Of a stretch of DNA of 64,000 bases, positions 1-64,000 are shown piece by piece. The DNA lies in assembly GCF_964355755.1 (NCBI RefSeq), contig NC_092677.1, positions 15,160,101-15,224,100 of the forward strand, written 5' to 3'. Under the pieces are notes generated by a model. That model was not told where the DNA came from. It saw only the letters and a list, made by a program, of their open reading frames with translations, and did not search any database. Source of the DNA: Antedon mediterranea. Taxonomy: Eukaryota > Echinodermata > Crinoidea > Comatulida > Antedonidae. The translations under genes and the position numbers were made by a program. Within the stretch, counting starts at the first letter, position 1. Each line of letters starts with the position of its first letter.

Positions 1-640
1 TATAATGCCATTACGCATTGGTTTCACACATTGATGATGTCACAGAATGTACACACAGTGATGAAATCACAGAATACAAACATTATTTACACACATGGAT
101 AACATATAATGCCATTACGCATTGGTTTCACACATTGATGATGTCACAGAATGCAAACATTATTTACACACATGGATAACATATAATGCCATTACGCATT
201 GGTTTCACACATTGATGATGTCACAGAATGTACACACATTGATGGAATCACAGAATGCAAACATTATTTCCACACATGGATAACATATAATGCCATTACG
301 CATTGGTTTCACACATTGATGATGTCACAGAATGTACACACATTGATGGAATCACAGAATGCAAACATTATTTCCACACATGGATAACATATAATGCCAT
401 TACACATTGGTTTCACACATTGATGATGTCACAGAATGTACACACATTGATGGAATCACAGAATGCAAACATTATTTCCACACATGGATAACATATAATG
501 CCATTACGCATTGGTTTCACACATTGATGATGTCACAGAATGTACACACAGTGATGAAATCACAGAATACTTACATTATTTACACACATGGATAACATGT
601 CATTACGCATTGGTTTCACACATAACACACTAGATTCATG
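1..640. repeat. 104-bp tandem repeat array, truncated by the window start
   Basis: About six copies of a unit containing CATTACGCATTGG, TTTCACACATTGATG, GTCACAGAATG and CACACATGGATAAC. The phase is clear from identical blocks starting near 199, 303 and 407, exactly 104 bp apart. Copies differ by point changes and by presence or absence of one internal GATGGAATCACAGAATG half-unit, so the unit is itself a lower-order duplication. The last copies decay between 580 and 710. Short open frames through it shift with the repeat and are not genes. Confidence 0.95.
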
Positions 641-1648
641 TTTTTCAAAAACGTTTGATGACATCACACACCTTTGAAACATTATTTCACACACATTGAT
701 GAAATCACAAAATTAACATGCTTACAAGAACGGTAGAAAACACATACATACATATAGATATGTGTACAAATTAAAAATATATGTAGCACTCATCAAATTT
801 AGTAACTAATATTTCTATATTTTTAAAATCAAAATACAAGCGATATATTATTAATGATTGTATATTACATGAATAAAATTGGTTAATATTTTATTTATCA
901 CTGATTTAAGCATTAAACTCGCACTTATCAAAGCATTAATGATTGTCCAACTTTACAAAATGTTAAAACGAAAATAACTAATATAACTCAAGCGAACACA
1001 GGTTAAAAAGCATTATTATTTATAAAATATATCATAATATACTGGCAATCCTAAAATTGTAATGCAATAAACATTGTAGTATTTCAATGATCAAAAAGAA
1101 TGAGAATTATTACTTTTACAGTACAGTAAATAATGTTTGTAAAAAAAAAAGTAAATTCTAAAACCAATACATTTACTTTACAATAGTACATTGTATTGTA
1201 CAAAGCCAGCAATACTGTTTTATTTAAAAATTGATTATTTACATTAAATGTACAGTAAGTAGAAAATACTATACAATAATGCTGAAGTTGTTATTAAAAT
1301 TTCTCACCCATACATAACATGTTGTTGATACAATATTAATTTGTAATCTCAACATAGGTCAATATTAAAATAATTGTATTCATGATCAAAATAAAATAGG
1401 ACTGATATCATCATAAACTATGCTGCCAAACTCTTCATCTTGCATCATTGTAAAGAGTAAAGCTATGTCTACACTATCAAATTAGTTTGACAAAAAAGGT
1501 GTGATGTACCCACATATGGCAGTGATGATGTCATCAAGTACATATATGGGGACATCACATTTTATAGTCGCATAAAGTTTGATCGTGTAGATAGATAGAG
1601 CTTAAGACTGAAGATGCTGGTGGTCTAAATCATGAAATTACACTACAA
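641..1648. other. 3' flank / likely 3' UTR of the minus-strand Ig receptor
   Basis: No coding potential seen. AT-rich DNA immediately downstream of the receptor stop codon at 1649. A minus-strand AATAAA is present at 1219-1224, about 425 bp after the stop, and is a plausible but unproven polyadenylation signal. A MITE copy occupies about 1458-1605, so if this is UTR the mobile element is transcribed with the gene. Confidence 0.5.
1458..1605. mobile_element. MITE family A, copy 1
   Basis: About 150-bp inverted-repeat element beginning AAGCTATGTCTACAC...ATCAAATTAGTTTG and ending AGTTTGATCGTGTAG...AGAGCTTAAG. The body carries CCACATATGGCAGTG and TATATGGGGACATCACA, found in four other copies in this window (7253, 44337, 55412, 62322). 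No coding capacity. Confidence 0.8.
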
Positions 1649-3670
1649 TTAATACAACCCTGCTTCTTCTGTTTGTCTTTTCCACATAGATTCCAAATCC
1701 AAATCAGATCCACTTTTTTCTAAAGAACTTTCGCTGCTTCCTACGGCACTAGCACGTAACCTTTCACGATACTTCTCCTGCTTCCGACGATGTTTATCAG
1801 CATCTCTTTCTGAACGATCCATGCTTTTTTGTGCTGCTTTCAAGACTTTTTGTTTTTCACGTTCAGCCCTCTCCTTGATCTTTTTATGTGTCTGCTCTAA
1901 TCGATGTCGTGCTGCCAAGTTGTGGTCGATTACCTTGCGTCCATAAATATGTGTGTTTGGAAATATAGGTTCTGGTCCATTTGTGGGTTTTTTGTCTGGT
2001 GTCTCATTACTATCTAAAGAATCGCCTTGTTGGTCTCTTGCGTTGGAAGTGCCTGGTGTATAATAAAAATAGTAATGCAAAGTAAGTATTACATTTTTAA
2101 CAAAGAAACATAATGATCGCCATATTTACATCATCCATTTTTGACAGTACATCCCATAATAATCGTTCATGCATGCCTTTCCATGAAACTGTTGTCCACT
2201 TTCTATATTGTGCTACATGACTACTTAGAGACCCTTTCCTACGTTTTTTAGATCTAATTTAAGATCACAAACTATATTTAATGTAAAAATAATACTACAG
2301 TACCATATATGGTCCTATTGCGATAACTTTTAAAAAAATGTGAAAACTAAGTTGATTCAAATAATCATAATTTTATAATTATAATTTCACTTGAATATGT
2401 AATAATCTTACTGTCTTTTCGTTCATTGAAGGAGTCCATTTTTAATGATTGGTTATTCTTGTCTGGCGTGTCTTCAATTACTGCTTTACCAACAAGAACG
2501 ACACCAGGATCATGGGGACTGTATTGAAAGCAAAATTATATAAATTATTATTGAAATAATAGTAACCATGTTATTCCTTAAAACATTTTTATTAACTGCT
2601 GATTATCACCAGATGTCTGGAGATTGGTTGACCAGACAACTGGCCTTCATTTTGAAGAGCAAGTCTGAGATTTTTAACTAGAAAGCTTTAAATTATTCTG
2701 CCATTAAGAAATGGTCTACTGCAAGAAGAGAGGAAATAGTGTTCAATGTGCCTATTAGGTTGACTTATCTTTAATATTATTTAAAAAATCTTACTTTTTA
2801 TAAAGTATATCTTCGCTTCCGTCCAAAACAAGTTTTCGTTTTGTTGTCAGCCAACTTCTTCTCTTGACTATTTTACTTCCCTTTATTTGTAATTCAGACT
2901 GTGAACCAACACTTCCTTCAGCAGGGACATAGCCCTCATTGTTGTAGCTGTTTGTATGGTTCTGATTCATACTGTAGCTTCCATATTGGCCAGACTCGGT
3001 GCTTCCAATTGAGCCTTCAGAGGAATTCTCTCCAAACATATTACTAAAATTTAGAATTTTCATTAATAGTATTAACTGTTTTTATGATTTTTAAATTGTG
3101 TTATCAATGCCATTCACCAGGTCTCAGTCGTTTATTAGTAGCTCTCATTTCCAGTTATAAGCCAATTTATTTCCAGGTCTTGACACTCATTCGTTACCAG
3201 CTCTCAATTCCTGGTGTCACTCGTTTATTACCAGCACTCATTTCCAGGTCTCACTCATTCGTTACCAGGTCTCATATTCATTACCAAGTCTCACTCATTC
3301 ATTACCAGGTCTCATATTCATTACCAAAGTGTCACTCATTTATTAACAGGTCTCATATTCATTACCAGATCTCATTATTTAAATAACATGTCTTGCATTC
3401 ATTCATTAACTTGTCTCACATTCATTACCTGGTCTCACTTATTCATTTACAGGTCTTACCCATTGCTGATCCAGTATTTGTCAGGAATCATTTTCTTCCT
3501 TCTTCCATAAGTTGAAATGTGACCAGTTTTTGTTGATCTGAATCTATGCCAGACAACTACAGAAACAACAGCGACAAGTATGATAAACAATACAGCACAT
3601 CCTATGATGGCTGCAAGTAATTCGGTGGTTATTCCGTCACTTGTATTTGCGCTTGTTTCTGTTACTTCTT
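1649..3670 (-). CDS. Receptor segment: membrane span and cytoplasmic tail
   Basis: Exon 3670-3460 encodes a Thr/Ser stalk, a hydrophobic helix (LLAAIIGCAVLFIILVAV...) and a basic stop-transfer stretch (WHRFR). The tail comes from exons 3043-2795, 2518-2412 and 2052-1649. It is Ser/Gly/Asn/Tyr-rich at first (NSYNNEGYVPAEGS), then basic (KIVKRRSW), and ends in a roughly 60-residue highly charged helix-forming segment (RLEQTHKKIKERAEREK and following) before an acidic/Ser patch and the stop. No kinase, phosphatase or recognised signalling domain is seen. The charged segment could form a coiled coil. Confidence 0.85.
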
Positions 3671-6600
3671 CTAAAAAAAAGTATGGAAATAATTTTAATT
3701 CCGTAATAAATTAAGCAGTTCACATACTCGTTTTGGTTAGATGTAGCCAAGTTTATTTATTTATTTAGATTTATTTGATACTTTTAGGAAGCTCATTTTA
3801 AGTTTTTATGTGTTTCCTATTCATCTCTTTATCAACCTATTTTTCTGATTTCTTTATATTTTTAACGATGATGAATAAAGTATATTTGATTGATGTAGTA
3901 ATAACAAAGTAATAGTTTTTAACAACTATCACGGTTAAAAATTTGTCAGATTTTAGTGCAATTGCTTGAATATTGTCAGCCTTTTTCTGTATGCACTTCC
4001 ACATAATGTATGATATATATAATATTCCTAACCTGGATCCGTGGTAATGATCACTTCATCTGAATACAACCCTGTACTTGTCCAAGTTGAAATTGCCATC
4101 TGAAAGCCATACGTTGTGTTTGATTTTAAGTCAGTGATGATTCTGCTAATTGCGGTAGGCTCAGATTCGGACAACATAAACGTTTCATTGTTATCCAATC
4201 GGCGGTACTTAATTGCATAGGATTTAAAAAGTGATGCTTCCACAGCCTAATATTAACAAAAAGATATATAAAACAGTTGTATATTAAACATTGTAATATG
4301 TTACTACCAACAGCAATTAAGGCCAATTTATACCGACGAGTGGTAACAGCAATAAAAATATAGAATCTATGTTATTCCTTATGACCATGTACATACAAGG
4401 CGGAGCAGATGGGCAGAGATGGGAGATACAGATTCTACGTGGAACAAGCTATGTGGTTTTTATTTTATCTTACTGCTCGTCTGACCTTTAACCTGTGCAA
4501 AGGATATTGAACCATTGACCTTTTAGATCCCTGGTATGAATTCCATTATTGCTGCTCTCATTACAATAATGCATTTTAATACATACCATATTATTTCATA
4601 TTTAACATGTACTAAATGAATAATGGAACTCATAGTTATATAAAGTACCCCACATTCAGTTCATTTTTTTTTAAAGTCATTACATTTCATATCAATCAAT
4701 AAATTTCACAATGCCATCATGCTTTCATTTATTCTTTGCTGGTACTATTATACATAATACACTAGTTACTTTCTTTTGAAACATACATTATGCATTTAAA
4801 TTGTCCTTACCATCCATGATAGTCTAACAGCATCTGTTCCAAGGACAGCAGCACGCACACCTTGCACTTTTAATGTCAATACTAGAATGGAACAATAATG
4901 TATAGTAAAGTAGTTGATTAATTAGGTTTCTTAAAGATGTATTGTCCCCCACAAACACGAAAAATAATGATTAATTAAATCAGACTTTGAATAGGTCATT
5001 TTGTAGCTCTAATAAAGTTTATCACTTCCATAGAAAAAACAACGAAAAAAAATAAAAAATAACATAATGAATGGTTAAATTCAACAAAAAATCCATTGGC
5101 TGGCAGCCAATTTGAAAATTTTTTGCTTTAAATCACAGTTTTTTCAGGTAAATAAATTTTGTTTGGATTTTTGGTCAAAGTGGATAGCCATTATGTAATA
5201 TTAAAATGGCATATTCAAAAAAAAAAAAATTGTTTAATTATTTTTCAGGGGGACAGTACATAATGTAATAAATTCATTGAATAGCTTATTACAGTTTAAC
5301 AATTATTTGTTACAAATGGTATCAGCACTTATTTAGTTTTGTACGTATCCTTACAAGGTTAAACCATAGCGGCCAAACAATAACCTAATTTGTCTTTATA
5401 TATTATACTTACCGTCTGCTTCTGTTTTGGCAACTATTGTTACAAATTCACTCCAGCCGTACACCTCCTTATTTCCAGCACGCATGCGTACTTCATAATA
5501 TGTCGCATACTCTAGATTCTCAATAACTGTTTCTAAAGGTGGAACATTCTCAAACTGAACTACAGTCTCCTGGACTATAGAACTATTTAATCGGTGGCGT
5601 AACTCGTATATTATGTTGTCTGCTGGGCCATTTAGTTCTTCAGGCTCCCTCCATTGGATACTGAAAGAGTTTGCTTGGGCTAAGATGTTGAGATTGTATG
5701 GAACGGTTGGTATACTTTGCTTTGTAGTTACTTGTATAGAAGGGTTACTCATTGGGCCTGATCCTAGATCATTGATGGCCCTTACGCTGAAGATGTAACT
5801 GGTATATGGTTTGAGGTCAGTTACTGTTGTTGTTTGCTGTACAATTACTTCTGGAAGTTCCGTGTACACAATGCTGAGGATCTAAAATTAAACATTATGA
5901 ACAATAATCATATTATAAAGATTAATAAATCATTATTTAGCCATGTAGAACTCTTACAATATGATGATGTAATTACAATACTAGTGTAATATAATATTAC
6001 CTCTTTATATAATACTTTAAAACCTGTGACCAGCAAATCGCTATTAGAGGGAGGTAGGCTCCAAACCAAACCAACAGATGTAGACAAAATGGAAGTTAGG
6101 CCTGGTGGCATTGGTGCTCCTGGAACTGTAAAAAAAAATGTTAGGAATTTTTAATCTATTGTAAGGATTTCAGAGCCTTGCATTAACAAAATTAATAATA
6201 AATAATATTTGATATGTAACAGAGAAACAGATATAATGGAAACTAATTTATTATTAACACTAAAGATGAGTAAATATGCAAGAATGAAAAAAAGCTGCTC
6301 TTCCTCATTTTCACAGTTTATAAATATAATTCAAATGTACATCACTTTAATCTAAAACATTAATACACCAACCTTTCAATGACCTCTGATCACTACCTCT
6401 TGCATTCTGGGCAAGGCAGGTATATTCATTTATCTCGGCTAAATCGAGACTCTCCACAAAAAGAGCGTCATCTGTTGTTATAATATGATTCTGGATGCCA
6501 GAACCTGTAAGTCGGATACCATTCACATCCCAGGCGATTGTAGGCTCTGGTGATCCAATGGCACTGCATAGAATTGTCAGGGAGGTTTCTTGTTGGGTTA

Positions 6601-9600
6601 TTTGAACTTTAGTTATAACTGGTGGGCCTGCATAATAATACAATAAGAGCATTACATTTGACAAAATCAACAAGAAATTCCTTTTTATACTGTAGTTATT
6701 TACACTGGTAACACTAGTGATGGTTTAGATTTAGCATCACTGGAACACTGTAAAGTGAATCCGATATTCCCATATCGGTTAGGATTTAAAATGAGTAAGT
6801 TTAGTTAATGTTGATTGTTCACTCTGTGGGTTATTTTGTTTAATGCTATTGGTAGCTAGCTCTATGTGCTTCCTAGATGAATTAAAAACAATGAATTGTC
6901 TCACCTAATATTGTGACCACAACAGACTGGTTGGCTATTCCTAGTTCATTGGTAGCAAGACATGTGAATTCCCCATGATGCACACTGACTGTTGGATTAC
7001 TGATTGTTATTGACCCTTGAACTCCTACGATGCTATCATCACTACTTGTTGGTTGGCCAGATGGAAGAATCCATTCTATATGTGGGGTTGGCCTTCCTTC
7101 TGCTAAGCATTCAAGTGAAAGCTGGTCTGTTCCAGAATCTTGGGTGTATGTTACTGAAGTTATTGGAATAATTCTAGGTGGAACTAAATATAAATGTGTG
7201 ATTCAAAAACATTGATACCAGCAAAATGTGAGGGAAGTAGAGTACTTTGTGTCCCTAAGTTTCCATCAACTAAAGCTATATGGACATATTTGGGAACATC
7301 ACACTTTTTCTTTCAAAATAGTTTGATAGTGTATACAGAGCTTAAGTTGTAAATATGAAATTTTATGTAAAATGTTTTAACTTACAATTTACTGCCAAGA
7401 ATGCCAATCCTGATATTGTTCCTACAGAGTTTGCTACTTCACATTTATAAAAAGAACTATCGACCTCTTTCACAGATGCAAATTCTAGAGAACCACTAAC
7501 TGAGATAAAGGTGCCTTCTCCTGGCATATTTGAGCTTGTGGTTCCAGTACCAACAGCACTCAACTGACTGCCATTGGCATCAGAGACATACCACGAGACA
7601 ATTGGTCTTTCTCTTGCAGATGCCAGGCAGATCAATGAAGCTGGGTTTCCCAGATTGGATGTAACATTAGTAGGTGGGGTTATAAAAACTGGGAAATCTG
7701 CATCAAAAATAAAAATGAGAACAAATATTAACTAATCAAGGAGCAAAACTGACATTAAAAACTAGAAGTAGTCGGCTTCAATATCCTGTCTGTCTTGTGT
7801 AGTCAGTCAATCTTCTCCTCCATCCATTCCTTTGAGAAATATACCATGGAGAGACTACATTTAATTCTCTCTAAAATGTTTGCCCCTAACATTGCTTTTG
7901 ATTTTTTAATTGGAAATTTTAAATTTCCAATCATACCTAAAGTTAAAATGTTGACCGAGATTTGGTTGGAACCAGCATTACTAGTAGCTACACAAGTGTA
8001 AGTGCCTAGGTTCTCCTCTGTAGCACCATTCACTACAATACTGCCATTCAACAGTAATTGTAAATTATTCACTGAAAAGAATAAGATATTAGTTAGAGCC
8101 GAGTGTTTGAGACAAGGGCACTGCAAACCACAGCCACAATATGGGAACAGGTTCAAGGCGGGTCTTTGACCATAGTCAGTAATAGAACAAGTTTTCTTTG
8201 ATAAGGACTTGGTGTACACATCTGTCTTTGTGTGTACTTACAAGATCCCAGTTTGTCTTTCGGAATAGTAAGGGGTTACCTCAGTATTCTGGTGAAATTT
8301 TAAACACCTTCCCAGTTGAATAGTTACAGAAACCCCAAATGGAACAATAAATATAAATCAACCTCAATTTTAAATTTTATTTTTAAAAAATTTCATATAT
8401 AATGCTTGCAGGTTTACCTAAAATCAGTTCCTCTCCATCTTTCATCCATGACACCTGCGGGCGTGGATCGCCATAAGCGACGCAGTCTAGACGAAACGAC
8501 TGCCCAAGAGTTACCGTTTGTTCTTGAGGGCGTACACTGAACTGTGGTGGTACTGAAAATGAATTGAAAATAACAAATAACAGTTTTATGGAAAAGTGTT
8601 AATAGAGCTTTGGTGCAATGCTCATATGATAATTAATACATAATTAAACAGTATTTTTCACTGATTTTTGTTTTGTCTTAGTAAACCTTTAGTTGACATC
8701 AGCCTAGGGAGTCATCAATCAACCTTACAACTTCACCTTCAATTCCTTACTACAGTACTTATGTACTACTCTCTAGGAGGGTAACATTTATCTATGTATA
8801 GGGTTACACTTATACCTCGATGAGGCTTGCGTTTTACCAGTGTAACAAAATACTTACTAAGTACTGAAAGATAGAACTGAGTTTGATCGTAACCCAGTAG
8901 ATTAGATACTTCGCATGTGTAAATGCCTTCCTGGCTTTTTTGTATGTTGTAGATTACTAGGTCACCATTACTGTATAACTGATGACTAGGGTCACTGGTT
9001 ATCTGCTGCTCTTGGTAGAACCATGCATACATAATCTGAGAAGAGAGCAAAATAGACAGTACTCCACATATTTACTGTATATATAGATAAAACTCCTATT
9101 AAGGGGTCACTTCAGGGCCATGATAAAGTGTCCCGGTAATACAGGTGTCTCTTGAATGGGGGTTGGAAATTAGCGTTAACATATACTGTATATTGCCTGT
9201 AAATCGTTTCACTAGGAAAATTTCCACTTAATAGAGGTGTTTCTTGAATAGGGGTTGGTAAATAGTGTTAACACATATATCCCATCATTCCTTCCATAGA
9301 AAAATATCCACTTAATAGAGGTGTCCTTTAAATATGGGTTTCCTAAAGGAGTACTGCAGTACTACTGTCCTCTTTAATGCCTTTTCATACTACTTCTCTT
9401 GTTTAGTTATGTGCTAAGATTTCTGATTCATGCAAGACGTTTTTTGGTACTTTTTAAAGTTGTGAATAGGATTCTTTTATTATCTAAGTTTTGTATTAGT
9501 ACTAATAGCAATACACTATTAATTTTAGTTTGTAAATACTAATACTTCACAACATGCTAAGTACACAAATCAATAAAGCCAGAAATAGGTTATATGATAC

Positions 9601-12600
9601 CAAACAATACATATACCAAACCAGATGGTTTTGAAAGCAAGTAGCTTTTGTGTGAAGGTAGTACTAATGGATAGAGAACTGACAATATCATTACGTACAG
9701 GTATGTACAAGATGGTACATATATTGCTTTATCCTTTGTATGGATGAACAGGGACAAAGAAAAAACATAACAAAAATTATTAGTTTATTTTTATCTCACA
9801 AATTTTTAATATGCTTGTAATCATTTAATTAGAGATAAGTCCGTATTTTAGTAACATTTTTAACTTAAAATACAAAAAGTAAATCTTCCCACCTGAGGAT
9901 TTCCATCAGCCCTGCACTGTAGTGTTGCCGTTTCTCCCTCTACAACTTGTTGATTTGAGGGTAAAAGCGTAAACCTTGGGGAGCCTAGAAAATGAATGAG
10001 ATTGATAAAACTTGATTTGTCTAGTCAAAATTGTAACTTGAAGAACACTGTTGACCATGCATAATCTAGAAAAATCTAAAATTATTAATATTTGTTTTTC
10101 ACTGATTATCAAAATGATTATATATATTATCAGATACTGGGAAAATGAGTGGTTTGTTATTATTCCAGATGTTCTAACCTAATTGAAGGCCCAAACAGAT
10201 AATAATGTTGATTTTGAAACTCTAATATTTCATAGTATAGTATGTTGTTTACTGATTTTATCAGATGTATAATAACACAGAGGGAAGGCATACTATATGT
10301 TAACTAGTTGTTAATTAAATGGCCAATATGAAATTTCTATTCCAAAAATTATAAAGTAAATTGAAAATATAAATGTTTATAGAATTTAAAAAAACCTTAC
10401 TTTGAACTGTGAGTACTGCTGATGTCGTATCACTCCCAACGGTATTTGTAGCACTACAAGAATATGTCCCCGACTGATCTGTGGTAGCGGACATAATAAC
10501 CAGTGAACCATTGGTCAGAACTTGAAAGCTTTGACCATCACCCCCAGGGGCTGGAATCGGGGCTTTATTAGGATCAGGTGTAGTCCATTCGATGAGTGGG
10601 GTTGGATTACCGCTGGCTTCACAGTGTAGTGTGACAGACAATCCTTCCACAACAATTGAGTCTACTGGTCTCGTTGTTATTACAGGAACAACTATTTTGA
10701 AGAGATAAGCAAGCAAGAAATAAATAGAAAAACAAACTGCATTTATATTCTCCAAATCTGAGTGTACTGATTGTTATAAATTTCCTTTATTAAGATTAAT
10801 CTAGACAGAGTCACTACCCTTTGGTACAAAAGTTTACTTTTAATTCAAATATTTGTTCGGAGTGAAGTCTTGTGAGGAAGAGTAATGAACATTCTTCAAT
10901 TTGTAAGGCAGCTTCTGAAGTAGATCTTGTACCAATTGTATTGGTCTCCCTTTCCACTGGGTTCAACTAGCAATGGAAATATTTCTAATGATTGGACAAT
11001 CATAGTCATTCTTTACTGAAGGATGCCTGATTGATTGCTATCATACCTTGAATCATAAGATGTGCTTGTGCTGACCGGCTTGTGTACCCGTTACTCGCTG
11101 TGCACTCATACACACCCTCATCTTCCCCAACAAGGTCAAGAAGCCGGAGCCAGCCCTGCCTAGGTTCTTCCAATCGATCAGCAGGTATGACACCACTTGT
11201 CTAAAATGAGGTGAAAAATCTATCTTAAATTTCAAATATTTTCATGAACAGTAAAATATAGAAACAATATGAAGGGGACATCTTTGTGACAATAAAGCAT
11301 CCTCTTATAGCTTACTAGGGGTGTTCTACTGTATACAAATACTTGTGTAATAATACCTTGATTTTAACTAGTAGTAAAAAATAAACTATATATATAATTA
11401 TACTTATTATTATACTCAATAGATACAACATTTCTGTGCAAAGAATATTACCTTTCTCCACACTATAGAAGGTGTTGGGCTCCCTGTTGCCTCACATTTA
11501 AAAGTAACTCTGCTTCCAACCAATGCTGACTGATCTGTTGGACGTAGTGTCAGGGTGACATCTTGAAGTGGCGGGTCAACAACGAGAAGTGCTGAAGCAC
11601 TGTTTTCACCCCAGCTGTTAACGGCTGTACATGTGTAATAGCCAGCATCTGACTGCTGTATATTGGTGATTGTCAGGGAGGTAGACGTGATGGTATAATG
11701 ACTGGAAGACTAAACACAAGAGAAGTATATTGTTATTGCATACTGTTATAACTTTAAGTCCAGGATGCAACACAAGGAAGTAGACTCAACACAGGCAATT
11801 CAACCAATCAGAACCAGAGAAATGTTCAGAACTGTTGATTATGGTTGGTCACATTATGTTGCTAGTGGTAACCACGTTTAAGCAAATACTTGGTGAAGTT
11901 TCTATGTTAAGTTGCATACCTTGTGTTACTTTCTTACCTGAATTTGTTGTCCATTATTATTAAGCCAATGGACAGTGGCTACTGGACTTCCTATTGCGAT
12001 ACATGAAAATGATACACTTTGACCTTCTGGTGCACGTTGACCTTCAGGTGGCTGAAGAAATCCTGGTCGCCCTAAAGTCAAAAAACTATTAGACTATTTT
12101 TCAAGTAACGTTTTGCTAACTAACTGTACAATAATTTCTTGAATATGTATCAACTACTCCTAAGGCTAGTTCAAATGAGACTTTGTAAGCATTATATAGT
12201 TTAACTGTAATTGGCAAGTTCCTTGCTGTTGGACGTTATGCAATTGTTAAGCATCAGTCACAGTTCACACCATGGTACCTGCTTTGCTGTGCGAACAAAA
12301 TGAATAACAAATTACCAATGAGAGTTAATGTAGCAGATTCACTGATAAGCTGTAACTGCAACAACATATTTTCAGCAGTACAGGTGTAAGACCCCATATC
12401 TTCATGATTGGGTGACAACACTGTCAGACTGCTTGATGTCACCATACCAACATTTGTCGTGCTAACAGACGCTTGTACAAGATCTTCACCATTGAGCTGC
12501 CACGACAATGTCGCTGGTGGGTTGCTATTAATACTGCATTGGAATGTTGACGTCTGACCCGTATTTGTGGTCACAGAGGATGGCTGGGTAATAAACAAAT

Positions 12601-13047
12601 CTGAAAAATCTGTTTTATAATTCAAAACCATTAAATGACAATAAGGTGACTGACAATAATTAAAAATTTGAATTAATTAATCAATGCATCTGTAAATTTG
12701 TAAAACTTACGAGCTAGACTAAGAGATGACCTCTGACTTGTGATAGTCTCCATACCAGAATTTGCCTGGCACATGTAATTTCCAACAGCCTCTTGAACCA
12801 CACTAAGAATATGCAGCGTACCATTGGGGAAAGTTTCAAATAGACTGCCTCTGATTGGCTGGTTATTGAACAACCAGGTAATGGTTGGTTCAGGATTTCC
12901 TCTGGCAATACAATGCCACCAAACTGGCTGAAGCTCAATGGCAACAAGTGGTGTTGGTTCCTGGATAAACTGCAGAGGAAGGGCATTAGTAATAATGCTG
13001 CAGATGAGAAGTAGTTGGATGTGGTATCTGCTTTCAAAACTGACCAT
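1649..13047 (-). CDS. Ig/FN3 transmembrane receptor (10 Ig + 3 FN3), 21 coding exons
   Basis: Type I membrane protein of the immunoglobulin superfamily, probably a cell-surface adhesion or recognition receptor. Coding exons in transcript order: 13047-12711, 12600-12316, 12071-11938, 11709-11452, 11200-11047, 10691-10401, 9984-9893, 9035-8858, 8552-8418, 8071-7937, 7697-7386, 7183-6905, 6627-6373, 6125-6001, 5881-5413, 4881-4811, 4246-4033, 3670-3460, 3043-2795, 2518-2412, 2052-1649. All junctions are GT-AG, every phase joins, and the sum is 4695 nt (1564 aa), which strongly supports the model. Domains: signal peptide about 1-24, Ig1-Ig10 about 25-948, FN3 949-1241, membrane helix about 1258-1281, cytoplasmic tail to 1564. 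Domain borders coincide with phase-1 introns. The count fits neither IGSF9 (5+2), Robo (5+3) nor Dscam (10+6), so no symbol is given. Exact family is uncertain. Confidence 0.9.
3044..3459. repeat. Degenerate tandem repeat filling a receptor intron
   Basis: The whole intron between the membrane-span exon and the next tail exon contains variants of a roughly 25-30 bp unit, ATTCATTACCAGGTCTCA(CTC). The genuine minus-strand donor GTAAGACCTG at 3459-3450 is itself the first unit of the array. Confidence 0.8.
4033..6125 (-). CDS. Receptor segment: three fibronectin type III domains
   Basis: Exons 6125-6001 and 5881-5413 encode FN3-1 and FN3-2; 4881-4811 and 4246-4033 encode FN3-3. Diagnostic FN3 positions are visible: early Trp (LVWSLPP, SIQWREP, LSWMV), then Tyr/Phe strands and the late L-x-P/L-x-Y-T-x-Y turn (DLKPYTSYIFSVRA, NLEYATYYEVRMRA, LKSNTTYGFQMA). 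The large 469-bp exon fusing the second half of FN3-1 to all of FN3-2 is unusual against the otherwise domain-by-domain exon pattern of this gene. Confidence 0.88.
4931..5266. mobile_element. TTAA-type MITE family B, copy 1
   Basis: Begins TTAAAGATGTATTGTCCCCC and ends with a weaker complement (GGGGGACAGTACAT). The interior matches the element at 24848-25189 in reverse orientation, including CAGACTTTGAATAGG and CCATTGGCTGGCAGCC. TTAA at the terminus suggests a TTAA target preference (piggyBac or Kolobok type); no protein is encoded. It lies in an intron of the Ig receptor. Confidence 0.75.
6373..13047 (-). CDS. Receptor segment: signal peptide and Ig1-Ig10
   Basis: Start at 13047 is the first Met before a hydrophobic stretch (IQLLLICSIITNA), followed at once by Ig1 with Cys, Trp and a Y-x-C motif (NYMCQAN). 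Each later domain shows the I-set pattern: first Cys, a Trp about 11-14 residues on, then D/E-x-G-x-Y-x-C (for example DMGSYTCTAEN, QSGTYSCSATN, NLGTYTCVATS). Ig1, Ig2, Ig5, Ig8, Ig9 and Ig10 are single-exon domains; Ig3, Ig4, Ig6 and Ig7 are split by one internal intron. Several N-x-S/T sequons are visible. The final domain reads EINEYTCLAQN. Confidence 0.9.
7253..7346. mobile_element. MITE family A, copy 2 (internally deleted)
   Basis: About 95-bp copy: ACTAAAGCTATATGG...GGGAACATCACAC...ATAGTTTGATAGTGTATACAGAGCTTAAG. The right terminus is well preserved, and the left terminus and first half of the body are shortened. Intronic in the Ig receptor gene, just upstream of the Ig8 exon donor. Confidence 0.65.
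8098..8290. repeat. Dispersed ~190-bp SINE-like repeat, copy 1
   Basis: Shares GGGCACTGCAAACCAC, TTTGACCATAG and GGGGTTACCTCAGTATTC with 32648-32850 in the same order and spacing. No clear pol III promoter boxes seen; could be the body of a SINE. It lies in the intron between the two halves of the Ig7 domain. Confidence 0.55.
9100..9345. repeat. Imperfect tandem duplication, ~100-bp unit
   Basis: Two to three decayed copies of a block containing CTTAATAGAGGTGT, TTGAATAGGGGTTGG and GTTAACA(C/T)ATAT. Similar GGTGTC/GGGACAC wording recurs at 28500-28560, 43000-43050, 54190-54245 and 60580-60690, suggesting old dispersed repeats. Intronic. Confidence 0.5.
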
Positions 13048-13105
13048 TATTGTTATTTGATTGCACTGGTCACATTCCTAAATGATTGGTCTATTAATAG
13101 GTTAT
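13048..13105 (-). other. 5' UTR portion of the receptor's first coding exon
   Basis: A minus-strand acceptor, pyrimidine-rich then TTTGTTTGCAG, ends just before 13105. The exon would then run from 13105 through the start codon at 13047. This implies at least one upstream non-coding exon between here and the RBM7-like gene. Confidence 0.6.
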
Positions 13106-14221
13106 CTGCAAACAAAATAATATATAAAAAATATATATATTATTAAACAGTTTTACTATTATTGTTATTAAATATAATAAATAAAATGAAAGAATGTTAA
13201 AAAATATATTTGATTTTAATTTAGTAAATACAATTTGTTTAATACAACTTTCGATGTGATTTATTCTAGGCCCTATTGGAAAATTTCTTTCTACTACCAC
13301 ACCAGCCTGCCCTTGTGTTATTTACTTTATTTATGCGATTCAATTTCAGTTCGACTGATCAATGGATGTGCAGTGTTACTAATAATAATGTTTGTTTGGC
13401 TAGGCCTAGAGTCTAGGGCCTACTACTAGCTAGCCTAGGCCTACCACAAAACGGTTTTTTTTTTTTTTTGACTTATTTTAAATTGTGTGTTGTACTGTAC
13501 ACCTGTCACCAGGCCCTGGCTGGCTGGACATACTGTACAACTAACTGGGACCAGGTAGTAGGCTAGTTCAATTTTAGTCTAGGCCTATACCATAGATATG
13601 CCTAACTACAGGCCTACAGATAATCTATCAAACACAATACAAGACAACCACCACTAATCAGGCCTAACAGGCATTATTCTGTGTCGTGTACGGAGTGCAG
13701 AGAGAGCGAAGCGACGACTGTTCTGTCATCACACTCGCTTGCTCACTCACAGTCACTCGTCTTCGACTGAACATTTTTACATAGCGTACCTGGCAACAGC
13801 CTATTTTTCACTGAATAACACATTATTTGAAGCCACATATAGTAAATTTAATATAAATTTGAAATATAAAATTCAAACACTACCTTTAAATTTTAAATTT
13901 ACATTCGTACTTCCTCATTTATACATTAGAAAAGATCGATTACATTTCACAAAACTTTGTTTGCAAATGCTAAATTTGATATTGATGTCAAAGGTTGTTA
14001 TATAACGGTAACATATGGTACTAAACGGTCTGTATCGATCCACACGTAATCGGTACGCGAACATGTGAAACAGTTCGTTCTTTACAATTTTCTTTGGGAA
14101 ATTCTCTTCACACTCTTTTCATCTTTTTTTTTTCGTGTGTCGTCGGTGCTCTCTGTTTTTTAAGCTAAAATTAGGCCTTATTTTAACGATTTAAACCCCT
14201 AAAATTTAGAAATTAGCAAAT
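13106..14221. promoter_or_regulatory. Divergent intergenic region (receptor / RBM7-like)
   Basis: About 1.1 kb between two genes transcribed away from each other, so probably a shared or bidirectional promoter region. Contains AGGCCTA-type runs and a poly-T tract near 13455. The stretch 13690-13760 and the 170 bp before 14222 are relatively rich in CG dinucleotides and pyrimidines. No TATA box could be assigned. Nothing coding is supported here. Confidence 0.45.
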
Positions 14222-15381
14222 ATGGATGATGACAGGGCTGATAGAACCCTTTATGTAGGAAATCTTGATACTGAAGTTACCGAAGATATTCTTTATGAAT
14301 TATTTTTACAGGTAAACCAAACTTTAATCTGCTGATTCGTGGTGAGGAGGCTAGGCCTTCCTACGCCAGAACTGAACAAAAATGTATGCCCGCCTTGTGT
14401 GGTTCTTTCTGTGGTTTGCGTACACATTGAGGAATTTGTGTCTGAATGTGGGCCTAGCTATAGTAGGCTAGTTTTAAACCATACCTCCATGCTTAAACCC
14501 ATTTGGTGTGATCGTTTAAAATGTGAGGCATTGTCGAGAACCTTACCAGATATAATTTAATTTGATTTCTTTAAATGCGGCATAAATAAGTAATAAATAA
14601 AATGAAACATCATGAATGATGGATATTCATTCTTATCATAGGCCCTATGTATTCATTATACAACTAAAAACGTGAGGTATAATTCTCCAACCCCAGAAGA
14701 TAATACCTATGGTTTTTTTTTCAGGCTGGGCCTTTAGTTTCTGTGAAGCGTATTGTTGGTAAACCATTTGCCTTTGTTGAGTTTACACATGATGTCTCTG
14801 TACCTTACTCAAAGCAAATTATGACAGGAACGCAACTCTTTGGAAAAGAATTACGCCTTCAATTTCGTTCTGGCAGTATCCATGAACAGCAACGGCAGCC
14901 ACAGAATCTTCAGCGTTCCAATTCATATCCACATCCGACTCATCAAGGACAGCAGTCCTTTTCTCCGCAACATCAGCAATTTCAGGGCCAAGATCCTGTC
15001 CGATCAATGTACTATAGACAGCAGCAGATGTGTGACAATTATAATCAGTATTTTCAAAGAGACATGGAGGAACGAGACCATAACATTGATTTTAGAAGAA
15101 GCCCCCACTTGCATAGAACCCAAAGTTGCAATGAACAGGAAGACTCTAGAAGAGGTCATACTAATTATGATGGCGGTAGGTCGCGACACCATGATAGAGG
15201 TCAGGATGATCATTATAGGAATTCGGGAAGCAATAATCGTGGTCATCACATGCGAAACGAACCTCAAGAACTCATTGAAAAAAAGATGCGTAGAAGTGCA
15301 GAGTCCGGAATGAGGCATTCATCTTCTAGGAATTCATATCAGGATTCGCGATCAGGCGGCGGACATTATTACAGGAGGTAG
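14222..15381 (+). CDS. RBM7: RBM7-like RNA-binding protein (NEXT complex subunit)
   Basis: Two coding exons, 14222-14311 and 14725-15381, joined in frame through CAG|GTAAAC and a T-rich acceptor, giving 248 aa. One RRM at about residues 8-85: RNP2 is LYVGNL and RNP1 is KPFAFVEF. The wording after the intron (AGP..SVK, then VSVPY, LFGKEL, LQFRSGS) is characteristic of RBM7/RBM11. Human RBM7 is of similar length and bridges ZCCHC8 and MTR4 to nascent RNA for exosome decay, acting in the nucleus. The remaining ~160 residues are low-complexity, rich in Gln, His, Arg, Ser and Tyr, with RS/RH clusters at the end. The split after the first RRM helix is a clean phase-0 intron. Start chosen because an AAAT-ATGG context precedes MDDDRADRTL. 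Confidence 0.93.
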
Positions 15382-17060
15382 CCTAATTAACAGTGTGATT
15401 TTAACTAAATTCTTTTATTTGCTATGCATTATACTAATTTGACTAAACTTGTAAGTTGTTTCAAAAAAAAAAATATATAGTATTGGTATTGCATTTAAAG
15501 ATTAATTTACTAATATTATTCAAATTATTTAATAAAAGGTATTTTAAAATGTCATCAGAATTCAGGGAATTTCTGATTGGCCATGCATGACTGGATTAAA
15601 AAAAATAATGGTTCCAAGTAAGGAATTTTATTGGATATTTTAACCAGTTGAACTAGTTTTCAGTTTAATTTTAACCCGAGGCTTTTAATTCTCAATATTT
15701 CTTAATCTTGTACCAAATATTGTAAGCTGTTTAAAAAAAATTGTCAATTATTTTAGGAAGTAACATTTATTTAAATTTAAACCTACGTACTTTTTAAAAG
15801 ATATTTTTATATAGTTATGCCATAATTTTATTGATCAACTAAACTGGATTGTTATTGTACCTCCTATAAGGTTTTCTAAAGATAAAGTGTATTCACAAAA
15901 ACTCCAAATGAGCTGTGATACATATAATAAAAAATAAATAATAACACAATTATGTAAATGTACTTTACATTTATTTATTTTATGTTTCAATTGTACCTTT
16001 TTGAAAAAGTTAATTTATTTTGTATAAAATACACAGTTATATAACTGAACTCTATAATTTAATTATTACAGTTATTTATTTTGACAATAACACTTTTAAA
16101 TGTTTCTCGGTTGTACCATTTCTAAATGTGTATTATTTATCATTTAATGCTTGAGTTTTCATTGTATTTTTTTTTTCATTTACAATTTGTGTTTAGATTT
16201 AAAAATAAATTGAGGCTGAGAATCCTTTATTATTTGCTGTGTGTTTATTTGTCAAAGTTCAGAAGGGTGAATTTTTGAAGGGTGTGGCTTTGTTGACATT
16301 AAGGACAATATGTAATAAAAAGGGCCTATATTGATTAAATTGGTTGGAAGATATGATTCTTTCCCCAAAATAAATTTAGTTTGAAATCAATCATTTCTTT
16401 ATAGTATTGGTTGAATACAGCAAGCAATTATTCATTAATATTATTGGTTAGATAGTGCACCGAAAGTCTCTTTCATTTGTCCATGTTTGGAGTTTTTTTA
16501 ACCATATGGCATTTTAAAAGGCTTTGGCCAAATTAAATTATAAATAATTGGGAAGTAACTTAATATTTAATTTATGCTTAACTAAATCCTTAGAATAATA
16601 GTACTAACTCTATATAACACTGATGATAACAATTTGTATGAAATAACCATTTATTGCATGCATCATTTAAATTGTTGTCACAGTATTAGTACAGTTAGTA
16701 TTTTCCATTATTTAAATAGCGTCCTCTTTTTTAAAAGAGCATTCATTAGGAATCTGATTGGATTATCGCTTCCATGCGCTTACTTAACGGCAACTGTGAT
16801 TGGCTAAGTGTTTATAGACGTTTATCAATGGGACCATTTGTATAGCGGCTTAAGCGGTACCACTGAACGGTAATGAGTTTGCGGTTTGATCGTCTGCTGT
16901 CAGTCACCTAATCAACTGTCAAGTTATTCCAAAGTTTAATATGATAACTACAGCGACTCTTTAGGAATGATATTGTGTTTTTAGGCTAAGATATCGCGGT
17001 TCTTATATTTAAGCTTGTTCAAATGGCGTAGGTTGAAGTTTGCGTGCTTAAGTGGCACTT
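15382..17060. other. RBM7 3' flank and IGSF9 upstream region
   Basis: AT-rich. Several AATAAA-like sequences follow the RBM7-like stop (for example near 15529 and 16204), any of which could be its poly(A) signal. From about 16730 the base composition rises in GC toward the IGSF9 start at 17061, consistent with a promoter and 5' UTR. No other gene is supported. Confidence 0.5.
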
Positions 17061-17169
17061 ATGATGGAAGTTGCTACCGTGCGTTTGTGGTGGATTTGCA
17101 TGTTGTTGCTCGCGTGTGATGAAGGAATATTTGCCCAGGAGGACGGTGGGACCAGCACGGCAACAACAG
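17061..17169 (+). CDS. IGSF9: IGSF9 exon 1: signal peptide
   Basis: Encodes MMEVATVRLWWICMLLLAC followed by DEGIFAQEDGG. The hydrophobic core and the A-Q site fit signal-peptidase cleavage near residue 26. Ends in phase 1 at a GTAAGC donor. The next exon is 17.5 kb away. Confidence 0.85.
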
Positions 17170-20100
17170 GTAAGCATGGGGCTAAAACATAGTCCAACTT
17201 TAAATCATCGTCTAATTTCTAATTGCGATCATAGGGTGTTTTTAAAGTTTTGTTGTCATTTATTTCTGATAATAATATGAATATCAGAATTGTTAGTAAA
17301 TGTATTATGATTTTTATTTAAATTATGGATGCCTATTATAGATAGGCTAATTGTGATTTGTAAGCGTTTTAAATCCCCATCCATTCTGTAAATATTGTTT
17401 GTTAATTTTTTTTATTTGATTTGATGCTTGGAATTGAATTTTATTTTTCATAATTATTGGTTTATCTTTTTATATTGTTGAAAACAGTTTTACGGCTCTT
17501 GCCTTTGTTTTATAAATTTGAATATTTTTGCCGTTGTAACGGTTTTAAAAATGTATTTCTTTAAATGTATTGTATTTATGCATCTTGAAAATTGGTATAG
17601 TTAATTTTAGTGTAATAGTGCGTGTGTAATGTGTATTATAAATAATTGCAATTGGGACAATCATTTCCATTTGGTTTGTAGTTGCACATGTTCTATATGT
17701 ATGCTTAAACTATAATAGTAATTACATAAATAAGTACTGTCTCATACTTGAATTAACTATCAAAAAGTATTTAATGGTGTGTAAAATTTGTTTTTTTTTA
17801 AGGTCTGTTGAAAATCTGTTGTAATAATCATTTTTATTTTAGTTAAATTTTTGCTTTATCTTTTTTTTTCCAACTATTTAAAAGTTTTATTAAAACTACT
17901 TTTTATTGTAGAACATACAATGTGTTAGTATGTTATATGTAAGGTACTGATTAAGTGTTTTACCTTATTCAGTGGAAAAATGATCTGTCCATGCTTATTC
18001 TGAAGATAAATAGGTTTGGACCAGTACATTTTTATTAAATCTTAACCATTGAATATGTACCTTAAATTACAATACAAATGTATTTATTTTTGGAATTCAA
18101 TAGAAATAGACAAAACAGCGTTACATTACAGGTCCAGCAATATTGTTAATGCTGAATTCAATGTGTACGTGGTATGCACAAAGATTATTAATTTGAACCA
18201 TAACGTAATGAGTTTGATATTAATAATCCAAAATAAATGGATCAAAAGCCAAGCTTACAGTAGTAATCATAATTGTTTTGATAGAAAAATTCTTTTAATA
18301 GTATAGTCAATTTTGAGTTATTAGTTGAAGTTAAGGAGATTGTCTTGGTAATCAATCATCGGGCATATTTTCAAAATGAGCATAATTTGAAACATTCTGG
18401 AGTTGTCTGGAGACATCTACTCAAGGACACACTGTATACAAATAGCAGAAAACTAAAAGAAAAAGAAAATCTTTTCTAATAATCCCAGAAAGCATTGAAA
18501 ATAAAGGTCACCTGTGTAGAGTTCAGTGAGCATTTGCATTGGCCCCAGGACCTCAGAATCTACAGCAGCTTACTGAAGCTACCTGGTTTAAATCTTTAGG
18601 CAGGGAGTTGTTATTAGATGGAGTAACAACAAATTTATCAACTGATCTACAGCCAATAAGCGACGAGCGGTATACAGGAACCTCAAAGGATTATGCAGTC
18701 AACTGGCACTAATTTCCTGCCTTTTGTTTGGAGTCTACTTTGCCGACGATGCCAGGCCCTCTATCGCCGGGATTCGTCCATTTTGAGTAAAGACTTTCGA
18801 TGCATTCCTGACAAACAAACATTGTAGGCATGCGCAGATGATTCCTTCTTCGTCTATAGCTTTACAATTTGTTTACGTCATTAGAGAATTCTGCAATATA
18901 TATTTTACAAAAAACCGCTTTAAATTCCGACCTTTCGTTAAAAAGTTACGATAATTCAAAGTGTACGTTCATCTGTTTGTTTGTAGACCTTCTTTCGTGA
19001 TTTTCAGAGACTTTTGGTAAGTTTTAAAGTTAATATTTGATATTTTCCGCACGTTTCTCCATTTTAACACCAGCGCTAATATTTAAAAGAGTATGTCTTC
19101 TATCATTCTCTTGATATCTTATTTTCTTACAGTTTCTTACATAATCGTAATTTTGGTTAAAATACAACATGTTTTTATAGGTGTGGGCATGTTGTCAGTA
19201 GTGATAAACGCCAGCGTGTAATCTGGGTAATTAACACCCTCCGATCGTATGTTTGTTGGCGGCTGGAATCGCCGATTCTGGTGATGCACTAGGTACACCA
19301 CCAGGGCCTAGGCCTAGCCAGGGAGATGGTCTAATAACAAATCCCTGGCCTAGCCCTCTCCCATAAATAGGCCTAGGCCCCTGCACGTATGCTAGGCGGG
19401 GAATTACCTATATAACTAAGCATAGCCTATAGAATAGGCCTATATAATTATAGGATGTCCACTATAAATAATAATTAATATTAATACAATTCTATGACTA
19501 TGTATGAATGTACTGACTGTAATTTATTTTGTTGTCTTCCTGTTATTCATTATAGGAATTTGTACTGTAATAATGGAAATACAGGCTATTTGTCGTTTAT
19601 GTGGGCGAGAGACTGCTGCATCTGACTCAAGACGTCTAATTTTGAAATCTGATTATTCAGATTTAATCCAGCGTGCACTACAAGTAGATGTGAACACGGA
19701 TATTCTCCCACCATACAGTTGTAACAACTGTAGAGTAAAACTTGACACATGGAAGAAGAATATGCGCTCTAAAAAGAAGGATGTAAAAATTGGAATAAAC
19801 CTTGCTGATTTTGATTCCAGTGAAAAACCGACAGAAGAATCTTTTTTCTGTGAGGCAGCAGTAGTTGCATTGCATCTCAAATGGGATACATTCTTTGGAA
19901 AGGAGAAGACAAACACATGTTTACAAACATTGTTATTTGTACATGATTGTACATGTATTTATTTTTAAATATGTATTTAATACAAAGAATTAAAAAATGA
20001 CTCAGTATATCGATTATTTTTATTTACAGTATATCATTCATTAAAAGCCTTGGTTACATTTAGATATACAGTACTGTTCAGTACTTGATTTTTCTTCTGC

Positions 20101-23100
20101 ACTGTAGCCCCTTTCTTCTTTGTCTGTGCAGGGAGTTCCCTGGTCTGTGCAGGAACATCTTTGTCTAGAATTGAAAAAAAAAACAATTAACATAACTCCC
20201 TGGTCATACATTTAATCAGGCGTTGTCAATTTAACTCCCGGCATTTGTTAACAAATGAAAAATACATAAATCTTCCCAATTGTCAGTAGTGACAGCCCAG
20301 GTCATAATTAATAAATGGAAATAATACTGCATCATCAGAAAGTTGTTTTTATTGGGGTAGGCCTAGCCCCTACTTGACCGTCCCTCCCTTCCTTCCTGAT
20401 GAAATATTAAAGTTCAATGAATAAATACCTGTAAAAAAAAGGCAACGTAAAAGGCCTCCTTTCTTTCCTAGAGATTCTAGCTAGGAACGGTAGGCTGCAG
20501 TAGTATCAAATATTGAATAGGCTACACCAGTTACTAACCTGTTTCTTGAGTAGTAGTAGTACTACTAGGTCGCTTAACACTAGGCCTACTTGAGCCAGGC
20601 CTATGCCCAATATTATTAACGTCGTGTTGTTGACAGCATTGCTCACAAACCCATTTGCCAGCTGGAACTTCAGAAGATGTGAGCAGTGAGCTTCACACAT
20701 TCAAAATGGAACCATTCATTAGGACATGCTTTTCCTTCACAAGCGATCATTTGATCGTCAGAACTTTCCCCACATGGGCAATACATTGGCACATTTTCAT
20801 TTAGATCAACATCTTCTAAATCGCTATCATCGAAATCTAAATCGGAAAAGTCTACGTACATCGGTATAGAAGTCGTCAGTTGTCATTGTGTGTCGCGATT
20901 GTATCATCTGGCTTTCTGAAACACCATGACGATGTGTGACGTAGGCCAGAGTTATTCAAGCGAAGCGAAGCAACTTTGACTTTTCTGCGCATGCGCGTGT
21001 CATTGATTACGTCAGGGAAAATTGTTTATTTGATGAGGAACTGTTTATCGGGGATTAAGTCTTATCTATTTTACTTCCTGTCGGAAAAGTAGACTGATCA
21101 AAAGAACATACTATGATGTTACTCCATCTAATAACAACTCCCTGCTTTAGGGATGACATTTATCACAGGGCCTGTTTCTGCAAGAATGTGATTTTTTTAG
21201 CAACAGAAACATGGCTAATCCAAACTTATATAGTCTAATTTTTTTTTGTAAAATAAAAAATGTTATTTCATTTAAAGAGGAGCTATTTTAAATATTCATA
21301 GTAACAACCATAGTGTATCTTGATCAACCTAAGCTTAATTCACACTTGTTGCATTTTATAGAACAGCAGACAGAATCTTTTAATTCTTTATAAGATTTAT
21401 TATTACAGAGCTGTCTTCTATTCCATGAAATGGAAAAAGTTTGAATACAGAATGAAGATCCTTTTTTCCTGTCGTTTTTCTAGGTTTTTATAATTCTACA
21501 GTAGGAATGTAGAATATTCAATATGATCATTGTAAATCACAAGTGCTTGTCATCTGCATTTGCTACTTTATATTTGATAGGTACTTTATTTACCTTTTTA
21601 TAACCTTTCTTCTCATACATTTATTACCCATAAAATATGGAGATATTGTAAAAACATACAGTTTAATAACTCATTTAAGTGAACTGTTCTAAAAAAAATG
21701 TGAACACTTGGTACTTTTACAAATAAATTATGGTACTTTTACAAATAAATTATGGCATTTTTCAACTAGTTCTTCTGCAGTCTACACTTTTAATCCACAG
21801 AAAGTATTCTAGAAATTAGAGTCAGAATTAGAACAGCCAGTATAGGATGCATCTTGCCAACAGGAATATGTCAGATTTAATTTTTCACATTTCTTGGAGC
21901 TGTTAGTCTTAATTCTGTATTTAAAGAAGATTTAAAGAAGATAAAAAGAAGGAAGTTAGCAAGTAAAACTTAGGTTTGATGTTACATTGTCTGTTCAATT
22001 GTTGGTATCCAAAAATGTATTCAGACAAGAGTTTTCCATTTCTTATTTTTAATTCAACATGGTTTAATTAATATCCAAGTAGGTTTCTACAATAAAGGTA
22101 TTTAAAGTTTAAAATAGATTAGGTTTTTGGTTTTGGTGTCCATATGGTAATTGGTTGATGATGCAGCAGGAATCCATCTAAATGACTTTGTGCATTTCAT
22201 ATGATTCTAAACTAACCTTTCCTTAGTTTTTTGTTTTGTTTATCGGCAGATGTTCTGTGCTGTCATGTATCGCTTTCAACCTATTTCTTTATGACTGTAC
22301 AAATAAAACACATTTTAACTACAGTTCTTATAGCTTTCGGTCATCACACTATTGAAACTTTTCCATTTGTTTGGAAACCCACAGTATTGCTTAATATAGT
22401 TGATACTTGATTCCACTAAATAATCCCAGGATACATAGTATAAATAGGATATTATTGATCATTTCATCAAACACTTTTTCACCGATCAAAGGATATTTTT
22501 AACGGCTGTATTTACGGTGTTCAAATGATTTCTTAGCAGATGGAAACTGTACAGACTTTAGGGTAATATTCTATTGTGTAAATATCCTTAAGATATGTGG
22601 TTATTGACTTCAAATAGAACACTGTTGAATACAGATGTAGAAAAAAGTTCTATATTGTGCCTACTTAATAAATATTGGTATGTCAAACATCACTTCTCTT
22701 TGTTTTGGACCAACTTCAATCTTAGGATATTTGATTATTATGATTCCAAATCATACCGTTGGATGCACATTATTTAAAAATGTTTTGGCAAATACTGTTA
22801 CTTTTTCTTTATTTTAAATATCAATTTCACATTTTCACTAGTGATTACCAAACCATTACAGATGAGAAAAAAAAATGTTTGTCGTATTGTTACCAAACGT
22901 TCTTTATTCTAAAGACGACTTTCTCTTTGTCTACAGTACAGTAAGTTAGTTGTATTTTGTATGTTTTTGTTAAAAAGTGTTACTATAGTATTATGCTCTT
23001 TATTTAATATTTTAAAGATCATATTTTACAGACTTCCTCAAGGTATTTGACTATTTTGAATAGCAAGCTGTTGATGCAGATGGTGATACCCACACTACAG

Positions 23101-26100
23101 TGTCAGTTGACTCAGTTTTTCATGTTTGCCTGCTAACAATGAAATAAATGTTCGCAAATATTGAATGTACACAAAATGTTTATTCATTAATGGTGATGCG
23201 AGTAACTTAGCGTGCTATTTCTGTACAGAAACTCTGCTGTAGTAAATTAGCCCAAGTTGAAGCGTGGGTTTTGTTCTGTCATTATACAAAGATGTTTTGT
23301 ATTTAATTTGTTGACTAAAGGATTTAAATGTAGGCTTTTGTGTTTTAAGGATATTGATTCTCTGTGGTTGAATCCAGGGTGCACTTCAACCACAAAGAAT
23401 CAAAGAAGCTTATTTACATAAAACGGTTTGGATTGTCTGACAACGCGACAGTTTTAAATAAGACATTTTGAGGCCGAATTAAAAAAAAATGAATTTTGCA
23501 TCTTTAATAGATCTCATTAAACTTTAGAGCTTCATGGTATTTTGTACTATTTATATATTTTAGGTGGTTTTTCCCTTACTAAAAATCTAAATTGCGTAAT
23601 AAAGAACGAAATAAATGAATGCTAGTGTGTATGCAAATCATTAAACAATAATTATAACAAACATATTCACCCAAATTGGTAATAAGGTGGGATTACAGAA
23701 CAAACACATGATTGTTATCATGAATACCCTAATGAGACAAAATACAATAATATGGCTAAGCTACTGTAATCTCCTTATTGTAGCTAAAAATTCACTAATA
23801 GTTCAAAAAATGTTCTTTTTTGTTTTCTGACAATAAATGAACTTGGAATCTGGAATGTAGTATACAGCTCAATAATGAGTTTTAATACTGAGGTCATTAT
23901 TGATAAAATTTAACCTCCAAGTAATTATACTATCATTGGGTTGATTGATTTTATTTGAGAATTTGTACTTTGGAAGTCAACATGATGCATCTTTATCATC
24001 AAGTTTTAAAGCCTATTTTACACTAGCAAACTTTAGTTTGTAAACACAAGCCAACCAAACAAAAAGCAAGGTTTACTGGACTAGATACATACAAGTATGT
24101 ACAAGAAAACTTTATAACTCTGCATAACTGTTATTTACAAACTAGCTATGAGTTTGCTACTGTTTTGAAACTAAATCTTTCTCTGGTAAATCAAAAGAAG
24201 TATATCAAAAAGGAACTAAAAATAAATTTGATTTTTTTGTCAAAGTACATCGACATTGACAGGAAATATCAGGCCCTCAATCAAAACCTAGCTGGGTTTG
24301 ATAATACCAATATGCTGAAATTAAATAAACATGATGTTTGTTGGTTTTCATGTAATCCAACACGTTCATCTTTATATCAAATTGAAAAGGTGTGCTTGTC
24401 ATATGTTTAGGTAGCCACTAATCTGTCATATGCTCCGTTTACGATTAGCATCAACAAAATGGTGCTGAGATATTGATCTTTTCAGGTGTTAATTCAATCT
24501 AGTAATCCTATTAAAAATAAAACCATTTTACTATTAATTCATTGGTTTAATTCGTAGATAGAATCGAGAACATATAAATCTCCCTGGATAGAATAATGAA
24601 AATTATGGCACAGAATGTGTTTTGGTATTAGGGGTAATAGTTTGTACAGTTTAAATATGTTGGTTTGATTCAAATAGTGATTACCAACAAGTGTTGTGGT
24701 AGTTAACCACCAATGCAATGAATGATAAGATAGTCAATTGAGTAATATTTTATCAAAATTTGGCTGCTAGAAGATTTAATAGTAGATTAATAAATTACTT
24801 CATCAAATTTTCATTTTGTGGAGTTCAGTTTTACAGCTTTCTTTAATTTAAAGATGTATTGTCCCCCTGAAAAAAATAATTTTGGTTGAATATGCCATTT
24901 TAATTTCACCTAATTGTTATCCACTTTGACCAAAAATTGGATGGAAAAAAATATATTTACCTGAAAAAACTGTAATTTAAAGCAGAAAATAGTCAAATTG
25001 GCTACCAGCCAATGGATTTTTGGTTGAACTTAACCATTTATTTTTGTCATTTTATATGTGAAAACATCATTTTTTTGTTTTTTTCCCTCTGCAAGTGATT
25101 AACTTGATTAAAACTACAAAATAACCTATTCAAAGTCTGATTTAATTAATCTTCATTTTTCATGTTTTTGGGGGACAACACATCTTTAATCTATCTAGGG
25201 TCTACAGTATACAGTACTACACTTTTCTACCTATATTTAAGTTTGTAATTTAAGAACCATCACTTGAGGAATTGAATTGCATTGTTTATATTCTCTAAAG
25301 AAATAATGAACAATATGGCTTGTGCTGTGGTTTGAGGTTACCATAGTTCAGTTCTTGTCAATTCAATATTCATGTGTTGGCACACTTCTTGCCTGATATT
25401 TCTTTTATACAGGTATATATTGAAACCCATTGACAATTTGTTTTCCACTATTTTTTCTTTGAAATTGCTTCAAGGGATATTGTTGTAATATTGTCTTGCT
25501 TTCCATCCACCAAAAATGGAATGTGAAAAGAGTTGAAGTCTATACATTTTTCTTATTCTTCCATCTACCTGTTTTATATCATTCACTTAGTACAGTTTTG
25601 AATTGAACAGATAAAACATTTTAGTGAAAAGTTGTTTAGGTCCTATATTGTAGATCCACTGATGCAATGCTCGAATATAGCAATTTAACACCTGATGTAG
25701 TATGTAACTACCATAGGGCAAAGATGAAGAAAAGCGTTTTTCGTTGTTATTTATAACAAAAAAAGAATATCCTATAAAAAAACCTTCATTATGAAAAAAT
25801 ACAGAAGGTTATAACTGTAATTCAATGCATTAGTTCTGGTACTGATTACATAATCATGACAAATGACATTTTACAAAAAAAATCAATATGTGTTTTATTA
25901 ATGATTCTACATCCTTGTGGATTGAAATGTTTATTTCCAAAAGCCATGAAAAACATGGACCTCACAGAACAAGAGTTTGGTTTGTTTATTGTTACCTAAG
26001 TAGATGACCATGAACAAGGCTCTCATCTTTGATGTTTTAAGGTCAAGAGATGATGGAATTATCATGCTGGGTTTGTCACAATAGGTTTTTATTGTTGATC

Positions 26101-29100
26101 TTGATCAATCACAAGGTAATTGATACCAGAAAACCCTGTTCTCTATGCTTTACCTTAGTAGAGATAAAATAGTGTAATATCTCCATGCTCTATTCATGCT
26201 TTTCTTTACAAATAAGTAACGATTGTTTAGCACCAAATATGGAAATGTTGTTCCAAATATGGACGAAATTGATCCAAATATTAAAGATACTGTTCCATTG
26301 ATTATATTCTCTCAAATATTGTCTGGTTTTTGAATTGAATTGAAGCTGGCTTAACAAAAATGGAATTAATACCAGAGAGATATGGAATCTGTTTTTATCA
26401 AATATATACCAAGTTTTAACAAATTTGCAAATTGTTTGACTGAATTATGGAATTTGTTTATCAAATATTAGTTATTAAAGTTTTTTTATAGTGTTTTATA
26501 TCAATATAATTTATTATTCTGTTGGATACATTTCCTTCTGTATAAATCAATGTCCAGTTTTACCATATTAAATATCATAGAACTGTCTATGTCAATTTTG
26601 TATGAACAAATTTATGTATTTACAATCTGTCAGGTTGGTCTATAAGGGGTTATTATAGTATTGAGATTTACATATTACACCATATATATAATATGATTCT
26701 ACTAGAAAATATATTGATTTTACCAAGTTTCTACAGACATTTTGACAAAAATGAATTTATTGAATATTTATAAAATGGTTACTCATTCATAGTCGGACAG
26801 TATCATATCTAATTACAAAGTAAATATTTACATTGTTCCCCTAAAAAAAATCAATTTTTGGATATTGATACTGATAAATTTAAAATGGCTCCAACTACTA
26901 TATGAGAATATAGTATGTGATAATAATATGATTCTTTATATATGTATTATTGATGTTGCTATACTGATTTGAATAAACACAACTGTAGGCCTACTACAGT
27001 AGCTGGACTATAGAATGTGTAATCTAAATAACCTTTGGTATTCAACATTAAACTACTGGTATCATAATTGGGTCCATGTTTGATCCACATTTTCATGGTA
27101 AACACAATGAGCCTATGCTTTGCAATAATGATTGTATTATAAGTGTGTATTTAATCTACACCTACATACAATAAAAATCATCTTTTTCCTGTGGTTCTTT
27201 GAATATATTAATAAATGTATCACAATAACAAATTTCTACTATTTACAATTTTAAATTAATTACTAACTATTTCAAAACTTCCTTATAAATGTCTACATGC
27301 AAGATAAAGCAAAGAATTTAAGTAAACTGCAGTTTAATAACTATTTTTAATGATTCATCCACTTAATGCAATACTTGCATGATTGAGTATTTATTCAAAG
27401 ATTGGTTTAAAGTTTAGAATGAAATTACTGCAGTAACTGCAATAATGTTTACATTATATCTCATCATAACATTACTCAATATGTGGGCTTAAACTTGCTA
27501 AATTCAGTGTTTTCATTATTCTCAAAGATGGTTTTGATTAAGAAATGAACAACTAATTCTGTAATCATGGTAATAAAGAGCTGGCTTGCTATTCCAAGTA
27601 TTCATAGTAAGATACCCTTGAACTACCACCAGGCTGATTGCATTTAGTCCAACCTCCTGCCTAAAAAAGTAATTCTCTTTGCCCTCTATCCCACCCATGG
27701 CGGTTTTCCTCTGTCAGGATTGTTGAACAGCTTCTTGTCTAACAAGGTGTGATTTTTGAACAAATTAGAATTTAAAATGACCTTTGAGATTATATATATA
27801 CTGTATGTAATTTTTACTTGTTAGATTCTCTTTAGGGGAATTCAATCAATCAACCAGACTATAAACACTTTCCTTGAAATTGAATTTCAAATGTATATCA
27901 TTATTTTTATTCTAGAGTTCTTATGGATTTGAAATATCTTTTCTAGCTTCCTTAAAATAAAATTAACTTCATAAATGACTATTCTCCTAGAAATATTGAT
28001 AAAGTATAGCCGTTAACAATTTTGAAAAATAGTTTTTATTGTACTAAGTATTAAATACATTTTTCCGAAGTGCTACTGTAGTTGTAATATGTGATTAGAG
28101 GATTATATACAGTACCGACCATATGCTACACCCCTGTGTAGTACCATCTACTGAAACACCTTCGTAATATAATGTTGACTTGATATTATTTTATATACCA
28201 CTTTATCTCATAAGTGGCTATTGATCCCAGCCTTTGGCAAAACAACTTAATATGCAAATTTCATGTAATACATACTGTTTTGAGATATCTAATTTATGGT
28301 AACCACTTTTGATAATATTTTCTCATGAAGCTTATCAAAACATATTTCTTATTTTAGCCTTGGAAATATGATTTAATGTGTTTCACAGGGATTAATTTCC
28401 ACAGGTCTCAATGCAAAAAAAATAAACAAAAACATGTTTTGTTTTTTGAATCTAATCTGATTGACTTTATCAAATTAATGTTGTTTTTTCTTTCAGACTA
28501 GAACCCCTATTAAGGAGACACCATTGGGACCCATAAAGGGTGTCTCCTGAATTGCTTTGTCAGAAAAGTCAATGATTTTGCTTATGTCAATATTCAAAAT
28601 AACCTATATAAAAAAAAACATGTTTTGATAATTATAGCCTCAGATTTTCAATCAAGTAATTCTTGGCTATCTTGATTTGATATGCCATCCATCTATACAT
28701 TGTATTTAATTAATATAAATTAAAAATATAATATAACGGTAACCAGTGTTTTACAGCTCACTATGTCGGTCGGACGGTTGGTCGGTCGGTTGGTCGATCA
28801 GTCGGTCGGTATGTATATGGCCTTGTTTTTGGTGGGACAACAACCAACAGACATTTTTTAGAAAATTGGTGAAAGAAATAAATATGCAAATTAAATATCA
28901 GCCTCTATTCTTACCATTCTTAAATATTTATTTCTCATGCCTATATCCCACAGGATTATTATTAACTCAAACAGAAATGCCACTACCAAAATTAGGACAG
29001 TATAATAATTTTCCTCGCATTTGCAACATAAAAAAAGTTACTAGGGTCTTAGTCATTATAAATGATTCATTTGTCATTAAACAAAAGACAATTGTACAGT

Positions 29101-32100
29101 ATATTTAATGTTGATTACATATTAGTTATGTGTGTCACATACAGGTTGAAAGCTTTGAAAAATGAAACTACTAAATAAATTACAATAATTGATATAAAGA
29201 ACGCCTGAGGCAGAAAATCTTCAATTTTATTAGTTGGAAAACGGTAATTATGTCATAAATGTTATTAACTAAGGAATGATTTGACCAATTTCTCAAACCT
29301 TTGTCTCATTTATTAATATCGTATAATTTAAAATGTGCATTTTGTTTTCGAGTTTCCATTCAAAGTGGAATAAACTTGTGATAGATTTTTACTTGAACTT
29401 AATTTTATCAGTAGTAAAATATTTGTGAATAACTTTTTGTAGGATATGTTTTGCATACTATAACAAACTGAAATTTGAAAGGCTAAAAAATGCTGTATTT
29501 AACTTAAAACCTAATGATAATTTGTGCTATCTTTGGCTCTCTGATTTTAGGGGTGTGTGAGAGAGCCGACTGGGCCCCCTTAGATCTACCTATAGTATAT
29601 ATGATAGTCAATCCGTTCACGAGACAAACATATACACACAATGTATCTAGGATTGCAGTGAAGCAAAATTTTCTTAATTTTTTTTTATGAGACCACATTT
29701 ACATTTAAAAACGTGGGCGATTGAAATGTTCAGTTAACATACACAGTGAGTGCCAAGATTAGCAATAAAGGTTATAAGAAGACATTTCTCGGTTCATTGT
29801 TTTTATGTCAGCCATTGAACTTGGATGAAGACACTGGAAACTTGATCAGGATTAACCCAATTAGTTAATGAATGTAATCGCATTCACTCAATGTAGAGTC
29901 ATGCTTGCTTAAGTATTAGTAATGAATTTAATATTAAATTGAATTTACTTTGTCTAACGATACACAAGAATTTTATTTACAGATGTGTAAAGATTTCATA
30001 GTCTGTCTGGTTTTTGTGTAGTGAGTTATGGTAGATATTGGAGTAAGTAAGCGAACAAATATTCATTTACTGCTTTTTTAAGATATTATTGGTCTAATAC
30101 AGTATACTGTACAATGGTAACATTTACATTGTCACACTTGAACTCACTTGGATGGACATTTATTGGTATGTGGATGGGCACATTTGAGTCAATGACACTT
30201 TCACCTATAATGTAGGCTTCGAATAACTTAAAAAAAAAAAAATCTGGATAATATGATAATATAATATATAATTTTTGTCTGTGTTATATTTATTTGTTAA
30301 AACAAGTAGGAAAAGCTACCGAATCAGTATACTGTAGTAGGAAATGGAGAATTTTTTTTTTATTGTTAACCGTTTTTGATGTTGTATTGTTTTATGTTTC
30401 AAACCAGTTAGTGGCGGTATTTATCGCTGTTGGTTTTGACTGAATAAAATAAAATAAAAAATAAAATATATACACCTTAAATATTCATTTCATCACTGTG
30501 TTGTCGAATCCTAAATAAACGTTTACTATGAATCAAATGAAAATGAAAAATTCATAGAATTGAAATAAAAAGCCTGTTTTTTAATCGAAAGTCTTTTAAT
30601 TTCCTCTCCTGCTGGTAATTTTACGGTAAATTAGACCCTTTGTTGGTTCGTGAGTGCCATCAGCTCAACGACTCGTTCAAGCGTGTCACTATGGTTCTGT
30701 GCTTTACTACCTTTAGGCAAGTAGGCTATTCATACTGTGTAAAAACATTTTGTAAAGATCAACCCCTCACACGTCGTACAGTAGCAGATGCATTTGGCAG
30801 AGATTAAAAATGGAATCTTTATTCATAGTTCAATTAATTATGAAATGGTTTTTTTTTATTGTTTATTTATATATTATTGTAAACAAGATTCAATCAAGTT
30901 ACAATGAGTATTAACTACAGTGACATAGTTGAAAAATACTGTAAATATTTAAACTAAAATGATGCATCAATATTAAGGCAGATTTTATAGACGCCGACAT
31001 CATTGAATGATGAAATGTCCATATATAAATATGTAGTGGTACTGTTGATTGGTGGTTCACATGCTTGCTTTCTTATTCAAGGATCATTGGTTCAAATCTT
31101 GTCAAAATTCTAACATAGTGCCGCTAAAAAGCCTATCATATGAGTTTTAAACATGTAATTAGGTCATGTGTCTATTGGATGATAAATATGGAACCATATA
31201 ACATGTTAAATAACTATAACAAAAATATTAATTATTTATTCTTTTTTCAGATTTTTTTTTAAACATAGCGGACATTCATTATATCTATATATTTATTTCC
31301 TGATAAAGGGCTAGTGTTGCCCGAAAGCTCTGCTAACTTTTATGGCTGTTTTACTTCTCGTTTTGATTTAGATTTTCGCTTTTATTTTGTATCTCCATTG
31401 AGATCCAGCCACTGATACCCACAGCATTGTCATTTTTTCAGTAATTTGCCTTTGGATTTATATAATTATTTCCTTATATATCCCCTAGATTCAACTTTCT
31501 TCATTTAAAAAAAAATAATTAAAATAAAGTATGTTTGTAACCTTTCCGTTGGAAAAAGTTCATAGGATAAAAGTTATATTATGTATGCCTACAGTAGTTC
31601 ATACAGTAGCCGACATATTTAAAAGGCCTCTTTGGATTTAGGTGCATAAACTGATTATCATGTATTATATATATAGACCTAATAAGACGTAGGTGACACA
31701 TATTCAAAGGCCCTTTAGGTTTAGGTGCAGAACTCAGATTAGCAAGCTGTTGGGACATATACAGTACAGTACAAAAATTTACACCACAGACACCTGTTGA
31801 ATTTCAATCAACTGTAAATGAACAATTTGGAAAAAACATGAAGAGCTCTTTAATTGATGGTGTTTTCATTATACACTTCAGTGAAGCAGCTCAATGAAGC
31901 CGCAAGATATATTATGAAAAAAGATATATACGTGTGGGTAGATGATAACATGGTTCATGATATAATATATGCAATAAAATTTAACATAAGTAGGTAGGTG
32001 TAGATATATTTATGAGTAGGGTTTCACCAAGATAAATTGTAATCGCACACACTGAAAGAAATAGAACATTGTATCTAATAAATTAAAAGAATGAATTATA

Positions 32101-35100
32101 TCATATATTATTTCATATTTTTAGCTGGTCTGTAAAATATTTTTTAAATGTCATAAAAATAAAAAATAGCAAACTTTATCCAAAGCTAGTAAAATAGAAA
32201 TAAATGGAATATAAAAAAAAATGGGAATCGCGAAAAAATAATTTATCCTTGCAAAATAAAATGAATAAATAAATTCATATTAATACAGAATACATAAACA
32301 GTATAAAAAAACATACAATATCATTATCATATCAAAAGGGCATTAATTTATAAATAAAAATAATCAATACTATTGAAATTATTTGTAATTCAGTGCGTGA
32401 CGAACCATTAATATCATCAATTCAGTGTAAACGTCACAATATTATCCAAGTATTGCTTCCATGTATCAAATTACTATTAAACATTATTTGCAATACAGTA
32501 GTTGTGAAAAAACGCCTACTTTAAATGATGGTTATCGAATAAGCGTTTATAATGACTCAAATTATTGTCGCTGTATATTAATGGAAAGAATAAGGTTAAA
32601 TATTACTGTTATACTATTAAATAGTGTTGAGTCGAGTGATTTACTGGTTATGTCAGTGGGCACTGCAAACCACTGACATCTGCACAGGTTTAGGGTTCTC
32701 TTTGACCATAGCCCTGGTGGTAATCTTCTCAGATAAGAGATGCTAAACTGGAGGTCCAATATGCATCTGGCTTTATGTGCACTGAAAACAACCTAGTGCA
32801 TCTTTCGAAATGAGTAAGAGGTTACCCCAGTGTTCGGCTTGTCCATTTCAGCCCTTGCCATTTATCTCTGACCATGCCGTATATATCTCTGCATTGGGCT
32901 AACAACTGGGAGTTTAATCACTATTTGTTATGTAACCAAAAGAGTAAGATTATGGAACTCACTCACATACTATAGTATATACTGGTATAAGCAGAATCAA
33001 TGGGGAATTAAATATACTGCTGTAAATATATTGGTACTTGTTGTAATTTCCTCCCACTGTTTAATTGACGATGAATTTAGTATTGAACCCTTCAATAGTC
33101 AATACCCAGACCTTGGTGGTTTATGCAAGAAGAAACAGTAGGAATTGTTGTCATTAGTTTCTATGGCAATCTTTGTCTATTGTTAAAGGGCAGATGCATC
33201 TTGCCATTAATTTGTTTAGCGAGACAAGATAGGTAATCTAATGATTGAAACGATTTAGCTGATTATAGAATATGTGAATTTTATGTCAAATTATAAAGTT
33301 GTCAATACATTTAAAAGACTAGATTTTAGAATGAAACTGATGTTGGTTATATGTCTTGCTAATCTTACCTGGACAAAACAACATTAGCCATTTTTCTATG
33401 AAGTGGAGGAAAATATGAAAGGACGCATTTTCAACCTCACAGTCGCAATGAGACAGTCTGGTAGTGGGAGTGATGGTTTGTGTATTTTTCTCTCTTCTTC
33501 TTCCTCTATTATATTCATAATTGCCTCAATCTCTCTCCTCCCTCTCTCCTTGTCTTGCTACCGACCTTTAAATGACTATATATAGTATATCATATATCAA
33601 TTCAACTTTTATTATAAAGACAGGAATTATGGAACTGATATATTATGGTTATGATAGAGAAATCAATACATGGATTGTACCATCACAGCAGCTGGAAAAT
33701 TAGAGGTATTTCCCAAACAGGAACTAGGAATGTCAATTGTCTATTAAATTAGTATGTTTAATTAAGTTTGGACTTTCAAAATAGCCATACAAGGAGATGT
33801 TTATCACATTTGGCCAGCTCATCTGTGCACTACAGTACTTATTCTGAACTGTAATTAATTACAAATGTTATTATAGGCTTAAAGTTTGTAGGAGTGAACA
33901 TAGTTATGACCATATTTATTACAAATAAAATGAGTCCAATAATAATAAACATTTTGTGGTGATTTATAATAAAGTTGATCAATTAATTAAGTTATAAGTT
34001 GATCTAAGTATCATATGGCTTTTTATTTGTACTGAATCGTACTATGAATAATTGACATTTTTGCAAACTACTGATTCTATATCTTTTGTAATAGAAATTC
34101 TGGTTGGCAATATTACCAAGTTTAAACATGTTTCTATTTACACAAGGCTAAAGGTCAAATAAACAACCAAATTGCTTTTTATAGCAAATTCTCCAGTGTT
34201 TAGCCTTGGTAGCGTTGTTGACATAAGAAATTGACCAATTGAGTATTACAACATAGTTGTATCACCATTGAACTTGTTTGAGACTTTTGTGTTTCCCAGG
34301 CCATGTTGTACAGTAGTTCCACCATCAGCTATACTGACCCTGAGCTAGGTTGACCATGGAAAATCTGACCATCAGATATGCTATAATAATTGGCACAGTT
34401 CTTTTAATTAACTGTATGGTTGATCATCATCATCATCACATATTCATTTAATAAATCAAAAACCACCTGGTAACATCTTTAAATAATTAACTATTTTTAG
34501 GTTAAACAAATTGATGAATATTTATAACCTATATTCATTATACAAATCTTTAAATAAGTATATATATTTTCTGCAGAGAATAGAATTTGTTATTACTAAA
34601 ACAGTCAAATGTTAATTTTTTCTTGTAGGTGAATCTGTCAAGATTGTAGAAGTTGGTCTTGGAGAATCTGCCATCCTTCCATGCTACCAACGTGCCACTG
34701 GTTCTTTCCTTCTGGAATGGAAGCGCCGCGATCTCACCGAATCCATATTCATTCTACTAAGTCCAAAGACCACCGAACCACACATTGATTCACGGTATAC
34801 CGGTCGTATTGACATAGTCGATGATGGCGTCTCTCTACAAATGGATGACATCAGAGTAGAGGATGCTGGGAGTTATCAGTGTACAGTCAACCCTCTTACA
34901 AATTGGGATCGAAGTTCCAATTTTACTTGGATAAATTTAGTCATCAAAGGTTGGTATTTTAAATGGCTTTTGTAGCCTATGTCTATCTGTTCAAGTTTCA
35001 GAGCTTGGTTTTCTGTTTTTAATAGGAATCTGTCATTCGTAAATAATTTAAAGGAATGCGTTTAATAAGAATTAATGTAATCGTGCCACCTCTGTAGGCC

Positions 35101-38100
35101 TATATGAAGTGTGTTTGGCTCGTTCATTGGTTGTCCCATCTCAGCTCCTTTCATGTCATGCACTTGTTCTCATTGAACTTGAAAAAGGGTAAATTTAATA
35201 TACTTAACCAAGACCAAATTGTACTTTTGAATTGGGATTATTGTTTAACTTTAACCATTAAAATTTAACAGCATTTGAATTTTGGAGTTTTAACAATATT
35301 TTAGGGCCTGTTCAGACCTACGGAGTTTTGCTTTCGTATCGTACACGGTGTACAACTCCATAGGTCTGAACCAGGAAAGAATTAGTAGACGGCACTTACG
35401 ATACAAAAGTCAGCCCAAATTGGTCACACTTCAGTTTCAGAAGAAAGCGTTAGTTAAGCAAATCTGAACAATTTGCTGTTACAACGCTAATTATAATATG
35501 CATTGCTCAATGGATCTGACCATACCCTTAGTAAGTTGTACTCCAAATACAGAGGTCAATAAAATTAACCATTGCACTTGATTTAACCCAGTGGAAATTG
35601 TAGGCAGCATTTGAATTAAGATTTTTTTTATTAACTTAGCTGACGACTAGTTTAAATTGACAAATTAAATCTTGTGGAACACAAGTACAGTACTAGTTCA
35701 ACCCATAGTTCTATTTCTATTTTATCTATAATATCTGCCCACCAGTAGCTTTTCTTCACTTCATTTTCATATTTAGTAGATATGTGTGAACATCACATAA
35801 CAATTAAGTCTTTTCATGAATAAGCAATCAACAAGTCTAGTTTCACAGTTCATTGGCTATGTAATGTGAAAAATGTTGTTATTAGTGAAATGATAAAAAC
35901 ATTGATTCACAAATCAGCAACAGATTAAATGCTTTAAACATAGACTTGATTAATCTTGGTACTGTATTTAGCTGGCCGAGTGTTGACAAAGTGCGAGGCA
36001 GCGAGGCATGCCAAATATTTGTGCGAGGCATCATTTTATCATTTCCAAAAGTGCGAGGCATGCGAGGCATATAGTTTACAATTTCAAAAAGGTGCGAGGC
36101 ATATCTTAACGTGCTATTATGCTATATTATAGGCCTAATAATCAATCGATACAAGCGTATCTAAATAGGTTCGTGTATACACTCATCATGTTGTTTATTT
36201 TTATGTAACGATTGTTTTTTCATTCAAGTCATATCGTGTCAAATTTTACTTTTACAAAAGTGCCCAAACTACGGTTCAAAAATCTGAACGACAGTCTTCA
36301 ACTTTCGATAAACAATAATTGTTATAGCGACACACTCATCAAATGACTGCAATGTTTGTCGGCATTTCGAGCGTGTTCACTCACATGTCTCTCGAACATA
36401 GCAGAGTTAAAATAATATTTTGTCACACCACTGCGCCTAGATCCGGTAGACCCGAGAGATGGAAAATCCCTCTTTACTATTTAGCAGGTAGCGGAATGAT
36501 TCAGCCCTCAGCTCAGAGGATTGTGGTGCATTCCCCTCCTATAGCACGTGGTTTCAGCAGCAACGCACAGACTTCTCTCTGAGCGGCGTGCCAAAGACAT
36601 TTTTGACATTCCATTCTCTAGGAACAACACGTGTACCTCTCTCGCAAATAAGGTGAACAGCGATTGCCAGGACAAGTTCAATAACTGGCGGTGAATAAAA
36701 GGTAACTGATATGGCGATCCAATAACATGCCGCAAAGAAAAAAATTGCGACAGAATTCTGGAGCGCGTGTGAAAAAAGACTTACGTCCGACAATTGTAAT
36801 ACTAGGCCTAAAATTAAACTTTAGCTAATATGCTTAGCCCTAAACTAGATAAGAGGCCTATGTAGAAAATAATTTAATCAATTTTGATATAATAATAATT
36901 GGTGTAATATATTCCTGTTTTAGTAAGCTAGGTATATTACGAACGATTTTTATTTATTGTTGTCCATGTACGTACTAATAAACCTGGCGCTAGTTTCCTT
37001 CGCTTGTATTTTTACTCCAAATTTGATAACTAACTTTATCGTGTGAATACTACACCTTAGAAGTATACCTCATGAGTACTTTAATGAAAGAATCACATAA
37101 AAAGTAACAAATAAATCCTTAAATTAATGATTTTACAGGCGTGTTTCTCGCACACTGTTCGCGAATTTCACTTATTCAATGTTCAATATTTTTGTTTCTA
37201 TGGAGCGCCAAAAGAGCAACGATAATAGAGGACTAAAACTCAGTGGAATGCGTCAATTTCTCATGCATTTATTGGTGAAAAACACGTTTTATTTCAATAT
37301 ATTTGTTAATTTGTCAATAAAAATGCTGTAATATGTTACTGCTGATACTGTTCTGTTTTCAAAGAATAATAATCGATCCTAAATCAACATCACTACCTAG
37401 TCTAGACCTAGGACATCCTACTAAGGATATTATGATGAATTTTTCTATTTTATTCTTTAAAAGGTTAACGAAACCGTGTACATTATCAACAGTAACATTT
37501 TTTCTTACTGACAGTGACAAAATCTATTGAAATTGTACTTGATTTTCACCAAATAATGCGTTAAATACAAATGGATTCCACAGAGTTTTTAGCCCTCTAA
37601 TTAATTTTGCTCTTTTGGCGTTCCATAGAAACTAAAATATTGAACATTGAGTGTGCAAAATGCGAGAAAAACAACGTCTGTAAAATCACCAATTTAATGG
37701 ATTTATTGTTACTTTTATGTGATTTTTCTTCATTAAAGTAGGCCTACTGATTCTAAGCTGTGGTATTCAGGATAAAGTTGGTTAAAATACAAGGCAGGTG
37801 CAAAAGGAAACTAGCCTAGCGGGCCTAGCTAGGCCTAGGCTACTTCAATTTCGGTGATTTCCTGCCTTGCAATTTTGAGAAATGATAAAATGATGCCTCG
37901 CATTTTTTGATGATGGTAAAACGATGCCTCGCATAAATTTATGACTTGCCTCTCATGCCTTCCCTGCCTCGCGTGCCTCGCTGCCTCGCACTTTGTTACT
38001 ACCCTACAGTAGCTGGCCTCAAATAAAAATTGTACACTGTTCTACTTTTTAGATCTAATAGTATTTTTTTTTGTATTCAAGAGGACACCATTCAGTGGTG

Positions 38101-38111
38101 GCGCCAGCGGG

Positions 38112-38150
<39 letters not shown>

Positions 38151-41100
38151 CTACGGGGGCTCTAGCCCCCTCGTCGGGGAGCCTAGCCCCCCCGTCGGGG
38201 AACACGGGTACTTTTTGTCGGGGAATATAACATACAGTAAAAAACGTTCGCGTTCACTTCATTTAGCTTCAGCGCCTAGAAAACCACGACGTTCCATTGA
38301 CCGTGAGAGTACGTCAGAGGGCTATTATGCACTTTTATGCATTCATTATTGCCAGAGATCTAACTACTAAACAATAGCTATAGGTACGCACTTGTCTGGC
38401 GGTATCCCTTTGTACGAATCGTTCACCGTTGGGTGAGACGCGTGATATCATGTTCCATCCAGGGACCAAAATGTGTAATGTAGTTATTTTCCAGGCGAAG
38501 TTTTACCGACGGTTACCGAAGGGAACACGGGTACTTTTTGTCGGGGAATATAATATACAGTAAAAAACGTTCGCGTTCACTTGGTAGCTTCAGCGCCTAA
38601 AAAACCGCGACGTCTCATTGACCGTGAGAGTACGTCAGAGTGCTATTATGCAATTTATATGCATTCATTATTGCCAGCGATCTAACTTACTACTAAACAT
38701 TAGCTAGGTACGCACTTGTTTGGCGGTATCCCTTTGTACGAATTGTTCAACGTTGGGTCGAGACGCGTGATATCAAGTTCCATCCAGGGACCAAAATGTG
38801 TAATGTAGTTATTTTCCATGCGAAGTTTACCGACGGTTCGGGTACTTTTTGTCGGAGAATATAATTCGTTCGCGTTCACTTCGTAGCTTCAGCGCCTAGA
38901 AAACCTCGACGTTTCATTGACCGTGAGAGTACGTCAGAGTGATATTATGCACTTTATATGCATTCATTATTGCCAGCGATCTAACTTACTACTAAACAAT
39001 AGCTAGGTACGCACTTGTCTGGCGGTATCCCTTTGTACGAATCGTTCAACGTTGGGTCGTGATATCATGTTCCATCCAGGGACCGAAATGTGTACCGTGT
39101 AGTTATTTTCCAGGGGAAGTTTACCGACGGTTACGTCGTGTACTGTGTCGACGTACGCTACACTACAGCAAAAACGAATTATGTTAATTGTTCGTATGTT
39201 CACCAATTTTTAATTTAAAAGTAACCTTCTGTACCGTGGGGCACCTAAAATAAATATTTCATCTATTACTAAACAAAAAACATGCCATTTTCGCTTAGCC
39301 AACATCTTATTATGCTAAGTTATTAAATTTTCAATGTCCTGTATGTCATGAATTTCTCACCACTCGGAAGTCCAGATGGTACGCAGGCATACACTTGGGA
39401 GGAATAAACTTATTTCCCCGACTGAAAAAGGTCTACGTTTGCGTTTTTTAAGCCTCTGGGCCTGATGTTTCCAAAGTATAAAATGCAATTTTTTGAAGAC
39501 CTGCAGCTCTAGTTTTAAACATTTTCTTAGCTCAGCCCCAACAATAAAGCTGATCATATTTCGAAGTACAAGAAGTGTATTTTCCGGGACCTAACATCTC
39601 TATTTTTCAAACATTTCTTAGCTCAGTCACAACCATGATAGGGACTTATATATTTTGTTTCATGTTTTGAAATATAATAAGTCCAGGACCTCCAACTCTA
39701 TTTTTCTAAATTTTCTTTGAACTTTTATTTTTTAAATTGAAAAATATGGATTGAAACAGTCATCGCGCATCGTTTTTTTGCACGCAGTATTTTATTTATG
39801 CATTATAAAAAATGGAAAAAATGGCTACCCTAAATCTGATTAAAATGACCTCAAATGACGCTACAACGCGTTGCTTGAACCGGGGGCCCTTGGCGGCCCC
39901 CTGGCCCCCAGCCTTGTGATGCTCGCTTCGCTCGCATAGCCCCCTCGTCGGGGAATGTAGCCCCCGCGTCGGGAAGATCCTGGCGCCACCCCTGACACCA
40001 TTCACCCCATCTACCACTCTACCTCCCTCATCCTTAGGTTAAAGAGTTAAGAAATAATTACTGCAGTAGAATAATATGGTAAATAAAATCAATAACAATT
40101 CTCTTTGTATGATTTGTTTTATAATAAATTTAGGATGACCATAATAGTCGATTCTGCTGTAATTTTCTTTTCAAATTTGTCTTACTCTTTTTTTGTATTT
40201 ATATTAAATGTTTTATTAATTAATATCACTATTTTGTAATATCACCAACTTATGTAAAAATAATCAATGTTGATTGAACGAGTTGTGCTATATACACCAG
40301 TGAATAAATAGTTGGCCTTAAAAGTTGATTGATAATATTCATTGATATATATATATATATATGCACTGATGAAGGGCTAGTGTTGCCTGAAAGCTCTGCT
40401 AACTTTTCTGGCTGTTTTACTTTATCGTTTTGATTTAGCTTTTCGCTTTTTTTTTTGTATCTCCATTGAGATCCAGCCACTGATACCCACAGCATTGTCA
40501 TTTGTTCAGTAATTTGCCTTTGGATTTATATATTGAGGTTTAGAAATATAGATTTGAAATAGAGTGAAGGAAATTGAACTGCATCATGGCAGTCTAGTTT
40601 CTTTATTTGATGATTATTGAACACCACCTTATTTAATTATTATTGATTATTACATGGATACTAGGTGGTAATTGAGATATAAATATTGACATAACATCCT
40701 AGGATGAAATTGCCTAATAATTCCTGTTGAGTGAAAGCTTGACGATGGAGAATCCAGAAAATCACCTTGCCTATGGGATGGGTTATGTCAGTATGTGGCT
40801 GTCACCCTGGGGTGATGATGTGTGACTAAATTGGTATATGGTTAGTCTCAGACAGGTTTATAAATGTTTTGGTTTGGTAATTTTGAGAAGCATGGTGAGA
40901 CCAGGAGTAACATTTTCTTGGCAAAATATATATAATGATGTACTATATACACTTTTGATAATATTAATATTATAAGAACTCACTTTAGAACAGTTAAGTT
41001 AAAAATGCCCGGCAAATGAATAGTGTTTTCTGAAAGCTTGTAACTTTATCATTTTGATTTAGCTTTTTGCTAATTTTTGTATCTCCATTTGAGATGCAGT

Positions 41101-44100
41101 CTGGAATTGTCATTTTTTCATGTAATTTTAATAAAAAGCAATTGAAATATAAAAAGAAAGCCGCAAACAATAGTTACAATTCAGAACATCTGAGGACTCG
41201 AAAATGAATTGATTCTGAAAAGTAATGAAAAACCGTTATATATACAGTATATACACACAGTATTATACACACAGTATTATATACACACAGTAATATACAC
41301 ACAGTATTATATACACACAGTAATATACACACAGTATTATATACACACAGTAATATACACACAGTATTATATACACAGTATTATATACACACAGTAATAT
41401 ACACACAGTATTATATACACACAGTATTATATACACACAGTAATATACACACAGTATTATATACACACAGTAATATACACACAGTATTATATACACACAG
41501 TAATATACACACAGTATTATATACACACATTATTATATACACAGTATTATATACACACAGTAATATACACACAGTATTATATACACACAGTATTATATAC
41601 ACACAGTAATATACACACAGTATTATATACACACAGTAATATACACACAGTATTATATACACACAGTATTATATACACACAGTATTATATACACACAGTA
41701 ATATACACACAGTATTATATACACACAGTAATATACACACAGTATTATATACACACAGTATTATATACACACAGTATTATATACACACAGTAATATACAC
41801 ACAGTATTATACACACAGTATTATATACACACAGTAATATACACACAGTATTCAACTATTTTTTATCAAATATTCATTAGCCATACTTTCTTGGTGTTCT
41901 AGTAATTTGATTTTAAATAAAATGCAAGGAATAACAATGTCTCCACATTCTATAATTTAAATGGATTTAATTTAAATTTTTAGTATTACCAGATTTTCTA
42001 GTTTAGAGTTGATTAATTTTAAATGTCCTACAGGTGTAAGTTGCTTATTTATTAAAAAGTGTTGAGTTCAGAACATTTCACCTCTTGCTCCCCTTTATAA
42101 AGAATCTGTGTGTTCTGGTGGTACATCTGTTTTTTGTGCTGTGACGTGAATGACTTTGCTGGTTCTTAAATTGTGTTTCTGACATTCTACTAGGCATCCT
42201 ACTTTAAGGCCTCAACGAAATACTTCCAACTTGTTGGCTGCATTCACTCCACATCCTCTCCATGATGCCCATCCTCATCTATTTCTTTTTTTAACCATCC
42301 ATCTCTATGTTTTTGATTGTCTTGCTTATCTTTGCTTTCCATTAGGTGCCCCCATGCCAAAGCATTTATTCCTTTGCTTGTTCCTTTCTTCATATATCCT
42401 ATAGAGATAGCCACTTCCATCTTCTATATATTTCTTTTCCTATTGGTATTAAATGTATCAAGAAGTTGGCAATTAATGTTAAACAGAACACATCGTAGTG
42501 ATGTTGTAATTTATGTACAGTATGTAACATTGTATAAACATGTTCTGTATGCATAAACAGGATGTAGATGTAGAAGTAAGTAGGTAATGACTGTATTCAT
42601 TATGTCACCCACAGTATTAACTTAAGTCTTGGAAATATGACCTTTTTTGGCCAACTTTTGGCATATACAGAATTTTGAAATTGGAACGTCTGAGGGCTTA
42701 GTTATTAAATTAAAGTTAGGGAATAAACCCTTTAGTGTTTTTTTTTTAATTTAGGTGGACGATCCCTCTACCGACATAACCCACCCCCACCATGGGATCT
42801 GCATAAGCCTGTGAACATTACACAGATAAATTGTGTATAAGTAATGATAAAACCTTATAAAGTGTATGGAAAATGTTTAGTGTTCTTTTTTTCTTCAGAA
42901 AGTTCTGGCAAGCTGCATGTTAAGCTTACTAAGAACATTTATAAGTCTTGAAGATTAACTACCTATAAACGGGATTATTGTATATCAGACACAGTGAAAG
43001 TCCGGGGCTGAAGGGGTCACTAAATCTCATAAATGGTTGTAAAAGTGTCCCAATGGTTAAAATCTTTCAGATAGAAGAGACTAAATGTTAGTGCAACATG
43101 TGCATTTGTTTAAAATTTATTTCACAAGGGGTTTGAGATTAACGTTCCAATCATTCTATAAAATGAGACAGATTACATTTAATGTATTTTTTAAAGATTT
43201 CTTTTTAATTTGTCCAGAAATTGTACCAGCTTTTTTGAAAGCTAAAGTCATACAGCTATCATTAGATCTATTCTGAGTGATGCTCTTTTAAAATCTTTGG
43301 TGTTATTTTATCCTTCAAGGAGCAATCGGAATTAAATTGAAGATTGTTTTTTAGTTTGTGTACTGTTACATTGATGTACTGATCTGTATTAATTTGAAAG
43401 TAATTTGCAGTGTCCCAACAAAAGATATTCATTTACTGAAGCTATCACAAATTATTGTTTTTAATATTATTTAGGGGACCCAGTACACATCATACCATAC
43501 CTTATCTCGCTTCTTAATAAATAATCATTATGTATCACCCAATATTCAGCACAGTACAGTTTTTGTTTCCTTTTATTCACTATTTTTAATGTCTATGTTA
43601 TTCTTATTGGTTCTTTTAGGTGTTTTTTTTTTTTACTATTTTAAGCTAAACTTTATAATGTTCCTGTATAGTATTTCTGGTGTCAATTGCATCCTTTTTT
43701 ATATAATTATAATTACCATTGGTTTTATACTTTTATACAAATTTTAATATTTAGAATATGTGAATATCTTTGTAATTCAGCTAAGGCTGCGATGACGATA
43801 TTGAAATAAATGAAATGAAATGAAAAAAAAATATATATATTTTCATTTCCCTCCCCTTGTAGTGTGATGTACTACATAGCTATGTATTCCACACAAAAAT
43901 ACTGACGTTTTGTTAAATAATACAGTATGAAATAAGCCTACATAAAATATCCATCTAAACCTGTTGCAGTTGTCTTCATATTTTCATCCTTTTGTTTTGA
44001 CCATTAATTGACCTTTCATTCAAGTACAAGTTGACAATTCTACCATTGTCACATTGTACTTGAATAATTAAAAGGTGGCAATTTTACCAATTGTTGAATA

Positions 44101-47100
44101 AATTGATTACACTCCCAACTTCACACTTCCATGGCATCCTATAGTATGACAATAAGCAGGTGTGAAATCATCAATTGTTTGCAAATAACAAATTACATAT
44201 TGTAATAATTAGCAATATAGAGGTTACAATAGAATTAATTCCTTTGTATATTTTTCATTGGTGCCTATACAGTACTAAGTGAAATTGGTGTTTAGAGCAA
44301 ATTAATGAGTATAAAGGAAATGTTTGTGATTTCAATCAGCTCTATCAAATTAGTTTGACCAAACAAATCTGATGTGCCCAAAAATCGTCGTGATATGCCC
44401 AAATATGGTGTTGATATGACATCATCATGTCCATATATGGGCACATCACATTTGTTGTCACATAAAATTTGATATTGTAGACAGACTTTAAATTAGTTAT
44501 AACAGTTATAAATTAATCCTATTTTACTTTTATATGGGAAAGTCTAAATCTAGATGCAAGACAACAATTGATTTTTTTAAATCACCGTAATTATATTACA
44601 AAACATGTACATTACGAGAATACAGCAAAACACAATGTATGATGTAAAGGTCATTAAGTCTAAAGAAAATAGAAAACAGGGATAGAATTTTAAGCTACTT
44701 TAATTAATCTGTTTTTAGTTCTTCACCTTGAATCTTTAAATCAACAATTTTGGTTTATTCTTCTTCAGTATCATTAAAAGTCATATAAATTACACAGTAT
44801 ACACATTCCCATGTCTATCAAGCATGATTGCACACTAGACCAAACATTTCAAAAAGTTGCTAAATTTAGTATATTTTCTGCTTATCTTACCTGGATAAAC
44901 CGATTTGGCCCTTATCTCCGGACCACGAAAATGATAGGAAATAAGATTATTAGGTAGTTAATACCTGTACCTAAAAATAGGACAGTGACATTTTCCTTCC
45001 TCCTCCATATCCCTTTTTCTAGTTGGAACATCCCAGCTTAAAATCTCAAAGCTGCAGTACAATATGACTTTCATGTCTGTATCGCAATTTTTTTTTTATC
45101 TCAAGCCGTGTAGTTGATACTTCATCTATGCTTTTCACTCTATCTCTTTACTTATTTCACTATTGATACTTTGAACTATTACTTTTCTCTGTTTGTTTCT
45201 GTGTGTTGTTTGTATCTCATGTTGTGTGATTGATATTTCATCCTTACTCTCTTCTGTCTATTTTATTGCTTGACTATTGATAATTTTAACACAGTGTGTT
45301 TTATGTTTTTCTTCTCTCATGTGGCATGATTGATATTTCATCCTCACTGTCTACTCTTCCTATCTCTTTGCACGAGTTTGACTATTTTCATAGCAGGTAT
45401 CCCTATTCTATGTACTTTACTGTTTTTTATGTATCTTTTCACAGTGTGTACACACTGTGAGCACATCCTTGAAGCGATTAGCAACAGTAGTTTTCCCGTC
45501 CAACCTGGCTTATAAAAACATTTATCCATCTCAATGCTCATCCTAAACCCCATGGTGATAACTAAATTAATGCAACATTTGGTTATATAACAATAAGATA
45601 CATAAAGAATAACATGGACGAGGTCTAAAGCTTGGTAACCTCAAACTGAAGATTATGTGAGAAGGATTACTAACTCCAGTTATGGAACTATAAATTTATT
45701 TGAAATTAAAACAAGTCTGTTAAAACTGGACCAAATACAATGATTTGAATTTGTGCACAAAAAGGCTTACTGTACCTTACACCTGTATCTATAGCTGTGT
45801 TTACACGTATTACAGATTGGTCTCTGAATGTTCCTCTGTGTCTTAATTGTATGTAAGATTATTCCATACACATTTGAACGAAGAATAAGTAAACTAATAG
45901 AGAAAAGAAAACGTAAATACAACTTTATTAGTCTATTCAAAATCTTTACTGATTTCTTTTCTTTTCTCTTTACAGCACCTCCAGTCTTTCTAAGCACCTC
46001 ACCATATCGCACCGTAGTAGGCTTAGGATCAATAGTCAACCTCTTCTGCATTACTGACTCATCATCATCAACTACAATAACATGGCTTAAAGACAATAAA
46101 CCACTAGTGTTGGAGAATCGCTTTGAGATACTGTCCGATTCTTTGACAATATATCATCTTGTTATGCGTGATGGGGGAGTGTATACTTGTCAAGCAGAGA
46201 ATGCCCTGGGGACTTCAGAACACAATATGCTACTTATTGTAGAAGGTATATTTTATTCTTGAATTTAAAGTGTATTTCAGCTTTGAAGAAATATCTAATA
46301 GAACCTCTAAGAGGATATCTTTGGAAAGGGTCTCTTTAAATTATTGCAGTGTCACCTGTATAGGGCCTGGTCACAGGCCCGTATGCAGCATTTATAATGG
46401 GGGGGTGCGAGCGAAGCGAGCAACAATGGCTGGGGGCCAGGGGGCCGCCAAGGGCCCCCGGTCAGGGTGCAGGGGCCGAAGGCCCTGGAAAAATGTGCGT
46501 TATTTGACGTTCTAAAGACTGATGTAAGACTCTCTGTTGTGGCTTGGGCTAGTTGAACGATGGACACCAGAACTTAACGCTTTCATGATGAGGCCAACTC
46601 AGCAGGGGTGGCGCCAGGATCTTCCCGACGCGGGGGCTACATTCCCCGACGAGGGGGCTATGCGAGCGAAGCGAGCATCACTAGGCTGAGGGCCAGGGGC
46701 CGCCAAGGGCCCCCGGCGGGGGTCCAGGGGGCAAAGCCCCCGGAAGCAACGCGTTCTAGCGTCATTTGAGGTCTTTTTAATCAGATTTAGGGTAGCCATT
46801 TTTTCCATTTTTTATAATGCATAAATAAAATACTGCGTGCAAAAAAACGATGCGCGATGACTGTTTCAATCCATATTTTTCAATTTAAAAAATAAAAGTT
46901 CAAAGAAAATTTAGAAAAATAGAGTTGGAGGTCCCGGAAATTGGACTTATTACTGTATACTTCAAAACATGAAAAAAAATATATAAGTCCCTATCATGGG
47001 TTGTGACTGAGCTAAGAAATGTTTAAAAATAGAGATGTTAGGTCCCGGAAAATGTACTTCTTGTTCTTCGAAATATGACCAGCTTTATTGTTGGGGCTGA

Positions 47101-50100
47101 GCTAAGAAAATGTTTAAAACTAGAGCTGCAGGTCTTCAAAAAATTGCATTTTATACTTTGGAAACATCAGGCCTAGAGGCTTAAAAAACGCAAGCGTAGA
47201 CCTTTTTCAGTCGGGGAAAAAAGTTTATTCCTCCCAGGTGTATGCATGCGTACCATCTGGACTTCCGAGTGGTGAGAAATTCATGACATACAGGATATTG
47301 AAAATGTAATAACTATAGCTATAATGTTGGCTAAGCGAAAATGGTATGTTTTTTTGTTTAGTAATGGATGAAAAATTTATTTTAGGTGCCCCACGGTACA
47401 GAAGGTTACTTGTAAATTAAAAAATTGGTGAACAAACGAACAATTAACATAATTCGTTTTTGCTGTAGTGTAGCGTACGTCGACGCAGTACACGACGTAA
47501 CCGTCGGTAAACTTCGCCTGGAAAATAACACATTACACATTTTGGTCCCTGGACGAAACTTGATATCACGCGTCTCGACCCAACGTTGAACGATTCGTAC
47601 AAAGGGATACCGCCAGACAAGTGCGTACCTAGCTAATGTTTATTAGTAAGTTAGCTGGCAATAATGAATGCATAAAAGTGCATATTAGCCCTCTGACGTA
47701 CTCTCACGGTCAATGGAACGTCGTGGTTTTCTAGGCGCTGAAGCTATATGAAGTGAACGCGAACGTTTTTTACTGTATATTATATTCCCCGACAAAAAGT
47801 ACCCGTGTTCCCCGACGTTAAGTTGTCTGTATTTCTCCAGCAAACACTTTACCGCGTACCGCGTACATGAAGCGCTAAGCTATTGCTTGTCGTCACATGA
47901 TCGACTGCGCATGTTTTACATCGAGTTTGTAGTCAGTTCAGATTCCGTAATTTAATTACCGGTATTTTTTCATTTTATATTAGCATATTTTTGTTTGTAT
48001 ACCATTGATAATGTAAATTTTGTATATATATAATGATATTGTCTTTAGTTAAACAAGACAAGAAAAAATACCAACCGAGGAAATAGTGGACCTTTTGGGA
48101 CTTGGGGGTGGGGGGGTGCGTCTGCACCCAACGCACCCCCCCTGGATACGGGCCTGGGTCATATACTAATTAATTGTTTTAACAGGAAAGTGTCCCTTTA
48201 ATAGTGTGTATCCTCTTTGGGGTATTGTCTAAGTGAGGGGTTCTACTTAATTGTATAGTGAATTTTCTTAGTATTATTAGCAACAATCAAATTGCAACTG
48301 GCGATATTTCAGTTTATGTTTGTAATGTAACTGGTTATCATGGTGCATTAGGAGAACGAGCCCTATTTAGCGTGAGCTTTTGCCTCTGGCATCTTACTTG
48401 TTTATTTTTGCCTAAAGCCAGTCATTAATGTCTTAGTCAATTAATAAATCACGTAACACCTTGTTCATCTTCCAGGCTCAGCCTTCCTTGCTTCTGATTG
48501 GCTGCAATGCACAGCCTATTTTGGAATTGGTCACTCATTGTATTTAGAAACCACCATTATACCATGGGTAAATTTTTTGCACACAAAATTAAAGAATGCA
48601 AGTGGCCTTGTGGTTAGCAAGGTCAGTTCTAATCTAACAGCAGGGAGCCAAAGAATGAACTGTAGAGATGAGTTTAAAATAAAAATGTGTGTTTTGTGCA
48701 TCCAGACTAAAATCGCTGGAAAAGCAAAAACTTGAAATTAAAACTTTTTTTATAAACTATTTCATGTTCTTCAGATGAGATCTCAAAATGATCTCTATGG
48801 ATTTGCCACCGCTCTAATGTTAAATATATAGGCCTATAATAAATAGTACAGTAATACTATTTCAAATTATAAGCAAACAATTAAATACTGTATTTTATAA
48901 TCATATTTTATATAATAGTTACTTTATGTCTCAATTATAAACCCCTTTTCTTGAGTATACCCCAATTGTATGCACATTTATGGAGGAAATATATATTTAT
49001 ATTTTTCTCAATACATAATAGTTCAGTTTTTATTACACATTAATGTGACATTTGTTTGTCTAAGTTGTGTGAAGTAATGATACCAAAAATGTTAACTCTT
49101 AATTTGTAACTCCTGAATTGTAATCAATAGATTAGGTCTAAGTAAATATTAAAAAATGGTTGTTAATGTTACAGATGGAACATTTTTGTTATAGGCCAGG
49201 ATATCATTATTTTAACGATTAACTAAAAAATCAGATACTGTAATTAATACACTGAATAGAATCTGTATGTGCATGTTATATATTTATTTTAATTTGAAAA
49301 TTAACAATTGCCATGTAAACATATATTATGGGCCTAATTTGAATTAAATTTTATAGAGTATATATTCTTAAAAAATTCCTGTCCGTTAAAAAACAAGGCC
49401 AACAGCCATTAAGTCGCGTGCTACAATGCATAGTGATACCGGACCGACCGACAGACCGACAGACAGACCGACAGACCGACCGACATGGTGAACTACACTG
49501 ATCGAAATTACTGAACATGTGTAAAAATGTTGAAATGTTTAAAAACATTTATATTTTTTTAATTTACACGTGCGTAGCCTGTCACTTTTGACGTGCTCAT
49601 ATAACGTAATTTCTAGTTAAAAAGTAAGTCAAGAAAACAGAAATCGGGCAAAAAGAGTGCGCAATAGCATTTAACGCGCAGTGCGCGCGCAAAAATCTGC
49701 GCACTCATGGCAATTTTGTAAACGCTTAAAATTGCCTGAAACGTACTCTTATTTCATCGAAAATAAATTTTGAAAATTTTAAGCGCGCGTACGCATGCGT
49801 TACATGCGCTACGCACGTAATTGTATTGCCATATGATGATTTATGCCCTGAAACTTACGAGTACCAAATTTTATTTAATTGTGATTCATGGTTGTGAAGA
49901 TATGATTACAAACGTGATTTCGTTAAATCGTGCGTAGACCGCGTAATTTTTTATTGCGCACCGTGAAAACATAACCACATCGATTCCTGGCCATAAGGAA
50001 TATACTGTGAAAAATTGACTTAGCTAGATTAAACTGATATCAAGATAAGGTCAGAAAGCGATAACATGCATAGTGATACCGGACCGACAGACAGACAGAC

Positions 50101-53100
50101 CGACCGACATAGTGAACTATAGAGTCGCGTCCACGCGACTAAAAATGTGAACCTGCATAATGCGATAAAGTATTGTTGGCACATATATTAAATCCCGTCA
50201 CAGTATATCTTGTATCCTTTAACATTTGGAATGAGTTGGTGCATGGTAAGATATAGGAATATGGATTATGAAGGGGATGAAAAAATGTGAAAAAGATAGC
50301 ACAATTTCTCAAATAGGTATACCGTACGTACAATTTCTCAAAGAGGTAGCACAACTTCCGGAATGGATTGCACAATTTCTCAAAGAGGTAGCACAATTTC
50401 CCGAATGGTTAGCACAATTTCTCAAAGAGGTAGCACAATTTCCCGAATGGTTAGCACAATGTCTCAAATGGTTAGCACAATTTCTCAAAGAGGTAGCACA
50501 ATTTCCCGAATGGTTAGCACAATTTCTCAAAGAGGTAGCACAATTTCCCGAATGGTTAGCACAATTTCTCAAAGAGGTAGCACAATTTCCCAAATGGTTA
50601 GCACAATTTCTCAAAGAGGTAGCACAATTTCCCGAATGGTTAGCACAATGTCTCCAATGGTTAGCACAATTTCTCAAAGAGGTAGCACAATTTCCCGAAT
50701 GGTTAGCACAATTTCTCAAAGAGGTAGCACAATTTCCCGAATGGTTAGCACAATTTCTCAAAGAGGTAGCACAATTTCCCAAATGGTTAGCATATTTATT
50801 TCTCAAAAAGGTAGCACAATTTCCTGAATGTTGCATATTGCACAATTTCTCAAAGAGGAGCACAATATTTTTAATGGATTGCACACTTTCTCAAATATAG
50901 GTAGCACAATATTTCGTGATTGTATGACCACAATTGTACTGGGAAGGTTTTAAACTATATTTAAAAAAATCACAGTGTGCAGAGGTTAGAGGGGTTGGAG
51001 GCTTAGTGATTTGCTGGGGTTAGTATCAATGACCACATGAGTAATGTGAACTGGGGGTATGTTTTAACTGCATTTGAAAACCGTCATAGAGCCGGGGTTT
51101 GCAATAGAATTTGTACCAGGAAGTTTATCATTATAAGTTAAAAAATCCCCGAGTGCGGGTGTGTGTTGGGGAGGTGGGTGCATTTTAGGGCATCTGGATA
51201 ATGAGTTATCAAATGATCGGGAATGTACTGTGAAGTTTTAAAACTACATAGGAAACCCACCCGGGCGTGTATAATTGCTAGTCATCAATGTTTTAAAATA
51301 CTAGAGTGCTAAAGTGAACATAATGTATGTAGGCCTATGTGCAGTTTTCTTAGAATAACATAAACAACTAAAATGAGGCATAATCCCTCTATTATAATAT
51401 CGTATAACATCAACTTGTTATTACACAATAAAAAAGATTGTTATTTACATGGGTTTCGTTTATGTTTATTAACATTCATTCAATTACATTTTTTTAAATA
51501 AAAAGATTTATTTTTTAGATTGTTTAGTATTATTAATTAATTCATATATCTGGTCCTATATACTAATATAGCGCAAACACTTTTTGGGAAGCGTATGGGT
51601 ACCACCCCCTACGGCTACATTATTTTATTTGAATTTCCCGCTCATATTCTCAAAAATTGTAGGCCTACCTATACCAGGGAGTTGTTATTAATAACAACTC
51701 CCTGCCTATACCTCAGCCCGAGTCTGATGTGATGGTGTACCTCTTGACATCTACCAAATCCCATCGCACCATTCCAGTTTATTTCAGAATCAATTTGTAG
51801 TAGGCTATGTATTTCATTGGTAAATTAATAAAAATTAAAATTATTCAATTGTAATTGGTTGATCGCTTGACTACTCAATCTAAGGTTGAACTTTGTAGCT
51901 CCCCATACAATGTTGTTAAAATGTACAAAATCGAAAAGGAAACATGGAAATAAAGGCTTACTTAAATAATTATAAGGCGTGAAAAGGCTATTATATAAAT
52001 ATTCATTTATTTCATGAAATCAAACTATTACCTAATCATTAAAACATGCTGTAACTGAAACCTGATGCTGTCGGTGATTGGCTGTTGGCAAACAAAGTGG
52101 GCTTGGCCTCTTTTAGTACCCAGATACTTTCCTGCATGATTGATGGCCACTGTTCTGTTAATTACCCATCAACAAGACTGATCAGGGTCAAAACAATTAC
52201 AGGCAATTATAGTACCCCGGGTTAGCCGGGGTACTAAAAGCTCACGTTAAATAGGGCTCGTTTTCCTAATGCCTTTTTTTTAGCTGTAATGCCAACTAAT
52301 ACTAGTTTTGACATCAGAGTTAAAAGAAATCTTAATGACATTTTTACACAACCACAGGCTATCGACAAATACAGTACACATCATTTGAGAAGCAAATAGT
52401 TATTTTAGTAGCTGATTATTTATTTAATACTAATTGTAAGCTATTTTCCCATGACTACATAAACTTTGGGTATTGTAGAAGGATACATGGCCTGTATGCT
52501 CAATGAAAAACTTCTATAATAGATTTTGCTTGTAAACAACATTGTTAATTGATATCAATGAAATCAGTCTCCCATGACTTCTGTTTTGATTCAAAGAGAT
52601 CTTTAAATTACTATGTTATTGTTACACAATGGTTTTAGTAACTCTATAAGTGATAAACAGAGAAAAATTGTAAAAAAAGATGGTGAACATAGTATTGAAC
52701 AATGGTATAATGCCTATGAATGTCCTGCGCTTACCGGGACCCAAATATGTCGAAAAAGGCTAAAAATGTCAGAAGCCTCAAGCCTTGGAGGGCTTTAGGG
52801 TCCCTAAACCAGGGGCCTTGGGTCTCTGTTACGCCACTGGACAGATATGGTGAACATAGTATTGAAATAGTGTTATTTAGATATATTACATAGCCTATGT
52901 AAATACGCGAACGTGATTGGTTGAAACTGCATCACATGACTACCGCTGCGAGGATCGTAAATCGTATATATATCCTCGAGAACGATGATATTGACTGTGT
53001 AATTTTCGCGTAATAATCGTGTTCCCTGTCATTAATCATATAAATTCTCGAGTACGATGATATTGACTGTGTAATTTTCGTGTGCAACACTCGAGTTTGC

Positions 53101-56100
53101 CGATAAATAAACAAAAGTCATCTACTCGATCTTGAACTCGGGTGGAATTGTCACTCCATCGCAAAACAACGTTTCATCTGCTGGGCCACGGAATTTGCTT
53201 GAAGAAATTAATCTTCTAAACTATTTAAGCTATGCATACATAGCGCCCTCATTTGTTATAAGTCCACCCTAAATGTGATGAAACACCGTTTATGATTGGT
53301 CAATACTCACGGTAGTAACCTAGTAACTAGTACGCGCTGAACATCCGGTGATTCGGCTCCTCGAAGATAGAGAAGAAGACGAATTGTTTATTCGGCCTAC
53401 CTGATTATAATATTATTATTAATAGGCTTATTGATGGAAATTCTTCTGTTAATTTAAACGACCTAGGCCTAAGTGAATATTTTATTGCCAAGGAATCATT
53501 AATTAGTAATTATCTGTATATTATTCTTCGCAAGGTAAGGTGTCTAGGCAGGCTTGTTTTAAATACAATACAAATACTATTTAAGGAGGCCTAGCTAGCC
53601 TAGCTTCACCCAACCCAGCAGACTTGTTCTTGGCTATATAATATAACAGATATTGCCTTTTATATCGGTTAAATATAAGATTTGACATCCCCTCGGGAAT
53701 GATATTAAGTTCTCGGGGAATATATATTTCCCTCAGCTGGCGCTTCGGGAAATATATATTCCCTCGAACTTAATATCATTCCCTCGGGGATGTCAAATCT
53801 TATATTTAACCTCTAAGCAGTCAATATCTGTATAATGTTGTATCACATTTACCATATTTGAAATTTGTATACATATAGGTGCCCCTTACATCGTCAACCC
53901 ACCACAAAACGTAACAGTACGTGAAGGTATGTCAGCTATGTTCTTGTGCGGATGGGATGCATCACCGGATAATGTCACCGTTTACTGGTTCTACGACAAC
54001 GAACCAGTACATTCACTTGCAAAGTTTGGTCTTTATGCTGATATTCTACCTGATGGATCGTTATACATTGGTGATACGGATAAAGCGTTTTCTGGTTGGT
54101 ATACTTGTAATCCCAGCAATGGCATTGGCATGCCACCATCGGCAAAAGGATTTCTTTCAGTGCAATGTAAGTTTACATAGCTTTTGTATACCGCAGGGGA
54201 CACTAATGGACACTTAATTGGGTCCTAAAAGTGTTCCCTCAATAGATCGGTTCTTCTGTGGTATGATTTAAAAGTGTATTACAGTATTACAGTACTATAC
54301 TCACTTAAACCGATCAATTAACTATATTTTAAAGCCTATAACATTCTAAAATATTAGTTTTTTTTATTTTTGATCTTTAATTGATTATAGATCCATCAAC
54401 CCCCCAGCCAATGCCAAGCGAAATTGTAGGAGCTTTAGGTTACTCTGTTACATTAAACTGTCATGCGGACTCAAACCCAGCCATTTCAAATACAATATGG
54501 CGCAAAGATAGCATCACACTTTATCCAACTGCAGATCAAAGGTACGGTATCTTGAGTTTATGTTGTGTTTGTTTTTAATAATGGTCAAATGTTTTGCCCT
54601 ATTCAGATGTAAAGCAAAACCAAACTTAGCTCTCTCAGAGGAAATTACTTTATAGTTTAATTATCATGTTGGCGCAGTACATGCGGCCTCTTTGGAGCTC
54701 GACTCTAACCATAGATATTAAGAGATATGAACACCAGGCTAGTGTTCAGGAGGTTGCGAGTTCAAATCCCACCAAAGAATTACTTTGGAATTGGTTCGCA
54801 AATGTTCTCAACGTGATGTTATTTTCATTACTGAATAAGCATATTGTAATAAACCCTTTTAATTGCTTTTTATACACCATTTATTTAATACATATACATC
54901 ATTAGCGCATAGAATGTGATATGAAAAACAATGATGATAATACTTTGAATGTAGATCTTACATTATGTAACTTAATAAAACAGAAAAATCACAGTTATCA
55001 ATCAGTTGTGAATTAATAGCAACTTACTGCTATTAATCAATATATCTACTACTACACGACATATATGAGTTAATAAATCAGACGTACATACACATATGAA
55101 TTTAAATTGAAACAAGAGGTACATGCAGCAACTACATTTAACATTTACTACAACTTATATAAGATGTCCCTATTGCATGTTGATGTATTTTATCACACTA
55201 GTGGGGATCGTAACTTTTTTAATGATACTACCCATTTATTATATTTGATTTATAAAGCTTTTCTGCATTACCACTTGTCATACTGTAGGGACTTCAAAGA
55301 AGGAATTGTGTATGTTAAGAGAGTGTGCTTGTTTAATATGAAATATGAAAGTATTTTCCTACAAACTTTAATTCTGATGCTCTCTTGGTCACAGGTTTAT
55401 ATCTCAATATCGAAGCTCTGTTTACACTATCAAACTAGTTTGGCAAATAAACTGTGATGTGCCCACATATGGTAGTCATATGATATCATGTCATTTTTTT
55501 TGTCACATGAAGTTTGATACTGTATACAGACAGATACTTAGGAATCAGTAAACTACATTGGAATTTCTATTTCTGTCAGGGGTCTAGTTTCGTATATAAT
55601 TAGTAAATTAATGTTAATTAAATATTGAAATGTGTATTTTTCTAGGTTAAGCCTCGGTAAGTCTGGATCTCTCACCATAAACGAAGTAAAGCAAAGTGAC
55701 GAAGGCTTCTACTCCTGTCAACCGTACAACTCACTCGGATCTGCCGGTGAAAGCTCCAGCACATACTTACTCGTCAGAGGTTAGTTACCATGACAACAAC
55801 ATCATCAGTAACTTCTTTTTCGAACCTAATATTTCATTTAATAACAACTTTTAAGTGATTGCTAATAGTTACCACATGTATTTAGAAATGGTTAGTCGCT
55901 AATGTGTCTCCAATTTTCTTACGGAATGTAGCTTAGTTCGTAAACCAAGTAGATGACTCAGTCTTGGGAATATCCATAATTAAGAATCCATGGAATAACA
56001 ACTAAAATCATGGAAAATTGCAAAGGATATCAGCGGAGATCAAAGGGCTCAAATTGTTAATAGCTAATGTGTCTCCAATTTTCTGAAGGAATGTAGCGTA

Positions 56101-59100
56101 GTTTGTAAAGTAGATGAGTCATTCTTTGAAATATCCATTAATATTATTGGGAAAATCATGGCATGGAATAAAATACATGGAACATTCCGGGAAGATCAGT
56201 AGGAGTAGGACATTAAAGAGCTTGTATGTCTGGTTCACAGAAGGGCATTCTGTGTGTAATGTCGATATACATTGATTAATGGAAGAGCTATGTATGGATA
56301 AATTATAATTTACAAAAATAATAAATGTTTTAATAATTGATATGTATTGCCATAACAAATAGAAATCTCTAGAGCATTGGAAATCCATAGACATCTCCAG
56401 GGCATTGATTTACATTCAAATAATTCATTTATATTAGAAATCTTTGAATTTGTGTATTATAAAGTTGACATTTAAATTTAACTCAAGTGCAACTACTGTA
56501 TGTTTTTAACCATTCACTAACTGCTGATCTCCATTTAATGTCCGTATCAATCAGCTTATCAATATTTTATTCCAGAATACATTCCATATAAAACTCACAA
56601 AATGCAAAATGAAAGTGTAGAAGTAACACACCCTCTCTAATGGGTCACTTTACTTTGAAAAAAAAAACAGAAAAAGGGAACATTTTATTTTGGTTTATAT
56701 ATGTTTTAACACTATGGCCAACCACACTCAGAGAGAGCGATTTTAAGGAGAAACGTTTTGGACACTTTTCCCCTTAAAATCGCTCTCTCTTTCACTGTAT
56801 TTTGGTTACACAAAAAAGAAGTATGTAATTTGTAAATGCATTGAATGATATAAAGGTATTTGTTTATAGATGCACCCATATTCACCTCCAGACCAAAGGC
56901 ATACTACCAAAGAATGGCTGGGGAGGAGATTAGCATTCCCTGCACAGCTTCTGGCTCACCACCACCGACTGTAACATGGCGTAAGGTAAGGATTATTCCA
57001 AAGAAAATGGAGATATCACTTAATTTTTATACCCACTCTTCCTCTATACAACATTTCAACATCTATGCGTGTTATTCTATAACACCTCATTTAAAAAAGC
57101 ACATTTTAACTAGAGTAAATATGGAATATAAATATGTAACCTAAATTTTTGCATTTATATTGCATATATATATATATCAATTTGAATGCCTTTGCCCTTT
57201 GCTCCGATTTTGATTGTGAATATGCAAACATTTTGTATTTTAAAATTTTATAGTTATATATCTATTTTTATATATACCTGTAATTCGCAACTCGCTGTAA
57301 TAAATAAAATAAATAATTAGTTTGAATTTTAAATAACAACATATTAATAAGGATCTATATATAATAGTTGTATAAAGGTATGTTTATATATTTTTATATT
57401 GCAACTCGCAGTTGGGTGTAATTGAAATAAAAAAATAATTTAAAATAAAGAAAAAAATTGAAGATATAAATAGTTGTTTAATGGCTATATGAAGGTATGC
57501 ATACCAGTTTGCAAAGTGAACTTGTGGGTTGCTAACACAACTATATTAATACAGGTCATTTTAACTTGACAACTTTCGTCTTTTAGTTATTTTAGCGTAA
57601 ATGTATTTTTATCTTTAGAATAATTAGTCTCCGCCAGAAAGACAACACTTCTTAACTGATTAACACACGATGTTGTGTAATGTGTCACAGGTATAATGTT
57701 ACGCAGAAACATTGAATTAAGCGTCTCTACACAGAAAGACAATACCTTGGCGTCCAGCTGAAATACAGTGAGAGAGAAAGGGGAGATGGTAGTGAACAAT
57801 GATTCATTGTGACACAATTACAACAGTAGTTGTAATATTCATGGAATATTGTCTGCTTTAAAAAATCCATAATGATAGTTGACCTATACAACATTGTTTC
57901 ACCTGAAGTTCAATAGTATTATACGTAATACATTTTTTATTACAATGAGAAAAATAAGTGATAAAAAGGACTAAATGTTTGCTAATGTTTTTGGCATACT
58001 TTGACTTCATTAAAACTCAGATACATACAAAATTGGAGATAATACTATTGAAAAAAATACTGAAAAACTCCAATAAAATAGACAGCACACCATAAAAAGC
58101 CTTCCTTGTTTCATATTTTCTCAGCAGTTAAAGTGTTAAAACACAATGTTGTAGCTTCATTTCATGCTCTAAGTGACTACACAACTGTAATTTTATTTTG
58201 CGCACTCTCAGGTGTGTCTGCGTGTGCACATAATGGCTGTTTGACATGAAGCTACTGAATTTTTCTATTTACTATGAAAAGACTACTGAAAACAATTGTA
58301 GCAAGTTGATTGACTGTCTGCTGTAACAAGTTACAATCAGTTAGCTGTGTTTTAAACATGGAAGTGGCATAGATGTAATAGATTGATTGTTTAGTGGTTT
58401 GATAGATAAGGTGTATAGAACAAATTCATTCTCATTTATTTAGTGATGAGAATGCCAACTTATTATTTATGAGACATATGGGATGCATGTTTGACACGAT
58501 CTTCGCTTTTTAAAAAATGTTTCATCTCTACGTGGAAAGACTATCTGACTGTTCTTTGATAAATCGCTGTCATTTGAAATTAATTTCGCTTCCTTTTTTT
58601 TATTTCAGAATTTGTTGTTGTAATACATGACTATTAAGAACATTAAAACGATTAGATGAACTAACAATTCATTTTACTTTTACCTTATTATTACTTAAAC
58701 CAGTTGAACCATCTTTTGACATTAGTTAAAGTTTGTAATACCATATATCCTGGCTTTACCACGTTGAAACACCGGTTCTCGTCAGATCACCGAAGTTAAG
58801 CGACGTTGGGCCTGGTTAGAGCTTGGATGGGAGATAGGAATAACAGGTGGTGTATACGGAACTGGGGTCCCGTTAGGCATTTGAAATCAGCACTGCTGAC
58901 TCTTATGGCAGCCTCTGCATCTAGTATCTGCCTCAGACCTCTGGTCAAGGTGGGCACTGGACGAGAGAAGCCCTTGATCAATGTTAGAACCAATCAAGGT
59001 GATTTAAACAGTCCTGGCTTTGTTTGTATCAAACCTGTTAGTGGCGGTAATTATCGCTGTTGGTTTCAATTAAATAAAATAAAATAAAATAAAAAATAAT

Positions 59101-60057
59101 ACCACTATGGGTCTAATCTCACATCCTACTTTACTTATACTTCCTTTTTTATTTATTTTTTTTTATTCTAGAATTTTTTGTTGTTGTAATACATGACTAT
59201 TAAGAACATTAAAATGGTTAGATGAACATTTTACTTGACCTTATTATTACTTAAACCAGTTGAACCATCTGTGACATTAGTTAAAGTTTGTGTTACCGTA
59301 TATCCTTGAGTGTAATACCCCAAAGTCAGCCCAATTTCATGTTCTTACATTGCAATACAAAAATAAATTTTATGATGACAGACCGGAGCTACAGAAGATT
59401 ACATTTACTGTCTAATACTCTAGTAAACTTGTTAAAAAGCATCTTGTGATCACACTAATTTGACTGTCCTTTTACGTGATTAATTATAGTTAATTGTAAT
59501 TGTCTAATTATATATATTATATACCTATTTCATCCATAAGGGCCACAATGGAAATAAGTTTGACCATTGGTTACTTTTTTGTGCTACCCTGAATTCATTC
59601 CTGTACTGTTTTTTTTAAATGTTTTCTATTTTGAATTCGAATAAAGAAATGAAAATATGGGGGTGGGATTATACCAGAGGATATACGGTATATGTTTCTT
59701 GTATAAGTATGATGCTCTCAAGATTGTTAACTATAGTTGAATAACGATCTTGTTTGTAGGTTGATGGTATGCTCCCCATGTCACGTGCAACCACACTGGA
59801 AGGCACTTTGCGGATTGTACAGTTGCAGAAAGAAGACCACGGATTGTATGAATGTCTCATCAGTAATGTGGTTACCACATTGGTGACTAGTACGCAGTTA
59901 ATAATCGAACGTATGTCCAACATTTTTATCTGCATGAAATCATAAACTTTTATTGAGAGAGGGAAAGCAATCTAAAGTACTTGATTTGATTTTTTGCATT
60001 AAAAACATACAACATTTATGATACAAGATATATAAATATATACAATTTCAATTAAAA

Positions 60058-60088
<31 letters not shown>

Positions 60089-61643
60089 TGGCATGGCATA
60101 AACATTAGGTCTAATTAAATGTAACAACTTACAGTTTCAATTGGGGTTTGTATCATCATGTCAATAATTGTCTAATTTAAAAAACAAAATGTTGAAACTG
60201 TTTGTGCACTGACTGCTGGCTGGAAGGGAATTTCACAAAAGAAACTAAAAAGACAAATCATTATGTCTTTACCAGTGTAGGATGACTAATTAGTAATAGA
60301 TTGAAAACCAGTTAACTCCATAAAACCCATGTAATTGTAGAGTAACTATCAGATTACATGTAAGAGAAGAAACGGATAAGCCTACTGATAGACATTATAA
60401 CGAGAAAATTGTACTGTATGTGACAAAGCAATTAATATAACAAAACTGTATACACACTTTCAATGAAAATAACTTATAGATTGAAAACTACTTTTATTAG
60501 CCCTAAATTCTCATGATTTACTTGATTTACTTGATGTTGAGACTTATAAAGCCGAAGCGGTAGTTCTTTGGGAGACCTATTCAGTGGACTCTTTTATAAA
60601 GTGGACCCTCCTATAAAGTGTCACTTTCCCATGATATGACCGAGAAGCAATATATTAAGGGGACACTTTTTGGAACCCCAAGATATCCCCTTAAGCGTGG
60701 TTCCCACTAGCGACGCAGCACAAGGACGTTACGCAACGCAAGTGAATTGACCAATCACAAGCGATGGCTTATTTGCTTGTGATTGCTAACTGTCTATAAC
60801 TTCACTTGTCATTGGTTAAAACGATTGCGTTGCGTTTACGTCCTTGCGTTACGTTCTAGTGAGAACCAAGCTTTAAAGGGCATTCTACTGTAGTTTTGAA
60901 TACACTAGTGTAAATGCAACCTTGCAATATTTAAAGATTAAGTAACATGAGTTGGTTTTGGCTATAAAAAGGAATTGTAATTTAATTTAACACTATACAT
61001 ACTTTTTTTTCATTACAGAAACATCACCTCATGCACCTTACAATGTCACTGTGGTAACAACAAGTAGATCAGCAGTGATATCCTGGCAACCAGCATATGA
61101 CGGAGGACTAACTCAAAGTTATACTGTCTGGTATGTATATTATTTTTCCTCATAAAATATTGATGATTATTGTATTTATTATTATTTATTATACAGTTAA
61201 TGTACTCTACTACTACTCTGCCCAATAGTACAAAGACAATACTACCTGGCCTCAATCACTTACATTCTCACACAGTTTAATTTTGTTTCATCTTATTCTC
61301 ATTTAAACATCTTTTACCCTGACCTGTTCCAGCTCCGGCAAATATAATCGAACCTCAATGTGTTGTTTTCACAACTCTCAAAACAGCATGCCAATGCACT
61401 CGGTGCGTCATGAAAACGAAACATCTAGCAGGTGTAAAAGACATTTATCCATGCTCATTCACAGGTTTCGTAGTCACAACGTTGATGATTCCGAATGGAC
61501 AACGCTCTCACTACTACCAGAAGACGTCACATCAGCAACGCTGTATAACCTTCGACCCAACACTCAGTACGAATTCAGTGTGATTGCTAGCAATGAACTT
61601 GGCAAAAGCATGTTCAGTGAGGTTGTGATTGCTAGTACTAAAG
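17061..61643 (+). CDS. IGSF9: IGSF9/turtle orthologue, 3'-truncated by the window
   Basis: Type I neuronal adhesion molecule of the turtle/IGSF9 family, which acts in dendrite growth, axon branching and synapse organisation. Ten coding exons: 17061-17169, 34629-34949, 45976-46245, 53879-54166, 54391-54541, 55646-55779, 56870-56985, 59760-59910, 61019-61130, 61465-61643. All use GT-AG and all phases join (610 codons so far). Domain order is signal peptide, Ig1 to Ig5, FN3-1. Wording follows the vertebrate proteins domain by domain: RVEDAGSYQC (Ig1), GWYTCNPSNG (Ig3), YNSLGSAG (Ig4), PPPTVTWRK (Ig5), TSPHAPYNVTV, YDGG and PNTQYEFSV (FN3-1). FN3-2, the membrane span and tail must lie beyond 64000. 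Start: first of two adjacent Met codons; either is possible. Confidence 0.93.
17170..18593. other. IGSF9 intron 1, proximal part
   Basis: AT-rich intronic DNA. No exon, RNA gene or repeat could be supported. Confidence 0.5.
18601..18628 (+). repeat. Left terminal inverted repeat of the 2.5-kb transposon
   Basis: 28 bp, starts CAGGGAGTTGTTATT, identical to the reverse complement of 21117-21144. Its first 15 bp also make each half of the palindrome at 51675-51704. Confidence 0.95.
19573..19968 (+). CDS. Transposon protein with RAG1-N-terminus/ZAD-like zinc domain
   Basis: 131 aa from the ATG at 19573. A 5' UTR intron is likely (donor GTAAG at 19018, acceptor TTATTCATTATAG ending at 19557), which is why this ATG is preferred to one at 19504. 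Cys7-x2-Cys10 (ICRLCG) and Cys50-x2-Cys53 (YSCNNC) bracket a segment with SDLI at 29-32 and VDV at 38-40. The same order (CRIC, DLI, IDV, C-x2-C) occurs in the N-terminal zinc region of RAG1 as I recall it, and the Cys spacing also fits insect ZAD domains. The C-terminal half (Lys-rich patch, then an acidic/Ser stretch) is unrecognised. Molluscan N-RAG-TP elements are known to encode RAG1-N-like proteins. Function here is inferred to be DNA or dimer binding; sequence similarity was judged by eye. Confidence 0.75.
   Translation: MEIQAICRLCGRETAASDSRRLILKSDYSDLIQRALQVDVNTDILPPYSCNNCRVKLDTWKKNMRSKKKDVKIGINLADFDSSEKPTEESFFCEAAVVALHLKWDTFFGKEKTNTCLQTLLFVHDCTCIYF
20034..20861 (-). pseudogene. Transposon-borne PHD-finger gene, frameshifted
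   Basis: Exon 20861-20539 and exon 20164-20034, joined at ACAG|GTTAGT and a T-rich TTCTAG acceptor. The N-terminus is acidic (DFSDLDFDDSDLEDVDL). A PHD finger follows: Cys28, Cys30, Cys41, Cys46, His52 and Cys55 (CPCGE, MIACEG, ACPNEWFHFEC). The frame closes soon after at 20670; the final Cys-x2-Cys (GKWVCEQC) lies one base out of frame, so the gene carries an indel near 20685 or a non-obvious splice. With the shift ignored, the frame continues through a Pro/Ser/Thr stretch and a Lys-rich tail to a stop at 20034-20036. A minus-strand AATAAA lies just beyond. The finger is of the ING type (W-F-H-F), which in that family reads histone H3 tails. Confidence 0.75.
21117..21144 (-). repeat. Right terminal inverted repeat of the 2.5-kb transposon
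   Basis: 28 bp ending AATAACAACTCCCTG, a perfect complement of the left end, immediately followed by the duplicated target CTTTAGG. Confidence 0.95.
21152..24847. other. IGSF9 intron 1, central part
   Basis: AT-rich intron. Contains a 23-bp exact duplication (TGGTACTTTTACAAATAAATTA, about 21710-21755) and a 16-bp-arm hairpin at 23358-23402 (GATTCTCTGTGGTTGA against TCAACCACAAAGAATC). No coding region seen. Confidence 0.5.
24848..25189. mobile_element. TTAA-type MITE family B, copy 2
   Basis: 342 bp. Starts TTAAAGATGTATTGTCCCCC and ends GGGGGACAACACATCTTTAA, giving ~20-bp inverted termini with TTAA at both ends. The interior matches 4931-5266 in reverse orientation. Confidence 0.85.
25190..30390. 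other. IGSF9 intron 1, AT-rich stretch
   Basis: Over 5 kb with no supported exon. A GTCGGTCG-rich patch lies at 28766-28811, related to the GACC/GACA patches at 49440 and 50079. A GGAGACACC/GGTGTCTCC inverted motif lies at 28515-28550. Confidence 0.5.
30391..30468 (+). repeat. 3' tail of the 5S-type SINE or its LINE partner
   Basis: GTTAGTGGCGGTATTTATCGC and TGTTGGTTTTGACTG followed by (AATAA)n-like A-rich tail. Nearly the same words end the 5S-headed SINE at 59030-59098. The 5S head is absent, so this is a 5'-truncated copy or the 3' end of the LINE that mobilises the SINE. Confidence 0.75.
31030..31110 (+). repeat. tRNA-like SINE relic (low confidence)
   Basis: TTGATTGGTGGTTCACATGC resembles an A box and, about 50 bp later, TTGGTTCAAATCTTG resembles a B box. 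No cloverleaf with paired acceptor arms was found, so a functional tRNA is unlikely. Confidence 0.35.
31293..31462 (+). repeat. Repeat family H, copy 1 (hammerhead-like core)
   Basis: About 170 bp matching 40362-40534 almost throughout: AAGGGCTAGTGTTGCCCGAAAGCTC, then CCATTGAGATCCAGCC and TTTGCCTTTGGATTTATA. Core CTGATAA (31300-31306), GGGC...GCCC, GAAA resembles a hammerhead with one core change. Confidence 0.75.
32648..32850. repeat. Dispersed ~190-bp SINE-like repeat, copy 2
   Basis: GGGCACTGCAAACCACTG, CTCTTTGACCATAG, CTCAGATAAGAGATG, GAGGTTACCCCAGTGTTC. Same order of shared words as 8098-8290. Confidence 0.55.
34629..34949 (+). CDS. IGSF9: IGSF9 exon 2: Ig1 (V-type)
   Basis: Single phase-1/phase-1 exon of 107 codons. 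First Cys in AILPCYQ, Trp in LLEWKRRD, RYTGRI before the D strand, second Cys in GSYQCTV. The long insert between Trp and the RYTGR motif is typical of the first IGSF9 domain. Confidence 0.9.
35306..35374. mobile_element. 69-bp hairpin, MITE remnant
   Basis: Arms CCTGTTCAGACCTACGGAG and CTCCATAGGTCTGAACCAGG pair with few mismatches around a ~25-bp loop containing TCGTATCGTACACGG. No flanking duplication recognised. Confidence 0.6.
35969..38018. mobile_element. 2.0-kb inverted-repeat transposon, 9-bp target duplication
   Basis: Target duplication TAGCTGGCC at 35969-35977 and 38010-38018. The ends are inverted: left CAAAGTGCGAGGCAGCGAGG, right its complement within 37965-37994. Subterminal clusters of GCGAGGCA (about six at the left, complements at the right) extend about 140 bp inward. 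A second inverted repeat with arms near 36983-37250 and 37597-37830 is nested inside. No transposase reading frame recognised. A 9-bp duplication suggests a Mutator-like element. Confidence 0.8.
36983..37830. repeat. Internal foldback within the 2.0-kb element
   Basis: Arms of about 240-265 bp: left words GCGCTAGTTTCCTT, GATAACTAACTTTATC, TTCAATGTTCAATATTTT, GGAGCGCCAAAAGAGC return as complements on the right. The ~340-bp spacer (37251-37596) has no recognisable gene. Confidence 0.75.
38113..38150 (+). repeat. Uninterrupted 38-G homopolymer
   Basis: 38 consecutive G residues just inside the left end of the hAT-type element. The length is probably uncertain in the assembly. Confidence 0.9.
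38201..39140 (+). repeat. Three ~315-bp tandem subrepeats in the hAT-type element
   Basis: Each unit contains GGGTACTTTTTGTCGG, CGTTCGCGTTCACTT, GACCGTGAGAGTACGTCAGAG, GGCGGTATCCCTTTGTACG and CATCCAGGGACC in order. CpG-rich relative to the surrounding DNA. Confidence 0.9.
40362..40534 (+). repeat. Repeat family H, copy 2 (intact hammerhead-like core)
   Basis: CTGATGA at 40367-40373, short GGGC/GCCT stem, GAAA at 40390-40393, then the same 140-bp 3' body as 31293-31462. Preceded by an (AT)n run. Confidence 0.75.
41019..41135 (+). repeat. Repeat family H, copy 3 (degenerate)
   Basis: TAGTGTTTTCTGAAAGCTTG, TTTTGATTTAGCTTTTTGC, GTATCTCCATTTGAGATGCAG and TTTTTTCATGTAATTT follow the same order as copies 1 and 2; the hammerhead-like core is lost. 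Confidence 0.6.
41240..41852. repeat. 30-bp compound minisatellite
   Basis: Alternation of ACACACAGTATTATAT (16 bp) and ACACACAGTAATAT (14 bp), roughly 40 half-units, with occasional doubled 16-bp units. Open frames on both strands (poly ILCVYYCVY types) are by-products of the repeat. Confidence 0.95.
41853..44336. other. IGSF9 intron 2, distal part
   Basis: No exon supported. A likely 5'-truncated non-LTR retrotransposon 3' end occurs near 43760-43830: GTAATTCAGCTAAGGCTGCG followed by AAATAAATGAAATGAAATG. The rest is unremarkable AT-rich DNA. Confidence 0.4.
44337..44492. mobile_element. MITE family A, copy 3
   Basis: AGCTCTATCAAATTAGTTTG...GACATCATCATGTCC...TATATGGGCACATCACA...AATTTGATATTGTAGACAG. 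Inverted ends as in the other copies. Confidence 0.8.
45095..45400. repeat. Three decayed ~100-120-bp tandem copies
   Basis: Each copy has TCTCA(A/T)G..GTG..TGATTGATATTTCATCC followed by CTCT/CTATCT-rich sequence and TTGACTATT. Copies begin near 45101, 45217 and 45317. Intronic. Confidence 0.6.
45976..46245 (+). CDS. IGSF9: IGSF9 exon 3: Ig2
   Basis: Phase-1/phase-1 exon. APPVF opening, Cys in VNLFC, TITWLKDNK, and GGVYTCQAENALGTSE as the F-G region. Confidence 0.92.
46369..48161. mobile_element. 1.8-kb element with 5-bp duplication, containing a nested hAT copy
   Basis: Outer element 46374-48156, ends CAGGCCCGTATGCAG and CTGGATACGGGCCTG (15-bp inverted repeat, one mismatch), flanked by GGTCA (46369-46373 and 48157-48161). 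Next to both ends is a GGGGGGGTGCG-type G tract. The interior 46603-47817 is a second copy of the hAT-type element of 38093-39994, in reverse orientation. Lies in IGSF9 intron 3, 129 bp after the Ig2 exon. Confidence 0.8.
46603..47817 (-). mobile_element. Second hAT-type copy, one subrepeat, one end missing
   Basis: Starts CAGGGGTGGCGCCAG and follows 39994 down to 38200 of the other copy in reverse, but contains only one ~315-bp subrepeat (47500-47815) instead of three and lacks the poly-G terminus; the partner CTGGCGCCAC end is absent. Close similarity throughout suggests recent activity. Confidence 0.85.
48600..48625 (+). repeat. Possible tRNA-derived A-box fragment
   Basis: AGTGGCCTTGTGGTTAGCAAGG reads like the 5' half of a tRNA-derived SINE head. 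No matching B box at the right distance. Confidence 0.25.
49414..50142. repeat. GACC/GACA-repeat-flanked GC-skewed segment
   Basis: CATAGTGATACCGGACCGAC plus (GACC/GACA)n occurs at 49428-49486 and again at 50067-50112, with GTGAACTA following each. Between them lies DNA rich in GCGC/TGCGCA motifs, unlike the surroundings. AGTCGCGT recurs at the outer left and, inverted, at the outer right (GTCGCGTCCACGCGACT). Possibly one mobile unit. Confidence 0.5.
50320..50840. repeat. 42-bp tandem repeat, open in several frames
   Basis: About 11-12 copies of two similar 21-bp halves: CAATTTCTCAAAGAGGTAG and CACAATTTCCCGAATGGTTAG. Because 42 is divisible by 3, plus-strand frames stay open at 50268-50900 and 50363-50827, and a minus-strand frame at 50309-50884. 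The first would read AQFLKEVAQFPEWL repeated. No signal peptide, flanking domain or splice support; judged a minisatellite. Confidence 0.9.
51668..51711. mobile_element. 30-bp palindromic micro-element with 7-bp target duplication
   Basis: 51675-51704 consists of CAGGGAGTTGTTATT joined directly to its exact complement. Flanked by CCTATAC at 51668-51674 and 51705-51711. Each half is identical to the first 15 bp of the 2.5-kb transposon's terminal repeats, and the duplication length is the same. Confidence 0.93.
52680..52866. mobile_element. Small insertion bounded by 20-bp direct repeats
   Basis: ATGGTGAACATAGTATTGAA occurs at 52680-52699 and 52847-52866. The ~147-bp insert ends GTTACGCCACTG (complement of CAGTGGCGTAAC, a hAT-like terminus) just before the right repeat; its matching left terminus is not evident. 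Confidence 0.55.
52970..53090. repeat. Two-copy tandem repeat, ~75-bp period
   Basis: CTCGAGAACGATGATATTGAC...TGTGTAATTTTCG at about 52975 and CTCGAGTACGATGATATTGAC...TGTGTAATTTTCG at about 53047. Confidence 0.75.
53646..53841. mobile_element. ~195-bp near-perfect hairpin (foldback MITE)
   Basis: Arms of about 85 bp: left GATTTGACATCCCCTCGGG, AATGATATTAAGTTC, GGGGAATATATATTTCCC; right arm is the complement in reverse order, with a ~13-bp loop (AGCTGGCGCTTCG). Outer ends CAGATATTG / CAATATCTG. It ends only about 40 bp before the acceptor of the IGSF9 Ig3 exon. Confidence 0.85.
53879..54166 (+). CDS. IGSF9: IGSF9 exon 4: Ig3
   Basis: Phase-1/phase-1 exon. GAPYIVNPPQNVTV opening with an N-linked sequon, Cys in FLCGWD, YWFYDNEPV, DGSLYI and GWYTCNPSNGIG, with PPSA after it as in IGSF9. 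Confidence 0.93.
54391..55779 (+). CDS. IGSF9: IGSF9 exons 5-6: Ig4
   Basis: Ig4 is split in two: 54391-54541 (LNCHADSNPAI, TIWRKDS) and 55646-55779 (SGSLTINEV, GFYSCQPYNSLGSAG), joined in phase 2. The 1.1-kb intron between them holds a tRNA-like repeat and a MITE. Confidence 0.92.
54668..54775 (+). repeat. tRNA-derived SINE-like head
   Basis: GTTGGCGCAGTACATGCGG fits an A box and GCGAGTTCAAATCCCACC a B box. Their separation of about 90 bp is longer than in a normal tRNA, so this is a SINE or tRNA relic rather than a working tRNA. Lies in the intron splitting Ig4 of IGSF9. Confidence 0.5.
55412..55535. mobile_element. MITE family A, copy 4
   Basis: AAGCTCTGTTTACACTATC...AACTAGTTTGGC...GTGATGTGCCCACATATGG...GAAGTTTGATACTGTATACAGACAG. 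Confidence 0.8.
55898..56180. repeat. 165-bp tandem duplication
   Basis: GCTAATGTGTCTCCAATTTTC starts at 55898 and again at 56063, followed in both by GGAATGTAGC..AGTT.GTAAA, AGTAGATGA.TCA and AATATCCAT. Confidence 0.75.
56731..56795. repeat. 65-bp hairpin before the Ig5 exon
   Basis: AGAGAGCGATTTTAAGGAG pairs with the CTTAAAATCGCTCTCT side; loop about 15 bp. No duplication recognised. Confidence 0.65.
56870..59910 (+). CDS. IGSF9: IGSF9 exons 7-8: Ig5
   Basis: Ig5 is split: 56870-56985 (FTSRPKAYYQRMAGEEISI, PCTASGSPPP) and 59760-59910 (MLPMSRATTLEGTLRI, LYECLISNVVTTL), joined in phase 0 right after TWRK, the same place as the short lysine-turn in vertebrate IGSF9. The intervening 2.8-kb intron contains the 5S-derived SINE. 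Confidence 0.92.
57240..57440. repeat. Decayed two-copy AT-rich tandem repeat
   Basis: Two blocks with TATATATTTTTATAT, GCAACTCGC.GT and GTAAT.GAAATAAA about 120 bp apart in the intron of Ig5. Confidence 0.45.
58585..59305. repeat. ~165-bp direct duplication flanking the 5S SINE
   Basis: Copy 1 at 58585-58750 and copy 2 at 59140-59305 share TTGTTGTTGTAATACATGACT, ATTAAGAACATTAAAA, ACTTAAACCAGTTGAACC and GACATTAGTTAAAGTTTGTG-type wording. The SINE begins exactly where copy 1 stops. Confidence 0.85.
58750..59098 (+). repeat. 5S-rRNA-derived SINE (SINE3-like)
   Basis: The first ~108 bp are 5S-like: TTACCACGTTGAAACACC, CGAAGTTAAGCGACGTTGGG (A-box region), GCCTGGTTAGAGCTTGGATGG and GGAGA (C-box region). 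A ~170-bp unrelated body follows, then GTTAGTGGCGGTAATTATCGC and an (AATAA)n-like tail. 5S head, body and A-rich tail define a SINE3-class retroposon rather than a gene. Transcription would be by pol III from the internal 5S promoter. Lies in the intron between the two halves of IGSF9 Ig5. Confidence 0.88.
60057..60082. repeat. (AT)n microsatellite
   Basis: About 13 TA units following the Ig5 exon. Confidence 0.8.
60691..60876. mobile_element. 186-bp TTAA-flanked MITE
   Basis: Starts TTAAGCGTGGTTCCCACTAG and ends CTAGTGAGAACCAAGCTTTAA. Inner inverted pairs include AAGGACGTTACGCAACGC with GCGTTGCG...ACGTCCTTGCG and ACCAATCACAAGCGA with TTGCTTGTGATTG. CpG content is high for the locus, so it is probably young. 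Confidence 0.82.
61019..61643 (+). CDS. IGSF9: IGSF9 exons 9-10: first FN3 domain
   Basis: 61019-61130 gives TSPHAPYNVTVVTTS, AVISWQPAYDGG; 61465-61643 gives the second half with LRPNTQYEFSVIASNELG and SEVVIAS. Phase 2 junction rebuilds Trp (TG|G). Ends in phase 1 at GTATGT; no convincing next exon was found before 64000. Confidence 0.92.
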
Positions 61644-62093
61644 GTATGTTTTATTCCAGCAGCTTGGCTGACAAAAATTTGTTATGCCATGCTCCTTAAT
61701 TCTGTTGTCAATCGTTAAAGGGAACTATTTGCATGATCAAACATTAGATGCACTGTGCAGATAGAAAATAAAACTATAAACCATACCTGTTGATATGATA
61801 CCATTAATAATTTTACATGTATGCAGGGCCATAAGGTTTCAACCTTTTTCACAGGGGTCATATGACAACCCTGTGGCCAGAACAGAAATTGAACTAATTT
61901 CTTATGATCACCAAACCACTTTATTTCTCGTGGCTACGGCACTTGTATGCTACACACAAATCCCGCACACAGCTTTATCACAATGCATTTGTGTGACATT
62001 TAATTTGTTTGTCACATTGATGGTAGGAAGACATATTACAGTGTTAGGGATTTCCAGAAGCAAAACCTGTATCTTTTTCACATACTTTGCTTA

Positions 62094-62141
62094 ATTAATG
62101 CATGGAGGTATAAAAATATTTTTATACCTCCATGATTAATG
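62094..62141. mobile_element. 34-bp palindromic micro-element with 7-bp target duplication
   Basis: 62101-62134 is a perfect palindrome whose left half is CATGGAGGTATAAAAAT. Flanked by ATTAATG at 62094-62100 and 62135-62141. Same architecture as 51668-51711 but a different terminal sequence. Confidence 0.88.
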
Positions 62142-62321
62142 CTTTCTGGAACTGTGAATAGTGACAAGGCAAGCAATATGTCAATCTATTTAAAAACGTT
62201 GATCCACATTACACAACATTTAACATTATGTAGGTGAAACCTAATATAGTCATAAACAAATAATACACATTTAACATTTAATTAACTATCTTGCTAAGAA
62301 AGGAAAGAAACATCACAATGT

Positions 62322-62435
62322 TAAGCTCTGTCTACACTATCAAACTAGTGTGATGTGCCCATATATGGTAGTGATATGACATCATCATGTCCATAAAATA
62401 GGCACATCACATTTTTTGTCACATAAGAGCTTTAT
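62322..62435. mobile_element. MITE family A, copy 5
   Basis: TTAAGCTCTGTCTACACTATC...GTGATGTGCCCATATATGG...GACATCATCATGTCC...GGCACATCACA...AAGAGCTTTA. Internally shortened at both sides. Confidence 0.8.
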
Positions 62436-63149
62436 GGAGTGTCAATTCCAGAATTGAAAATCTTCACTTTTGCAACACTTTTCTTGATGAATGCTCTAAT
62501 AAACTCTAAAAGGCAAGAAATACATAAATCTAAATGCTATCATTGTACACATTATAGTGTAGTCAACCTAATATGGCCATGAACACATCATACATATTTA
62601 ATCGACTCTCTTGCTAATAACACTGCTTTCTGACATATACAAGGTAATTAATTGGTACTACACAATTAATTCATGCAGAAAAGATAATATCTGTATAAAG
62701 GTATTTTGCAATTAATAATTGACGAGAAGTGTTGTTGTTTGCTGAATCACTACTTTGTGTGGGCTGATTACATCAAACAGTTTCTAATATTCAGAGTAGT
62801 AGGCCTAAACTACATTCAGAAGAGAAGCTTGTATTATCAACATTTCAACGACCATTTTAAATTCCCAAAACATGTAAAATTTGAAAGAAATAAAACATAA
62901 TCAATGTACTTTGTGTGACAAATGCATGGATGATTATGTGTAAAATAATAATGTTATAAATATATAACTTTTATTTTAAAAACTTTTAATGATTAACATT
63001 TTATTGAAGACCTATTTTTGCAAACAAAAATTGTATTTTGTTATTTTTATAAATACAATTTCTATTTCACATATTTGTTCAAAAGGAGGGAAATAGTTTT
63101 AGACAGATTTTTTGTTTTAATCTTATAAATTGTTTTTTTACTTTACAAT

Positions 63150-63315
63150 AAAATTTAATAACAAAAAACAAGAAGATTGACGTTTCGGAACCATCATGGA
63201 ACTATTTTCAAGATCAAATGATCAAATGTTTGTATAATTTGATCACTTGATCTTAAAAAATGGTTCCATGACGGTTCCAAAACGTCGATCTTCTTGTTTT
63301 TTGTCATTAAATTTG
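63150..63315. repeat. ~155-bp long inverted repeat
   Basis: Left arm AAAAACAAGAAGATTGACG, TTTCGGAACCATCATGGAAC, AAGATCAAATGATCAAA pairs with the right arm TTTGATCACTTGATCTT, GGTTCCATGACGGTTCC, AAACGTCGATCTTCTTG. Loop about 11 bp. CGTTTCGGAACC/GGTTCCAAAACG wording resembles the termini of dispersed retroelements. Confidence 0.75.
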
Positions 63316-64000
63316 ATTGTAAAGTTATATAGTAAGCGTCTATTAATTCCTAATTGTTTTTTTGTTTTTAAAATGTTTTTCGTTTGCAATATAATTATTA
63401 TAAAGCCAAATAAATAGGTTTTTAAATTACTAACCAATACCTATATTTTTATTCTTATTTAATAATTTCCCTGTTGTCATAACATAACTTTTCTTTTAAT
63501 GGACAATAGTATATTTCCTTCCTTTAATGAGCTTTGATATGATCACAATAAATCTATGATAGTCCTACATAACACTAGGATCTTACCGATTTGAATGGTT
63601 AGCCTGTCTAAATCCAGCCATAGTTGTTTTCTATATGTCGGCAGAAAAACAACTTTGTTATTAATGATCTAAAGGTATTGTTTTGCCTAACTAGCACTCA
63701 GGATTATTAAAATTATTTCTAAAACTCATAATAATTATGTGAAATATGAAAAATCAAAGATATTTATAGTAGTAATATGTCTACTTTTAGAGAAAAAAAA
63801 AATGTTATGGCTCATTGAGAAAGTACTCATGGATGTATACAATTAACCATACTAATTTTATACATCCATACATTCTCCATACTTTATATTACTCCTTCCT
63901 GCATTCAGAAAACTTTTAAACTGCTAAATTTTAATAATACTATCCCAAGTTATTTATTGCAGTAATTCATGTCATCATAATGATGCAGTTACAAAGCAGG

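Follow-up and report, generated by a model that had tools for sequence, protein, structure and literature searches.

A short transposon in a 64,000-nucleotide stretch of the Antedon mediterranea genome (the window) carries a gene with a RAG1-N-like zinc domain (gene A) facing a gene with a PHD finger (gene B), which raises the question of whether the pair descends from the RAG system. Where the RAG1 N-terminal region and the two-gene layout of RAG1/RAG2 came from is an unsettled matter in the evolution of adaptive immunity. An earlier note on this DNA took the two genes for accessory modules of the RAG system that travel on a non-Transib backbone without a catalytic core. Comparison with relatives points to another answer: the window element is very probably a shortened copy that arose by internal deletion from a P-superfamily transposon carrying a convergent gene pair.

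Ends, copies and the missing middle

The perfect 28-bp terminal repeats and the perfect 7-bp duplication reported in the earlier note are both borne out (Table 1). In the 354-Mb genome, the 28-bp end occurs at 12 forward and 12 reverse sites with up to three mismatches (19 of the 24 are perfect), and a reversed control pattern occurs at none. Ten two-ended copies are known, including the window copy, and nine of them have an exact 7-bp duplication (the tenth, L010, agrees at 6 of 7 positions); lengths of 6, 8 and 9 bp gave no match in the eight copies scored for them, and L005 and L007/L008 were read from their flanks. Duplications of 7 bp are also found at L019 and L028, and none was seen by eye at L018. 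The ends are CAGGG or CATGG. An origin from hAT transposons, an idea prompted by the CAGGG ends, is rejected on the 7-bp duplications and the P-type core described below. A nested 9-kb stretch in L007, considered as a transposase source, consists of repeat arrays in which the longest listed ORF has 113 aa.

Table 1. Features of the element in the window
Feature	Position	Strand	Remarks
7-bp target-site duplication, left	18594..18600	.	CTTTAGG, same letters as 21145-21151
28-bp terminal inverted repeat, left	18601..18628	+	Inverted match to 21117-21144, no mismatch
Internal TIR-like remnant	19330..19347	.	18 nt, 94% to right end
131-aa reading, truncated gene A	19573..19965	+	ZAD/RAG1-N-like zinc domain of P-type transposase
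Zone holding deletion joint	19822..19925	.	Limits from alignment to relatives and L010
Gene B first exon	20539..20861	-	PHD finger of ING type after an acidic N-terminus; frame broken in finger
28-bp terminal inverted repeat, right	21117..21144	-	Pairs perfectly with 18601-18628
7-bp target-site duplication, right	21145..21151	.	CTTTAGG

In the window copy the two ends survive, as do the exons for the zinc domain and the PHD finger, and its middle is gone; with the middle went, evidently, the catalytic portion of gene A and exon 2 of gene B. On the left, the zone of the joint starts where the alignment to gene A of the relatives stops, and it is bounded on the right by the first base common to the window copy and L010. 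L010 has the same ends and a different deletion, diverges from the window copy from within the internal TIR-like remnant, and retains an RNase H C-terminal exon (PF21789, 1.7e-8) together with a convergent gene B. Collecting copies by the 28-bp terminus, as the earlier note proposed, yielded ten two-ended copies, one of which, L010, has an RNase H exon. No full-length copy with exactly these ends was found in the genome, in whose assembly gaps are possible; L010 and relatives with other ends are the basis on which the parent is inferred. Both exons occur in nine of the ten copies (L010 has the PHD exon and other parts), and full-length relatives keep both genes in convergent layout; on these grounds separate insertions of the zinc and PHD genes are rejected, in agreement with the single element first proposed.

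The ORF table lists the 131-aa reading as 154 aa starting at 19504. Its CRLC...CNNC domain, singled out at first reading, is real, but the reading from 19925 on, no fewer than its final 14 residues, is an artefact of the deletion and comes from the former gene B intron. The DNA from 19925 matches the L010 sequence just upstream of the second exon of gene B, which is probably intronic. This ORF is open in five of the nine copies that hold the region and is broken in the others by a shared insertion (two copies), another frameshift (a third) or an in-frame stop (a fourth). In the PHD finger, a short duplication breaks the frame in seven of ten copies, L010 is broken at another place, and two copies read through. 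Frame-breaking changes are thus common to copies, seven of ten in the PHD and two in the ZAD, and the copies therefore multiplied after their own genes broke, unless gene conversion spread the changes; multiplication after gene breakage in turn means that they move in trans. The window copy is young and non-autonomous. On the model of the KP elements of Drosophila, deleted copies might instead be kept as repressors, the short zinc protein forming dead dimers with the full transposase. The five open ORFs would suit such a role, as would the abundance of this deleted form, which outnumbers the other forms found in its family; the four broken ORFs speak against it, few changes being seen overall, and we consider it unlikely.

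Gene A and its zinc domain

Full-length relatives in the same genome measure 6590 (L015), 6812 (L018) and 6324 bp (L019) between inverted repeats, and their gene A comprises the zinc domain, a P-type HTH, the RNase H halves and a GTP-binding insertion. Of the profiles for the P-type HTH and RNase H (PF12017, PF21787 and PF21789), PF21787 is matched at 2.8e-19 (L015), 1.8e-17 (L018), 4.9e-24 (L019) and 7.9e-25 (L016), and PF12017 at 1.2e-5 to 0.023; PF21788, the GTP-binding insertion, is matched at 0.011 and 4.4e-6 in L019 exons and at 6.5e-18 in L031, and PF21789 at 8.3e-6 in L019 exons. The P transposase structure 6p5a matches gene A at 8.7e-11, and the DEM and D-x-P-H-L-x-K motifs align to it, with the last acidic residue not mapped one to one. 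The earlier note was right to place the element outside Transib, since the core of the relatives is P-type and the duplications are 7 bp. The absence of a catalytic core that it described is a feature of the window copy, which lost by deletion the P-type RNase H that full-length relatives carry.

No THAP domain is matched in gene A at E up to 1, and a ZAD/RAG1-N domain stands in its place. A profile of eight zinc-domain sequences ranks the solved RAG1 N-terminus first (4e-6, vs 8.8e-4 for fly ZAD), relative L018 exceeds the cut-off of PF12560 (RAG1-N; 25.0 vs 23.3 bits), and a transposase profile places both 21wb (4.8e-4) and RAG1 (0.0046) above fly ZAD (0.029). With hhalign, the gene A domain matches that of L023/L024 at 95.7% (E 9.6e-9), and the latter matches RAG1 at 1.7e-6; L023/L024 are presumably Chapaev-like by their Chapa-RING layout (Pfam matches of L023: PF12560, a sub-threshold RING and DUF1280). 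These results argue against the alternative that the domain is merely a ZAD whose RAG1 score reflects a common fold, although several others agree with it: zf-AD is found in five of six gene A proteins (1.3e-5 to 1.4e-3, all under the curated cut-off); full-length RAG1 chains (0.0038) rank under fly ZAD in the eight-sequence profile, in which the best single stretches score 25.0 bits (21wb) vs 22.3 (fly ZAD); and Foldseek puts fly ZADs in the top three places for the window model (probability 0.77, 0.57 and 0.28; E 0.29 to 1.5). A plain ZAD is thus a possibility to be taken seriously, at rather less than an even chance. The profile comparison with RAG1-N and ZAD proposed in the earlier note is significant in L018 and with the eight-sequence profile; the window ORF alone gives a sub-threshold zf-AD match and, against the PDB, nothing beyond chance matches.

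Gene B and the convergent layout

In full-length relatives, gene B encodes a PHD finger followed by a domain of ~340 aa and lies tail to tail with gene A. At 10 of the 15 C-terminal exons found (some of the 15 being copies of one family), gene B follows at a distance of 152-309 bp downstream, in opposite orientation, and the other five have no gene B match within 5 kb. Among nine ZAD-P gene A loci outside the window family, six have matches to gene B and to the PHD as well (L014, L015, L016/L017, L018, L019, L013/L027), and L020, L021 and L022 match neither within 4.5-6.5 kb. The L031 family has convergent genes yet no ZAD and PHD matches, a single case that hints at the two domains being gained or lost together. 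The region after the PHD is predicted to be all-helical with low confidence (pLDDT 57), and kelch is absent from the Pfam matches of gene B; a kelch protein is unsupported by this prediction and the lack of a fold match.

The C-terminal half of gene B weakly resembles the tails of P-like transposases, with an hhalign score of 29.0 vs a maximum of 19.7 in 200 column shuffles (probability 23%) for a set of eight tail sequences; near-identical fragments make up most of this set, and L035 alone spans the region in full. The region was picked by a recognised motif, and hindsight enters. An earlier comparison with two tail sequences scored 20.3 vs a maximum of 15.7 (100 shuffles) over 22 columns. 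Shuffles reach the single-sequence score 1 (L031), 7 (L014), 87 (L019) and 171 (L017) times per 1000. The N-terminal half of gene B, used as a control, gives nothing against P-like tails; the gene B profile finds no P transposase in the PDB and scores the L024 tail at E = 8. Gene B could also be an unrelated passenger, captured once: its second exon has no significant Pfam family or fold match, and its match is missing at those five C-terminal exons. The position and orientation constant at ten loci and in the L031 family, and the residual likeness to P-like tails, make a passenger rather improbable, and we favour, with moderate confidence, a transposase divided between the two facing genes, with the C-terminal half of gene B as the putative P-like tail.

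The exon-1 end of gene B was set by eye at a donor-like CAG/GTTAGT. The convergent PHD gene of the earlier note is confirmed as a PHD exon on the minus strand; in the window copy its finger is split by a frameshift, and C4HC3 cannot be read in one frame. The 20 best PHD matches are ING-family chains, and RAG2 chains are not among the best 60 of 108 or the best 60 of 92 matches. The zinc spacing also differs from the pattern given for invertebrate RAG2L in PMC7204232. By these comparisons, the finger is ING-type, not RAG2-like.

RAG ancestry and known systems

RAG/Transib elements have a 5-bp duplication and CAC ends. Derivation of the present element from such a transposon minus its core would account for the RAG1-N profile matches and the convergent zinc-domain and PHD genes. 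RAG ancestry is rejected because the core of the full-length relatives is P-type, and PF12940 (RAG1 core) has no match among gene A proteins (a genome-wide search for this core also gave none, but is uninformative, its controls having given no signal either); the 7-bp duplications, the CAGGG/CATGG ends, the PHD type and spacing, and the low-confidence helical prediction for gene B all count against it, leaving it highly improbable. The accessory modules are accordingly not those of the RAG system.

In the proposed mechanism, the zinc domain would dimerise and/or help to recognise the element ends, and the RNase H core would cut and paste, giving the 7-bp duplications. Gene B would provide the other subunit of the transposase: its PHD would anchor the complex on H3K4-methylated chromatin, and its C-terminal half would replace the tail found downstream of RNase H in other P-like transposases. 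We offer tentatively, as one joint reading that may well fail in some part, a RAG-like two-subunit transposase on a P backbone, in which facing genes would encode a zinc-RNase H chain and a tail-PHD (H3K4-reading) chain; RAG1-N would come from a pool common to Chapaev, Transib/RAG and P-type transposons; and the combination of a zinc chain with a convergent PHD partner would be recurrent, not invented by RAG, with N-RAG-TP perhaps a deleted member. No paper in the literature searched was recognised as describing such ZAD-P elements with a convergent PHD gene. P-type transposases with these features provide an independent comparison case, in which the steering of a transposase to marked chromatin by a PHD partner, and the pairing of a zinc domain with a chromatin reader, are now testable.

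P-superfamily members (Drosophila P, Galileo, 1360, THAP9 and zebrafish Pdre2) share the HTH, RNase H halves, GTP-binding insertion and TIRs. They have THAP at the N-terminus, where a ZAD/RAG1-N-like domain is found here, and differ further in that the present elements have a convergent second gene with a PHD and a gene A ending ~40-50 residues past RNase H-C. P elements and Pdre2 make 8-bp duplications. Galileo makes 7-bp duplications, as here, according to PMC4168063. The Chapa-domain (Chapaev) transposons have a related N-terminal zinc domain, by the match to L023/L024, and a different transposase. The fly ZAD proteins M1BP and Pita share the zinc-domain fold, with a weak match, and are transcription factors, not transposases. 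N-RAG-TP of Aplysia, a mobile element cited in PMC8355894 as encoding only a RAG1-N-like protein, is by that description like the window copy, which seems to encode the same. The present elements differ from ProtoRAG, RAG1L/RAG2L and RAG1-RAG2 in the P-type core, the 7-bp duplication, an ING-type PHD placed N-terminally in gene B and no detected kelch; they share with them the convergent pair, the RAG1-N-like domain on the transposase and the PHD on the partner. The likeness to RAG1/RAG2 is one of a common type of N-terminal domain and a parallel layout, not of RAG ancestry.

Ends, copies and remaining frames of the window element

The anatomy of the element and its duplications are established, and the perfect 28-bp ends and 7-bp duplication reported in the earlier note are borne out by the window sequence and by the other copies. 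Ten two-ended copies are known in the genome searched (354 Mb, 18 contigs; genome counts are lower bounds), including the window copy and L010, a differently deleted variant. Nine of the ten carry an exact 7-bp duplication, each with a different sequence, and that of L010 matches at six of seven positions. The 28-bp end has 24 genome matches (≤3 mismatches) versus none for a reversed control. Each of the eight other copies with the ZAD (zinc-domain) exon is separated from the window copy by 12–49 substitutions over about 2.5 kb, indels not counted, which indicates recent movement of the family.

Features of the element in the window
Feature	Position	Strand	Remark
Whole element	18594-21151		including 7-bp duplication
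Left inverted end	18601-18628		28 bp, identical to right end
Right inverted end	21117-21144		28 bp, identical to left end
Zinc-domain reading	19573-19965	+	CRLC...DLI...VDV...CNNC
PHD exon	starts near 20861, ends 20539	-	ends at donor-like site (by eye)

Both exons of the convergent zinc-domain and PHD genes proposed earlier are present, but the window finger is not intact: it is split by a frameshift due to a short duplication common to seven of the ten copies. The finger reads through in two copies and is broken in another way in L010. Among nine copies having the ZAD exon, the ORF is open in five; one is closed by an in-frame stop and three by frameshifts, two of these through one common insertion. 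Because several copies have breaks in common, they appear from sequence to have multiplied after their frames broke, unless gene conversion spread the breaks; the copies would then receive the products in trans or do without them, and movement in trans is taken as established from the common breaks.

Several rearrangements were also observed. At L007 (about 460-9520), one copy of the element is interrupted by a 9-kb insertion that carries ~101-bp repeats in inverted arrays; seven element bases overlap at its two borders. A 36-bp palindrome (C8:6821138-6821173) consists of two abutting window-family ends, detected as overlapping end matches in opposite orientations. L011 and L012 (C9:17.69 and 17.02 Mb) are 3.5-kb segments, 99.9% identical, each holding an internal 92% repeat and a 397-bp fragment from the element's right part. 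Elsewhere in the window, ORFs in series on the - strand (5399-13077) recall by eye a multi-exon host gene with Ig and FN3 repeats.

Full-length relatives and the P-type core

L010 shares its ends and its left and right parts with the window copy; at the place of the window's ZAD exon it has a + strand exon encoding the C-terminal RNase H domain of P-type transposases (PF21789, 1.7e-8), faced by pieces of a second gene. The window copy is deleted: it matches L010 again from 19925, immediately upstream of the second exon of gene B (the convergent PHD gene), and the genome yielded no parent copy that would place the opposite limit of the joint. A genome search with element pieces found several loci that combine the C-terminal exon with ZAD and gene B. 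Relatives L015, L018 and L019, which measure 6590, 6812 and 6324 bp inside their inverted repeats, are longer, transposase-carrying versions such as the earlier note suggested looking for, with ends that differ from the window's. The 7-bp duplications are GATACCG in L019 and GTAAAAC in L028, a deleted relative; by eye, L018 has no clear duplication, and one end of L015 is without the outermost bases present in L028 and L019.

Gene A, which carries the zinc domain, encodes a P-type transposase. Four exon-1 ORFs match the RNase H domain PF21787 (2.8e-19, 1.8e-17, 4.9e-24, 7.9e-25), with PF12017 (HTH) at 1.2e-5 to 0.023, and L019 exons match PF21788 (GTP-binding insertion; 0.011 and 4.4e-6) and PF21789 (8.3e-6); no THAP domain was found by Pfam in gene A proteins. 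In the PDB, the four-ORF profile matches Drosophila P transposase (6p5a, 8.7e-11), and the alignment pairs up the DEM and DxPHLxK motifs; matches to designed pentatricopeptide proteins (3e-4 to 0.0075) and phycocyanin (0.094) are taken as noise. The earlier note had the two modules travelling without a RAG1 catalytic core; the core in gene A of the relatives is P-type, and L010 retains its PF21789 exon.

Two further observations bear on related elements. L025 (6814-6873) and L026 (112-171), by eye apparently one duplicated segment in opposite orientations, contain a 60-bp palindrome in which two ends of a related family abut, with 7-bp CTCTGTG copies on either side. In L017, a ZAD-P element is interrupted at 51-4040 by a retrotransposon ORF for a polyprotein with reverse transcriptase, RNase H and integrase.

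The zinc domain and the convergent PHD gene

The proposed kinship with RAG1-N or ZAD holds for the family; the window reading alone gives a zf-AD match under the curated cut-off (1.9e-4) and no meaningful PDB match. A profile of eight zinc domains, the window's among them, ranks the solved RAG1 N-terminus first (21wb, 4e-6; best single stretch 1.6e-4, 37 residues), ahead of a fly ZAD (8.8e-4), full-length RAG1 (0.0038) and an anti-sigma factor (0.022); the transposase profile places RAG1 (4.8e-4 and 0.0046) above fly ZAD (0.029). PF12560 (RAG1 importin binding; cut-off 23.3 bits) scores 25.0 bits in L018 and 16.9 in L016, and zf-AD reaches 25.8 bits at best in gene A proteins (cut-off 28). Genome-wide, PF12560 exceeds its cut-off at three places: L018, L023 (C3:30571000-30579000) and L024 (C4:14285500-14293000), the last two being copies of a different element, whose zinc domain is likewise RAG1-N-like. 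L023 also matches RING under cut-off and DUF1280 (1.2e-19); we take it to be Chapaev-like from its zinc-domain and RING layout, Pfam otherwise showing only DUF1280. Hhalign gives 95.7% between the zinc domains and the L023/L024 domain, which itself matches RAG1 at 1.7e-6. The three best Foldseek matches of the AlphaFold model of the window domain (pLDDT 63) are fly ZADs (E 0.29 to 1.5). ZAD, Chapa and RAG1-N appear to form a single superfamily, in which the element domains are likely nearer RAG1 than insect ZADs.

A PHD profile built from three exons matches ING3 (2.9e-18) and the window-family finger (copy C3_37.4) ING4 (1.6e-15); in each case the 20 best rows are ING-family, if YNG1, YNG2, PHO23 and png2 are counted as such, among the 60 matches listed out of 108 and out of 92, respectively. 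By eye, the window-family finger has Y, M and W at what we assume to be the ING2 cage positions. The second exon of gene B has no significant Pfam family or fold match, and its model is all-helical (pLDDT 57).

At 10 of 15 C-terminal exons, a gene B match on the other strand follows after 152-309 bp; some of the loci belong to one family as copies, so the ten are not independent. No match lies within 5 kb of the other five exons, among 18 one-query gene B matches. Six of nine ZAD-P gene A loci outside the window family (L014, L015, L016/L017, L018, L019 and fragmentary neighbours L013/L027) also match gene B and PHD, and L020, L021 and L022 (4.5-6.5 kb each examined) match neither. In the P-like L031 (C1:2821000-2827500), genes A and B are also convergent, with no ZAD or PHD match in the element; its 794-aa transposase ORF is present at three genome places.

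A candidate split transposase and its proposed mode of action

Ordinary P transposases carry a Y-V-A-G-Y tail within one chain. Gene A ends 42-49 residues past the RNase H C-terminal match (L019, L010, L030). In other P-like copies (L024, L033, L035) the Y-V-A-G-Y region lies downstream of RNase H, on its strand, and in L035 G-G-L ... E comes next; none of the three reads as one unbroken ORF, and L035, judging by its spacing, is also a deleted copy. Gene B has the same motif order. Hhalign aligns its C-terminal half (four rows) with eight tails over 79 columns (score 29.0, probability 23%), and the best of 200 column shuffles scores 19.7. In pairwise comparison with L035, shuffles scoring as well number 1 per 1000 for L031, 7 for L014, 87 for L019 and 171 for L017, and the N-terminal halves, as control, give no signal. 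The gene B profile finds no P transposase in the PDB and matches the L024 tail at E = 8. On these alignments, we lean towards a transposase that would be split over gene A and gene B.

Among the papers listed by literature searches on these combinations and on N-RAG-TP, the Aplysia element encoding a RAG1-N-like protein, none appears to describe an element of this kind; Repbase or subscription papers may contain an earlier description. As to mode of action, the zinc domain may serve dimerisation or end recognition, RNase H would catalyse cleavage and joining, and gene B would be the partner, recognising H3K4 methylation and directing integration. By this reading, the gene A–gene B pair would act like RAG1/RAG2, yet outside the RAG family.
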